This document shows positions 1-50,019 of a DNA stretch of 50,019 nucleotides, in pieces. Position numbers and translations under genes: made by a program. The DNA is from Chloroflexota bacterium. GTDB lineage: Bacteria > Chloroflexota > UBA11872. The notes beneath the pieces are model-generated. The model searched no databases. It had not been told where the DNA came from and was given only the letters and a program-made list of their open reading frames with translations. Location of the stretch: NCBI GenBank assembly GCA_028874315.1, contig JAPPKM010000069.1:1-50019 (forward strand), read 5' to 3'. Positions within the stretch are counted from its first letter, which is position 1; each line of letters starts with the position of its first letter.

Positions 1-374
1 CCACCAAGGTCGACCGCTCCGCCAACTACGCCGCCCGCTGGGTCGCCAAGAACGTGGTCGCGGCCGGCCTGGCCAGCCGTTTCGAGGTCCAGTTGGCCTA
101 CGTCATCGGCAAGGCCGAACCCGTCTCCGTCAACATCGAGACCTTTGGAACCGGAACCGTGCCCGACAGCGACATCGAAGCCGCCGTCCGCGAGGTCTTT
201 GACCTGCGCCCCGGCGTCATCATTCGCGACCTTGGCCTGCGCCGGCCCCTCTACCACCAGGTCGCCGCCTACGGCCACTTCGGCCGTGACGACCTGGCCG
301 ACGTCCCCTGGGAACGGACCAACCGCGCCGCCGACCTGGCGCGCCTCTGCGCGGTGGAAGCGGCCATCGGCTAA
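1..374 (+). CDS. metK: S-adenosylmethionine synthetase, C-terminal part (5' end outside window)
   Basis: The reading frame is open from the window edge (first full codon at position 3) to a TAA at 372-374. The residues are the C-terminal domain of methionine adenosyltransferase: the segment [17 protein letters not shown], then [14 protein letters not shown] and the closing block with YGHFGR, all in the order expected of MetK. The enzyme makes S-adenosylmethionine from methionine and ATP in the cytoplasm. Only about 123 residues of the usual ~390 are inside the window. The carbonic anhydrase gene begins 11 bases downstream with its own GGAGG site, so the two are probably cotranscribed. Confidence 0.95.
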
Positions 375-385
375 CGGAGGTTCGG

Positions 386-883
386 GTGTCAGCGGTCGAC
401 GACATCCTCGCGAATAACGCTCGCTTTGCCGCTGGGTTCCGTGAGGAAGGAGGTCACGCCCAACCCGCCCGCCGGCTGGCCGTCGTGGCCTGCATGGATG
501 CCCGCCTGGATGTGTATCAGGCGCTGGGACTCGCCCCGGGCGACGCCCACGTCATCCGCAACGCCGGCGGCGTTGTAACCGAGGACGCCATACGCTCCCT
601 CGTCATTTCCCAGCGCCTGCTCGGCACTCGCGAAATCATGCTCATCCACCACACCGACTGCGGCATGCAGACTTTCACCGACGATGAGCTGAAGGACACC
701 ATCGAAGCCGACACCGGCCTGCGCCCGCCGTTCTCCTTCGAACCCTTCACCAACCTCGAACAGGACGTCCGCGACTCCATGGCCCGCCTCCGCGCCAGCC
801 CCTTCCTCCCCCACCGCGACCGCATCCATGGCTTCATCTACAACTGCGCCACCGGCCGCCTCACCGAAGTCGCCCCCGCCTGA
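386..883 (+). CDS. Beta-class carbonic anhydrase
   Basis: A 165-residue protein that reversibly hydrates CO2 to bicarbonate. The zinc site of the beta class is visible: ACMDAR gives Cys36 with the Asp38/Arg40 dyad, and HHTDCG gives His89 and Cys92. The length is that of the short bacterial beta enzymes of the Rv1284 kind, not the longer plant-type ones. The GTG start at 386 is supported by GGAGG at 376-380. It follows metK closely on the same strand and faces the SulP transporter gene, whose 3' end is 51 bases away. That pairing suggests a role in bicarbonate handling, although the two genes are convergent and not one transcript. Confidence 0.93.
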   Translation: MSAVDDILANNARFAAGFREEGGHAQPARRLAVVACMDARLDVYQALGLAPGDAHVIRNAGGVVTEDAIRSLVISQRLLGTREIMLIHHTDCGMQTFTDDELKDTIEADTGLRPPFSFEPFTNLEQDVRDSMARLRASPFLPHRDRIHGFIYNCATGRLTEVAPA

Positions 884-934
884 TTCAGGTGGCGGCTCCC
901 CAAGCCTGCGCGTCTTGCTCGGTCGGCTGACTCG

Positions 935-2563
935 CTATTTCGCCAGCAGACGCCGAGCGACCGGCCTCGCCTCGTCCACAGTACCCACAAACCGGTCCGG
1001 CGGAACTTTCTGCAGCGCATTAAGCGCCTGCAAGGTAATGGCTGGCCGTCCCTCCAGACCCATCACGATCACCTCGGTGTTCTCGGCGTCAGCGGTATCG
1101 ATCAGCTGCTCCACCACCAACGCCGCGCTGTCGTCCATGTACACGGTGTCCGAGAAATCCAGAATCACCACTTCGTGATCGCGGATGTCCACGCTGATCG
1201 TGCTGATCAGCTTGTTCGCCGACGCCACGGTAAAGCTTCCCCGCAGCGCCACCAGGCCCACCCGCGCCGAGAACGCGTCCACCGTGTCCTCGTCGTTCTT
1301 GGCGCCGAAAAATCTCCGGTCCAGCAACGGCACCGAGACCACGCTGTCCATCTGCAAACGCTCGAACTGCCGAGCGCTCGCCATCCCGGCCGCGATCAGC
1401 CCAATTGCCACCGCCGTGATCAGGTCTAGGAAAACCGTCAGCCCAAGCGTGATCAGCATCACCAGCAGGTGTTCCCGCTGCACCCGGTGGATTCGGGTCA
1501 GGAAGCGCCAGTCGATGATGTCCCAGCCGACCTTCATCAAGATCCCCGCCAGCGCCGCGTGGGGAATCGCTTCCACGTAGCGACCCAGGCCCAGCACCAG
1601 CGCCAGCAGAATGGCGGCCCGCAGCGCGCCGGACACCGGGGTTCGGCCACCCGCGCGCAGGTTTACCACCGTGCCCAGCGTCGCGCCGGCCCCCGGGAGG
1701 CCACCAATCAGCCCGGCCGCCACATTGCCGATGCCCTGCCCCACCAGTTCCCGGTTCGGGTTGTGGCGCGTCCGCGTCATCGAGTCGGCGACCAGGGACG
1801 TCAGCAGACTGTCGATCGAGCCCAGCAGCGCGATGATCAGCGCCGGCTGTAACGCCCGCACCAGCACGTCCGGCCCAAGCTCGGGCATCTGGAGCGACGG
1901 TAGACCGGTTGGCACTTCGCCGATGACAGGCGTGTCGGTCAACCACAGCACGCCCAGCAGCGTCCCGGCAAGCAGCGCCGCCAGCGTGGGCGGAAGGTAC
2001 TGCCGCAGGCGGCTCGGCCAGGCCACTCCCACCGCAAGGGTTACGGCCGCAATAGCCAGCGCACCGAAATTCGCCTCGCGTACCGCATCCGGCCAGGCCT
2101 GAACTGCACCCAACGGACCGCCCGTGGCCACCGGCGCACCCAGGAACGGCAGCGTCTGCACCAGGATGATGATGATCCCCACGCCCGACATGAATCCCGA
2201 GATCACCGAATACGGCGTATAGCCCACGAACCGCCCGATCCGCAGCACCCCCAGCGCAATCTGGATCAGTCCCGCCATCACGGCGATCGTGAACGCCTCC
2301 GCCAGGCTCTCCGCGTGAGTCGTGACGATCACCGCCATTGCCACGGCCATCGGTCCCGTGGGACCAGATATCTGCGACCGCGTCCCGCCAAATACCGCCG
2401 CGAAAAACCCGACCGCGATGGCCCCATACAGCCCGGCGACTGCCCCAAGCCCCGACGCCACCCCGAAAGCCAGCGCCACCGGCAGCCCCACCACCGCCGC
2501 CGTCACGCCGCCGAATAGATCCCCTCGCAGCGTGTGCAGGTCGTAATTGATCTTCAGGGGCAC
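935..2563 (-). CDS. SulP family anion permease with STAS domain (sulfate or bicarbonate)
   Basis: A 542-residue inner-membrane transporter. Residues ~15-405 hold the repeated hydrophobic segments of the SLC26/SulP fold, including the QISGPTGPMAVAMA stretch typical of transmembrane segment 3. Residues ~430-540 form a cytoplasmic STAS domain with the conserved DDSAALVV turn. SulP members carry sulfate, bicarbonate or other anions; sequence alone does not settle which. A carbonic anhydrase gene lies immediately next to it, and BicA-like bicarbonate carriers are often found with carbonic anhydrase, so bicarbonate is a reasonable first guess. The gene is convergent with the carbonic anhydrase, and no clear hairpin terminator is seen between them. 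Confidence 0.92.
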   Translation of the reverse strand: MPLKINYDLHTLRGDLFGGVTAAVVGLPVALAFGVASGLGAVAGLYGAIAVGFFAAVFGGTRSQISGPTGPMAVAMAVIVTTHAESLAEAFTIAVMAGLIQIALGVLRIGRFVGYTPYSVISGFMSGVGIIIILVQTLPFLGAPVATGGPLGAVQAWPDAVREANFGALAIAAVTLAVGVAWPSRLRQYLPPTLAALLAGTLLGVLWLTDTPVIGEVPTGLPSLQMPELGPDVLVRALQPALIIALLGSIDSLLTSLVADSMTRTRHNPNRELVGQGIGNVAAGLIGGLPGAGATLGTVVNLRAGGRTPVSGALRAAILLALVLGLGRYVEAIPHAALAGILMKVGWDIIDWRFLTRIHRVQREHLLVMLITLGLTVFLDLITAVAIGLIAAGMASARQFERLQMDSVVSVPLLDRRFFGAKNDEDTVDAFSARVGLVALRGSFTVASANKLISTISVDIRDHEVVILDFSDTVYMDDSAALVVEQLIDTADAENTEVIVMGLEGRPAITLQALNALQKVPPDRFVGTVDEARPVARRLLAK

Positions 2564-2755
2564 CCGCTCACTCCACGCCGTGCGATCCTTCGGCGCCTAC
2601 CCTAACTGTCCCTAGCCGTCGTGTGCTGAAGACCGGCGAGCCTCGGCCCCGCGGCACACGGAGCTCTTCCCATCACACGGTCCGTAGCGAATGTCGCAAA
2701 GCGCTCCGCGCCGCATAATGGCCGCTCGATCCTGCTTGCCCGAAGGACTCTGGCC

Positions 2756-3682
2756 ATGAGTGCGTTCACCATCGACGTCCTGCAATCCCGCCGCATGATT
2801 CGCTGGGGCGGGCGCTTCATCACGGCCTTCAACCAGGGCCACACGCGCAACTACCTGTATCCCGTGTACACCCCGGCAGGTCAGGCCGTCACCGACGAAA
2901 CGCCGGTTGACCACCCGCACCACCGCTCCATCTGGATCGCCGCCGAAGAGGTCAACGGCTACAACTTCTACATCGAACGCGCCTATGGCGGCCGCACCGC
3001 CGGCGCAATTCGGGAGATCGACGCTTCCTGGGAACAACTGGCCGCCGACAAGCTGCGAGTAACCCAAACCCTCGAATGGCGGGGTGCCTCCGACTGGAGC
3101 GATCCGGATGGCCGGCTGGTGCTGGTCGAAACCCGCACCACCGATATCCAGCCCGGCGACATCTCCAACCTGCTCACCATTCGTTCGCAGCTCGTCCCCG
3201 GCGGCGGACCCACCGCGCCGGCCGGACGCCTGGCCGATGGCACTCCGCTGCCCGGCAAGCCGGTCACAGGTTCCGCCAAGTCGCCCGACAGCGTCACCAT
3301 CGGGCCCACCAAGCACAGCTACTACGGCGTACGTCTCGCTGACCGACTCCACGTCACCCATCACGGCGTCATCAAGGACTCCGAGGGCCGCACCAACGAG
3401 GCCGAAATCTTCGACCAGGCCGCCGACTGGGTCGACGCCCACGGCCCCATGGCCTTCGATAAGATCGCCGGCGTGGGCGTCTTGCCCGACGCCTCGTTCG
3501 ACGGCGCTCCGTGGTTCGTCCGCGACTATGGCTCGCTCTGCATCAGCACCATGCGCATGCAGGCCGTCGAGATCACCGCCGAGCAGCCTTGGGACCAGAC
3601 GGTCCGCTTCGTGATCCACGACGGCGACCATGAGGCTGCCGACATCGCCGGCGAGTTCCAACGCTTCCGGGCCGGGGAGTAG
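2756..3682 (+). CDS. DUF6807 (PmoA-like) family protein
   Basis: A 308-residue protein without signal peptide or membrane segment. It has the marks of the DUF6807 family, often labelled PmoA or methane-oxygenase PmoA in databases although unrelated to membrane methane monooxygenase: an early HTRNYLYPVYTPAG block, then DHPHHRSIWIA, and a late WFVRDYGSLCI block. The family is beta-rich and common in genomes that degrade complex carbohydrates; its reaction is not established here. ATG at 2756 is preceded by an AAGGA-like site. The gene stands alone between two minus-strand genes. The 192-base gap upstream shows no clear promoter. Confidence 0.8.
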   Translation: MSAFTIDVLQSRRMIRWGGRFITAFNQGHTRNYLYPVYTPAGQAVTDETPVDHPHHRSIWIAAEEVNGYNFYIERAYGGRTAGAIREIDASWEQLAADKLRVTQTLEWRGASDWSDPDGRLVLVETRTTDIQPGDISNLLTIRSQLVPGGGPTAPAGRLADGTPLPGKPVTGSAKSPDSVTIGPTKHSYYGVRLADRLHVTHHGVIKDSEGRTNEAEIFDQAADWVDAHGPMAFDKIAGVGVLPDASFDGAPWFVRDYGSLCISTMRMQAVEITAEQPWDQTVRFVIHDGDHEAADIAGEFQRFRAGE

Positions 3683-3727
3683 CGCTGAGCAACTAGCGGT
3701 CAGGCGCTCGTTCTGCCGCCCGGCGCT

Positions 3728-4459
3728 TTAACCGCGGCCGATGAATGGCTGGCCCACTGGCAAGACCGTGGCTTCCAGCATGTTGACGTGGTCCGGCATG
3801 GCGGCCATGGTCACCGCAGCGGTGGCCAGTTCGTCCACGGTCATCATCGGTTCATCATCCTCGCGCCGCGCGGTTCCGGTTCGACGTTCCACCCAGGTGT
3901 TGCCCGGATTCAAGCAGCTGCACGAAACCCCGTGGGCTCGGCCCTCCAGCGCAATAACCTGCGTCAGACCCCAGAGCCCGAATTTGGAGGCGCTGTAGGA
4001 GGCCGACGACGGTCGCACCCGCTGCGAGGAAATGCTGGCCACGTTGATAATGCGGCCACGCCCGGCCGCCGCCATCACCCGCAGCGCGGCCCGCGCGCAC
4101 AGAAACGGTCCGGTCAGATTGACGTCAATCGTGCGCTGCCAGGCTTCCAGCGACATCTCCACCAGCGGGGCGTGCTTGGCGATGCCCGCGTTGTTGACCA
4201 GCACATCCAGGTGGCCAAACCGCTGGAGAGTTCCATCAATCAGAGCGTCGACGGCTTTTTCGTCGGTTACGTCCGTCGGAATGGCCTCGACCTGAACGCC
4301 CAGTCCGCGAAACTCGTCGGCGGCTTCTTCCAATAATGCTGCGTCCCGCGCCGCCAGCGCCAGGCTGGCGCCCGCCCTCGCAAACCCTCGAGCGATCCCA
4401 CGACCGATTCCGCGGTTCGATCCCGTCACAACTGCGACCTTGCCGTCCAATACCCCCAT
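3728..4459 (-). CDS. Short-chain dehydrogenase/reductase (SDR)
   Basis: A 243-residue classical SDR using NAD(P)H. The cofactor motif TGSNRGIGRG lies near the N-terminus, followed by NNAG, the catalytic Ser in the SISS region and the YSASK motif with catalytic Tyr and Lys. The LNPGNTWVERR segment is the usual loop after the active site. The substrate cannot be read from sequence. I chose the ATG at 4459 because GGAGGGA lies a good distance upstream; an in-frame start at 4489 would add ten residues before the Rossmann fold. It is followed on the other side by a tRNA gene on the opposite strand. Confidence 0.9.
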   Translation of the reverse strand: MGVLDGKVAVVTGSNRGIGRGIARGFARAGASLALAARDAALLEEAADEFRGLGVQVEAIPTDVTDEKAVDALIDGTLQRFGHLDVLVNNAGIAKHAPLVEMSLEAWQRTIDVNLTGPFLCARAALRVMAAAGRGRIINVASISSQRVRPSSASYSASKFGLWGLTQVIALEGRAHGVSCSCLNPGNTWVERRTGTARREDDEPMMTVDELATAAVTMAAMPDHVNMLEATVLPVGQPFIGRG

Positions 4460-4554
4460 CGGTCCCTCCGAGCTCCCGGCGATCAACATGCATTATCCGA
4501 AGCCGCCTGCAGACGACACTCCGGCGATCCGCCCATTGCTCGGTAAGCTCAAGT

Positions 4555-4630
4555 GGGCTGGTAGCTCAGTTGGCAGAGCAGCGGACTTTTAATCCGAAGG
4601 TCGTGGGTTCGAGACCCACCCGGCCCACCA
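4555..4630 (+). tRNA. tRNA-Lys (UUU)
   Basis: A complete cloverleaf of 76 nt with encoded CCA. The acceptor stem pairs GGGCTGG with CCGGCCC. The D arm is GCTCAGTTGGCAGAGC, the anticodon loop is CTTTTAA with anticodon TTT, and the T arm has GGTTCGAGACC. The first anticodon-stem pair (27-43) is G-A; all other stems pair. Confidence 0.97.
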
Positions 4631-4755
4631 GGTTTGGAGGCCCGAAATCAGAGCTCTCAATAGCCGGAAAGCGGAAATCTTGCACACCTCCTGCACCGTA
4701 GCCGGCTGCGGCCGGCAGGCGGTCGGTGCGGTCTGGGACGAATGCCCACGTCACG

Positions 4756-5781
4756 ATGCCTCTCATTGAGACGGTCCAACTCACCAAGCACTTCGAGCGT
4801 CGGCGCCCCCCGCGCAGGCCCTGGGACTTGCTGCGTCGGCGTCCGCCGGAAACAACAGGCGATCTGATTGTCGCGGTCGACAACGTGTCGCTCTCAGTCG
4901 AGGCCGGCGAGGTCTATGGACTGCTGGGCCCCAACGGCGCGGGCAAGACGACCATGGCTCGCATGCTCTCGACGCTGCTCGAACCAACGTCCGGCAGCGC
5001 ACGGATCTGCGGCCACGACACCGTTCGCGACGGCACCCAGGTGCGCACCCGCACCGGTGTCATGTTTGCTGGCGAGCGCGGCGTGTTTTGGCGGCTCACC
5101 GGCCGCGAAAACCTCCAGATGTTCGGGCGTCTCGTATTCATGGACGGCAATGCGATTCGTCGGCGCACGGATGAACTCATGGAACGGCTCGGCCTCGCCG
5201 ATCGCACGGATGAACTCGTCGAGTCGTACAGCACCGGCATGAAGCAGCGGCTCAATCTCGCTCGCACCCTGATGCATGACCCGCCGGTACTGCTCATGGA
5301 CGAGCCGACGGCCGCCCTCGACCCTGCCGCCGCCCGCGCGACCCGCGGATTCGTCAACGAACTCCGTCAGGAGGGAAAGGCGATTCTCCTGACGACCCAC
5401 AACATGCACGAAGCCGATGAGGTCTGCGACCGGGTCGGGATCATCGATAAGGGCCGCCTCATTGCCGAAGATCGACCGGCCGAACTGATCGAGCGCGCGG
5501 GCGTTGAGCCGCGTCTGGAACTGATGCTGCGCGGAAACACGACGGCGGCGCGAACCGCTCTCGGCGACGATGCCCTCTGGTGGGGGGCGGTCGAGAGCGA
5601 CGGGGCGGTGCAGGTCGCGGTGCGAGCGCCCAACAGCTGGCGCTCGGCGGAAGCCATCACCCAGCGCGTGTCGGCGGCGGGCGCCGAAATCGTCCAGTCG
5701 CGCCTGCGCGAAGCAACCCTGGAGGACGCCTACATCGAGCTGACCGGCAGCCGTCTCGAGGGACCATTTGCCCCGGTTTAG
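4756..5781 (+). CDS. ABC-2 exporter ATP-binding protein
   Basis: The cytoplasmic ATPase of a three-gene ABC-2 export system. Walker A is GPNGAGKTT, the signature is YSTGMKQRL, Walker B is [13 protein letters not shown] and the switch His is in [13 protein letters not shown]. The C-terminal ~80 residues follow the usual pattern of drug- or lipid-export ATPases (NatA/DrrA type). The N-terminus carries an Arg/Pro-rich insertion (about residues 12-32) between the first strand and Walker A. I take the ATG at 4756 ([13 protein letters not shown]); a GTG at 4726 is possible and would add ten residues. The coding end overlaps the possible TTG start of the next gene, which indicates an operon. The substrate is unknown. 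Confidence 0.9.
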
Positions 5782-6622
5782 GCGCGTCGTGAGATTGGCG
5801 TGGGCGAACACCGCGGCGACGCTGCAACTCGCCAGCCTGGGGTGGCGGATGAAGCAACGCCAGCCATTCTTCCTGGTCACCAGTGCCTGGCTGGCGACGT
5901 TTGCCGTGCTGCCCATGGCGCTGGCGGCCATCGCCCTGGTTGGTCCCGAGGCCAGGCACATTCAACCATTCGTCGAGCTCGCCGGTACCGACAACTACAT
6001 GGCCTATGTGGCCATTGGCGCGACGGCGATGATCTGGTCGACCACGATCGGAGCCAATGTTGGGTTTGTCTTGGAGGATCAGCGTTCCGACGGCACGCTG
6101 GGCTCGATCTGGTCGACCCCAACAGCCTTGCTGGCGCGCGTAGCCGGCCTGGGCGCATCCGGAATGTCCGTTGGAATCGCACGGACGTTCATTGCCTTCG
6201 TCGTTGCCTGGGCCATCCTCCGGTTTCCGGTCAGCCTCGATCCATTGGTGTTGGTCGCGGTTCTTGCCGCGTCAACGTTCGCTGTCGGCGCCTTTGGTCT
6301 TATCTGGGCTGCGGTCATCCTCCGAGCGCGCGCCGGCATGATGATGGTGCAGGTGATTCTGATGGGCATGGGGATCCTGGCGGGCCCGGCCTACCCCACA
6401 ACCGTGCTCCCTGGTTGGGCCCAGGTTGCCGGCCAGTTGCTTCCCCCCACCTGGATGATTCGCGGGCTTCGAGCGACGCTCGTCTTTAATGACGCCGCAG
6501 CCGCCTGGGCATCCGTCGCGGCCCTGCTCGCCCTCGGACTCGTTTTCGGCGTGGGCGGGATGTGGCTGTTCGCACGATTCGACCGCGACGCCCGTCAGCG
6601 GGGGCATCTTGAGGCCGTCTGA
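5768..6622 (+). CDS. ABC-2 exporter permease, first subunit
   Basis: A hydrophobic protein of about 284 residues with some six membrane segments, as in ABC-2 transporter permeases. The first helix follows FFLVTSAWLATFAVLP. The middle carries the short FVLEDQRSDGTLGSIWSTP segment, which fits the coupling helix seen in this family. The start is uncertain: TTG at 5768 overlaps the ATPase gene by 14 bases, while an in-frame GTG at 5789 would begin just after its stop. Either way the genes are tightly coupled. It would form a heterodimeric channel with the next gene product. Confidence 0.85.
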   Translation: MPRFRRVVRLAWANTAATLQLASLGWRMKQRQPFFLVTSAWLATFAVLPMALAAIALVGPEARHIQPFVELAGTDNYMAYVAIGATAMIWSTTIGANVGFVLEDQRSDGTLGSIWSTPTALLARVAGLGASGMSVGIARTFIAFVVAWAILRFPVSLDPLVLVAVLAASTFAVGAFGLIWAAVILRARAGMMMVQVILMGMGILAGPAYPTTVLPGWAQVAGQLLPPTWMIRGLRATLVFNDAAAAWASVAALLALGLVFGVGGMWLFARFDRDARQRGHLEAV

Positions 6623-6641
6623 GATTCAGCAGGCAGGTCGC

Positions 6642-7442
6642 GTGGCTTCGATTGTGCTTGCTGCCTTCGCGCAGACGTGGCGCGAACACAACCGCTTTCG
6701 GATCGTTTGGGCTGCACGAATGCTCGCAACATTCCTCTTCCTCGCGCCCATCCTGTTGATGAGCCTGGCGTACGGTTCGGAAGGTTTCGCGGCCAGCGGC
6801 GGCGGTCGGGACTTTGTCACTTTCGCGGCTGTTGGTCTCGTGGTCATCAATGCGGCCACCCGTCCCATGGCGGCCACCATCCAATACCTCGCGAATGCAA
6901 ACCGCGTCGGTATCCTGCCCGCCCTATGGGCGACACCGGCTCCACGTTGGGCCCTGTGCCTTGGTGCGTCCCTCGCGGCGCTGGCGGATGCGGTGGTTGA
7001 AGGCGCCATCATTATTGCGTTGGCGTTCCTTTTTTTTGGTCCGTCGACGCAGGCTGTCTCCGCGTTGGCCGTCGTTCCGTTGCTTTTCGGTCTCGCGACG
7101 TTCTGGGGCCTCGGCCTCGTGTTCGGCAGCGTGTTCCTGGCCACGCGCTCATGGGCCGCCCAGGCAATCGTGAGCGGCCTCCTCCTGGTGCTGGCCGGTA
7201 CGGTCTTTCCCATCAGCATCCTGCCGTGGTCCGTCCGCTGGTTGAGCTACGCCTTTCCGCACACCTACGTGCTGGACGCCCTGCGCCACCTGGTTCTTGG
7301 AACGCCGACGATCGTGCCTCTGCCCGTTGATCTGGCAGTAGCCGGCGCCAGCGCGATCCTGGCGGTGCTGGCCGGCATCGTCATGTTCAGGCGCGCCGAT
7401 CGCGCAGCCGCTCGCCGCGGTGTCATCGGGCTCTACACGTGA
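6642..7442 (+). CDS. ABC-2 exporter permease, second subunit
   Basis: A membrane protein of about 266 residues with several hydrophobic segments and the ABC-2 permease pattern, including YLANANRVGILPALWATP, which matches in position the coupling region of the first permease. The C-terminal FPISILPWSVRWLSYAFP block is typical of the family. The open frame extends to 6489 but that part overlaps the previous gene and has no hydrophobic pattern, so I choose GTG at 6642, shortly after the previous stop and following GCAGG. It completes an ATPase-permease-permease unit. Confidence 0.83.
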   Translation: MASIVLAAFAQTWREHNRFRIVWAARMLATFLFLAPILLMSLAYGSEGFAASGGGRDFVTFAAVGLVVINAATRPMAATIQYLANANRVGILPALWATPAPRWALCLGASLAALADAVVEGAIIIALAFLFFGPSTQAVSALAVVPLLFGLATFWGLGLVFGSVFLATRSWAAQAIVSGLLLVLAGTVFPISILPWSVRWLSYAFPHTYVLDALRHLVLGTPTIVPLPVDLAVAGASAILAVLAGIVMFRRADRAAARRGVIGLYT

Positions 7443-7699
7443 ACCCGAGCGATTGGCAGGTGTCAAGCACTAGGTGCACCACGCTGCCCACCGCAGCGGC
7501 ACGTGCGCACTGGAGGTATCACAGGTGCTGTATATTGCCGCCAGTCTCCTCTCCAACCCGGGCGGATGAGGGTCGACGTGGACGTAGCATCCTCCGGTGG
7601 TACCGATCGGGCGCATTGTTGGCCCGAGCAAGTTGCTGCGTCGTGCCGAGTCACATACTAGATTTGCGACATTTCTATTGGCATGGAGGGAGTTGAGCC

Positions 7700-9886
7700 T
7701 TGACCGGATATCTGGCCCGCATTAGTGCCCGGCGACCTCTCGTCACCATGGCCATTTGGCTCGTCATCGCCCTTGTTGCAGGCGGCCTGAGCCAGGCTCT
7801 GCTCGATAGCGCAACGACGACGGAACTGAAACTGGGCTCCGGCGCAAGATCGCAGCAAGCCGCCCAACTACTTGAAGACCGGCTGCGCGGTCCCGAACCG
7901 ATTACCGAGATTGTAATCGTGCAGTCGGAGAATCTGACGGTTGACGATCCCGCGTTCAAGACCAAAGTTGAAACTGTTTTTGGACAGATCGTCGCTCTCG
8001 GTCCCGAGGCGGTGACGGCCGGTCTGAACTACTACCTGACCGGCGACGAGCGGCAGGTCTCGCCGGACCGCCGGACCACGCTCATGCCCTTCCGTCTCGT
8101 CGGCGACCTCAACGAGGCCGAGGGACACGCCGAGCACATCCTGGACATCGTGGAGGCTGCCGACGGAGTGGACGGATTCCGAGTCCTCACCAGCGGAACC
8201 GCCAGCATCTCCGTTGAACAGAACGAGCTCGCGCTCCACGACCTCGAACAGGGCGAGCGAATCGGAATCCCGGTGGCTCTTCTCATCCTCGTGGCACTTT
8301 TCGGCACGGTCGTCGCGGCCCTGGCTCCTATTGGGTTGGCCATCGTCGCCATCGTCGTTGCTCTGGGCCTGGTTGCGCTGATTGGCCAGGCCTTTCAGTT
8401 GGTGTTCTTCGTGACGCTGATGGTGACCATGATCGGCCTGGCCGTGGGCATCGACTATTCGCTGCTCATCGTCTCCCGGTTCCGGGAGGAGATGGAAGGC
8501 GGCCTCGATAAGTTGGAGGCAACGGAGCGCTCGGGATCAACCGCCGGCCGCACCGTGCTCTTTAGCGGTTTGACCGTGATCATCGCTCTCTGCGGAATGC
8601 TGATCGTTCCATTCCCGTTTTTTCAGTCACTGGCGGTCGGCGCCATCCTGGTGGTGGCCATCGCCCTGGCGGCCACGCTCACACTGCTTCCGGCAGTGCT
8701 CGCAGTGCTTGGGCCCAGGGTGAATCTGTTGCCGGTGCCCTTGCTTGGCCGCTTCAAGGTGACCAGTCCCGACCATTCCAAGGAAGGATTCTGGGAGTTC
8801 ATCACGCAGAAAGTAATGCGTTACCCGGTTATCAGCATCCTCGCCATCGCCGTGCCGATGATCGTATTGACAGTCTTTTACTTCGACATCAAGACCGGCC
8901 TCAGCGGCGTCGACGCGTTTCCCGAGGGCTCGCAGTCCCGCGATGCCTTCTTCGTCCTGGAAGAGAACTTCTCCTTCGGAATCGTCAATCCGGTGGAAGT
9001 CGTCGTTGATGGCAACGTCAACAGTCCCGAGGTCCAGGGTGCGATTCAGCGTCTTCAGGCCTCGCTCAGCAATGACCCGAGATTCCCGTTTCCGCCGGTT
9101 CCGACGGTCAACGATGCCGGCGACCTGGCGCTCTTAACGCTGGTAATCGGCGGGGAACCGAGCAGCCAGGCCGCGGTGGACACGGTCGTGGCCTTACGCG
9201 ATGAGTACATCCCCGCCGCCTTTGAAGGCGTCTCCGCCAACGTATTGGTGGGCGGCGTGACTGCCATAACGGCCGACGTCTTCGAAATCGTCGAGATTTA
9301 CACGCCGTTCGTCTTCCTGTTCGTCCTGGGCTTCAGCTTCATCGTCCTGATGCTGGTCTTCCGTTCCATCGTCATTCCGATCAAGGCCGTGATCATGAAC
9401 CTGCTCTCGGTGGGCGCCTCCTACGGATTGCTGGTGCTGGTCTTTCAGAAGGACGTGGCGACTGACTTGCTGGGATTCCGCCACGCCGAAGTCGTGGACG
9501 CATGGATCCCGCTCTTTCTGTTCTCAATCCTCTTCGGGCTCTCCATGGACTATCACGTCTTCCTGCTAAGCCGCATTCGCGAACGCTACGACCACACGGG
9601 GGATAACGCCGAGGCCGTGGCCTACGGGCTTCGGTCGACCGCGGGAATCATTACGGGGGCGGCCCTGATCATGGTGGCGGTCTTTGGTGGGTTTGCCCTC
9701 GGCGAAACGATCATCAACCAACAGGTCGGCTTTGGGCTGGCCGTGGCTGTCTTCCTGGACGCAACTCTCGTCCGATCGGTCCTGGTCCCGGCCAGCATGG
9801 AGGTTCTGGGCAAGCGCAATTGGTACCTGCCGTCGTTTCTCAGTTGGCTCCCCGATGTTCGAGTCGAGCCTGCGGAGGACGAATAG
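7700..9886 (+). CDS. MMPL-type RND superfamily transporter
   Basis: A 728-residue inner-membrane transporter of the MMPL branch of the RND superfamily. There are two halves, each with one N-terminal membrane helix, an extracytoplasmic domain and a bundle of five helices. Conserved pieces are GLAVGIDYSLLIVSRFREE in the first half and FGLSMDYHVFLLSRIRE in the second; their Asp-Tyr pairs are the proton-relay positions of MmpL proteins. Members export lipids, polyketides or related hydrophobic compounds. The TTG start at 7700 follows GGAGGGAG at a good distance. The oxygenase gene starts 9 bases after its stop, so the two are probably one operon. Confidence 0.92.
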   Translation: MTGYLARISARRPLVTMAIWLVIALVAGGLSQALLDSATTTELKLGSGARSQQAAQLLEDRLRGPEPITEIVIVQSENLTVDDPAFKTKVETVFGQIVALGPEAVTAGLNYYLTGDERQVSPDRRTTLMPFRLVGDLNEAEGHAEHILDIVEAADGVDGFRVLTSGTASISVEQNELALHDLEQGERIGIPVALLILVALFGTVVAALAPIGLAIVAIVVALGLVALIGQAFQLVFFVTLMVTMIGLAVGIDYSLLIVSRFREEMEGGLDKLEATERSGSTAGRTVLFSGLTVIIALCGMLIVPFPFFQSLAVGAILVVAIALAATLTLLPAVLAVLGPRVNLLPVPLLGRFKVTSPDHSKEGFWEFITQKVMRYPVISILAIAVPMIVLTVFYFDIKTGLSGVDAFPEGSQSRDAFFVLEENFSFGIVNPVEVVVDGNVNSPEVQGAIQRLQASLSNDPRFPFPPVPTVNDAGDLALLTLVIGGEPSSQAAVDTVVALRDEYIPAAFEGVSANVLVGGVTAITADVFEIVEIYTPFVFLFVLGFSFIVLMLVFRSIVIPIKAVIMNLLSVGASYGLLVLVFQKDVATDLLGFRHAEVVDAWIPLFLFSILFGLSMDYHVFLLSRIRERYDHTGDNAEAVAYGLRSTAGIITGAALIMVAVFGGFALGETIINQQVGFGLAVAVFLDATLVRSVLVPASMEVLGKRNWYLPSFLSWLPDVRVEPAEDE

Positions 9887-9895
9887 GTTTGCGGC

Positions 9896-11104
9896 ATGGA
9901 GGCTGAGCCGTCGCGAGCCGAGAGTCTGGACCTGCCCACCTGCTATCGAGATGGCTACGACAAGGCCCGCGCGCTCGATCCGGCGGTAGCCGCCAATTAC
10001 GTCGCCCACACCCGCGTCGGCGATCCGGTGGCCGACGCGATGATGGCCGCGCTTGAGGAAATCGGTCCGCGAGAATCGTGGCGAATCGTCCAGACCGCCA
10101 TGGACAACCTGGATGACGACAGTGCGCTGAACGATGCGCCGCGCGAAGTTCGGGATTTCTTCCAGGAATTGAAAACCCCTCCCGAGTGGGTCGACGAAGC
10201 GTCGCTCATCCCCGGGATGCGGATGTTTCATCGAAATTCCAGGATCATCCTCGGGGCGTTTGTCGGCGGGACGCTGGTCGAAGGGTTCTCAACCAATATC
10301 AGCAAGTCGTTCTTTACGACTGGCCGCTTGCGCGAGCAGGGCGTCAGACGCCTCAAACAGAACAACCGCCACATGCTGGAGATGTTCGTTCCCGGCGGAA
10401 TGGACCGGGGAGGCGATGGTTGGAAGCTCTCCGTCCGAGTTCGCATGGTGCATGCCCAGGTTCGGCGCCTGCTCGCAAACTCAGGCGACTGGGACTTCGA
10501 TGAACTGGGCGAACCCGTGAGCGCCGCGCACCTTGGCTTTGCCATAACGGCCTTTTCCGCGCGACTGCTCAAGCACATGAAGAGTCTGGGCGCCGTCTAC
10601 GACGACGAAGAACGCGCCAGCTTCATGCAGGTCTGGCGCTATGGCGGCCACCTGATGGGCATTCCGGAGACGATCTTGTATCGGGATGAAGCCGAAGCTC
10701 TGCGAATCTTCGAGATTGGCGGGATCTGTGAGCCCGAGCCGGACTTCGAGTGCATCGCCATGGCGAATTCGCTGATCAACTCCGCCCCGCTGCTGATCGG
10801 TCTGACCGATCCCGAAGAGCGCCGCCATCTTGCCAAGTACGTGTATCGCGTCTCCCGAGCCCTCATCGGCAAGGAGCTCGCCAACAAGCTGAAGTATCCG
10901 GGCGGCCCAACGGTCGGCGTACTGCCCTGGTTCCGCATGCAGGGCCGTATCGAACGCACCCTGGGCCGGCTCTTTCACAAGCACCTGCAACAGACCAACT
11001 ACACCAATCTCACGTCATTGCTTGAAGTTTCCGTCTTCGACGAGGCCGGCATCAGCTACAAAATGCCCGACCACGTGTACGCCGAAGAGTCCACCAAGTG
11101 GTAA
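9896..11104 (+). CDS. MpaB/latex-clearing-protein-like oxygenase (DUF2236 family)
   Basis: A 402-residue soluble protein with the marks of the DUF2236 family, which includes rubber oxygenase (Lcp), ER-bound MpaB and many bacterial proteins of unknown substrate. The characteristic block is KLSVRVRMVHAQVRRLL at about residues 178-195, whose His fits the haem-binding region of the family, with a GGTLVEGFSTN stretch earlier and WRYGGHLMGIPE later. Known members use a b-type haem to cleave or oxygenate alkenes or terpenoid chains. It lies directly behind the MMPL transporter gene (9-base gap). An oxidised lipid or isoprenoid handled by both is an inference. No signal peptide is seen. Confidence 0.82.
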   Translation: MEAEPSRAESLDLPTCYRDGYDKARALDPAVAANYVAHTRVGDPVADAMMAALEEIGPRESWRIVQTAMDNLDDDSALNDAPREVRDFFQELKTPPEWVDEASLIPGMRMFHRNSRIILGAFVGGTLVEGFSTNISKSFFTTGRLREQGVRRLKQNNRHMLEMFVPGGMDRGGDGWKLSVRVRMVHAQVRRLLANSGDWDFDELGEPVSAAHLGFAITAFSARLLKHMKSLGAVYDDEERASFMQVWRYGGHLMGIPETILYRDEAEALRIFEIGGICEPEPDFECIAMANSLINSAPLLIGLTDPEERRHLAKYVYRVSRALIGKELANKLKYPGGPTVGVLPWFRMQGRIERTLGRLFHKHLQQTNYTNLTSLLEVSVFDEAGISYKMPDHVYAEESTKW

Positions 11105-11277
11105 GTCGGGCGGACTCGACCTCGACCTGACACGTTCCGCCAGCGCCCCACACTGGACCGAACTCGAGTGACCGACTGGGAATCGACAAGTCTGCTGGGG
11201 GGCCGGCGTCAGGCCAGACGTTCTCGACCGGCTTTGAAGGCCGTCCGTGGAGCCGAAGCGGCGGCAGTCGTCCTGAG

Positions 11278-11994
11278 CTATGTCCCCGAGACGCGCCGGT
11301 CCATGCGCAGGCGGCCGCGCGTGCCGGCCAGCTCGTAGAGCTGCTGGGATTCTGCACGCGTGCCATCGGAATAGCCGGCCTGCTGGTAGAACTCGCGGGC
11401 GGCGCCGTTTTCCGGCAACACATACAGACTGCTGGCTGAAGATCTGCGGTCCGCGCGCCGATGAACGCTTTCCAGCAGGGCCTTGGCCACGCCGTTGCCC
11501 CGGTGCTCCTGGGACACGGCCAAATATGGAATGAACCAATGATCCGCTGGGACTGCGGGGCTCGCTCGAATCAGCGCTCGCAGCCGGGGGAGAAGCCGTA
11601 GAGCCTTCCACGCACCGTAGACGCGCAGATACGACCACAAGGTTGACCGATACCGCCGCGCCAATTCCGACCAGGGCGCGTGCGAAACGAGTCCGACGAC
11701 CTGGCCCTCCAGTTCGGCCAGGGTCACCAGGTCGAAACTCCACAAGGTTCCTGACCGAGCAAACAGGTGCTCCAGGTGTCCCGTGGCGCCGCCTTCGACG
11801 CCCAACCCGAACACGGCATCGGCCAGCCTCGGCGTTAGTGCTTCTCGCAGCAGGTGACTCGCGGATTGCGCATCGCCAGGTCGAGCTTGCCGGAGTTTCA
11901 GTTTCGAACGTGCCGACTTGCCCGGCAGGGGGCTGGAGGGAGCGCGGCTGACAGCGGTCTCAGCTATTGCCTCGCTCAGCATGGCTCCGCTCAC
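11278..11994 (-). CDS. GNAT family N-acetyltransferase
   Basis: A 238-residue protein. The acetyl-CoA binding motif is HRGNGVAKALLESV, preceded by the strand YLAVSQE and followed by the usual FYQQAGYSDG segment, so the GNAT domain fills residues ~35-225. The first ~32 residues are Ser/Pro/Lys-rich and look disordered. The acceptor substrate is not evident. The gene is convergent with the oxygenase gene, across a 173-base gap with no clear feature. The GTG at 11994 is used as start; an ATG at 11982 is an alternative. Confidence 0.85.
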   Translation of the reverse strand: MSGAMLSEAIAETAVSRAPSSPLPGKSARSKLKLRQARPGDAQSASHLLREALTPRLADAVFGLGVEGGATGHLEHLFARSGTLWSFDLVTLAELEGQVVGLVSHAPWSELARRYRSTLWSYLRVYGAWKALRLLPRLRALIRASPAVPADHWFIPYLAVSQEHRGNGVAKALLESVHRRADRRSSASSLYVLPENGAAREFYQQAGYSDGTRAESQQLYELAGTRGRLRMDRRVSGT

Positions 11995-12146
11995 GCTCCG
12001 GTTAGCCTCCCAACTCGTGCCGGATTAAATCTATTTTGCGGAGGGTAGCGGCCCTCTGTCGAGTCGGTATGAAGCCCGTATGCATATCCGATGCATGCCG
12101 CCACTGATTTCCGCCTGACGACCGCCGGCGTTAATCAGGCTGGGCG

Positions 12147-13985
12147 CTACCAACCCAGCGCGTGCCCGATGATTCCCTTCGGGGACACCGCCCCCGCGAT
12201 CACGCCGCCCGGCCCGCCATACCGAATCCCCATCGACTTGCCGTTGACCCAGTCGCCGGTGACTTCCACGTCGTGCCCGCGCTGCTCGAGTTCCGCCAGC
12301 ACCTCACCGGAGATCCGTCCCTCGGCCACCAGGCGTCCCGGGTAGGCCTCGCGTGGGTAGAACGACGACGGAAAGTGCACCGAGTGCACCGTCGGCGCGT
12401 CCAGCGCTTCCTGCAGGTTCATATCGAAGTGCACGCAGTTCAGGAAGAACTGCAGCGTCCATTGATCCTGCCCGTCGCCGCCCGGCGTGCCGAACACCAT
12501 TTGCGGCTCGCCGTTTCTCGTCACCAGTGAGGGCGTCAGCGTCGCCCGCGGCCGTTTGCGCGGCGCCAGCGCGTTGGGCCGCAGTGGGTTCAAATAGAAC
12601 ATCTGCCCGCGCGTGCCCAGCGGAAAGCCCAGGCCGCGAATCACCGGCGAGGTGCCCAGCCAGCCGCCGCTCGGTGTGGCCGCCACCATGTTGCCCTCGT
12701 GGTCCACGGCGTCCAGGTGCGTGGTGTCGCCCACGTGCGCGTGGCCCAGCCCAAGGTCCCGCACCTCGCGCGCCTCCACCTGCAGTGCCCGCCGGTTGTC
12801 CTCGGCAACCTCAACCGTGGCGTAGTCGGGGAATCCGCCGCCCGCGTCCCCAGGTCGCATCTCCAGCGACGCCTCGTCGCCAACCAGCGCCCGCCGTTCA
12901 TCCGCGTAGGCCTTCGATAGCAGCCGCTCAAACGGCACGTCGTCGAACTTCGGATCGCCGTAATGCGCCTCGCGATCGGCAAAGGCCAGCTTGGCGCACT
13001 CGATCAGCGTGTGCAGGTAGTCCGCCGAGTTGTGCCCCATCGCCGCCAGGTCAAATCCCTCCAACAGCGTCAACTGCTGTAGGAACACCGGGCCTTGCGT
13101 CCAGCTGGAGCACTTATGCACGTCCAGGCCGTGATAGTTCACGGACACCGGCTCGTTGAACTCCGCCTCCCAGTCCGCAAAGTCCTCATAGCTCAGCAAT
13201 CCGGCGTGCGCGGATCCGCTGGCGTCCTCCACCGGCGTGCTGATGAAGTCCAGGATCCGCTCGGCGATTTCGCCCTTGTAGAACGCATCCCGTGCGGCCT
13301 CGATTCCGGCGACGCGCCCGCGTCCTGCCGCCGCCTTCTCCGCTCGACACAGGACCTTTAACGTCTCAGCCCACGCCGGATTGCGATGCAACTCGCCTAC
13401 CTCGGGCGCCTTGCCTCCCGGCAGGTACACCTCGCCGGTGCTTGGATACTGCTCCGTGAACTTGTCCACGTTGCTGGCCAGGCTGTTGTACAGGCTGTCG
13501 TAGACGGGGTAGCCGTTCTCCGCCAGGTCGATGGCCGGCCGCAGGATCTCGCCAAAGCTCAACGTTCCAAAGCGCGCCAGCGCGGCCGCCCAGGTACCCA
13601 CCGCCGCGGGCACGCAGGCCGGCAGGTAGCCGTCGCCGGGAATCAGGTCGATCCCGTGCTCCCGGCACCAGTCGATCGTGAAAGCCTGCGCCGACCAGCC
13701 CATGCCGCTCAGCTCGTACGCCTTGCGCTCCGTCGCCGAGTAAATCAGCGTCGGCACCTCGCCGGCCAGCCCGTTGCTCTGCGGCTCCAGCAGGTTCAGG
13801 CAAAAGCACATCGCCGCCGCCGCGTCGATGGCATTACCGCCCTGCTCCATCATCCGGAATCCAGCCGCCGTCGCCAGGTAGTGGCCGGATGTCACCACCC
13901 CGCGCCGCCCCATCACCACCGGCCGCGTCGTAAACCCCGTCCGCGTCCCCACGCTGCGATCGCCCAAAAACGTCGTAATCGTCAT
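12147..13985 (-). CDS. Gamma-glutamyltransferase family N-terminal-nucleophile hydrolase
   Basis: A 612-residue member of the gamma-glutamyltranspeptidase family, whose precursor cleaves itself in front of a Thr to give two subunits. The processing site is GD-TTHLDAVD, putting the nucleophile at Thr421; the downstream GGWLGT and GTPGGDGQDQW segments correspond to the substrate-binding loops of the small subunit. The early GGNAIDAAAAM block is typical of the large subunit. No signal peptide is seen, so it is probably cytoplasmic, unlike the periplasmic glutathione-degrading enzymes. Family members also act on gamma-glutamyl amides or cephalosporins, so glutathione need not be the substrate. 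It is monocistronic, with the toxin-antitoxin pair divergent from it. Confidence 0.9.
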   Translation of the reverse strand: MTITTFLGDRSVGTRTGFTTRPVVMGRRGVVTSGHYLATAAGFRMMEQGGNAIDAAAAMCFCLNLLEPQSNGLAGEVPTLIYSATERKAYELSGMGWSAQAFTIDWCREHGIDLIPGDGYLPACVPAAVGTWAAALARFGTLSFGEILRPAIDLAENGYPVYDSLYNSLASNVDKFTEQYPSTGEVYLPGGKAPEVGELHRNPAWAETLKVLCRAEKAAAGRGRVAGIEAARDAFYKGEIAERILDFISTPVEDASGSAHAGLLSYEDFADWEAEFNEPVSVNYHGLDVHKCSSWTQGPVFLQQLTLLEGFDLAAMGHNSADYLHTLIECAKLAFADREAHYGDPKFDDVPFERLLSKAYADERRALVGDEASLEMRPGDAGGGFPDYATVEVAEDNRRALQVEAREVRDLGLGHAHVGDTTHLDAVDHEGNMVAATPSGGWLGTSPVIRGLGFPLGTRGQMFYLNPLRPNALAPRKRPRATLTPSLVTRNGEPQMVFGTPGGDGQDQWTLQFFLNCVHFDMNLQEALDAPTVHSVHFPSSFYPREAYPGRLVAEGRISGEVLAELEQRGHDVEVTGDWVNGKSMGIRYGGPGGVIAGAVSPKGIIGHALGW

Positions 13986-14115
13986 CGCTTGTCGCTCCCA
14001 TACCGGCCAGCGAGGTCGGCCCGCAGCTTAGCCCCAAGCGGTATCCCATGCTTTCGGTGCCAGCAGGGAAACCAAGACTCCGTGTACTGCCACGTTGGCT
14101 GTCTGCTGACCGAGC

Positions 14116-14150
14116 CATAGCGTTATAACGCAAACGGTTACAATAGCTGC
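14116..14150 (+). promoter_or_regulatory. Promoter and palindromic operator of the toxin-antitoxin pair (candidate)
   Basis: A perfect 12-bp palindrome, GCGTTATAACGC, lies at 14120-14131. A good -10 box, TACAAT, lies at 14139-14144. Counting seven bases on puts the transcript start at the A of the ATG at 14151, so the message would be leaderless. No convincing -35 box is seen. The palindrome sits where a bound repressor would block RNA polymerase, as expected for autoregulation by a CopG-type antitoxin. The positions are visible; the function is inferred. Confidence 0.45.
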
Positions 14151-14435
14151 ATGGTCCATGTACGGGAGTTGGTCTGGGACGCGTGGAACGTAGGCCATAT
14201 AGCGCGGCACGAGGTCACGCCTGACGAAGTCGAAGACGTGTGTCGGAGGGATGCCTATACGAGCCGCACGTACAAAGGCCGAATTCGTGTGATTGGTCAG
14301 ACAAAGTCAGGGAGGATGCTCACGGTGATCCTGGCTCCGGTTCAGCCCGAGACCTACTACCCGGTGACGGCACGACCGGCCAGCCGTCGTGAGCGGGAGA
14401 TGTACCGGAGTTTGGAGAGAGGAGTGACGGAATGA
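14151..14435 (+). CDS. BrnT-like toxin of a type II toxin-antitoxin system
   Basis: A small basic protein of 94 residues resembling the BrnT fold, a relative of the RelE ribonucleases that cut mRNA. The opening pattern ELVWDAWNVGHIARHEVTP followed by DEVEDVC and GRIRVIGQTKSGRMLTVILAP matches the order of BrnT elements (tryptophan-aspartate start, His-containing turn, Val-Glu-Asp helix, and the strands with GxTxxGR). Its TGA overlaps the ATG of the antitoxin gene by four bases (ATGA), so the two are translated together. The toxin-first order is as in brnTA. Activity has not been shown, and the alternative DUF4258 assignment is close. Confidence 0.72.
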   Translation: MVHVRELVWDAWNVGHIARHEVTPDEVEDVCRRDAYTSRTYKGRIRVIGQTKSGRMLTVILAPVQPETYYPVTARPASRREREMYRSLERGVTE

Positions 14436-14719
14436 GTGAGACGAAAAAGCAGACTCGGATTCCGACGTTCAACAGTCCCGAGGAAGAGGCCGAGTTTTGG
14501 GACACGCACGACACGGCTGACTTCGAGGACGAGTTCGAGCGCACCGAGGTGCGCTTCGCCAAGAACCTCTCCCAGGGCATCACAGTGCGCTTTACGGCTG
14601 AGACCCTCGAGACCCTGCGGGCGACGGCCCAAAGAAAAGGCATCGGCCCAACGACGTTGGCTCGTATGTGGATCCTCGAGCGCCTCGAAGCGATTGACCA
14701 GGGGACCGCCGCGCCATAA
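14432..14719 (+). CDS. CopG-type antitoxin (BrnA-like)
   Basis: A 95-residue protein matching the CopG_antitoxin pattern: IPTFNSPEEEAEFWDTHD at the N-terminus, an acidic middle (DFEDEFERTE), then a short ribbon-helix-helix of about 45 residues with ITVRF as the DNA-contact strand. The acidic half should mask the toxin and the ribbon-helix-helix should bind the upstream palindrome. It starts inside the stop of the toxin gene. Its own stop TAA at 14717-14719 overlaps the probable first codon of the methyltransferase gene. Confidence 0.78.
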   Translation: MSETKKQTRIPTFNSPEEEAEFWDTHDTADFEDEFERTEVRFAKNLSQGITVRFTAETLETLRATAQRKGIGPTTLARMWILERLEAIDQGTAAP

Positions 14720-15498
14720 CTCAGGACTCCGCCGGCGACCTGTTTGACTCGAAGCGCTCCGCTGAACTCTACGCCCGCGCTCGTCCCTATCACCACGACC
14801 TCGTCATCCAGCGAATCGCCGCCAAACTGGAAATCGATGACCGTCTCGACCGTGCCCTCGACGTCGCCTGCGGAACCGGGTTGTCCTGCATCGCCTTGAA
14901 GCAGATCGCGAAGCAAATCGTCGGTTCCGACATCTCAATCGCCATGCTCGCCCAGGCTGAGCGCGACGAGCGCATTGACTACCTGCGCTGTCCGGCCGAG
15001 GCCCTGCCACTGGCCGGCCAGTCCTTTGATCTCCTCACCGTCTCCTCCGGCTTGCATTGGTTCGAGCGAACTGCCTTCCTGGCAGAGGCCTGCCGCGTGC
15101 TCGCGCCCCGCGGCTGGCTCGTCATCTACGACAACTTTTTCTCCGCCAATCATCACGGCAATCCGGGCTTCAAACCCTGGTTCGTCTCCACCTACTTCCA
15201 GCGCTTCCCCACGCCCCCGCGCAACAGCCAACCTCTCGACAAGAGGTCGGCCAGACAAGCCGGCTTTCAGGTGCTCGCGCAGGACACGTACACCAACGTC
15301 GTTTTCTTCAATCACGGCCAACTGGTCGACTACCTGCTCACCCAGACCAACGTCATCGCGGCCATTGAGCGCGGGGAATCAACCCTCGACGACGCCAGGG
15401 CCTACCTCACCGCCGAAGTGAGCCCCTACTTCCCATCACCCGAGCCGCAAGCTTTCGACTTCGGCGGACCGATCACCTACCTGCGCAAGGACCGCTAG
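14716..15498 (+). CDS. Class I SAM-dependent methyltransferase with no standard start codon
   Basis: A soluble methyltransferase of about 260 residues. Motif I is LDVACGTGLS, followed by the acidic end of strand 2 (GSDIS), motif II-like SFDLLTVSSGLHWF and a C-terminal part of UbiE/YafE-like type. The frame is open from 14698, and homology-like sequence begins by about 14743 (LFDSKRSAELYARARPY), yet there is no ATG, GTG or TTG before 14881, which lies inside motif I. Candidate starts are ATA at 14716, overlapping the antitoxin stop as ATAA, or CTG at 14740 behind AGGA at 14723-14726. The end overlaps the convergent permease gene by four bases. The substrate is unknown. Confidence 0.8.
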   Translation: MTQDSAGDLFDSKRSAELYARARPYHHDLVIQRIAAKLEIDDRLDRALDVACGTGLSCIALKQIAKQIVGSDISIAMLAQAERDERIDYLRCPAEALPLAGQSFDLLTVSSGLHWFERTAFLAEACRVLAPRGWLVIYDNFFSANHHGNPGFKPWFVSTYFQRFPTPPRNSQPLDKRSARQAGFQVLAQDTYTNVVFFNHGQLVDYLLTQTNVIAAIERGESTLDDARAYLTAEVSPYFPSPEPQAFDFGGPITYLRKDR

Positions 15499-16793
15499 CC
15501 CGACACCACGCTCCGCGCCATTTCCTTCAGCGTCGGCCGCTTGCCGTACATCAGCAGGTAGGCCCGGAACAACCGCATGGCCAGCCACAGCGCGCCCGCC
15601 GCGCTCGCCGCCAGCACCAGCAGCGCCGCCACGGTTTCCAGCGGCCCCATCGCGTCGGTAGCAAGGCGAATGAAACCAGTGACTGGCGCCGTGACCGGGA
15701 CGAAAGTCAACACCCGAGCCACGGTGCCCTCGGGCTCTGTGAACAGGATGAAGTTCAGCCAGACCGGAATGAAGGCCGGAACGATGACGATGGCCGAAAT
15801 CTGGTTGGCTTCGCGCAGCGAAGTCGTTACCGCTCCCACCGCCGCCATCAGCGATGCGAACAGCGCGTAGCCGAACAGGAAGTACGCGGCCGCAACGGCG
15901 ATGTCACCGACGCCCGGCATGATCAGCAAGTCGGTGGGAATCTCCACGATGAGGCCGAGAACCAGCACGCCCACGCCGACTGATGTCAGCCAGGCCGCCA
16001 TCTGCAGCAGCCCCGCCGCGCCCAGGCCCAAGAACTTGCCCAGCAGCAGCGCGTCGGGCTTGACCGCCGACAGCAGCACCTCCATCACCCGGTTTTCCTT
16101 TTCCTCCACCAGCGCATTGAGGACATACCCCGAACTGAAGAAGACGGAAAACAAGAGCGAAATGCCGGCAACGGCAAAGAACGCCGCCCGGCCAACGTCG
16201 AATCCCGCTGACTCGTCCTCGGCTCCTCCGTCGGGCCGGACCTCCTCCACCACCAGCGTGTAGGGAATCTGGAGCCGCTCGGCCAATCCGGCAGGGACTT
16301 CGTCTGCGAACAGATTCGAAAGCACGAACCCGCGCAGCGTCCCGCTATACGAGGGACCGTCCGATCCGAAGACGCCCCCGTCGTCAGCGATCCGAACCCG
16401 CACGACCGTTCCCGTTTCGGCATAGTCGGGCGGGAACACGAAGAGCGCGTCAATCTGCTCGTCCGCGAGCGCCGAAATGCCGGCGTCACGATCCGACACC
16501 GCTACGAACACCCCGCCCGGCTGCTCCTGGTGCGCGCCAAACAGCGCCGGACCGGCCGTAAGGTCTACGTAGCCCAGCCTTGGCGTCTCAGCGCTGGATT
16601 CGGCGCTGGATGCGGTCTCGGCACCGGCGTCCTCCCGCGTCACCAGCGTGAAAATCGCAAAGCCCGCCACCGCCAGTGCCACCAGCACCGGTACGGCCGC
16701 AGTCAGGATGATGTATGAGGGACGGGTGACGGCCGTCCGGAACTCGTGCCGGGTCACAATCCGGACGCTACCCACCGGCCCGCGCTCCGGCAT
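15495..16793 (-). CDS. ABC-2 permease (NatB-like)
   Basis: A membrane protein of 432 residues. One helix lies at about residues 28-52, then a long extracytoplasmic loop to about residue 205, then five or six helices to residue ~410. This is the NatB/ABC-2 layout, in which a large outside domain follows the first helix. The LVEEKENRVMEVLLSAVKP segment is the conserved family block just after the second helix. The 5' end overlaps the ATPase gene by 26 bases; a GTG at 16775 is a possible later start. With the ATPase it would export sodium, a peptide or a drug-like compound. Confidence 0.87.
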   Translation of the reverse strand: MPERGPVGSVRIVTRHEFRTAVTRPSYIILTAAVPVLVALAVAGFAIFTLVTREDAGAETASSAESSAETPRLGYVDLTAGPALFGAHQEQPGGVFVAVSDRDAGISALADEQIDALFVFPPDYAETGTVVRVRIADDGGVFGSDGPSYSGTLRGFVLSNLFADEVPAGLAERLQIPYTLVVEEVRPDGGAEDESAGFDVGRAAFFAVAGISLLFSVFFSSGYVLNALVEEKENRVMEVLLSAVKPDALLLGKFLGLGAAGLLQMAAWLTSVGVGVLVLGLIVEIPTDLLIMPGVGDIAVAAAYFLFGYALFASLMAAVGAVTTSLREANQISAIVIVPAFIPVWLNFILFTEPEGTVARVLTFVPVTAPVTGFIRLATDAMGPLETVAALLVLAASAAGALWLAMRLFRAYLLMYGKRPTLKEMARSVVSG

Positions 16794-17724
16794 CCGGCGT
16801 CCCGTTGGAGCTACCCACGATCCGCAGGAAGATCTCTTCCAGCGTCGGCGCCTCGCACTCGAAGCGTTCGATCTGAACGCCCGCGTCTAGCAGCGCCTGC
16901 AGCACGCCCTCGGCTGATCCTTCCTCATTCAGGCTGATCCGCCAGCCATCGCCGTGAGTCTCGACAGCGGCCACCCCGAGCAGGCTCAGGGCGTACGGGA
17001 GGTCCGAGGCGCACTCAACGAGCAGTCGATCGGTCGCGTATTGCCGTCGAATCTCCCGCACGCCCCCGTTCAGCACAATTTCTCCGTGATTGATCATCAC
17101 GACCCGGTCGCAGAGTTCCTCCACGTCCGTCATCTGGTGAGTCGAGAACAGCACGGCCACCCCGTCGTCGCGCAATTCGGCCACCGTGTTCTTCATCAGT
17201 CGCACGTTGACCGGATCCAGGCCCGAGAACGGCTCGTCCAGCACCAGGAAGTCCGGCTTGTGCTGAATCGTCGCCACAAACTGCAGCAACTGCCGCAGCC
17301 CGCGGCTCAGCTCCCCCACCTTCTTGGGGCGGTGTTCCGTCAGACCCAACCGCTCCAGCGCCGCGTCCGCCAGCCCCGTCGCTTCCTGTGTCGGCACCCC
17401 CTTCAACTCCGCCATGTACTTCAGAATCGGCGGGATGCGCAGACCCGGATACAGCCCGCGCTCTTCCGGCAGATACCCAATCCGGCGCCGTGCCGCGTCG
17501 TCAATCGGCGCGCCAAACACCTCCACCGTGCCCTGGTCCGGCGCAAAGATGTCCAGCATCATCCGGATCGTCGTGCTCTTGCCCGCACCGTTGGGCCCCA
17601 CAAAGCCCACCACCTCGCCCTGCGCAATCTCCAGCGAGACATCCCGCACCACGTCCAGCGCCCCAAACCGTTTCCACAGGCCGGTGGCCCGCACCGGTAC
17701 GCCGCTGGTCGTCAGGCTCGCCAT
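16768..17724 (-). CDS. ABC-2 ATP-binding protein (NatA-like)
   Basis: A 318-residue ATPase. Walker A is GPNGAGKST, Walker B is FLVLDEPFSGLDPVN, and the H-loop His is in FSTHQMTDVEEL. The signature is ELSRGLRQ, where a Gly of the usual LSGGQ is replaced by Arg, a variation also seen in NatA (LSKGM). The C-terminal domain of ~90 residues is the regulatory part found in this subfamily. It is the first gene of a two-gene operon with the overlapping permease. A divergent NHL-repeat gene starts 116 bases away. Confidence 0.9.
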   Translation of the reverse strand: MASLTTSGVPVRATGLWKRFGALDVVRDVSLEIAQGEVVGFVGPNGAGKSTTIRMMLDIFAPDQGTVEVFGAPIDDAARRRIGYLPEERGLYPGLRIPPILKYMAELKGVPTQEATGLADAALERLGLTEHRPKKVGELSRGLRQLLQFVATIQHKPDFLVLDEPFSGLDPVNVRLMKNTVAELRDDGVAVLFSTHQMTDVEELCDRVVMINHGEIVLNGGVREIRRQYATDRLLVECASDLPYALSLLGVAAVETHGDGWRISLNEEGSAEGVLQALLDAGVQIERFECEAPTLEEIFLRIVGSSNGTPDAGARAGG

Positions 17725-17840
17725 GGCCGCAAGTCTAGGCGGGTGCTATCACCGGCGTCCGTGAAAAACCCGCCACAAGCGCACCGCGCCGCCGCCGACT
17801 ACGATGGGCGCGCAACAGGTTCGCGCGGAAGGATTGGCCG

Positions 17841-18698
17841 ATGCCCGTAGGAAGTGGATCGCATCGCTACGAGCGCGTGCAGGGGTGGCCGCAACTGCCG
17901 GCGGATATTTATCTGGGCTGGATTGGCAGCGTGGGTGTGGATAGCCAGGGCCGCGTCTACTGCTTCTGCCGCGGCACCCACCCCATGGTCGTCTTCGACG
18001 CCGACGGCCGCGTCGTCGATACCTGGGGCGACGATCTCCTCAACCACGCCCACGGCGTCTATGTGGACGCCGACGAGCACCTCTGGCTCACCGACCGCTA
18101 CGCCCACGTCGTCTGGGTCACCACGACCGAAGGTCAGGTCGTCCGCCGCATCGGGTATCCCAACTTCACCAGCGCCGCCGGTGGCCTCTTCAACCACCCC
18201 ACCAACACCCACCTCGGCGCCGATGGGTCCATCTACGTGTCAGACGGCTACGGCGACACGCGCTGCCACCGCTTCGCGCCCAGCGGCCAATTGCTCAACA
18301 GTTGGGGCGAGCCGGGCACCGGTCCCGGCCAGTTCGACCTGCCGCATGGCATCTGGGCCCTCAGCAATGACCGGATCCTGGTCGCCGACCGCGAAAACCA
18401 CCGCATCCAGATCTTCGATCCCGACGGCGTCTATATCGACCAGTGGACCGGATTCCGCCAGCCCTCCGACTTCTACGTCGACGAGGACGCCGGCGTTATT
18501 TACCTCGCTGAAGTCGGCGGACGCGTCTCGATCCTCGACCTGACCGGCCGGATCATCACCTCATGGGAAGACCCCGGCGACGGCGGCGCAACCTTCAGCG
18601 CCCCCCACGGCATCTGGGTCGACCCCGAAGGCGCCATCTACATGGGCGAAGTCCAACGCGACGACGCCCTCTACAAATTCCAACCCATCAACAGATAG
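17841..18698 (+). CDS. NHL-repeat (six-bladed propeller) protein, peptidylglycine lyase-like
   Basis: A 285-residue protein made of NHL-type repeats, seen as recurring blocks such as LNHAHGVYVDADEHLWLTD, FNHPTNTHLGADGSIYVSD and FDLPHGIWALSNDRILVAD. The spacing and the Asp/Arg ends fit a six-bladed beta-propeller. The family includes peptidyl-alpha-hydroxyglycine alpha-amidating lyase, and bacterial genomes of this type carry many such copies with unknown function. No signal peptide is present. ATG 17841 follows GGAAGG. It is divergent from the ABC system and not obviously linked to it. Confidence 0.85.
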   Translation: MPVGSGSHRYERVQGWPQLPADIYLGWIGSVGVDSQGRVYCFCRGTHPMVVFDADGRVVDTWGDDLLNHAHGVYVDADEHLWLTDRYAHVVWVTTTEGQVVRRIGYPNFTSAAGGLFNHPTNTHLGADGSIYVSDGYGDTRCHRFAPSGQLLNSWGEPGTGPGQFDLPHGIWALSNDRILVADRENHRIQIFDPDGVYIDQWTGFRQPSDFYVDEDAGVIYLAEVGGRVSILDLTGRIITSWEDPGDGGATFSAPHGIWVDPEGAIYMGEVQRDDALYKFQPINR

Positions 18699-18812
18699 GT
18701 CGGTGGTCACCGGGATGCTGACGGAGGGCTGGCTGCGTCCGGCCAGCAACTTGAAGCGACTTCGCGGCGCGGACCGGTTGGAGCGGAACGAATCGCTTGC
18801 GGCTCGGAAACA

Positions 18813-19322
18813 GTGACGTCGAGTCGAATCCAGTTTCGGATTTCGCGGCTATCCGGAGTCGTGGTCACGGCCACCATCGGCGTTTCACTGCTGACTATGT
18901 TGGCGATCTGGGTGTGCACTCCCCGCCAGGACTCCAAGGCGCTCTTCTACTACCAGCAAGCCTTTTCGCAGTCGCGCCGAATAGAGCAAGATCCCGCCAA
19001 GGAAGTCCGCTACCTGCGTGGCGCTGCAGGCTTGTTCGATAACCCTGAGCACATCGCCACTGCCCGGCGCGGTTTGGGAGTCTCGCCAGCGGAGGATGGT
19101 TTCGATTCCGCATGGGCGGCTGAGCTGCGGGCTCGAGCGGACGCGATTGAAGCGGCGCCGGGCCTCTACGCGCAGACGCAGCGGTGCGCTGCGGACATTG
19201 TCGCCGAGCGCTTCAGGATTGAAGAGTTGGGTCGTAGGGGACCGCAGCGGGAGTGCGGACACTGCGTGAGATCGCCGTCCTGCAAGACGTGGCGTCCAGG
19301 CGCGGCAATTGCGCGAACCTGA
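18813..19322 (+). pseudogene. Possible frameshifted membrane-anchored protein of unknown function
   Basis: The gap from 18699 to 19466 holds no clear intact gene. From a GTG at 18813 a frame reads a basic start, one membrane helix (VVVTATIGVSLLTMLAIWVC), then a helical Glu/Arg/Ala-rich region to about 19237. Beyond it the frame turns into Cys/Pro-poor nonsense, while the frame two bases over, open from 19238, continues a helical pattern (RTLREIAVLQDVA, then RRKRLALVIQDAVLARL) to about 19430. One insertion or deletion near 19237-19255 would join the two parts. I do not recognise the protein. It could equally be chance coding, since GC-rich DNA gives long open frames. Confidence 0.3.
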
Positions 19323-19466
19323 GGCGGAAGCGCCTGGCGCTCGTCATCCAAGACGCGGTGCTTGCGAGGCTGGTGGCGGCATTGCTCTGGAAGACGCCTT
19401 CTCAGCAAATCACTGGCTCGTCCCGGCAACGTCTCTCGCATTGTGGTGCGGTTATCCGGGTGGTTG

Positions 19467-20402
19467 TTAGGCCACCAATTCCTCCAGCACCGCGTCCGTC
19501 ATTCCCTCCAAATCAAACCGCGGCGCCCAGCCCCAGTCGGCGCGGGCACTCGTGTCGTCCATGCTGGAGGCCCAACTGTCCACGACGCCCGCGGCCACGG
19601 GATCCGGGTCGAATGTTAGCTTTACGTTCGGCATTCGCCTCTTCACCGCGTCGGCCATATCCTGGACCGTCGGGTTTGAGCCCATCACCTGGTAGACGCG
19701 GCGACTGAGACTGCCCGCGGGCGCGTCGTGCAGTTGCAGTATGGCCCCCACCACGTCCTCCACCCAGACCAGCGGGACGCGGCTGTGGGGATAGACCTTG
19801 AAGGTATAGCCGCCCTCGCGCACGGCCCCGATGTAGAGCTCGCACACGAACGCGCTGGCCGCGCCCGCCGCCGGCGCCGTGGGCGCCACCATGGCCGAGA
19901 GCCGGACGCATCGGAAGTCCACCCCGAAGCGCTGGTAGTAGTAGACCCCCAGCCGCTCGCCCAGCACCTTCGTCACGCCGTAGAGGCCCGCCGGCCATTG
20001 CGGGCTGTCGTCGCTCACCGTGTCGCCAACGCCCAACCCAAACGTGGCCACCGAACTGGGAAACATCACCCGCCCCACGCCATGAATCCGCGCCGCCTCC
20101 AGCACGTTGCGGATACCGTCCAGGTTCACCCGCCACGCCAGCTCCGAGTCCGTTTCCGAACTTCCCGATAGCAGCGACGCCATGTGAAAAACGCTGTCGG
20201 GTCGGGTTTCGGCGACGATGCCATCGATAAAGCCCGGAGCCTGCGTCTCGCCAACCCGCACGTCCGCGCGCTCGAACGCCGCCGACGGCGCCACCGGATC
20301 GGCCCTTACATCCACCACCGTCACCCGGTCGCCCCGCTCGATTAGCGCCGCCGCAAGCCGCGACCCAATGCTCCCGGTGCCCCCGGTAATCAGCGCGTGC
20401 AC
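19467..20402 (-). CDS. NAD-dependent epimerase/dehydratase (extended SDR)
   Basis: A 311-residue extended SDR. The nucleotide motif is TGGTGSIGSR at the N-terminus, the active-site Ser is in FPSSVATFG and the catalytic pair is YGVTK. The overall pattern resembles UDP-glucose-4-epimerase relatives and the bacterial L-threonine dehydrogenase-like branch; the substrate is not fixed by sequence. A GTG start is used. The stop of the small ORF at 20406 lies three bases upstream, and that ORF in turn overlaps the large TPR membrane protein, so the three may be one transcript. Confidence 0.87.
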   Translation of the reverse strand: MHALITGGTGSIGSRLAAALIERGDRVTVVDVRADPVAPSAAFERADVRVGETQAPGFIDGIVAETRPDSVFHMASLLSGSSETDSELAWRVNLDGIRNVLEAARIHGVGRVMFPSSVATFGLGVGDTVSDDSPQWPAGLYGVTKVLGERLGVYYYQRFGVDFRCVRLSAMVAPTAPAAGAASAFVCELYIGAVREGGYTFKVYPHSRVPLVWVEDVVGAILQLHDAPAGSLSRRVYQVMGSNPTVQDMADAVKRRMPNVKLTFDPDPVAAGVVDSWASSMDDTSARADWGWAPRFDLEGMTDAVLEELVA

Positions 20403-20405
20403 GGT

Positions 20406-20588
20406 CTACGCCTCACGATCTGCTGCAATCCCGCGGAACAGCTCCCGCCATTCTGCCCCGGACTCCCAGCACTCGCCGCTGCCGTGCCACAGCCCGAAGC
20501 CAGACGTTTCCGGTACGTCAACGTCGACTCCGGGGCACAGAAGACTGAATGGCCTCTGGTGGACGAACCCTAATCGGTCGGAATTCAT
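20406..20588 (-). CDS. Small ORF of 60 residues between the TPR protein and the epimerase
   Basis: The ATG at 20588 overlaps the TGA of the upstream TPR gene as ATGA, and AGGA lies six bases before it. The stop is three bases before the GTG of the epimerase gene. The product has no membrane helix; its second half (ETSGFGLWHGSGECWESG) is Gly/Trp-rich. I do not recognise it. The gene-like spacing on both sides and the ribosome site argue for translation, but the sequence could be the degenerate tail of another gene. Confidence 0.4.
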   Translation of the reverse strand: MNSDRLGFVHQRPFSLLCPGVDVDVPETSGFGLWHGSGECWESGAEWRELFRGIAADREA

Positions 20589-23242
20589 CCGGCTTCCTGT
20601 CGTGCCCGTTCCAGGTTGTCCCGGGCCGGCTGAAAGGACGGGTCCAGTTCGAGAGCCCGCTCGAAACGCTCGATCGCTTCGTCTCTTCTGCCCAGGTGGT
20701 ACAGCGCGACGCCCAGGTTGGATTGAAGGACGGCGTCCCTGTCCGAACGCTCGCTGGCGGCTTCCAGGAACTCGAGCGCTTCTTCATGCGCGCCCCTGGC
20801 GAGCGTCAGCTTTCCGATGCTGTGCAGCACCTCGTGATCCCGCAGGCCAAGAGCCATCGCCTGGCGATAGTGGCGCTCGGCCGCATCAAGGTTGCTGCGT
20901 GCGGCTTCAATCTGCCCCATGCGTCGATGGACTTCGGCATCGGTTGGGTACAAGTCGAGCGCGGTCTGCAGGAAGTCCACGGCTTCGTCGTATGACCCGC
21001 CATGAATCAGCAATGCGGAGAGGTTGACCAGCGCGTCTCGTTGAAGCGGTTCAATGTCGAGGGCGAGCCGGTAGTAGCGCTCGGCCGCATCAAAGTCTCC
21101 CATTTCAGCAAGGGCCGCGCCTGCGAACACGTGGGCCGCGGCATCCCCGGGATCTTCCTCGGCGGAACGGCGAGCAGCGTCCAGGACTTCCTGGAAGCGC
21201 CCGGCGTCGAACATTGCCGTCAGGTTGTCGGCCTCGATTCGCCTCAAGTAGTCCCGCGCCACTGGCAAGCTTGGATCGAGAGCCAGGGCCTGGTTGAAGC
21301 TTTGAATAGCTTCTTCAACGCGCCCGAGCTGGTAGAGCGAACTGCCGGCGCCGGAGAGACTCTCGGCGCGCGACTCGTCGTCGGACTCCAGCTCGAGGGC
21401 CGCGCGAAAGCTGGCAAGGGCCTCCCCGTAACGCTTCTGCTCGAAGTTGAGAACTCCCAGGTTGTGCCGAGCATTGCGGTCGCTCGGGTCGACGTCCAGG
21501 GCGCGGGCATAGTGCCGCTCGGCGTCGGCGTGATTCCCGCGAGCCTGCTCGACGAGGCCCATTCCGACGTGTGGCTTCGACAGGCCGTCGTCAACTGCCA
21601 GGGCAAGCTGAAAGAGTTCCATGGCCTCGTCATACCGATCTTGCGTCCAAAGCAGCGTGCCCAAATCAACAAGCGCTCGCGTGTTGTCGGGTTCGAGCTC
21701 AAGGGCACGTCGATAGGCGGCGATCGCCTCCTGCTCGTGTCCGTTTCTGCCGAGCGCCAGGGCGTAGTTGACGTTGGTGGTGGGATCGTTGGGGAGATAG
21801 CTGAGTGCCGTTCGCGCCGTGTCCAGAAACTCCTCGGTGCGGCCCTGGTCGTTCAATGCCTTGACCAGGTTGTCGTACGCGCCGTGCGCGGTCGGATTGT
21901 GTTCCACAACGTGCCTGAAGAAGGTCTCGTCATCGCGATACAGGGCGGCGAACTGCCAGGTGAGAACGGCAAGCACGGCCAGTACGGCGATTGGGACGGC
22001 CAGTGCCGCAACCCTGACGCTCGGTGCGAGCTTGTGCCAGGCGGTCGCCGCTCCGCCGACCACGACGGCAATTGCGCCAATGCCGGCCAGGTATTGGAAG
22101 CGGTCCGCGACGAATGAGAACTGCATGTAGCCGTAGTTGATGAGCCCCAATGTGGGCGACAGCGTGACCGCGAAGAACAGCATTCCCGCCAGCGGACCGC
22201 GTCCGATCCGGCTTCGCATTCGCCACAGCAGCGCCGGCACCGCGAGCGCCACGACCAGGTAACCCCAGGCCAGTGGGTCCGTTGCGCGAATGTCCCAGAG
22301 CGGATAAATCCCGGCCAGGCTGTCGGGCCATGCCAGGCGCGTTGCGTAAAACACCACGGCCCTGGCCGCAAGCAGCGGACGTTCGACCAGGGATAGATCA
22401 ACCGTTACCGACTCGCGTGAACTGTAGAACAGGAAGTCGGCAAGAGTAGCGAAGAAACCGACAATAACAAGGGGCGCCACGCCTGCCAGATCCGCTCGTT
22501 CCAGCCGGCCTTTTTTCCACCAGGCCAGGACCAGAAGTGCGGCCGGAAGCGTAACGACGATCGACTTTGACAGCAGCCCAGCCGCAAATAGAGCAAGTGT
22601 CAAGTAATAGTTCTTTTTCCTGTTTGAATCTTGAAACTTCAGCCAGCTCAGGACCGCCAACAGGTAGAAAAGCGCTGAAAGCAAGTCCTTTCGCTCGATA
22701 ACCCAGGCCACCGACTCGACGTGCAACGGGTGCACGGCAAACACGGCCGCAATCAGCCAGGCGCCGCGTACGGATAACCGTGAGAACAGTCGCCACACCA
22801 GCAGCGAGTTTGCAATGTGCAGGATCACGTTCACTACGTGGTATCCGGCTGCATTGAACCCCCAGACTTTGTGCTCCAGCCAGAAGGTCGTATAGACCAG
22901 GGGCCAATAGTGCCCCTCGTACTCGATATGTCCCGGCGAAAGCCAGAGGGACCAGATGTCCCCCCACTCGCGGACAGCCCCGTTCTCCGTAAAAACTACG
23001 TCGTCCCATACAAAGCCCGCCTGGAAGGCCGGGAAATAGCTGAGGGAAGTCAGCAAGACGATGGCGACTATGCCCAAAACCAGCCAATGCCGATGATGGA
23101 GCCTTGAGAACGCTGATTCGCCCGACGTTACGGCCGGCTGCGAAATGGCGGGACTATTGGCCGCTACTCGCTGGTTGTCGACTGAATCCGTGGTCCGTCG
23201 CTGGCGGCGTCTTTGCCTGGTTCGTCTTCGTCTCGCGGCCAT
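20585..23242 (-). CDS. Multi-pass membrane protein with C-terminal TPR repeats (O-mannosyltransferase-like)
   Basis: An 885-residue protein of two halves. Residues 1-45 are very basic and Ser/Thr/Gln-rich. From about 55 to 435 there are ten or so membrane helices; the first loop has GFVWDDVVFTENGAV, with paired Asp like the catalytic loop of GT-C glycosyltransferases, and VFAVHPLHVESVAWVIERK follows, typical of TMTC-like proteins. From about 445 to 885 there are about a dozen TPR units, with recurring Gly-Tyr/Leu-Glu-Leu-Asp-Pro endings. Related proteins mannosylate Ser/Thr of secreted proteins. With the heptose genes 6 kb away this suggests glycosylation of surface proteins, an inference. 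Confidence 0.83.
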   Translation of the reverse strand: MAARRRRTRQRRRQRRTTDSVDNQRVAANSPAISQPAVTSGESAFSRLHHRHWLVLGIVAIVLLTSLSYFPAFQAGFVWDDVVFTENGAVREWGDIWSLWLSPGHIEYEGHYWPLVYTTFWLEHKVWGFNAAGYHVVNVILHIANSLLVWRLFSRLSVRGAWLIAAVFAVHPLHVESVAWVIERKDLLSALFYLLAVLSWLKFQDSNRKKNYYLTLALFAAGLLSKSIVVTLPAALLVLAWWKKGRLERADLAGVAPLVIVGFFATLADFLFYSSRESVTVDLSLVERPLLAARAVVFYATRLAWPDSLAGIYPLWDIRATDPLAWGYLVVALAVPALLWRMRSRIGRGPLAGMLFFAVTLSPTLGLINYGYMQFSFVADRFQYLAGIGAIAVVVGGAATAWHKLAPSVRVAALAVPIAVLAVLAVLTWQFAALYRDDETFFRHVVEHNPTAHGAYDNLVKALNDQGRTEEFLDTARTALSYLPNDPTTNVNYALALGRNGHEQEAIAAYRRALELEPDNTRALVDLGTLLWTQDRYDEAMELFQLALAVDDGLSKPHVGMGLVEQARGNHADAERHYARALDVDPSDRNARHNLGVLNFEQKRYGEALASFRAALELESDDESRAESLSGAGSSLYQLGRVEEAIQSFNQALALDPSLPVARDYLRRIEADNLTAMFDAGRFQEVLDAARRSAEEDPGDAAAHVFAGAALAEMGDFDAAERYYRLALDIEPLQRDALVNLSALLIHGGSYDEAVDFLQTALDLYPTDAEVHRRMGQIEAARSNLDAAERHYRQAMALGLRDHEVLHSIGKLTLARGAHEEALEFLEAASERSDRDAVLQSNLGVALYHLGRRDEAIERFERALELDPSFQPARDNLERARQEAG

Positions 23243-23486
23243 CGCTACCTGACGAGTTGGACATTCAGGCTGGTCTGGCTAGCGCGGCAACTTGCGTCAC
23301 GTACTCCGAACAAAGATGGGGTGTCGGTCAGACGCCAAATCACAGATGTCTTCGTCCCAACGAACGGAGCTGCAAGCGGTCCGGATGTCCGCCACGGCTG
23401 CTGTGGTACGGGGAGAGCGGACACAGGATACCGCTCGCTTAGAAGCCCATACTGTCATTGAGGCGCCGGCTAGCGTACGCCTGTCG

Positions 23487-24932
23487 TCAGCCCAGACCAA
23501 CCCGGTCGGCGCTTAGCCGCTCAAGCGTTTCCGGCGCCGCGTCGTGCGCGTTCAGCCACTCCAACATCGCCGTGTGAAGCCGCCGCGCCTCCTCGCGATG
23601 ACCGTCAATCAGGTTCACCGACTCAGCCGGATCGTCGGCGATCCGGTAAAGCCCCGGTCCGCCGTCACCGTCGCCTTCATCCACCAGCAGCTTCCACTCG
23701 CCGTCGGTCACCGCCGGCGCTCGCGTATGCACCCAGCCGCCGCCCACATCGGTGGTCGTCGCGGTGAGTGCCAGCGAACGAGGCCCGTCGTCGTCGCCCT
23801 CGAGCAGTGGAACCAGGCTTGTGCCCTCCAGGTCCATTTCGTCCGGCACCGGAAGGTCGCACAGCTCCAACACCGTCGGCAGCAGGTCCGGCGCCTGCAC
23901 CAGGCCCGACAGCCGTGATCCCGGCGCCACCGTCGTCCGATTCAGCGACGCCGGCACGTGCATCGACCAGCAGATCCCGTTGATCTCGCAGTGAAACGGG
24001 AACACGCTCCGTGAATCGGCCTGGATGCCCGACTTCCCCGTACGCCCACGCTCGCCCAGGTACATCCCGTGGTCCGACATGAACACCACGATCGAGTTCT
24101 CCAGCAGCCCCGCGTCCTCCACCGTCCGCAGCATCCGCCCCACCGCCTTGCTCAGCAGCGTGCACATCGCTTTGTACCGGGCCTGCATGTTCCGCAGTTC
24201 CGCGGGTGTATAGACGCTTGCCTCGCGGTAATTCGGCTGGGCTATTGGCGGTCCGTCGTACGTCGGGTCGTACAGGTCCAGCAGGTACCGCGGCGGAAAC
24301 CACGGCTCATGCACGTCAAAGCAGTCCACCCACAACATGAACGGCTGCGGGCTGGCGTAGCAGTCCTCCAGGAAGCGGCAGACGTCGTCCGCCATTCGCA
24401 TTGGCTGCGACTGGTCCTCGTACCGCCGCCAGTAATTGGTATGCGCGTGGATGTCGGGCAGCACCGGCGTGTAGGCGTGGTTCCCAAACTCCACCCGTGT
24501 CTTGCTCGGATCCTCCACCACGTGCTCAATCGGATCGTTCAGCCGCAGAAACTTGCCGTCCCCTTCGTGCCCCCGGTTGAAGTGATGGCGATCGAACCGG
24601 TGGAAGAAATGCGAGTTCATCAGGTGCGTGGTGTCCGCGATCAGCTGGGTGCGGTACCCGTTCGCCGACAGCACCTCCGGCAGCGTCACCGCCTTCGGGT
24701 CCAGGTTCCGCCAGCCATGCCGCGGGTGACCGAAGCGCCCCGTAAACCAGTCCGTCCGCATCGGAATCGTCGGAAAACTCGACACCGTCGCCTGCTCAAA
24801 CGTCACGCTCCGCCCCAGCCAGTCGTCCAACTCCGGCGTAACCACGTCCGGATGCCCATTCGCCGCAATATGGTCCGGCCGGTACGTGTCGCTCACGATC
24901 ACAATCACATTCGGACGCTCACTCGGGGGCAT
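23487..24932 (-). CDS. Sulfatase-like hydrolase with Thr in the nucleophile position
   Basis: A 481-residue member of the sulfatase/alkaline-phosphatase superfamily. The N-terminal metal segment is VIVSDTYRPDH (Asp15). The active-site motif, usually Cys/Ser-x-Pro-x-Arg followed by xxxxTG, reads TIPMR at 55-59 followed by TDWFTG, so the nucleophile position is Thr55. Further ligands are His208 in the FDVHEPW region, Asp287-His288 in FMSDHGMYLGE and Lys300. Without Cys or Ser it cannot be converted to formylglycine, so it is unlikely to be a standard arylsulfatase; phosphodiesterase, phosphatase or phosphoglycerol-transferase-like chemistry is more likely. No signal peptide is present. The 244-base gap upstream of the TPR gene shows nothing clear. 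Confidence 0.85.
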   Translation of the reverse strand: MPPSERPNVIVIVSDTYRPDHIAANGHPDVVTPELDDWLGRSVTFEQATVSSFPTIPMRTDWFTGRFGHPRHGWRNLDPKAVTLPEVLSANGYRTQLIADTTHLMNSHFFHRFDRHHFNRGHEGDGKFLRLNDPIEHVVEDPSKTRVEFGNHAYTPVLPDIHAHTNYWRRYEDQSQPMRMADDVCRFLEDCYASPQPFMLWVDCFDVHEPWFPPRYLLDLYDPTYDGPPIAQPNYREASVYTPAELRNMQARYKAMCTLLSKAVGRMLRTVEDAGLLENSIVVFMSDHGMYLGERGRTGKSGIQADSRSVFPFHCEINGICWSMHVPASLNRTTVAPGSRLSGLVQAPDLLPTVLELCDLPVPDEMDLEGTSLVPLLEGDDDGPRSLALTATTTDVGGGWVHTRAPAVTDGEWKLLVDEGDGDGGPGLYRIADDPAESVNLIDGHREEARRLHTAMLEWLNAHDAAPETLERLSADRVGLG

Positions 24933-25065
24933 CGGATCGACCCTTGGCGGCTAGTCGCTGTCGGCCGCATTCTCGCGCACACCGGCCGCACGGCGGGTGC
25001 CCCTGACGAATGGCCGAGGCCTGGATCCGGCGGACTCCCGTGCTGGCCAAACCCCGGGTCCCGAC

Positions 25066-26235
25066 CTAGAGCGGTTCTGTCCCCACGATCAGTTCGGCTA
25101 AGTACCGATCGTAGGCAAATAGCCTGTTACGACGCCGCCCTGTCAATTCGCTGGCGATACCAAGCTGGACGAGCAAGCGCATCGCTGCAGAGGCTCCAGA
25201 GAACGAAAGGCCGGTTCCTTCAGCCACGCTGGCGAGAGTTTGGACAGGCTGCGCCTTCATGGCCTCATGCACCCGAATGGCAGAACTGGCGCGCCGACCC
25301 ACCGCTTCGATTCTTGCGCGATCGGCGCGGAACATTCGTTCCAGCCGTTCCACAGAGGCGGCCGCCTCAGTGGCGACGTGCCGGATACCTTCCAGGTAGA
25401 ACGCCAGCCATGCTTCCCAGTCTCCCGTGCGCCGAACCAGATCCAGCAGGTCGTAGTAGGCCTCGCGATGCTGCTTGAAGTACAGACTGAGGTAGAGCAG
25501 CGGCTCGCGCAGGGCGCCTCCGTGGTGGAGCAGGAATGTAATGAGGAGGCGCCCAACCCGCCCGTTGCCGTCGAGGAAGGGGTGAATGGTCTCGAACTGG
25601 ACGTGCGCCAACCCCGCTCGCACCACGAGCGGCAAGCCGTCGTTGTCCGCGTGTAAGAACCGCTCGAACGCCGTCATGCAGTCGGGAACGTGGGTATGAG
25701 GTGGCGGCACGAAGCGCGCATTCCCCGGTCGCGTTCCTCCGATCCAGTTCTGCGAGCGCCGAAATTCACCGGGATCCTTGTCGCTGCCGCGCCCACGCGC
25801 GAGCAATACGCCATGGATTTCGCGCAGCAGCCGGTTCGAGAGCGGGAAGTCGCCGCGCAGCCGCGCCAGGCCGTGTTCGAGTGCCGCCACATAGTTGGAC
25901 ACCTCGACGAGATCCAAGTCGTTTTGCGGCACGCCCGGTGCCTGTTCCAGTTCGAACAGCAGCAGGTCCGACAGCGAGGACTGCGTGCCCTCGATCTGCG
26001 AAGAGAGCACGGCCTCCTTGCGGACGTAGCTGTAGATGAACAGGTCAGGGTCTGGCAGTAGCGTTGAAATGCTGTCCAGCCGCCCCAGGGCAAGCAGCGC
26101 ACGCTCCAAGGCCTGCTGGAGTGTTCCGTCGATCTCCAGCGGCGGATCCGGCGGCAGCGGCATGGGCACGAAAGCCTCGATGCGCTCGCTGCCGCCGGTC
26201 GTGACGTGGTATCGACCGGTGATGCCGCGCTTCAT
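25066..26235 (-). CDS. Fic family protein with C-terminal winged-helix domain
   Basis: A 389-residue Fic protein. The catalytic loop HPFLDGNGRVGR runs from 218 to 229 and has all residues for AMP transfer from ATP to a hydroxyl side chain. An inhibitory helix motif, SSQIEGT (78-84), lies before the Fic fold, giving class II autoinhibition through its Glu. The last ~65 residues (VQTLASVAEGTGLSFSGASAAM and on) form a winged helix of the type that binds DNA. I chose the ATG at 26235 because the upstream part (to 26385) reads into the AT-rich control region and has no domain pattern. Such proteins often control their own promoter. The target is unknown. Confidence 0.9.
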   Translation of the reverse strand: MKRGITGRYHVTTGGSERIEAFVPMPLPPDPPLEIDGTLQQALERALLALGRLDSISTLLPDPDLFIYSYVRKEAVLSSQIEGTQSSLSDLLLFELEQAPGVPQNDLDLVEVSNYVAALEHGLARLRGDFPLSNRLLREIHGVLLARGRGSDKDPGEFRRSQNWIGGTRPGNARFVPPPHTHVPDCMTAFERFLHADNDGLPLVVRAGLAHVQFETIHPFLDGNGRVGRLLITFLLHHGGALREPLLYLSLYFKQHREAYYDLLDLVRRTGDWEAWLAFYLEGIRHVATEAAASVERLERMFRADRARIEAVGRRASSAIRVHEAMKAQPVQTLASVAEGTGLSFSGASAAMRLLVQLGIASELTGRRRNRLFAYDRYLAELIVGTEPL

Positions 26236-26284
26236 GTCCAGATCGTCTGCCCGATATTGCGCAACGCGGAATAATGCGTTTGGG

Positions 26285-26401
26285 TATTGTGAGTTTCGCT
26301 TGAAATCACAATAACACCCCCGGTGGATCCTCTGGGCTTGGGCGACGCTTGCTGGCCCCTTGTTACGCAAATCGAAATAACGCAATCCGCTATTGTGATT
26401 T
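26285..26401. repeat. Three copies of an 8-bp motif (TATTGTGA) upstream of the Fic gene
   Basis: TATTGTGA occurs at 26285-26292, as its complement TCACAATA at 26306-26313, and again at 26391-26398. The first two make a perfect inverted repeat with a 13-base spacer; the last two extend to 11 bp (AAATCACAATA at 26303-26313 and TATTGTGATTT at 26391-26401). The region 26255-26440 is unusually AT-rich for this chromosome. It lies 50-166 bases before the Fic start and 202 or more bases before the plus-strand GH172 gene. An operator for the Fic winged helix is an inference. Confidence 0.6.
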
Positions 26402-26602
26402 TAGACCTAAAACTGAATAACGGTCACTCATCGAATGGATTTGGTCGGACTCTGGCATGCCGCCAATCGGCCGGCGACCCATGTCAACTCGGGCAAATGG
26501 GGTCTTCACCCGCTCCTGCATCTGGGGCAGCCGAAACTCGCGGCCCAACGCCCGGCAGGCTCACAATAGACACCGTCGCCAGCCGCACCAGGAATCCTCA
26601 CC

Positions 26603-27721
26603 ATGACCATCTTCAACGGCCTCAATCTTCACCTCGGCAACCTCTCCCGTCTCTCCTCGGCCCAATCCCGCTCCATCTCCGCCGAAAACCCGCGTGGCGA
26701 ACGCGGCGGCGGCGCCAGGGCCGAAGCCGATCCCAATGGCCCATCCCGCCACCTGGGCCGCGGCTGGAAGTGCCGCCCCGCCGTGTCAGTGGAGCCCGGC
26801 CAGACCCTCGAGATGGCCGACATCCCGGGCCCCGGCGCAATTCAAAGCATCTGGATCACCGGCTCCGTCTCTCGCAACCTGATCCTGCGGATGTATTGGG
26901 ACGACCAGCCGCAGCCCGCCGTCGACGTGCCGCTGCCCGACTTCTTCGCCGTGCCCTGGGCAACCCACGAGGGAGACCTGAAGGACCACTTCGCTCAGGT
27001 CACCGCCCTGCCCATCGCAGTCAACCCCGGCTGCGGCCTGAACTGCTTCTGGCAGATGCCATTCCGCCGGCACTGCCGCATCACGCTCGAAAACCAGCAC
27101 CCCGCCGAACCGCAGCGCTGCTTCTACCAGGTCAACTACACCCTCACCGACGTACCGGACGACGCCGCCTACTTCCACGCCCAGTTCCGGCGAACCAACC
27201 CCGTGCCGTACGGCGAGGAGTACACCATCGTCGAGGGCATCCGCGGCCGTGGCCACTACGTCGGCACCTCCCTTGGCTGGGGCGTGCTGGACGACCGCTG
27301 GTGGGGCGAAGGCGAGATCAAGTTCTTCATCGATGGTGACGACGAGTTTCCGACCATTTGCGGAACGGGAACCGAGGACTACGTCGGCGGCTCCTACGAC
27401 TGGCGCGTGGCCGGCCAATACCGCACCTACACCACCCCGTTCCTGGGCATGCACCAGGTCATCAGGCCCGACGGGCACATGCGCAACAAGCACCGCCACG
27501 CCATGTACCGATTCCACGTCCTCGACCCGATCCGGTTCCAGAGTGACCTCCGCGTCACCATCCAGGACCTCGGCTTCCACCCCGACCGCGACTTCGACGG
27601 CAAGGGCAAACTATTCATGGCCCGCCAGGACGACATCTGCTCCGTCGCCTACTGGTACCAGGCCCTGCCCACCGCGCCGTTTCCCGAGTTGCCCGACCGG
27701 ATGTTCCTGACTCTGCCGTGA
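26603..27721 (+). CDS. GH172 glycoside hydrolase (DUF2961 family)
   Basis: A 372-residue protein of the DUF2961 family, now glycoside hydrolase family GH172, whose founding members act on difructose dianhydride or arabinofuranose-containing glycans. The domain covers nearly the full length. Conserved blocks are GAIQSIWITG near the start, VPLPDFFAVPW, the acidic EGEIKFFIDGDDEFP and the CGTGTEDYVGGSYDW segment that carries likely catalytic Glu/Asp. There is no signal peptide, so it is probably cytoplasmic and acts on short sugars after uptake. The 201 bases just upstream (26402-26602) show no clear feature. Confidence 0.88.
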   Translation: MTIFNGLNLHLGNLSRLSSAQSRSISAENPRGERGGGARAEADPNGPSRHLGRGWKCRPAVSVEPGQTLEMADIPGPGAIQSIWITGSVSRNLILRMYWDDQPQPAVDVPLPDFFAVPWATHEGDLKDHFAQVTALPIAVNPGCGLNCFWQMPFRRHCRITLENQHPAEPQRCFYQVNYTLTDVPDDAAYFHAQFRRTNPVPYGEEYTIVEGIRGRGHYVGTSLGWGVLDDRWWGEGEIKFFIDGDDEFPTICGTGTEDYVGGSYDWRVAGQYRTYTTPFLGMHQVIRPDGHMRNKHRHAMYRFHVLDPIRFQSDLRVTIQDLGFHPDRDFDGKGKLFMARQDDICSVAYWYQALPTAPFPELPDRMFLTLP

Positions 27722-27913
27722 GGTCGTGATACGGCCATTCGCGCAGGGAACATTTACGTTAGGTCAGCAAGGTGCCCGGTTTTCCGTGGCACACTCGTTG
27801 GGTACTGATCTGCGGCCGCAGGAGCCGACCCTCTGACCGCGCCCGATCAACCTCTGGAAACCACAGCGCACAGTCACGGCCCCGGCTGCCAGTGCGCCGG
27901 ACGCTGCGATGCC

Positions 27914-29191
27914 GTGCTCTTTAATGTCCCCGGCCTGCGCGTAGCGTCGCGCCGCGGCTTCCTGCGCGCCGCGCTGGCCGGAGCCGCCATAGCGGCGGCG
28001 CCTCCGCTCATCGCCCGAGCCGTGACCGAGGATGAGATCACGGAGGCCGAACGCGAGCAGGCTGAACTCGAACGCCTGGCCCAGGAAGAACTAACGCTGC
28101 TGGCGGCCGCCGAAGCCCGCGAGGGCGCGCTCCAGCAGCAGCTCGCCGTGATTGACCGCCAGCGCTTTGCGGCGGTCGATCGATTGCGTGACGTCAATCG
28201 TCAGCTCGAAACGGTGGAGCTTGAGGTCTTCGACATCAATGCCTCCATTGCCAACCTCAACCGGGCCCTGGCTCGCGAGACCGATAACCTGGGCGCCCGC
28301 GTCCGCTCGCTCTACAAAGCCGGACGCACAACCACCCTCGAGACCGTGCTCTCCTCCACGTCCTTCTCAGAGGCGCTCGACCGTGCAACCTCGCTGGAGC
28401 GTGCGTTGGCGCAGGATCTTGAAGAGATCGAGTCCCTCCGTCTGAGCCGCCAGACCGTGCAGTTGCGTACGGCCGACCTGGCGTCGCGACTCCAGCAGAT
28501 GGACGAACTACGGCAGGAGGCGGCCACGATCCAGGCGGAACTCCAGCGCCGCTCCGAAGAACAGCAGAGCCTCATCTTTGGCGTCCAGCGCGAACAATCC
28601 TCGCTGGATGCGAATGTCGCAGCCTTTGAGGCCGAAGCGGCCGTTGTCGGCAATCGCATCGCGGTGCTTCGCGACATTCGCGCGGCCGAACTCGCCCAGC
28701 TCGAACGAATCAAGAAGCTCCAGCAAGCCCAGGAGCAGGCGCGCGAGCTTGCGCGCCAGGTCGCCGCGACCCAGGGCACCTCGGTCGCCGGCGTATACAC
28801 CTGGCCGCTCTGGGGCCTCATCACCACCGAGTTCGGCGGCTGCACCTGGGGCCAGTGCCCCCACATCGGCATCGACGTTGCCGGCGACATGCTGGCGCCC
28901 ATCGTGGCTGCCAACGATGGCATCGTGCTCGCGTCCGACTACGTCGTGCCCGGCAACCGCCAGGCCTCCTACGGAATGATCGTGGTCATCGCCCACAACC
29001 AGAATGAGGAAACTCTCTACGCCCATCTCGATGACTACACCTCCCCACCGCCCGTCTCGCCCGGCCAGTTCGTCAGCCGCGGCCAGGTCATCGGCTACGT
29101 CGGCCTCACCGGCTGGACCACTGGCCCCCACCTGCATTTCGAATACCGGGTCAACGGTGTCGCCAACAATCCCCGCGACGTGCTGGTCTGA
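27914..29191 (+). CDS. Coiled-coil M23 peptidase with Tat signal (EnvC-like)
   Basis: A 425-residue exported protein. A twin-arginine signal, SRRGFLRAALAGAA, lies near the N-terminus. Residues ~40-295 form long coiled coils rich in Gln, Glu and Ala. From about 310 the M23 (LytM) domain follows with HIGIDVAGD, then a HLHFEYRV block holding the HxH zinc ligands. Such proteins cut peptidoglycan cross-links or activate amidases at division. The GTG at 27914 is the accepted start. The same frame is open upstream and includes a CTG at 27833 behind AGGAG; that would add a 27-residue extension with CQCAGRC. Confidence 0.88.
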   Translation: MLFNVPGLRVASRRGFLRAALAGAAIAAAPPLIARAVTEDEITEAEREQAELERLAQEELTLLAAAEAREGALQQQLAVIDRQRFAAVDRLRDVNRQLETVELEVFDINASIANLNRALARETDNLGARVRSLYKAGRTTTLETVLSSTSFSEALDRATSLERALAQDLEEIESLRLSRQTVQLRTADLASRLQQMDELRQEAATIQAELQRRSEEQQSLIFGVQREQSSLDANVAAFEAEAAVVGNRIAVLRDIRAAELAQLERIKKLQQAQEQARELARQVAATQGTSVAGVYTWPLWGLITTEFGGCTWGQCPHIGIDVAGDMLAPIVAANDGIVLASDYVVPGNRQASYGMIVVIAHNQNEETLYAHLDDYTSPPPVSPGQFVSRGQVIGYVGLTGWTTGPHLHFEYRVNGVANNPRDVLV

Positions 29192-29336
29192 CGCACGGCG
29201 CCCGCGCTCACGGCTGTAACGCGGATCGGGTGCCTCGGGCGTGAAATCAGACGGCTCGTATCATGGCCATCCACCCCTCGCTCGATCTGAAATATCCAGC
29301 AGTCGTCTGCCGGCCGCTGCCCGGGAAACGCTACGA

Positions 29337-29678
29337 ATGAACACTGCCACTGAAACAACCGTTGACGTCGAACTCAAGTACGACGCTGCCGGCCTGGTTC
29401 CCGCCATCTGTCAGGACAACGCTACCGGCGACATCCTGATGCTCGGGTACATGAACAGCGAGGCCTTCAACCGCACGCTGAACTCCGGCACCGTCTGGTT
29501 CTACAGCCGCAGCCGTCGGGAACTCTGGAACAAGGGTTCAACTTCCGGTAACTACCTCCAGGTCGTTGACCTCGTGGTTGACTGCGACCGCGATGCGCTC
29601 CTGGTGCGGGTCAACCCGGCGGGCCCGACCTGTCACATGGGCGTGCGGTCGTGCTTCCACAATCCGATCGACGTTTGA
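29337..29678 (+). CDS. hisI: Phosphoribosyl-AMP cyclohydrolase
   Basis: A 113-residue enzyme of histidine synthesis that opens the purine ring of phosphoribosyl-AMP. The metal site is formed by DCDRDAL and the CHMGVRSC segment; the conserved GYMNSEAF, WFYSRSRRELWNKG and GPTCH are all present. The length equals free HisI proteins, without a HisE fusion. ATG 29337 fits the family start. No other his gene lies in the window. The next gene begins 40 bases on, in the same direction. Confidence 0.96.
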   Translation: MNTATETTVDVELKYDAAGLVPAICQDNATGDILMLGYMNSEAFNRTLNSGTVWFYSRSRRELWNKGSTSGNYLQVVDLVVDCDRDALLVRVNPAGPTCHMGVRSCFHNPIDV

Positions 29679-29718
29679 TGCGGATTCGGACCCGGGAAAC
29701 GCCGCCGGCCTAACCGCG

Positions 29719-30288
29719 ATGACTGACCTCGTGAGGGCTCACCTGAGCGACCTGGGCCGGCAGATCGCCGCCCTCTCATCCGCCGACATTGAGCCCTTGG
29801 CTTCCGCCGTGGAAGCCGCCTGGGCTGCCGACCGCACGGTCTTTGTCGCGGGCAACGGCGGAAGTGCGGCCACCGCGTCACACTTCGCCACCGACCTGTC
29901 GAAGACCACAATCGCCAATCCACCCGGGGCACGAGGAATCCGCGCGGTAGCTCTTACCGACAGTCCCGGGCTACTGACCGCCTGGGCCAACGACCACGCG
30001 TTCGAGCACGTCTTCGCGGAGCAACTTCGCAACCTGGCCCGACGCGACGACCTCTTCATCGCCATCAGCACCAGCGGTGAGTCGCCCAACCTTCTGGCGG
30101 CAGTTACCGCCGCCGACCAGTCAGGAGTGCGTAGCCTTGCGCTCGCCCCGCCGGCATCCACGCTGGCGCGACGCGCCGAAGTCGTGGTTCCCATCGAAGC
30201 CGAGTCCATTCAGATCGCCGAGGACCTCCACCACATCGTCTGCCACGCCGTCACCCTGCATATCGCGGCCGTCCTCGCAGCTACCTAG
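29719..30288 (+). CDS. gmhA: Sedoheptulose 7-phosphate isomerase
   Basis: A 189-residue SIS-domain enzyme that converts sedoheptulose 7-phosphate to D-glycero-D-manno-heptose 7-phosphate. The GNGGSAATASHFATDLSK block and the later ISTSGESPN are the sugar-phosphate sites of GmhA; the C-terminal EAESIQIAEDLHHIVCH carries the family catalytic His/Glu region. ATG 29719 is preceded by CCGGCC and is the first sensible start. It is followed by the kinase of the same pathway, which supports the assignment. Confidence 0.93.
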   Translation: MTDLVRAHLSDLGRQIAALSSADIEPLASAVEAAWAADRTVFVAGNGGSAATASHFATDLSKTTIANPPGARGIRAVALTDSPGLLTAWANDHAFEHVFAEQLRNLARRDDLFIAISTSGESPNLLAAVTAADQSGVRSLALAPPASTLARRAEVVVPIEAESIQIAEDLHHIVCHAVTLHIAAVLAAT

Positions 30289-30350
30289 TCGTGGCAGCTA
30301 GCGCCGCTGCGCTCGGGTTGATCGATCGCACGGCCCGTCGATAGCTCTCC

Positions 30351-31328
30351 ATGATCGTCACCCAGACGCCCCTCCGCCTCAGCTTCTTCGGCGGCGGCAC
30401 CGACTTCCCCGACTACTACCGAGTCGACGGCGGGACCGTACTCAGTACCGCCATCGACAAGTACGTCTACGTCATCGTCAAGGAACGCTTCGACGACGAC
30501 ATCTACATCAACTACTCCATCAAGGAGATCGTCCAGTCGGTCGCTGCGATCCGCCACGACCTCGTGCGCGAGGCCATGCGGACGACCGGCGTGGACCGGG
30601 GAATCGAAATCACCACACTGGCCGACGTTCCCAGCACCGGAACCGGCCTGGGGTCGTCCGCTGCCGTGACCGTCGGCCTGTTGCATGCGCTGCACACCTA
30701 TAGTGGGCAGCTGGTGGACGCCCGTGTCCTTGCCGAGCAGGCCTGCCACATCGAATTGGAGATCCTGGACCGACCGATCGGCAAGCAAGATCAGTACATC
30801 TCGGCCTTTGGCGGCCTGCGCGCCATTGACTTTCATCCCAACCACAGCATTCACGTGGAGCGCGTCCGGGCAGCCCCAGCCACCCTTGCCCGACTCCAGA
30901 ACCGACTCCTGGTTTTTTTCACGGGCCGCACCCGCTCATCGTCCGCGATCCTCAACCACCAGCAACGGCGCATTGAGCAATCTCGAGCCGACCTCGACCG
31001 CCTGAAGTCCTGCGCGCACGAAGCTCGCGATCTGCTCGTGTCAGGCCGCCTGGACGAGTTCGGCGAGCTGCTCGACACGGCCTGGCGCCACAAGAAGACG
31101 CTCGCCGAGGGCGTCTCGGACTCCGCCATCGACGAGTTGTACACGCGGGCCCGCGCCGCCGGCGCCCTGGGCGGAAAAATCGCCGGGGCGGGCGGCGGCG
31201 GCTTCCTCGTCTTCTACGTGCCTCCACCTTCGCAGGACCACGTTCGCCAGGCGCTGGCGCCGTTGCGTGAGCTCCCTGTCGCCTTCGACCCCGGCGGCGC
31301 CCGCGTCGTGTTCAACATCCACCGCTAG
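30351..31328 (+). CDS. hddA: D-glycero-D-manno-heptose 7-phosphate kinase (GHMP type)
   Basis: A 325-residue GHMP kinase. The N-terminal substrate strand is RLSFFGGGTDFPDYY, typical of the HddA branch that phosphorylates C1 of the heptose 7-phosphate in the alpha configuration. The ATP loop is PSTGTGLGSSAAV, and the third motif is KIAGAGGGGFLVFY. GDP-heptose made this way serves S-layer and capsule glycans, unlike the HldE route to ADP-heptose for lipopolysaccharide. It follows gmhA with a 62-base gap. No gmhB or hddC gene is in the window. Confidence 0.9.
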   Translation: MIVTQTPLRLSFFGGGTDFPDYYRVDGGTVLSTAIDKYVYVIVKERFDDDIYINYSIKEIVQSVAAIRHDLVREAMRTTGVDRGIEITTLADVPSTGTGLGSSAAVTVGLLHALHTYSGQLVDARVLAEQACHIELEILDRPIGKQDQYISAFGGLRAIDFHPNHSIHVERVRAAPATLARLQNRLLVFFTGRTRSSSAILNHQQRRIEQSRADLDRLKSCAHEARDLLVSGRLDEFGELLDTAWRHKKTLAEGVSDSAIDELYTRARAAGALGGKIAGAGGGGFLVFYVPPPSQDHVRQALAPLRELPVAFDPGGARVVFNIHR

Positions 31329-31360
31329 GTACTGCGGCTCGCTCGTGAGTGATTGACGCC

Positions 31361-32479
31361 ATGCACGTACTCGTAACCGGCGGTGCCGGGTTTATCGGTT
31401 CTCATGTCGTCGAGGCACTCATTCGGCGCGGTCACACCGTCGCCGTTCTCGACAGCCTTGTGTCGCGTGTCCACCCGGGCCGTAGCTGGCCCGAAGACCT
31501 TCCAGCCGTCCGTCGAGTTCGCGGCGACGTGACCGAGCGCGAGGACTGGCTGCTTGCGCTGGAGGGGGTCGACGCCGTCGTGCATCTCGCCGCCTACCAG
31601 GACTACCAGGCCGACTTCAGCCGCTTCGCCCGCGTCAACGACGCCGGCACGGCCTTGCTGTACGAACTGCTGATCGAACGCCGGCAGCCGATCCGGCGGG
31701 TCGTCGTGGCCAGCTCGCAGGCCGTCTATGGCGAAGGGGCCTACCGGTGCCCCCGGCACGGTCCGCAGTACCCTCCGCCCCGTTCGCTGGAACAGCTATC
31801 CCGCGGCAATTGGGATCCGGGCTGCCCGGTGTGCGGCACGCCCCTCGAACCCGTGGCCTCGACCGAGGAACACCCGGCCCCAACCAACGCCTACGGCATA
31901 TCCAAGCTGGCCACGGAGTCCTATGCCCTTACCCTGGGCGCCCGGCACAACATTCCCTCGGCGGCCCTCCGATTCAGCATCATCCAGGGCCCCCGTCAAA
32001 GCCCGGCCAACGCCTATTCGGGCGTCCTACGCGCCTTCGTTGGGCACATCCGCAATAATCGGCGCCCGGTCGTCTTCGAGGACGGCCGACAGCGACGCGA
32101 CTACACCCACATTCGCGATGCCGTCGCGGCGGTCGAGCTTGTGCTTGAGCATCCGGATGCCGCCGGACAGGCATTCAATGTCGGCAGCGGCCGGGTCACC
32201 ACCGTGGTCGAGTACGCGCACTCGGTTCTGACGGCCATGGGCGTCGACGCCGAGCCGGACGTGAGTGGTCGCTATCGCCTCGGTGACACCCGCCACGTGT
32301 GGTCCGACACGAGCCGCCTTCGCGCGCTCGGCTGGCGACCGACGGGAACGCTGGAGGCGATCATCCGCGACTACCTGGCCTGGATCGCTGACGCCACAGT
32401 GGGCGAAGACTGGACGGCCCGCGCGCTCGCGCGCATGGAAGCCGACGGCGTGATCCGTCGCATCTCGCCCGCCGACTGA
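31361..32479 (+). CDS. Nucleotide-sugar epimerase/dehydratase with zinc-ribbon-like insertion
   Basis: A 372-residue extended SDR. TGGAGFIGSH binds NAD; the Ser of VASSQAVYG and YGISK form the active site. Between them, residues 127-160, lies an insertion with YRCPRH (Cys130, His133) and CPVCG (Cys155, Cys158) that looks like a zinc-binding loop. A group of rhamnose-type epimerases carries such a loop, so dTDP-L-rhamnose 4-epimerase or a GDP-heptose epimerase are both possible. ATG 31361 is preferred to the GTG at 31349. It is the last gene of the hisI-gmhA-hddA run and 32 bases behind hddA. Confidence 0.87.
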   Translation: MHVLVTGGAGFIGSHVVEALIRRGHTVAVLDSLVSRVHPGRSWPEDLPAVRRVRGDVTEREDWLLALEGVDAVVHLAAYQDYQADFSRFARVNDAGTALLYELLIERRQPIRRVVVASSQAVYGEGAYRCPRHGPQYPPPRSLEQLSRGNWDPGCPVCGTPLEPVASTEEHPAPTNAYGISKLATESYALTLGARHNIPSAALRFSIIQGPRQSPANAYSGVLRAFVGHIRNNRRPVVFEDGRQRRDYTHIRDAVAAVELVLEHPDAAGQAFNVGSGRVTTVVEYAHSVLTAMGVDAEPDVSGRYRLGDTRHVWSDTSRLRALGWRPTGTLEAIIRDYLAWIADATVGEDWTARALARMEADGVIRRISPAD

Positions 32480-32540
32480 TCTGGCGTCCTCTCAGCGGCG
32501 ACGCAGCGGCCGCGCCTTCTGGCACCTACACCGTTCGCCG

Positions 32541-33680
32541 CTACGAGCGAACGGTCGCCGTCGTTGGCTCCACCGGCACGGGCAGCTCGTGTCCGGCAAC
32601 CGACGGATAGCGCTGAAATAACTCGCCCCACCGCCCCTTCAGCGCGTGCCGAACTCGACCCCGTCCGATCGCGTTGTACCAGTACACGTCGTGATACAAC
32701 CGCGACGCCGCGTAGGACCACGGTGCGATAACCGTCCGCAGCAGCAGTCTCTCCAGGCGTTTGAGCGGGCCCCAGTAGATGGCCTTCTGGCCACGGCTCG
32801 CCAGCGTGTCCTGCCGGACCGCCACCTGCCACCGCACCGCGTCGATATCCGTGCCAACCACCTCGATCTCGCGAGCGTCCGCCGTTCCCAGGCCTGCCTC
32901 GTGCGCCATGCGCAAATACGGAATCTCGAACGGATCCAATCCCATCAGCCGCGCGCTCGTGGCGTCCACGGCCACCTGGTCGGCGCCCGCCAGCATCAGA
33001 TTCCGCTCATACACCTTCATGCAGCGTGGCCCCGCCCCTTCGCCCGCGAACGTGCCGTCGATCACCGCGAACACGCCGGGGTGGATCTCCTTCTGGATCA
33101 TCAACAGATCCACCAGCGTCTCGTGAATCGTCGCGTGGCAGTAGTGCCGCTTCTCGAACAGCAGCCCCCCGAACGCGTTCTTCATCGCGCCGGTAATCGT
33201 CGTGAACACGTGCGTCTTCACCGTTGGCAGGTGGATGATGTTGGCGCCGATAAGTCGCCGTGGAATGCGCACGCCCTCCGGATACACCTCGTGCAGTGTC
33301 CGCAGCCGGCCCTTTGGTTCATAGCGAACCCAGGCCTCGTCCTCGTACAGGTGAATGTTGCGCAGGCCGTGCGCCGTAACCACCGGCAGATGCTTGTTCG
33401 TGCGCTCGCCCACGCGCGCGTTCACGGTCACCGTGCGGTTGTGGGCGGCGAAGAGAGATTCGGAGTCGAACCCGTCGGCGTTTAGTTTTCGGATCACCCC
33501 GTCCAGTTGCCAGGGCGTCGTTGAGCAAGCGGGGTACCAGTGATGCCACGAAACGTTGACCTTGAGCGCCGTCGCTGCCCCGCGATCGAGCGCCGCCGTG
33601 TAGCCGGCGGCCTCCATGGCCCGGCCCACGTCGTCCAGCACGGTGTCTGGCGTGGTCTGGATGAGCGCAACGCGAGCCAT
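32541..33680 (-). CDS. DUF362 domain protein
   Basis: A 379-residue soluble protein with the DUF362 fold: KVNVSWHHWYPACSTTP early, LPTVKTHVFTTITGAMKN in the middle and GADQVAVDATSARLMGLDP late. The function of DUF362 is unsettled; some members carry ferredoxin domains and occur with anaerobic redox systems, but this one has no CxxCxxC cluster motif. It is convergent with the epimerase gene and divergent from the Gfo/Idh/MocA gene, separated from the latter by 130 bases. Confidence 0.8.
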   Translation of the reverse strand: MARVALIQTTPDTVLDDVGRAMEAAGYTAALDRGAATALKVNVSWHHWYPACSTTPWQLDGVIRKLNADGFDSESLFAAHNRTVTVNARVGERTNKHLPVVTAHGLRNIHLYEDEAWVRYEPKGRLRTLHEVYPEGVRIPRRLIGANIIHLPTVKTHVFTTITGAMKNAFGGLLFEKRHYCHATIHETLVDLLMIQKEIHPGVFAVIDGTFAGEGAGPRCMKVYERNLMLAGADQVAVDATSARLMGLDPFEIPYLRMAHEAGLGTADAREIEVVGTDIDAVRWQVAVRQDTLASRGQKAIYWGPLKRLERLLLRTVIAPWSYAASRLYHDVYWYNAIGRGRVRHALKGRWGELFQRYPSVAGHELPVPVEPTTATVRS

Positions 33681-33810
33681 GCGCAGTTGTCCTGGGCGGA
33701 TTGAGGTTTCCGATCCTACGTTCTCCCGGCGGTCAGTCGGGCCGTGTCTCGCGTTGCCCCGCGCTCAGGCATGATGCGCCCAACAACCGTGCTTCTCGCC
33801 GGAGTTCCGC

Positions 33811-34938
33811 ATGCCAACCTACCGCGCCGCCGCCATCGCCGATTCCACGCTCGAACGCGCCTACGGCCACGCTATCCACCAGGCGTTCTACGAGATTCCC
33901 AACGTCGAGCTCACGGCGCTGGCCGATCCCGTGGCCGAACCGCGAGCCGAGCGTGCGGCCGAAATCGGAAACCCGAAGCAATTCGACGACTACCGCGACA
34001 TGCTCGCTGCTGAGACGCCCGACCTGGTCGCAATCTGCCCGCACCACTTCAAGCACCACGGACGCTGGCTGCTTGACGTCATCGAAGCCGGCGCCAGGGG
34101 CATCTATATCGAGAAGCCAATCACCGCCAGCCTCGACGAAGCCGACGCCGTTCTTGCGGCAGCCGACGCTGCCGGCACGAAGATCGCCATCGCCCACCAA
34201 AACCGCTACCGCCCGGGGACCCAACGCGTGGCCGAACTCGTGCGCGAGGGTGCCATCGGCACCCTTCGCTACATGCACGCCGTCGGTAAGTGCGACCAGC
34301 GCGGCGGCACCCACGACCTCCGCGTCCTCGGCACCCACGTGCTGGACGCCCTCCGCTTCATCGCCGGCGATGTCGCCTGGGCCACCGGCCACATGCAGGT
34401 CAACGGACGCGACGTCACGGTCGACGACGTCTTCGACGGCCCCGAGGGCCTCGGCCAGATGGCCGGCGACGCACTCACGGGCTACTTCGCATTCGAATCC
34501 GGCGCTATCGCCCGCTTCGACACCTACACACGCCCAGCCGGCGGTCCGTCCCCATGGTTCGGCTACGAACTCTGGGGCACGGAGGGCGGCATCTCGGTGC
34601 GAGATGCGGGCCGCACCATCCTTCGCTATCCCGCGCCCGCCAACCTTCCGGGCGACTCGTCGCTTTCCTGGGAACCCGTCGATGTTGCAGACCTCGCCTA
34701 CCCGGACGGCAGGCCCGCCAGCGACGCCCAACTGCTCGATGCCCTCAACCGCCACGCCGCAGTTGACATAATTAAGTGCATCGAGAGTGGCGGCGAGCCG
34801 GTCTCCAGCGCCCGCCAGGCCACGGCTGCACTGGAGATGGTCATGGCCATACTCGAGGGCCACCGCACCCAGGCCCGCGTCCCTTTCCCCATGCAGACCC
34901 GCGCCAACCCCCTTGGCGTCTGGCAACGCGAGGCGTGA
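33811..34938 (+). CDS. Gfo/Idh/MocA family oxidoreductase
   Basis: A 375-residue NAD(P)-dependent oxidoreductase. The Rossmann half has LADPVAEP and the EKPITASLDEADAVL block, whose Lys is catalytic. The second half has HQNRYRPGTQR and the sheet with KCDQRGGTHDLRVLGTH. Its N-terminal Gly-rich loop is weak (AAIADSTLERAYGH instead of GxGxxG), so cofactor binding may be altered. Substrates of this family are sugars, inositols or their acids. It heads a plus-strand run with the SGNH hydrolase and the TIM-barrel enzyme. Confidence 0.88.
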   Translation: MPTYRAAAIADSTLERAYGHAIHQAFYEIPNVELTALADPVAEPRAERAAEIGNPKQFDDYRDMLAAETPDLVAICPHHFKHHGRWLLDVIEAGARGIYIEKPITASLDEADAVLAAADAAGTKIAIAHQNRYRPGTQRVAELVREGAIGTLRYMHAVGKCDQRGGTHDLRVLGTHVLDALRFIAGDVAWATGHMQVNGRDVTVDDVFDGPEGLGQMAGDALTGYFAFESGAIARFDTYTRPAGGPSPWFGYELWGTEGGISVRDAGRTILRYPAPANLPGDSSLSWEPVDVADLAYPDGRPASDAQLLDALNRHAAVDIIKCIESGGEPVSSARQATAALEMVMAILEGHRTQARVPFPMQTRANPLGVWQREA

Positions 34939-35107
34939 AATCGCAGCCGTGTGGAAGGCAGCGGGTGAATCGCCCTAGGCATCACACCCGTCGGCACACC
35001 CGCAGTTCCACGTGCCGGTGGCCGTGGCGCGCGGCGAGGATCTGCTCCGACTGACGCGCCCGTGCGGCCATCCACAGCACGCCCCTGCCATGCGCAGGCG
35101 GCGTAGC

Positions 35108-36145
35108 ATGGCTGCTATGCAATGGGTCGACCCGCTTGCGCCCGAGCTCGAGTACCGAGGCCTCGTCGGCGAACGCCGCGCCTTGCTGCATCGTGTACCC
35201 GCCACGTGGCGCGAGCGCCTGCCGGCAGACACCTGGATGCGCCTCTGCGCCGCCTCGGGGGTGCGTGTCGCCTTCCGCACCGACAGCCCCACCGTCGGCG
35301 TTCGCGCCGAGTGGGTGTCCCAGCAGACCAACCGGGCCAACGCCGAAATCGACCTTTACCAGAACGGCCAGTTCTACGGCCAGCTCCGCAGCCAGGGCCT
35401 GGGCGCCGCCGAGGGCGTGGTCTACGACGGACCCGCCCGCGACCGCTGCGTCGAGCTCTATATGCCGCCCTACGGCGAAGTCAGGTTCGTGGGCGTCGGC
35501 CTGGCCGAAGACGCCTGCATACGGCCGCCTCTGCCGCTGGATGGTCCGCGGCTACTGTTCTACGGCGACTCCATCACCCACGGCAGCACGACCGCGCGGG
35601 CCGGTACCACCTATCCCGCGCGTATCTCTCGAAACCTGGGGGTGGACTTCATCAATCTCGGGGTCGGTGGCTCCGCCCGCGGGGAACCGGCCATGGCGGA
35701 GATCTCCGCCTCGTTGCGCGCCGACGTCATCGTCCTCGCCTACGGCGTCAATACCTTCGGCTCCAGCCACGAGGAGCCGCGCGCATTCGAACGCACCTAC
35801 GACACCTTCCTCGCCATCCTCCGTTGGCATCAGCCGGACGTGCCCATCCTGATGGTCACCCCGCTGTTCCACACCAGCGAGTTCGAGCAGACCACCCGCG
35901 GCGGCGCGAAGCTGGAGGAGTACCGCCGCGTCATCCGCGAAGTCGTCTACCGCCGCCAGAGTTTCGGTGACGCCAACCTCATCCTGCTCGAAGGCCACGG
36001 CCTCATCGGCCCCGGCCAGGGCGACCTGCTGGCCGACCACGTCCACCCGAACGACGCCGGCTTCGCCGCCATCGCTGATGGCCTTGGTGCCCAGATCCAA
36101 CGTGTCCTCAGCCTCACCGCCGGCCAGGACCAACCGGCTAACTGA
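35108..36145 (+). CDS. SGNH/GDSL-type hydrolase
   Basis: A 345-residue protein whose C-terminal half (about 145-340) is the SGNH fold: GDSITHGS holds the nucleophile Ser, GVGGSARG the Gly block, GVNTFGSS the Asn block and LADHVHPNDAG the Asp/His pair. The N-terminal ~140 residues form a separate beta-rich region seen in carbohydrate esterases of this type. It may remove acyl groups from sugars. Two in-frame ATG codons at 35108 and 35117 are possible; I use the first. There is no signal peptide. The 169 bases upstream show nothing clear. Confidence 0.87.
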   Translation: MAAMQWVDPLAPELEYRGLVGERRALLHRVPATWRERLPADTWMRLCAASGVRVAFRTDSPTVGVRAEWVSQQTNRANAEIDLYQNGQFYGQLRSQGLGAAEGVVYDGPARDRCVELYMPPYGEVRFVGVGLAEDACIRPPLPLDGPRLLFYGDSITHGSTTARAGTTYPARISRNLGVDFINLGVGGSARGEPAMAEISASLRADVIVLAYGVNTFGSSHEEPRAFERTYDTFLAILRWHQPDVPILMVTPLFHTSEFEQTTRGGAKLEEYRRVIREVVYRRQSFGDANLILLEGHGLIGPGQGDLLADHVHPNDAGFAAIADGLGAQIQRVLSLTAGQDQPAN

Positions 36146-36250
36146 GATCGGTTGCGCGATGCGGTCTGCCCTGGCATGGGGCGCTCGTTCGACCCGCTGG
36201 CCCCGCCGCCCTACGCTTAGGCTGCCGACCCACTACCGGAGACGCGCCCC

Positions 36251-37084
36251 ATGCTGAGGCTCAGCATCCTCACCCTCTCCTACCGCCAGGCCTTCGACGA
36301 CGGCCGCATGGACCTGATGCGCTTCCTAGACACCTGTCGCGAACTGAGTGTTGAGGGAGTCGACCTCCACGACTCCGCGTTCCCGGCGGAAGACCGTGCC
36401 TCGCTGCTGGCCGTCAAGCGCGCCTGCCTGGACCGCAGCCTGGACATCCCCTGCATCGCCATCTCAAACAACTTCGCGCGCCCCGCCGAGGACCTTGCCG
36501 CCGACGTCCAGCGCACCAAGACCTGGATCGAACGCGCCGCCCTTTTCGGCGCTCCCCAGGTCCGCGTCTTCAGCGGGAAACCGTTTACCGAAGACGATCG
36601 CGCCGCCTCCTGGGACCGCTGCGCCGACGCCCTGCGCGAGTGCGCCGAGTTCGGCGCCGAGGTTGGCGTGGTCGTTTCTCTCCAGAACCACAACCACAAC
36701 CAGATCGCGCCCGACGGCGAAGACGTGCTGCGCCTGATCCGCCAGGTCGACCACCCCAACCTGGGCCATGTGCTGGACACGGGCCAATACGCCGGGTCTC
36801 CCGGCGCCTCGGGCTTCGCCGACGACGAGCAGCGTGAGGGCCACGATTACCTGAACAGCATTGCCCTCACCGCGCCGCTGGCCACCGCCGTCCGCGCCAA
36901 GCTCTATCGCATCGCCACCGGCCGCGAAGAATCGCTGGACTACGACACCATCTTCCAGACCATCCGCGGCGTCCGCTACAACGGCTGGGTCAGCCTCGTC
37001 TACGAAGGCCGCGACGATCCCATCGAGGTCATCCCGCTCGGCGTCCGATTTCTTCGGGAATACCTGCCCGCGGCGTCCACCTAG
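36251..37084 (+). CDS. Sugar phosphate isomerase/epimerase (xylose-isomerase-like TIM barrel)
   Basis: A 277-residue TIM-barrel protein of the AP-endonuclease 2/xylose isomerase-like family. Metal ligands appear in the expected order: SLQNHNHN in the middle of the barrel, GHVLDTGQYAG and the late VSLVYEGRDDP Glu. Such enzymes interconvert keto- or aldo-sugars or inosose. It is the third gene of a plus-strand run (Gfo/Idh/MocA, SGNH, this) and so may work on the same sugar. The PhyH gene is convergent with it, 19 bases beyond. Confidence 0.84.
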   Translation: MLRLSILTLSYRQAFDDGRMDLMRFLDTCRELSVEGVDLHDSAFPAEDRASLLAVKRACLDRSLDIPCIAISNNFARPAEDLAADVQRTKTWIERAALFGAPQVRVFSGKPFTEDDRAASWDRCADALRECAEFGAEVGVVVSLQNHNHNQIAPDGEDVLRLIRQVDHPNLGHVLDTGQYAGSPGASGFADDEQREGHDYLNSIALTAPLATAVRAKLYRIATGREESLDYDTIFQTIRGVRYNGWVSLVYEGRDDPIEVIPLGVRFLREYLPAAST

Positions 37085-37103
37085 GGCTATCCGCCGGCGC
37101 CGC

Positions 37104-37940
37104 TCAGTACCTGGCTGCGGTGGGCTCCCCGGGGAAGCCTCTGGGCGATGCGTTGCGGTGGCCGGGCATGGGCCAGCCCTGGCCGCCCATGGTCTGGTAC
37201 TCACCGGACTTGCCGCACAGCCAGAAAAACATCTCGGACGCATCCAGGGCGTCCCGAAACTGCTGCCGCAATCCCCGCAGGACGAACGCGTAGTCGGCCT
37301 GGGCAAAGTCGAAGTCCGGCTCGATCACCCAGTCGCGCGCCGGCGGTGACGTGCGCCAGTAGTTGTACTTGAGGAGATTGCGGACTCCCCGCGCCGTCGA
37401 TACGGAGCGCCGATGCCAGATGGAATAGACGGTGAGAAAGATTGAGCCGGCGGACGCGACGGTCTTGACGGCGTGTCGGAGGTTTCCGTAATGCCCCATC
37501 ATGCTGGAGTGCTGGAACAGGAAGTGCGAACCGGGGAGCACCTCGGTAGGCCCCATCTCGGCCGTGCATGCCTCGGGGTAGTAGAAGACCTGCAGGTAGT
37601 GCAGCGCGGGTCCGTAGCGTGACCCGCCGTCACGATGCCAGCCTTGCTGCGGCGCCGGCATGTGCACGCGGTGGTTGCTCATCAGGACGGGCGTCTCGAA
37701 CCCCACGCCTAGCAGCGAACGGACGGCGCCGGCGGCCGCGGGATTGAGGATCACGTTTTCGACAAACCAACTCTCGTCCAGGATGTCGGTCGGCTCGAGG
37801 GACGTGTTCTTGTCGACGAAGGAAACGGTCTTGCGGTTGATCTCCTCCGGGACCACGCCGTCAAGGAGCAGATAGCCGTGTTTACAAAACTCCAGGACCT
37901 CGGTGTCGGTCAGCGTCGGCGCGATGTGCGAGGTATCCAT
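37104..37940 (-). CDS. Phytanoyl-CoA dioxygenase (PhyH) family protein
   Basis: A 278-residue iron/2-oxoglutarate-dependent dioxygenase. The HxD iron motif lies in GWHRDGGSRYGP at about residue 106, and the distal His and Arg are in the HRRSVSTARGVR segment at about 183-194. PhyH members hydroxylate acyl-CoA chains, quinate-like or sugar-bound substrates. The ATG overlaps the stop of the upstream 124-residue gene as ATGA, so the two are translated together. Genomes of this type carry many PhyH copies, and the substrate cannot be read from sequence. Confidence 0.87.
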   Translation of the reverse strand: MDTSHIAPTLTDTEVLEFCKHGYLLLDGVVPEEINRKTVSFVDKNTSLEPTDILDESWFVENVILNPAAAGAVRSLLGVGFETPVLMSNHRVHMPAPQQGWHRDGGSRYGPALHYLQVFYYPEACTAEMGPTEVLPGSHFLFQHSSMMGHYGNLRHAVKTVASAGSIFLTVYSIWHRRSVSTARGVRNLLKYNYWRTSPPARDWVIEPDFDFAQADYAFVLRGLRQQFRDALDASEMFFWLCGKSGEYQTMGGQGWPMPGHRNASPRGFPGEPTAARY

Positions 37941-38314
37941 CAGGCACTCCGAATCTTCTCGAGTACAAACTCGGCCCCGTAGGCGTACGTGCGCGACTCG
38001 TCGAGCAACAGCGCGAGGTTGGGAAACTCAATAATGCGCCAGCCGTCCCGGATGGCGTCCAGCACGGTCTGGTAGGGCCAGTCGTCGGGATCGCTCGCGC
38101 CATCCGAGAGTTCGCCGTCAATGACTGTCCGCATGCCGATCACCTGGGTGTCCAGGGCCGTGCCGGCCGCTTGCAGGTACAGCAAATCCTGCCGGACATT
38201 GCCAGCGGCGATTAGTTCGTCCCGAATGGTCGCGAGCGTGGACTCGTCCAGGGTTCCGGCGCGAAGCTCCGCAATCCCCTGATCGAGCTTCGCTGTAATT
38301 GCTTCGAGCCACAT
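37940..38314 (-). CDS. Small protein coupled to the PhyH gene, unknown function
   Basis: A 124-residue acidic, mainly helical protein with no signal peptide, no membrane helix and no cysteine. The open frame extends to 38458, but the codons before the ATG at 38314 give a Arg/Pro-rich stretch without structure, and GGGAA precedes that ATG. I do not recognise the family. Its stop overlaps the PhyH start, which suggests it is made in step with the dioxygenase, perhaps as a partner or carrier. It could also be unrelated and only cotranscribed. Confidence 0.6.
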   Translation of the reverse strand: MWLEAITAKLDQGIAELRAGTLDESTLATIRDELIAAGNVRQDLLYLQAAGTALDTQVIGMRTVIDGELSDGASDPDDWPYQTVLDAIRDGWRIIEFPNLALLLDESRTYAYGAEFVLEKIRSA

Positions 38315-38461
38315 GGTCGTGTTCCCGGATCGTGTCGACGGATTGTCCCGCACACGTCGGGGTCTCGGGCGCCCAACCCGATCACCGCACGGTGACAACC
38401 TCGGCGGCCGGTCCCCTGCCGCGCGGGGATTGTCGCCCGCCAGCTCCGCGCCTGGCATGGC

Positions 38462-38685
38462 GTGACTACGCAGCCTCCAGGAAATCCCTCAAATCGCTGA
38501 CCAACGCGCCCCCCACCGGTGTCCTCGGTGCCGGCCTCATGGGCCACGGCATTGCCCAGGCATTTGCCCTTGCCGGCCACTAGGTCACTGTCCTCGACGC
38601 CAACCCCGCCGCCTTCGACGCCGCCCGTGGCAAGGTCGCCCGCAACCTCGAACTGAGCGTTCGAACTCTGAGGCGCGGGCGTTAG
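38462..38685 (+). pseudogene. Remnant of a 3-hydroxyacyl-CoA dehydrogenase gene
   Basis: One frame reads TGVLGAGLMGHGIAQAFAL then AGH, a TAG at 38581-38583, and on with VTVLDANPAAFDAARGKVA and RNLEL before ending at 38683-38685. This is the NAD-binding start of the 3-hydroxyacyl-CoA dehydrogenase family (GxGxxG, then the Asp of the next strand), with the stop in place of one residue. A GTG at 38462 would begin the gene in another frame (VTTQPPGNPSN), so a frameshift is also likely. Only about 60 of ~280 residues remain; the rest has been replaced by the rarA end. Confidence 0.75.
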
Positions 38686-40025
38686 GGCCGATCCGGGTCA
38701 ATACCGGCTGTAGGTGGTCGGGTGCGGCGCTCTTGGATTCGCCGCCACAGCTCCCCTTCCTGACCGCCACCCCGCCCGTCGTAAAACCTCTGCTTCCCCG
38801 GCATGTACTCCTGCGCCACCCAGCTGCCGGCGAAGTCATGTGGATACCGGTACCCCACGCTCTGGCCGTGCGCCTCCGCCAGCCCCGGATGCGCCGCGCC
38901 CCGCAGGTGTAGCGGGACGTCCACGTTCGCTCCCTGGCGAATCGCCTGTTCCGCCGCGCCCAGCGCCCGCCCCGCGGCGTTGCTCTTCGGCGCCGACGCC
39001 AGGTAGATCGTCGCCTGCGACAGCGCGTAGCGCGCTTCCGGCAGCCCCAGCCGTTCCACCGCGCTGGCCGCCGCCACCGCCAAAGGCAGCGCCTGCGGGT
39101 CCGCGTTACCAATGTCTTCCGAGGCCAGGATCACGATCCGCCGCGCAATGAACTCGGGGGCTTCGCCCCCTTCCAGCATCTTTGCCAGCCAGAACAGTGC
39201 CGCGTCCGGGTCCGATCCCCGCACGCTCTTGATAAACGCCGAAATCGTGTCGTAGTGCTCGTCCGCCGCCCGGTCATACCGAACCTGCCGCGTCAGGGCC
39301 GCCTGCGTCGCCAGAGCCGCGTCCACCGTCAATAGCCCACGTTCCCGTGCAAAGGCCGCCGCCGACTCAACCCAGTTCAGCGCCACCCGCGCATCCCCGC
39401 CTGACGCCGCCACCGCCTGCTCGATCGCCTCCGCCTCGAACCTCGGCGCGTCCTGGCCAAGTACGTCCGGCGAATCCAGCGCCCGACGCACAATCACCCG
39501 CAGGTCCCCGGCCTCCAGCGGCTGCAGCCGCAGCACCCGCATCCGTGAAAGCAGCGGAGCGTTCAACTCGAAATACGGGTTTTCTGTGGTCGCGCCCCAC
39601 AGCGCAATCACCCCGTCTTCTACGGCCGGAAGCAGCACGTCCTGCTGAGCCTTGTTGAACCGGTGAATCTCGTCCAGGAACACCAGCGTCCGCTTCCGAT
39701 ACAGATCCCGGTCGCTCGCCGCCTGCGCAATCACTCCGCGCACATCGCGCACCGTCGCCGACACCGCGCTTAGTTCCACGAACCGCCGCTTGGTCATCGA
39801 TGCCGCAATCCGCGCCAGGCTCGTTTTTCCTGTCCCCGGCGAACCCCACAGCACCACCGACCACATCTCGTCGCGTTCCAGCGCCATTCGCAACGGCGCG
39901 CCCGGCCCTACCAGGTCGGCGTGCCCGCTGAACTCGTCCAGCGAGCGTGGCCGCATCCGCGCCGCCAGCGGCATCGCCGCCGCCGCCTCACGGGCGCCGG
40001 CGTGCGCGAACAGGTCCTCAGTCAT
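38682..40025 (-). CDS. rarA: Replication-associated recombination protein A (AAA ATPase)
   Basis: A 447-residue AAA+ ATPase of the RarA/MgsA/WRNIP1 family that acts at stalled replication forks. Walker A is GSPGTGKTSLA, Walker B is LVFLDEIHRF, sensor 1 is in GATTENPYF and the C-terminal MgsA domain starts near HYDTISAFIKSVRGSD, which is diagnostic. ATG 40025 is preferred to the longer frame to 40100, because MTEDLFA is the family-like start. It overlaps the end of the DUF4129 gene by eight bases and so is probably the last gene of that operon. Confidence 0.93.
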   Translation of the reverse strand: MTEDLFAHAGAREAAAAMPLAARMRPRSLDEFSGHADLVGPGAPLRMALERDEMWSVVLWGSPGTGKTSLARIAASMTKRRFVELSAVSATVRDVRGVIAQAASDRDLYRKRTLVFLDEIHRFNKAQQDVLLPAVEDGVIALWGATTENPYFELNAPLLSRMRVLRLQPLEAGDLRVIVRRALDSPDVLGQDAPRFEAEAIEQAVAASGGDARVALNWVESAAAFARERGLLTVDAALATQAALTRQVRYDRAADEHYDTISAFIKSVRGSDPDAALFWLAKMLEGGEAPEFIARRIVILASEDIGNADPQALPLAVAAASAVERLGLPEARYALSQATIYLASAPKSNAAGRALGAAEQAIRQGANVDVPLHLRGAAHPGLAEAHGQSVGYRYPHDFAGSWVAQEYMPGKQRFYDGRGGGQEGELWRRIQERRTRPPTAGIDPDRP

Positions 40026-41601
40026 CGGGCGGGGCCTGTAAGGCCCGCCCGACCTCGGCCTGCAGGCGGCGCGCATGTTCCACGCCGTGGTCCGGCCCAA
40101 GCTCCGGCGCGTAGCGAGCCGCCACGTACATCTCCGTCAAACCGTCCACTGCCGCCGTTGCCGTCGTGCAACGTGCCGCCAGACGCGCCCGGTATTCGCT
40201 GGGCGTTGCCGACGCCCCCCGATGCACGCCTCGAGCCGAGGCTTCGTCCACGGTCTCGGCGTAAATCTCGTGCAACTGCTGGCGAAGCGTCCCGCCGTCC
40301 CGCCGCCGCATCGACGCCAGATTGGCCTGCATCGCCCGCCGCCGACCGGCCAACGCCCGAACCGAGGCGCCCACCGCCTGTGCCACCGTGCGCGTCCATC
40401 CGAACAGGCCCAGGATCGACGCCAGCAACGCCCGCAGCACCAGCAGAATGTGACTCAGCAGCGAGCGGCTGGTCCGCTGTGCCGAGACCCGCCGGTAATT
40501 CCGCTGCACCGTCCGAAACAGCCAATACAGTGACAAGCTGCCGACAATCAATACGACAAGCGCTGCCAGGAACAGCCCGAAGTCGATGCCCTCGCCGCTC
40601 GGCTGCAACAGATCTTCCGGCGGCGGCGGCTCAACCGGCCCTCCGCCCTCCGGCCGTAGCAACTCGAGCAGCCGGGCAATCAGGCTGAATCCCAACAGCC
40701 CGATCGCCAGAATGATCCGCGCCACCCAGAGCATGCCGTCCAGAATCCACAGACCGATTCCGGCAAACAGGTCCGTGTCCGCGGCCGGGATCAGCAGCGC
40801 CACCACCAGCGCCACCACCAGCAGAACGATGGCCGAACGAATCCAGGTGCCGGTCAGCCCCGGCGCCTGCGCTGCCAGCTCCAGCGACCACTGCGAGGTC
40901 CGCCGTACCAGGTTCGCGTAGCTCAGCAGCAGCAGCACGCTCACGTAGTACAGCACCATGATGATCAGCGACGTCTGCACCACGCCCGCCTGCCGGGTCT
41001 CCGTTCCAACCGCCACGTTGAACGCCGTCAACCCAACCAGGAGCCCGCCCGCCGTGGCTGCCAGCGAGGTCAACTCCCCGATCGCCGCCGACCGGTCCAC
41101 GAATCGTCCGCGGTCGTTCAGCCACTCGTAGTACTGCGGCGACCGCTTCGACGGCGGAATCTCCGACCGCTGCGGATGCAGCAGCTCGATGTTGCGCAGC
41201 ACCCGCATGCCGGCCATCCAGGTCAGCGCCAGGATGATCACCAGCATTAGTGCCGTCAGGTCCAGCAGTCCGCCCACGATGCCCAGCACGCCGTCCCTGT
41301 CATCCGGCGCCTGCCCGAAGAACGCCGTAAGCCGCACAAGCAGCAGAATCGGGATCACCAGCGCTGCCCAGTGCTTCCAGCTATAGCTCCCCGCCGTGTG
41401 CCGTCCCCCCTGCGCCGCCACCACCATCGATGCCACGAATACGGTGGTCATGATCCCCAGGAAGACGTAGGCGCGGTCCGCACCCACGGTGATCGTCTGC
41501 ATCCACAGCGTCAGCCCCGCGCCGAACAGCCCAAAGCAGACGGTCGCGATCGCGCCCAGGATGGTCCGGCTAAACGGCCGCTCGGTCGTCTCGCCAGACA
41601 C
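40018..41601 (-). CDS. Multi-pass membrane protein with C-terminal DUF4129
   Basis: A protein of about 527 residues. Ten or so hydrophobic segments occupy residues 10-400, and the last ~110 (EIYAETVDEASARGVHR and TPSEYRARLAARC) match DUF4129, a short domain usually attached to transglutaminase-like membrane proteins beside MoxR and DUF58. Here the transglutaminase part is missing. I choose GTG 41601 because AAGGA lies eight bases before it; an ATG at 41628 is an alternative. It overlaps the DUF58 gene, and rarA overlaps its own end. Confidence 0.78.
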   Translation of the reverse strand: MSGETTERPFSRTILGAIATVCFGLFGAGLTLWMQTITVGADRAYVFLGIMTTVFVASMVVAAQGGRHTAGSYSWKHWAALVIPILLLVRLTAFFGQAPDDRDGVLGIVGGLLDLTALMLVIILALTWMAGMRVLRNIELLHPQRSEIPPSKRSPQYYEWLNDRGRFVDRSAAIGELTSLAATAGGLLVGLTAFNVAVGTETRQAGVVQTSLIIMVLYYVSVLLLLSYANLVRRTSQWSLELAAQAPGLTGTWIRSAIVLLVVALVVALLIPAADTDLFAGIGLWILDGMLWVARIILAIGLLGFSLIARLLELLRPEGGGPVEPPPPEDLLQPSGEGIDFGLFLAALVVLIVGSLSLYWLFRTVQRNYRRVSAQRTSRSLLSHILLVLRALLASILGLFGWTRTVAQAVGASVRALAGRRRAMQANLASMRRRDGGTLRQQLHEIYAETVDEASARGVHRGASATPSEYRARLAARCTTATAAVDGLTEMYVAARYAPELGPDHGVEHARRLQAEVGRALQAPPDD

Positions 41602-42811
41602 GCACGTGTTCCTTGTCCGTAATCGCAAACGCCGTCAGGCCGGCGGCCCGCGCGGCGCCCGCGGCCAGCGTGGCCGCCGACCCGTCGGTGAACACCACGA
41701 TCACCCGATGGCCCAGTTTGCGTTGCGCCACCAAACTCGCCAACAGCTCATTCGACCGCAGGCCCGTCAGCACGATCAGCGTCGCCCCCCACGGCAGCGA
41801 GCGGCCGGCCGTCGTTACCGCCTGCCCCGCGTTCTCCCCTGCCAGCAGTTCCACCCGAGCCAGCAGGTCCAGGCACGACATCAGGTGCCCGCGACCGCGC
41901 CCAATCGGAACGTGTGGAACGCGCCCGCTCATCCGTTCCCGCATTTCCTCGTGCGAACCGCCCCGCACTCCGCCCAGGTAAATCGGGTCGAGTCCGTTCA
42001 CCACGATCCCCACGCTCTGCCGGTTCTCCAGCATGAACGTCGCCAGCGATGCCGCCGCCGTCACCGCCATCTCCGAGGCCGGCCCGCGCCACATTCGGCT
42101 GTAGCTGGCGTGGTCCAGGTCCACCAGGATCTGCACTTCGTGGCTCACCGCCGGCTCCAGGCTCCGCACCATCAGGTGCCCCACCGCCGCCGTCGCCTTC
42201 CAGTTGATTAGCCGCTGCGAATCCCCCGGCTCGTAGTCCCGCGCCCCCACCACGCGAAGCGGATCGTGATAAATCCGCTGATGCGACCGCATGTCCCCGA
42301 ACGGCGTATTCGACTCGACCTGGAACGCTTCGATCGGAATCACCTGCGGATACACGATCACGAACTCCGCCGTGTCGATCAGCAGATCCTGGCTCGCCAG
42401 TCCAAACACGTCCCCAAACCGAACCTGGAGCGGGCCCAGCCGGTGGTATCCGCGATGCGTCGCCGGCAGTGTGTACTCAATCGTCGTCGACCCCTTCGGC
42501 CGCAGCCGTACGACCTGTCGTAGGGCGTCGTACGTCGCGATCCTGGTGGGCAACGCCTCGCGAACGCTCAGCCATGGCACCGGCAGCAACGACTGATTCT
42601 CGATATAAATCGTCACCGTCACGGTCTCGTCCTGGAACACGCGCCGCGCAAACTCCCGCCGCACCCGTAACCCCCGCCGCATCCGCCACACCCACAGGTG
42701 CGTCAGGACCAGCACGGCGATCAACAGATACGACGCCAGAAACAGAAACGTAAATCGTGTGAAAAATGCCGCTCCCAGCAGCACCACCGTCAGAATGATC
42801 AGGCCGGGCAT
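41570..42811 (-). CDS. DUF58 domain protein
   Basis: A 413-residue protein with two N-terminal membrane helices (about 1-45) and then a DUF58 region. The key family block is YEPGDSQRLINWKATAAVG, followed by ILVDLD at the start of a von Willebrand A-like fold. DUF58 proteins are encoded next to MoxR ATPases and are thought to be chaperone clients or partners. It lies 117 bases behind moxR and overlaps the DUF4129 gene by 32 bases. Confidence 0.9.
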   Translation of the reverse strand: MPGLIILTVVLLGAAFFTRFTFLFLASYLLIAVLVLTHLWVWRMRRGLRVRREFARRVFQDETVTVTIYIENQSLLPVPWLSVREALPTRIATYDALRQVVRLRPKGSTTIEYTLPATHRGYHRLGPLQVRFGDVFGLASQDLLIDTAEFVIVYPQVIPIEAFQVESNTPFGDMRSHQRIYHDPLRVVGARDYEPGDSQRLINWKATAAVGHLMVRSLEPAVSHEVQILVDLDHASYSRMWRGPASEMAVTAAASLATFMLENRQSVGIVVNGLDPIYLGGVRGGSHEEMRERMSGRVPHVPIGRGRGHLMSCLDLLARVELLAGENAGQAVTTAGRSLPWGATLIVLTGLRSNELLASLVAQRKLGHRVIVVFTDGSAATLAAGAARAAGLTAFAITDKEHVRVWRDDRAAV

Positions 42812-42928
42812 GCCGCACTCTCATCTGGCTTGGACCTACGGGGTCCGGCTGACTGGCGGCGGAAGCCGCAGCGCCTGGTCCGGCCACGCGTGGGCATTCC
42901 CATGGATTTGCTCAACAGCTGAATGGAA

Positions 42929-43900
42929 TCAGCTCGCTCCATCACCCTCGTCAACCAGGCGTAGCTCGGTCGACTCCATCAGCGAGCGCACCAGAGCATC
43001 CGAAGTAACCCCACGCAGCGAGTGCTCGGCCGACACCAGCACCCGGTGGGCAAGAATCGAAGGCGCCAGTTCCTTCACGTCGTCGGGCAGCACGTAGCTG
43101 CGGCCGCGAACGGCCGCCAGGGCCTGAGCGGCCCGATGCAACGCCAGCGAGCCGCGCGGGCTGGCGCCCAGGGCAACTTCCGGTCGGTCGCGCGTGGCTC
43201 GCACCAGGCGCAGCAGGAACTCGATCACCGTGTCGTCAACGTGCACGTCGCCCACGCCGCGCTGCAAGTCGGCCAGCGTCTGGAGATTCGAAACCTGTTG
43301 CAGGTCGTCGATCGGATGCCCATGCCGCTGCCCATCCAGGACGTTCCGCTCGTCGGCGAACGTCGGATACCCCAGCGACAGGCGCATCATGAATCGGTCC
43401 AGCTGCGCTTCCGGTAGCGGAAACGTCCCTTCAAACTCCACCGGATTCTGCGTGGCCAGCACAATGAACGGCGTTGGCAGCGGTCGCGTCACCCCATCCG
43501 CGCTGACCTGCGCCTCGCTCATCGCCTCCAACAGCGCCGACTGCGTTCGCGGCGTGGCCCTATTGATCTCGTCGGCCAGGAGCACGTTCGCGAACACCGG
43601 CCCGGCCCGAAACTCAAACTCGCCGGACTTCTGGTTGAAGACGGATACGCCCGTGACATCGTTCGGGAGCAGGTCCGGCGTGAATTGGATGCGCCGGAAC
43701 TCACCGCCGAGTGAGATGGCGATTGACCTGGCCAGCATGGTCTTCCCGGTGCCTGGAACGTCGTCCAGCAGGACGTGCCCTCGACATAGCAGGGCCACCA
43801 GGATGCGCTCGATTTCGGCGTCCTTGCCCAGAATGACCTTGCCGACGTTGGTGCTGAGCGTCTGCCGCAACTCAGCAAAAGGTGCCGGGTCAATTGCCAC
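42929..43900 (-). CDS. MoxR family AAA+ ATPase (first copy)
   Basis: A 323-residue AAA+ ATPase. Walker A is DVPGTGKTMLA, Walker B is VLLADEIN and [14 protein letters not shown] is the usual following helix. The sensor segment is FIVLATQNPVEFEGT and the C-terminal lid begins near residue 230. MoxR proteins act as chaperones that insert metals or assemble complexes. The GTG start at 43900 follows GGAGG. It is 20 bases behind the HtrA-like gene. A second copy lies at 47023-47970. Confidence 0.93.
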   Translation of the reverse strand: MAIDPAPFAELRQTLSTNVGKVILGKDAEIERILVALLCRGHVLLDDVPGTGKTMLARSIAISLGGEFRRIQFTPDLLPNDVTGVSVFNQKSGEFEFRAGPVFANVLLADEINRATPRTQSALLEAMSEAQVSADGVTRPLPTPFIVLATQNPVEFEGTFPLPEAQLDRFMMRLSLGYPTFADERNVLDGQRHGHPIDDLQQVSNLQTLADLQRGVGDVHVDDTVIEFLLRLVRATRDRPEVALGASPRGSLALHRAAQALAAVRGRSYVLPDDVKELAPSILAHRVLVSAEHSLRGVTSDALVRSLMESTELRLVDEGDGAS

Positions 43901-43920
43901 GCCGGGCCTCCGTTTTTTAG

Positions 43921-45156
43921 CTATTGATCGGGACGACGCCCCAATCTAACCCGAGACTCCTGCGGCTGATCGTCGCCGCCCGGCCGGATGTACTCAATCG
44001 CGACCTCACGGCCCGGACTGTACTGTGCCAGAACGCGGCTCAGCGCGCCCGCATCAGGCACCGTCGCCTCGCCAATGGCAACGAGAATGTCGCCGGGGCG
44101 CAGGCCCCCCTCGTCGGCCGGACTCCCGGCGGTCACCTGCACCGCGACGATCCCCTGGCTGACCGGGAGATCGAACTGCCGCGCGACACTGCGAGTGATC
44201 GTGGCTGGCACGAGGCCAAGGAAGCCTCGCTCGACGTGGCCGCTCTCGATCAGCTCGTCGATGATCGGCCTGGCGCCGTCGATCGCAATCGCGAATCCGA
44301 TGCCCGCGAATGAACCCGCCCCTGCGGAATTCACCCCCACGACTTCGCCATAGCGATTCAGCAAGGGGCCCCCGCTGTTCCCGGGGTTAATCGAGGCGTC
44401 GGTCTGGATCAGGTCGCTAAGCGTCAGGCGCTGCGTCCCGACGTTCGTGATCGCTCGGTCAAGCGCGCTCACGACGCCCACGGTAACCGTCGGACCGCCG
44501 GGCAGATCAAGCGCATGCCCGATCGCCACAACGGACTCGCCGATCCGAAGATCAGCGGACCGGCCGAGCGCAATCGGCGGCAGGCCGGAGGCGTCCACGC
44601 GCAACACCGCCAGGTCGGTCTGCGGATCGCGGCCAACCACCGTGGCGTCATACAGATCCCCCGCGTAGGTCGTCACCACAATCAATTCCGCGTTGGCTAC
44701 GACGTGGTTGTTGGTGACGATCAGGCCCTCGGCGTCGATCACGAATCCCGTGCCGACGCCGCCGCCCGGCATGGTTCGACCGCTGTTGTCGCGGGCAACT
44801 GATTCCGTGGCAATGTGCACAATCGACGGGCGAGCCAGGTGCACCAGGTCCTCGGTCCGGAGTTCCTGCCGGGTCTCGGACCTCGAAGGCGTCGGAACCG
44901 AAGTCTCGTCCCTGGTCGACGTCGAAACGTCGAGACTTGTCGGGGGTAAGACACTCGAAGGAATCCGGACCTTGGCCACCCGGGTCGGATTCCCCTCAAG
45001 CTGACGGGCTGATACCGGCCCTGTCCGATCAACCGGCGAATGCCCGATGTCGTCAAGCGTCTGGCATGCCGCGACCAGTGCGATCAGCGCGGCCACCACC
45101 CCGCTGGCGCACAGGAATCGCGTCAGCCGCAACGTCCCACCCACACATCCGTCCAT
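43921..45156 (-). CDS. HtrA/DegP-like serine protease with lipobox and PDZ domain
   Basis: A 411-residue exported protease. An N-terminal helix ends in LVAAC (Cys31), a lipoprotein signal, so it is likely anchored to the outer face of the membrane. The trypsin domain has His151 in NNHVV, Asp181 in QTDLAVL and Ser261 in GNSGGP. One PDZ domain follows from about 320 to 411. Residues 40-100 are a Ser/Thr/Pro-rich linker. Such proteases degrade misfolded envelope proteins. ATG 45156 gives the best signal peptide; the frame extends further upstream without domain. It leads the moxR-DUF58-DUF4129-rarA run. Confidence 0.92.
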   Translation of the reverse strand: MDGCVGGTLRLTRFLCASGVVAALIALVAACQTLDDIGHSPVDRTGPVSARQLEGNPTRVAKVRIPSSVLPPTSLDVSTSTRDETSVPTPSRSETRQELRTEDLVHLARPSIVHIATESVARDNSGRTMPGGGVGTGFVIDAEGLIVTNNHVVANAELIVVTTYAGDLYDATVVGRDPQTDLAVLRVDASGLPPIALGRSADLRIGESVVAIGHALDLPGGPTVTVGVVSALDRAITNVGTQRLTLSDLIQTDASINPGNSGGPLLNRYGEVVGVNSAGAGSFAGIGFAIAIDGARPIIDELIESGHVERGFLGLVPATITRSVARQFDLPVSQGIVAVQVTAGSPADEGGLRPGDILVAIGEATVPDAGALSRVLAQYSPGREVAIEYIRPGGDDQPQESRVRLGRRPDQ

Positions 45157-45192
45157 GCCACCAACGTGACCGCTGGCAGGTACGATTTCAGC

Positions 45193-45211
45193 GAGAACGA
45201 CCACCGTTCTC
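45193..45211. repeat. Inverted repeat between the divergent HtrA-like and nadC genes
   Basis: GAGAACG at 45193-45199 and CGTTCTC at 45205-45211 form a perfect 7-bp inverted repeat with a five-base spacer. It lies 37 bases upstream of the HtrA-like ATG and 11 bases before the plus-strand ATG at 45223. It could be an operator for either gene, or a hairpin in the 5' end of the plus-strand message. Confidence 0.4.
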
Positions 45212-45222
45212 ACCAAACCCTT

Positions 45223-45522
45223 ATGAACGCGAGCCCAACCGACCCTGAGGCATTCCTGCAGCCGGCCGCCATCACGCTGCCGAAGGGTGATTGGTACGTG
45301 GAGCCGCCGGTAGACGGTGACTACGACGTCAGCGCCCAGACCGACGGAGCCCGAGGCCAGTACATCAGCATGACCTACCCCCAGGGCTTTCAGGCCTGCG
45401 TCCACATCGACGATCTGGGCGTCCTTCGCTGTCAGCTCTACCGCTACAACGGCGCGTGGCCCTGCGACGTCGACTACGCCAGCCTGCGTATCCGCTTCCG
45501 GGGCGTCCCGGAGGCCTCGTGA
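45223..45522 (+). CDS. Small protein upstream of nadC, unknown function
   Basis: A 99-residue protein, neutral to acidic and beta-rich in appearance, with two Cys, no signal peptide and no membrane helix. The first residues MNASPTDPEAFLQP and the block DWYVEPPVDGDYDVS do not match any family I recognise. Its TGA overlaps the GTG of nadC as GTGA, so the genes are translated together and this one is probably real. It may be a regulator or partner of NAD synthesis, which is only a guess. Confidence 0.55.
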   Translation: MNASPTDPEAFLQPAAITLPKGDWYVEPPVDGDYDVSAQTDGARGQYISMTYPQGFQACVHIDDLGVLRCQLYRYNGAWPCDVDYASLRIRFRGVPEAS

Positions 45523-46373
45523 AATCGCCCGCGCTGGCCCCGGCAATCGTCGCCCGGGCCGTGGAACTTGCCCTTGCCGAGGACATTGGCTCGGGCGACC
45601 TCACCAGCCGGGCCGTAGTCCCGGAGGAAACTCGCCTCCGCGCCGCCCTCACCGCGCGCGAGCCGCTCACGCTGGCCGGCATGCCCGTCGTTCGTGAGGT
45701 CTACCGACAGCTCGGCGACCCCGAGGCCCTCGACGACGCCATCCAGGAAGGCTCCCGGATTCAGAGCGGCGAGGTCGCTGGATACATTGACACCAGCGCC
45801 CGTCTTGCCCTCACCGGCGAACGCACCGCCCTCAACTTCCTACAGCGCCTCAGCGGCATCGCCACGCGCACCCGCACGTTCGTCGACGCGGTCGCCGGAA
45901 CCGGCGCCAGCATCCTCGACACCCGCAAGACCGTCCCGGGTCTCCGTGCCTTGGACAAATACGCCGTGGCCATGGGCGGCGGCATCAACCATCGCTTCGG
46001 GCTATTCGACGCCATCCTCATCAAGGACAACCACATTGCCGCGGCCGGTGGCGTCCACGCCGCGCTGCGCGCCGCCCGGTCCGCCAGTCCCAACGGCGTC
46101 CGAATTCAGATCGAAGTCGACACCCTCGACCAGTTCGACCAGGCGCTGGCCGCCGGAGCCGAGTTCGTTCTGCTGGACAACATGACGCCCGCCGCGGTGC
46201 AGACCGCCGTCCACCGGGCGGAGGCCCACGTCAGGCTGGAGGTGAGTGGCCTGGTCAACCTGGGCAACGTGCGTGCCTACGCCGAAACCGGAGTCCACGA
46301 CATCTCCATCGGCTCGCTGACCCACTCGGCCCGCGCCGTCGACATTGGGCTGGACGCGACGGAACTGGCCTAG
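45519..46373 (+). CDS. nadC: Quinolinate phosphoribosyltransferase
   Basis: A 284-residue enzyme that converts quinolinate and phosphoribosyl pyrophosphate to nicotinate mononucleotide in de novo NAD synthesis. LDTRKTVPGLR, MGGGINHRFGL, LIKDNH and EVDTL are the family motifs, in order and intact. GTG 45519 follows GGAGG and overlaps the stop of the small upstream gene. No nadA or nadB is in the window. Confidence 0.96.
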   Translation: MKSPALAPAIVARAVELALAEDIGSGDLTSRAVVPEETRLRAALTAREPLTLAGMPVVREVYRQLGDPEALDDAIQEGSRIQSGEVAGYIDTSARLALTGERTALNFLQRLSGIATRTRTFVDAVAGTGASILDTRKTVPGLRALDKYAVAMGGGINHRFGLFDAILIKDNHIAAAGGVHAALRAARSASPNGVRIQIEVDTLDQFDQALAAGAEFVLLDNMTPAAVQTAVHRAEAHVRLEVSGLVNLGNVRAYAETGVHDISIGSLTHSARAVDIGLDATELA

Positions 46374-46407
46374 CCGTCCGTCTCCACCGGTCGACCTCGC
46401 GGTGGGC

Positions 46408-47019
46408 TCACCCGGCAAACAGCGGTGGCGTCCGCGGCCATGCTCGCTCATGCGCCAGCAAGCGCCGCTTGACGTCCAGCCCCCGCGAATAGCCACCCAG
46501 CCCACGCGCGGCAACGACCCGGTGGCAGGGAATGAACACCAGCAGCTCGTTCGCCCCAATGGCCGTCCCTACCGCGCGAGTCGCCCGTGGCTTCGCCAGC
46601 TCACTGGCAACCCAGCGATAGCTCTGGACCTCGCCAAATGGGATGCCGCGCAGGACGTCCCAGGTTCGCTGCTGAAACTCGGTGCCGGCGCGGCGATCCA
46701 GCGGAATCGCCAGGCGTTGCCGTCCCGTCATCAGGTACTCCCACAGCTGCTCCAGCCCGTTGCCGGCAATCTGGTGGGCGCTCCACCCCGCGGCGGCAGT
46801 CGATGGTTCCACCACCCGGCGTGCATGCAGACGCTGGGCGCCGCGGGATCGGTTGCGCGCCGCCGTCGAGGCCGCGCGCAGGGCGTCCACGCAGGCCGCC
46901 TCCGATGCGTGCGCCAGCGTCGCGCTCACCAGGCCCACTTCGGTCGCCGCCACGCCGCACCAGTCCCAGGGCTCGATACGGCGGGCGACCAGGGCGATTT
47001 CCAGAATCTCGCCCGCCAT
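46408..47019 (-). CDS. ogt: Methylated-DNA-protein-cysteine methyltransferase
   Basis: A 203-residue DNA repair protein that moves alkyl groups from O6-guanine to its own Cys in a suicide reaction. The active site is IPCHRVVAARGLGGYSRG with the Cys as acceptor, and FGEVQSYRWVASELAKP is the usual DNA-binding helix. The N-terminal ~115 residues fit the short Ogt type and are not an Ada regulatory domain. The gene lies three bases behind a MoxR gene, so it is translated from the same message. It is convergent with nadC. Confidence 0.9.
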   Translation of the reverse strand: MAGEILEIALVARRIEPWDWCGVAATEVGLVSATLAHASEAACVDALRAASTAARNRSRGAQRLHARRVVEPSTAAAGWSAHQIAGNGLEQLWEYLMTGRQRLAIPLDRRAGTEFQQRTWDVLRGIPFGEVQSYRWVASELAKPRATRAVGTAIGANELLVFIPCHRVVAARGLGGYSRGLDVKRRLLAHERAWPRTPPLFAG

Positions 47020-47022
47020 TGG

Positions 47023-47970
47023 TCAGGCGGCTGACGCGCCCGGCACTGGCACGACGTCGAGAATGTCCGCCACGATGGCGCGCGTGTCCACGCTCCGGAT
47101 GCGCGCCGCCGGGCTCACGATCACGCGGTGCGAGAGCACCGACTCGGCCAGCCGCTTCACGTCATCCGGTACCACGTAGTCGCGCCCGCTGATCGCCGCT
47201 AGCGCCTGCCCCGCGCGAAACAGGCCCAGGCTGCCGCGCGGACTCGCTCCCAGGTACACGTCGGCATGTTCGCGCGTCGCCCGCGCGACATCCACGATGT
47301 AACTGGACACCAGCGGATCCACATACACGTCCTTCACGGCTTCTTGCGCAGCAAAGACTTCCTCCAGCGTCACGACCTGCTGAATGTCGTCGATGGGCTG
47401 CTCGCGCTGTCGTGTCGCCAGAACCCGCAACTCGTCCTGTCGGTCCGGGTAGCCCAGGTTCACCCGCATCAGAAAGCGGTCCAGCTGCGCCTCCGGCAAT
47501 GGAAACGTGCCCTCGTACTCGATCGGGTTTTGCGTCGCCAGCACCAGGAACGGTTCGGGCAGCACGTAGGTTTCGCCGTCAACCGTGACCTGGCGCTCTT
47601 CCATCGCCTCCAGCAGCGCCGATTGCGTTTTCGGCGTGGCTCGATTGACTTCGTCCGCCAGCACGATCTGGGCCATCACCGGGCCTTCGCGAAACTCAAA
47701 CTCGCTCGTCTTCTGATTGAAGATCGTCACTCCCGTAACGTCGCTCGGCAGCAGGTCGGGCGTGAACTGCACGCGCTTGAAACTCAGCCCGACAGAGCGC
47801 GAGATCGCCTTGGCCAACGTGGTCTTTCCAACCCCCGGCACGTCCTCGATCAGGATGTGGCCGTCCGACAACAGCGCGACCACCGCAAGTTCGATAGCGT
47901 CCCGTTTGCCGACAATGACCGTGGCAACGTTGTCGATGATCTGATTCGCGACCGTACGAATGTCTTGCAT
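47023..47970 (-). CDS. MoxR family AAA+ ATPase (second copy)
   Basis: A 315-residue AAA+ ATPase. Walker A is [11 protein letters not shown], Walker B is [10 protein letters not shown] and the sensor region is [15 protein letters not shown]. It is a clear paralogue of the MoxR gene at 42.9-43.9 kb, with the same order of motifs. No DUF58 gene adjoins it, unlike the first copy. It is followed by the alkyltransferase gene with a three-base gap. Its client is unknown. Confidence 0.92.
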
Positions 47971-48127
47971 ACGGACTCTCAGACGGGACGGCGCGTCCCG
48001 CGGATGGCATTCCGAGAAGGTCCGGCACTATAGCCGAATGGCGCCCAACGGCTCCGCGGTCGCCACGGCGAATTGACGCCCCGCGTCAGCGCCGTCACAT
48101 TAGGAGCGTCGCGCGCAGTGGCGGCTG

Positions 48128-48201
48128 GCGGGGATAGTTGAGTGGTACAACATGGGCTTCCCAAGCCTAAAACGCGGGTTCGATTCCCGTTCCCCGCTCC
48201 A
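48128..48201 (+). tRNA. tRNA-Gly (CCC)
   Basis: A 74-nt tRNA with encoded CCA. The acceptor stem pairs GCGGGGA with TCCCCGC, the D arm is GTTGAGTGGTACAAC, the anticodon loop is TTCCCAA with anticodon CCC, and the T arm is CGGGTTCGATTCCCG. The discriminator base is T. One G-T pair lies in the anticodon stem. Confidence 0.96.
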
Positions 48202-48254
48202 CTTGAGGCGTCGTCCTGCACCCAGTCACCACGGCGCAGGCAACTAATCGAAGA

Positions 48255-49898
48255 CTACGCCTCGTCCTGAATCGTTGGCAGCACGAACTGCCGCACTGAG
48301 TCCTTCCCCAGCACGATCAGCTTGCCGTCAATCTCGCTTACCCAGATTGACCGGATGTCCGCGAAGAAGTCGTCCGAACCGGCGTATTTGAACTGCCGCA
48401 CAAACTCACCCGCCGTTTCCTCACGTTTGTCGACTTCCACAATCCGCTTGTTGGCCGAATCCACCAGGTAGAGGCTGTCCGTCTCGACCTCGGTGAATAG
48501 GCGCGTAGCCTTCGGCGAGTTGCCATCGAGGCCGCTGATCTCAAACGGCTCGCGCTGCCCGCCCCGCAGCCGCAAGACCGATCCATCGGACTTCAGCACG
48601 AAAATATCGCCGTCAATGGCCATGTCAATGGCGTTACTGAGGTCAACGTCCGCGCTCGCCGAGACATACGGGGTGGGCGCAACCTCGTAACCGCCCGCCG
48701 TCGCCTGGTACTTGTGAATCGCATCGGCGCCGGGATCCAGGACGTAAAAGTTGTTGTTGAAATTGTCGAACGCCACCGGCGTCCGCCATGTTTCGGTTCC
48801 CGTGATCCTCAGCAGCCTCGGATTCTGGTCCGGCAGCAGGCTCACCAGGTTGTAGCGGCTGTCCAGCACCAGCACATTCAGGGCCCGATTCACCACCGCT
48901 ATCGGATCCTGGACCGTGATACTGCTCACCACGTCACCCTTGCGGAGCACCGTCGCGCCTTGCCTGGCGGTCACGAACGACACAACGCGCCCGGTGGTGG
49001 CGTCGATCACGTACTTGGAGTCGACCCGCACGTCCATTTGCTCGGCCGCGCTGCCCACGCCGGCGCTGTCGAAGTCTCCAATGGTTGCGCTCGTCACCAC
49101 CGTTCGAACGCGGTTCAGGCGATCCTCTTCGCGGCCGATCTGACTAAGCAGCCGGTTGATGTCGGGCGCCTGCGTGCCGACCAGGTCCGCCTCCAACGCC
49201 TGATTCGCCAGGTCCTTGGCGTCGCGAAGAACCAGCAGCGTGGCCGCGCGATTCTCATCGGGATCCCGGTCCAGCGCTTCGCGGTAGCGGGCTTCGGCAT
49301 CGGCCAGCAGCGCGGTGGCGCGCTCGGGTCCAACCGCGGGCGACTCCGTGGACTGGGCCTCGCCCGATTGACCCGCCAGCCCTCCTTCAGCCGCGTCGGT
49401 ATCCGTCGATACCGTCGCCGATTCGCTATTGCGCAAAAACAACACGGTGCCCATCACCACCAGCAATACGAGCGAGACGGCGAAGAGCAGCGTTCCCGGA
49501 CCGGGCAACGAGCGCCGCGGCCGGTAGCGAAACGGATCCTGGCTGCCCTGCAGCGGCTGGCCCACGGCGCTCAGCGTTGGCGGCGACGGCGGCGACCCGG
49601 CCTGCAAGCTCTCTGCACCGCGAGGCCCAGCCGCGCGGAGCGTGCGAAGACTCTCCCAATCGTCCTCCGCCACGCCTCCGCTCGCGTTGGCCGGGGCCGG
49701 CATCGGTGCGGCCGGCGGCGGCATGGTTGGCTGCGCCTGGTCGGGTCGCCCCGTCACCATGCGCACCAGTCCGCGAACCGCCATCACCGGCAGCACCAGG
49801 AGCATCAGGAGCAGCGTCACCGGCAGCGACACAATCCGCTGACCCAGGGAGCGCTGCCGCGGGGCGCCGATCAGGCCCTGGCGTGGTTGAGTCGACAA
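48255..49898 (-). CDS. Membrane protein with beta-propeller-like C-terminal half
   Basis: A 547-residue protein. Helices lie at about 22-45 (VSLPVTLLLMLLVLPVMAVRG) and 133-157, with a Pro/Ala/Ser-rich linker between them. From 190 to 270 there is a helical TPR-like stretch (AEARYREALDRDPDENRAA), and from ~280 a propeller-like series of strands such as FYVLDPGADAIHKYQ, IFVLKSDGSVLRL and LYLVDSANKRIVEVD. Comparable proteins occur next to PP2C phosphatase genes in Chloroflexota, but no such gene is in view. I do not assign a function. Confidence 0.65.
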   Translation of the reverse strand: MSTQPRQGLIGAPRQRSLGQRIVSLPVTLLLMLLVLPVMAVRGLVRMVTGRPDQAQPTMPPPAAPMPAPANASGGVAEDDWESLRTLRAAGPRGAESLQAGSPPSPPTLSAVGQPLQGSQDPFRYRPRRSLPGPGTLLFAVSLVLLVVMGTVLFLRNSESATVSTDTDAAEGGLAGQSGEAQSTESPAVGPERATALLADAEARYREALDRDPDENRAATLLVLRDAKDLANQALEADLVGTQAPDINRLLSQIGREEDRLNRVRTVVTSATIGDFDSAGVGSAAEQMDVRVDSKYVIDATTGRVVSFVTARQGATVLRKGDVVSSITVQDPIAVVNRALNVLVLDSRYNLVSLLPDQNPRLLRITGTETWRTPVAFDNFNNNFYVLDPGADAIHKYQATAGGYEVAPTPYVSASADVDLSNAIDMAIDGDIFVLKSDGSVLRLRGGQREPFEISGLDGNSPKATRLFTEVETDSLYLVDSANKRIVEVDKREETAGEFVRQFKYAGSDDFFADIRSIWVSEIDGKLIVLGKDSVRQFVLPTIQDEA

Positions 49899-49935
49899 CG
49901 CTGGCTCCGGTTGTGCCGGCGCCCGCGCCCGCGCC

Positions 49936-50019
49936 CGCGGGGGGGGGGGGGCGGGCCAAAACGGGGTGGGGCCCGCCCCGGGGGCGCCCGCCGCCCAAAC
50001 GAGGGCCGGGGCGCATTGT
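49936..50019. other. Low-complexity, probably damaged contig end
   Basis: A run of 13 G (49939-49951) follows GC-only repeats of CGCCCG, and the remaining bases are almost only G and C with no open frame or motif in common with the gene upstream. This is typical of sequencing or assembly error at a read or contig end rather than real sequence. Confidence 0.6.

What the first reader, a model, noticed from the sequence alone, without database searches (positions are those of the whole stretch)
26235..26440. AT-rich control region with three TATTGTGA copies before a self-regulating Fic gene
Seen: TATTGTGA at 26285 and 26391 and its complement at 26306, the last two extended to a perfect 11-bp match, within an AT-rich patch otherwise rare here. 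Known: class II Fic proteins with a C-terminal winged helix can bind their own promoter. Inferred: the repeats are the operator, and Fic activity and transcription are linked. The site may also control the plus-strand GH172 gene.
Basis: partly seen in the sequence, partly recalled or inferred. Interest (0 to 1): 0.55.

Follow-up and report, generated by a model that had tools for sequence, protein, structure and literature searches.

The report
Fic toxin gene's private self-control switch
Next to a bacterial Fic toxin-enzyme gene lies a patterned DNA switch that the Fic protein itself very probably reads; related Fic genes in many bacteria carry a switch of the same layout but with different letters, and those letters go with one amino acid in the protein's DNA-reading helix.

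Summary
In detail: TATTGTGA at 26285, 26391 and (reverse) 26306, plus a fourth at 26561, against 0.22 expected. With up to 3 mismatches the 29-bp palindrome occurs at only two places in the 3.34-Mb genome, both here. It is one version of a wider pattern: many SoFic-type Fic genes carry upstream half-sites A> <B C> <D (TATT-N21/22-AATA-N11-TATT-N11/12-AATA). Direct repeats at the A-to-C spacing of 41 occur in 56 of 147 loci against 4.6 expected. Inner letters match within a gene but differ between genes, and covary with the Fic winged-helix recognition helix, above all residue 346: proline goes with A at letter 6 in 34 of 38 loci, other residues in 12 of 43; held-out 7 of 8. So Fic itself very probably reads this operator, most likely as an autorepressor, as shown for CccR. 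GH172 control is not supported. The geometry was found in 72 of 160 loci, not all. Autoregulation is known; the fixed architecture, drifting letters and residue-346 rule appear new. No binding was tested.

The parts
25066..26235 (-). Fic gene (389 aa, Fic_N + Fic + C-terminal winged helix; SoFic-type, class II inhibitory motif SSQIEG at 78-83, Fic motif HPFLDGNGRVGR at 218-229)
   Evidence: motifs read from the sequence
25087..25290 (-). DNA for the winged helix (residues 316-383)
   Evidence: AlphaFold model pLDDT 92, secondary structure
25198..25200 (-). codon of Ser346, second residue of the recognition helix; best single predictor of operator letters 5 and 6
26303..26313 (-). proximal operator, half-site A (TATTGTGATTT)
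26285..26295 (+). proximal operator, half-site B (TATTGTGAGTT read on +)
26263..26273 (-). proximal operator, half-site C (TATTCCGCGTT; core kept, inner letters weak)
26255..26265 (+). proximal operator, half-site D (core TATT read on +, 11 bases beyond C)
   Evidence: sequence; spacing class
26409..26419 (-). distal operator copy, half-site A' (TATTCAGTTTT)
26391..26401 (+). distal operator copy, half-site B' (TATTGTGATTT)
26369..26379 (-). distal operator copy, half-site C' (TATTTCGATTT)
26361..26371 (+). distal operator copy, half-site D' (degenerate, TGTT core)
   Evidence: sequence
26398..26427 (-). sigma-70-like promoter on the Fic strand (GTGACC-18-TAAAAT), overlapping distal half-sites A' and B'
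   Evidence: consensus scan only, 9 of 12; shuffles mean 0.2
26561..26568 (-). fourth TATTGTGA copy; probably the GH172 -10 region (CACAATA), not operator
26603..27721 (+). divergent GH172 (DUF2961) gene, next to the Fic gene in all 11 genus loci examined

Best explanation
This is the operator of the Fic gene, bound by the Fic protein itself. The C-terminal winged helix reads half-sites of the form TATTnnnnn placed as A> <B C> <D just upstream of the start codon; in this genus the whole unit is present twice, about 106-108 bp apart. The TATT core is shared by many family members, while letters 5-9 are private to each gene and are set largely by the recognition helix, residue 346 above all. Bound protein covers the promoter and start region and most likely represses the gene (negative autoregulation), keeping a toxic AMP-transferase low. 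Shown by computation: element, architecture, locus-specific letters, covariation with the recognition helix. Inferred: binding, repression, relief on loss of free protein, and any coupling to enzyme activity.
For: Geometry against shuffles: direct repeats at 41 in 56 of 147, at 31 in 35 of 147 (null 4.6 and 5.1). Core score 11 or more in 39 of 147 against 0.2 expected, and 1/143, 0/140, 0/101, 1/147, 0/145 in other stretches of the same loci. Locus-specific inner letters: A-B 4.08 of 6 within, 2.17 cross, largest of 2000 permutations 2.82. Covariation: of all 12-residue windows over 389 residues the recognition helix is best (partial r 0.42; largest of 300 max-over-window permutations 0.33), residue 346 r 0.62, next 0.29 (40 loci). 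Over 81 loci: P346 with A6 34/38 against 12/43; A346 with T6 15/17 against 13/64; held-out P346 7/8 against 4/12, Fisher 0.028. The model places the recognition helix at 345-357 independently. Within the window's genus, 6 loci with P346 have A6 in 36 of 36 half-sites and 5 loci with S346 in 6 of 30. No regulon at 3 mismatches: 2 places in the genome. Precedent: CccR represses its own promoter through palindromes (PMC9755527).
Against: 88 of 160 loci did not reach p 0.02 with this geometry, and 50 of 70 held-out loci did not. In the 81-locus set, which includes out-of-register loci, the window statistic is weaker: best partial r 0.226, equal to the largest of 500 permutations. Shared ancestry is only partly removed: on a tree without the winged helix, 6 well-supported independent pairs give 4.7 same way, 0.1 opposite, median p 0.0625. 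Held-out A346 with T6 is 3 of 4 (Fisher 0.1). In the window itself half-sites C and D keep little but the core. The promoter position is a weak consensus match. Repression rather than activation is by analogy.
Confidence: 0.85

Rival explanations
1. The repeats are the operator of another regulator (not Fic) that controls Fic, or both Fic and GH172.
For: GH172 is the divergent neighbour in all 11 genus loci, and the second operator unit is seen in this genus but not in L017 or L036-L041.
Against: Operator letters covary with the Fic recognition helix and residue 346. The operator stays with Fic where the neighbour differs. No other site in the genome at 3 mismatches.
Confidence: 0.07
2. The inverted repeats act as RNA: a hairpin or alternative hairpins (A-B or B-C) in the fic leader, e.g. 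attenuation.
For: A-B arms pair and covary between loci, as a stem would; A and B can both lie in the leader if transcription starts at the distal promoter-like site.
Against: Rfam has no family here. Direct repeats at 40/41 and 30/31 are not needed for hairpins, and a stem would not track a protein helix.
Confidence: 0.04
3. Fic binds the sites but as an activator, or the sites mainly serve as an allosteric ligand that sets the AMPylating or deAMPylating state of the enzyme.
For: DNA stimulates CbFic2 activity and dimerisation (PMC10628234); the EcSofic C-terminal domain is needed for toxicity (PMC12249575).
Against: The nearest tested case, CccR, is a repressor (PMC9755527); 6 of the 31 operator loci with a promoter-like hit have the -10 box starting 3 bases before half-site A.
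Confidence: 0.12

Closest known systems
CccR of Yersinia pseudotuberculosis (Nat Commun 2022, PMC9755527; abstract, section 9, part 1 of section 10 and passages read)
   Same: Class II Fic domain plus C-terminal HTH; represses its own promoter by binding inverted repeats; footprint, gel shift, ITC and reporter shown there.
   Different: Two 10-bp arms with a 26-bp spacer reported, not four half-sites; a secreted T6SS effector. No letter rule reported in the sections read.
SoFic defence proteins, e.g. EcSofic (IJMS 2025, PMC12249575; abstract, Results section and passages read)
   Same: Same domain plan; PADLOC SoFic model E 3e-112; E. coli fic loci show ATGTCGAT half-sites with shared distances such as 40, 11 and 19.
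   Different: NCBIfam SoFic equivalog cut-off not met by the window protein (140.7 of 550 bits). The paper has no hit for 'DNA-binding' or 'HTH' and gives the C-terminal domain a role in toxicity.
CbFic2 of Coxiella burnetii (Commun Biol 2023, PMC10628234; abstract, section 13, part 1 of section 16 and passages read)
   Same: Class II Fic with C-terminal winged HTH that binds DNA and changes activity with DNA.
   Different: Random DNA used, specific site unknown; states that DNA binding by SoFic had not been shown.
Phd-Doc type toxin-antitoxin autoregulation (NAR 2026, PMC13034048; search listing only)
   Same: Fic-fold toxin gene with an autoregulated promoter.
   Different: There a separate antitoxin is the DNA binder (recalled); here the DNA-binding domain is fused to the Fic domain.

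Membership tests
SoFic-type Fic (PADLOC SoFic) | Fic_N and Fic domains | tested here: met
   PF13784 E 7e-26, PF02661 E 4e-19; PADLOC SoFic E 3e-112
SoFic-type Fic (PADLOC SoFic) | C-terminal winged HTH, SoFic fold | tested here: met
   AlphaFold model; Foldseek 3eqx_B TM 0.77, 7cb8_A TM 0.85
SoFic-type Fic (PADLOC SoFic) | Catalytic Fic motif and class II inhibitory motif | tested here: met
   HPFLDGNGRVGR 218-229 and SSQIEG 78-83 read from P0001
NCBIfam NF046030 SoFic equivalog | Score over the curated cut-off of 550 bits | tested here: not met
   140.7 bits; relative, not equivalog
SoFic anti-phage defence system | Protection against phage | not testable with these tools
   no assay
CccR-like Fic autorepressor | Inverted repeats in own promoter region | tested here: met
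CccR-like Fic autorepressor | Two arms with 26-bp spacer | tested here: not met
   four half-sites with 21/22, 11 and 11/12 between cores
CccR-like Fic autorepressor | The Fic protein binds the repeats and represses | not testable with these tools
   covariation supports binding; no experiment

The most novel reading that the evidence does not exclude
Many SoFic-type toxins carry a private operator read through a simple recognition code whose key letter is set by residue 346 (proline: A at letter 6; alanine: T,T at 5-6; serine: T or C at 6), on a fixed four-half-site scaffold shared by many phyla. The private letters insulate co-resident Fic paralogues and let a newly acquired copy fire in a cell that lacks its repressor; operator-bound protein is also the enzymatic off-state, so operator copies (two here) set the trigger point.
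Probability: 0.3. Interest if true: 0.82.

Novelty: new variant of a known kind. Interest (0 to 1): 0.64.

Why it matters
The role of the winged helix in SoFic-type Fic proteins is open: the CbFic2 authors write that DNA binding by SoFic had not been shown and that a specific binding sequence would be of special interest for CbFic2. The half-sites here give sequences to test at once, including for E. coli fic (a match in 278 of 5426 E. coli genomes). A one-residue rule that predicts operator letters would explain how a self-limiting toxin can spread between hosts and be re-addressed without losing its own brake.

Tried and rejected
Exact TATTGTGA in orthologues: exact copies in 5 of 42 loci, all in the window's genus, and scattered one-mismatch hits elsewhere; it would have refuted the finding had layout not been examined. 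Best generic inverted repeat per locus: weak, 25 of 81 at p 0.05, loops mixed; replaced by the geometry tests. The 54 viral stretches with TATTGTGA-N12-14-TCACAATA: none gave a P0001-like hit at 1e-5, so the palindrome alone is not a marker. GH172 control: rejected as above. Opposite-strand scan as a control: 14 of 147; not a clean control because the site is palindromic. Promoter position: 31 of 81 operator loci have a hit, 6 share one offset, the rest scatter; left open. Partial correlation for letters 7-9: no clear single column. Literature searches, all in open PMC papers; nothing seen there on a SoFic operator, but most subscription papers are not held.

Rows dropped: L001, L005, L006 (same locus as L002) and L143 (same contig stretch as L017); loci with too little upstream or many N (161 to 160); 159 regions to 147 by 8-mer overlap; proteins 90% or more identical. 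One search used 49 TATT-register loci of the 72, then 40; one search used all 81 operator loci. One search examined 8 of 13 SoFic-proper loci, chosen because they share the helix AKRQ; the other 5 (L327-L331) show other words by eye, not tested statistically.

Full report
What is there. The Fic gene runs on the minus strand, 25066-26235, with an ATG at 26233-26235; its 389 residues hold Fic_N and Fic domains, match the PADLOC SoFic model (E 3e-112) and fold like SoFic and a Mycobacterium marinum Fic protein, with a C-terminal winged helix. It is a relative rather than an NCBI SoFic equivalog (140.7 bits against a cut-off of 550). The window's genome is in the Chloroflexota: locus L017, from a genome of the same class, is the same contig stretch as L143, titled Chloroflexi.

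The observation. Together they mark two palindromes of the same size, 26285-26313 (perfect cores) and 26391-26419 (3 mismatches), and the 3.34-Mb assembly has no other at that stringency. The assembly is 86.6% complete, so a missing site cannot be excluded.

Letters change, layout stays. In the 11 genus loci and beyond, the stretch upstream of the orthologous start keeps TATT-N21/22-AATA-N11-TATT while the inner letters differ: GTGATT here, CAGACT in L011-L016, AAACGA in L037/L038, CAAG in L041. In this genus the unit is doubled, 106-108 bp apart. I then collected 161 orthologous loci from whole genomes and from named genomes of many phyla. Without assuming TATT, inverted and direct 8-mer pairs show sharp distance peaks: direct 41 (56 of 147 loci; null 4.6, max 10), 40 (22), 31 (35; null 5.1), 30 (20), which fit four half-sites A> <B C> <D. 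Searching only for the cores, 39 of 147 loci score 11 or 12 of 12 against 0.2 in shuffles and 0 to 1 per control stretch of the same loci. In those 39 the inner six letters agree within a locus far more than across loci (4.08 against 2.17). By a letter-free self-similarity test 72 of 160 loci pass p 0.02; 37 of 78 named loci pass, in 12 phyla (names from record titles, many of them MAGs). Eighty-eight of 160 do not pass; some of these show other repeat spacings by eye (L018-L024).

Who reads it. I compared half-site similarity with protein similarity in every 12-residue window, after removing whole-protein identity. With 40 loci in register the best windows lie in 343-357 (partial r up to 0.42; permutation maximum 0.33), and residue 346 alone gives 0.62 against 0.29 for the next column. 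The structure model, made separately, puts the recognition helix at 345-357. I wrote the rules down before fetching more loci: P346 with A at letter 6, A346 with T,T, S346 not A. On 20 held-out operator loci P346 gives A in 7 of 8 and other residues in 4 of 12 (Fisher 0.028); A346 gives T at letter 6 in 3 of 4 (0.1, not significant); no S346 locus was among them. Over all 81: 34 of 38 against 12 of 43, and 15 of 17 against 13 of 64. With all 81 loci, out-of-register ones included, the window statistic is weaker (0.226, equal to the permutation maximum) but residue 346 remains the top column for letters 5 and 6. On a tree built without the winged helix, residue 346 (P or not) changes at least 14 times and letter 6 at least 18; six well-supported independent pairs run 4.7 same way, 0.1 opposite (median p 0.0625, underpowered); of the 97 control columns, the printed part of the output shows none as concordant, but the output was cut. 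Within the window's genus the switch is plain: P346 loci have A at letter 6 in 36 of 36 half-sites, S346 loci in 6 of 30, though this is one or few evolutionary events.

Extension to SoFic proper. Enterobacterial and rhizobial SoFic genes that share the helix AKRQ carry the word ATGTCGAT; in L324 and L325 it lies at -98>, -77<, -58>, -47<, -27>, distances 21, 40, 30, 19, 11, the same layout with other letters. E. coli strain KFu021 (L332), whose last residues equal the crystallised chain 9vjc over the part printed, has the word at -118<, -99>, -59>, -48<, -29>, with copies recurring about every 70 bp. This part was a scan of 8 chosen loci without a null.

Mechanism. Most likely the Fic dimer or tetramer binds its four half-sites over its own promoter and represses itself. 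Shown elsewhere: CccR, a Fic+HTH protein, represses its own promoter through inverted repeats (PMC9755527). Inferred here: binding, direction, and relief when the protein is lost or diluted. Co-resident paralogues have different letters (L012 and L102 in G007, L010 and L103 in G010), which fits insulation. CbFic2 changes activity on DNA, so enzyme and operator may be coupled, untested.

GH172. It is the divergent neighbour in 11 of 11 genus loci and was not found in the other 7 close loci examined. The fourth copy at 26561 keeps CACAATA in L011-L014 (CAGAATA in L015, L016) where the Fic letters are CAG, so it does not follow Fic letters beyond a single late change and resembles a -10 box; L015 and L016 are the one point that could be read the other way. 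The distal unit occurs only with GH172 in the loci examined, so a minor role there is not excluded.

Literature status. Eight searches of open PMC papers showed no description of this architecture or of the residue-346 rule; subscription papers are mostly not held.

Noticed in passing
window 26561-26568 and 26603-27721: A conserved CACAATA about 35 nt before the GH172 (DUF2961) start in the genus; probably its -10 box. GH172 and Fic are divergent neighbours in all 11 genus loci examined.
   Followed up: partly
L018-L024, L102-L104 upstream of the Fic homologue: Arrays of CCATAT...AATATGG repeats, apparently a different operator type of a Fic subfamily with helix AANRL.
   Followed up: partly
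L334 (E. coli EC554) 2484 onward: A second Fic family gene lies directly behind fic.
   Followed up: no
L332-L334 upstream of E. coli fic: Operator words recur about every 70 bp, with TTTTTTAAACAT runs in each unit.
   Followed up: partly
window 29241-31328: HisI-type cyclohydrolase, an overlapping SIS-like ORF and a GHMP kinase in a row, perhaps a sugar-nucleotide cluster (for the first and last; SIS by eye).
   Followed up: no
window 32541-33680: DUF362 protein on the minus strand.
   Followed up: no
window 4555-4630 and 48128-48201: tRNA-Lys (TTT) and tRNA-Gly (CCC) genes, both on the plus strand.
   Followed up: no
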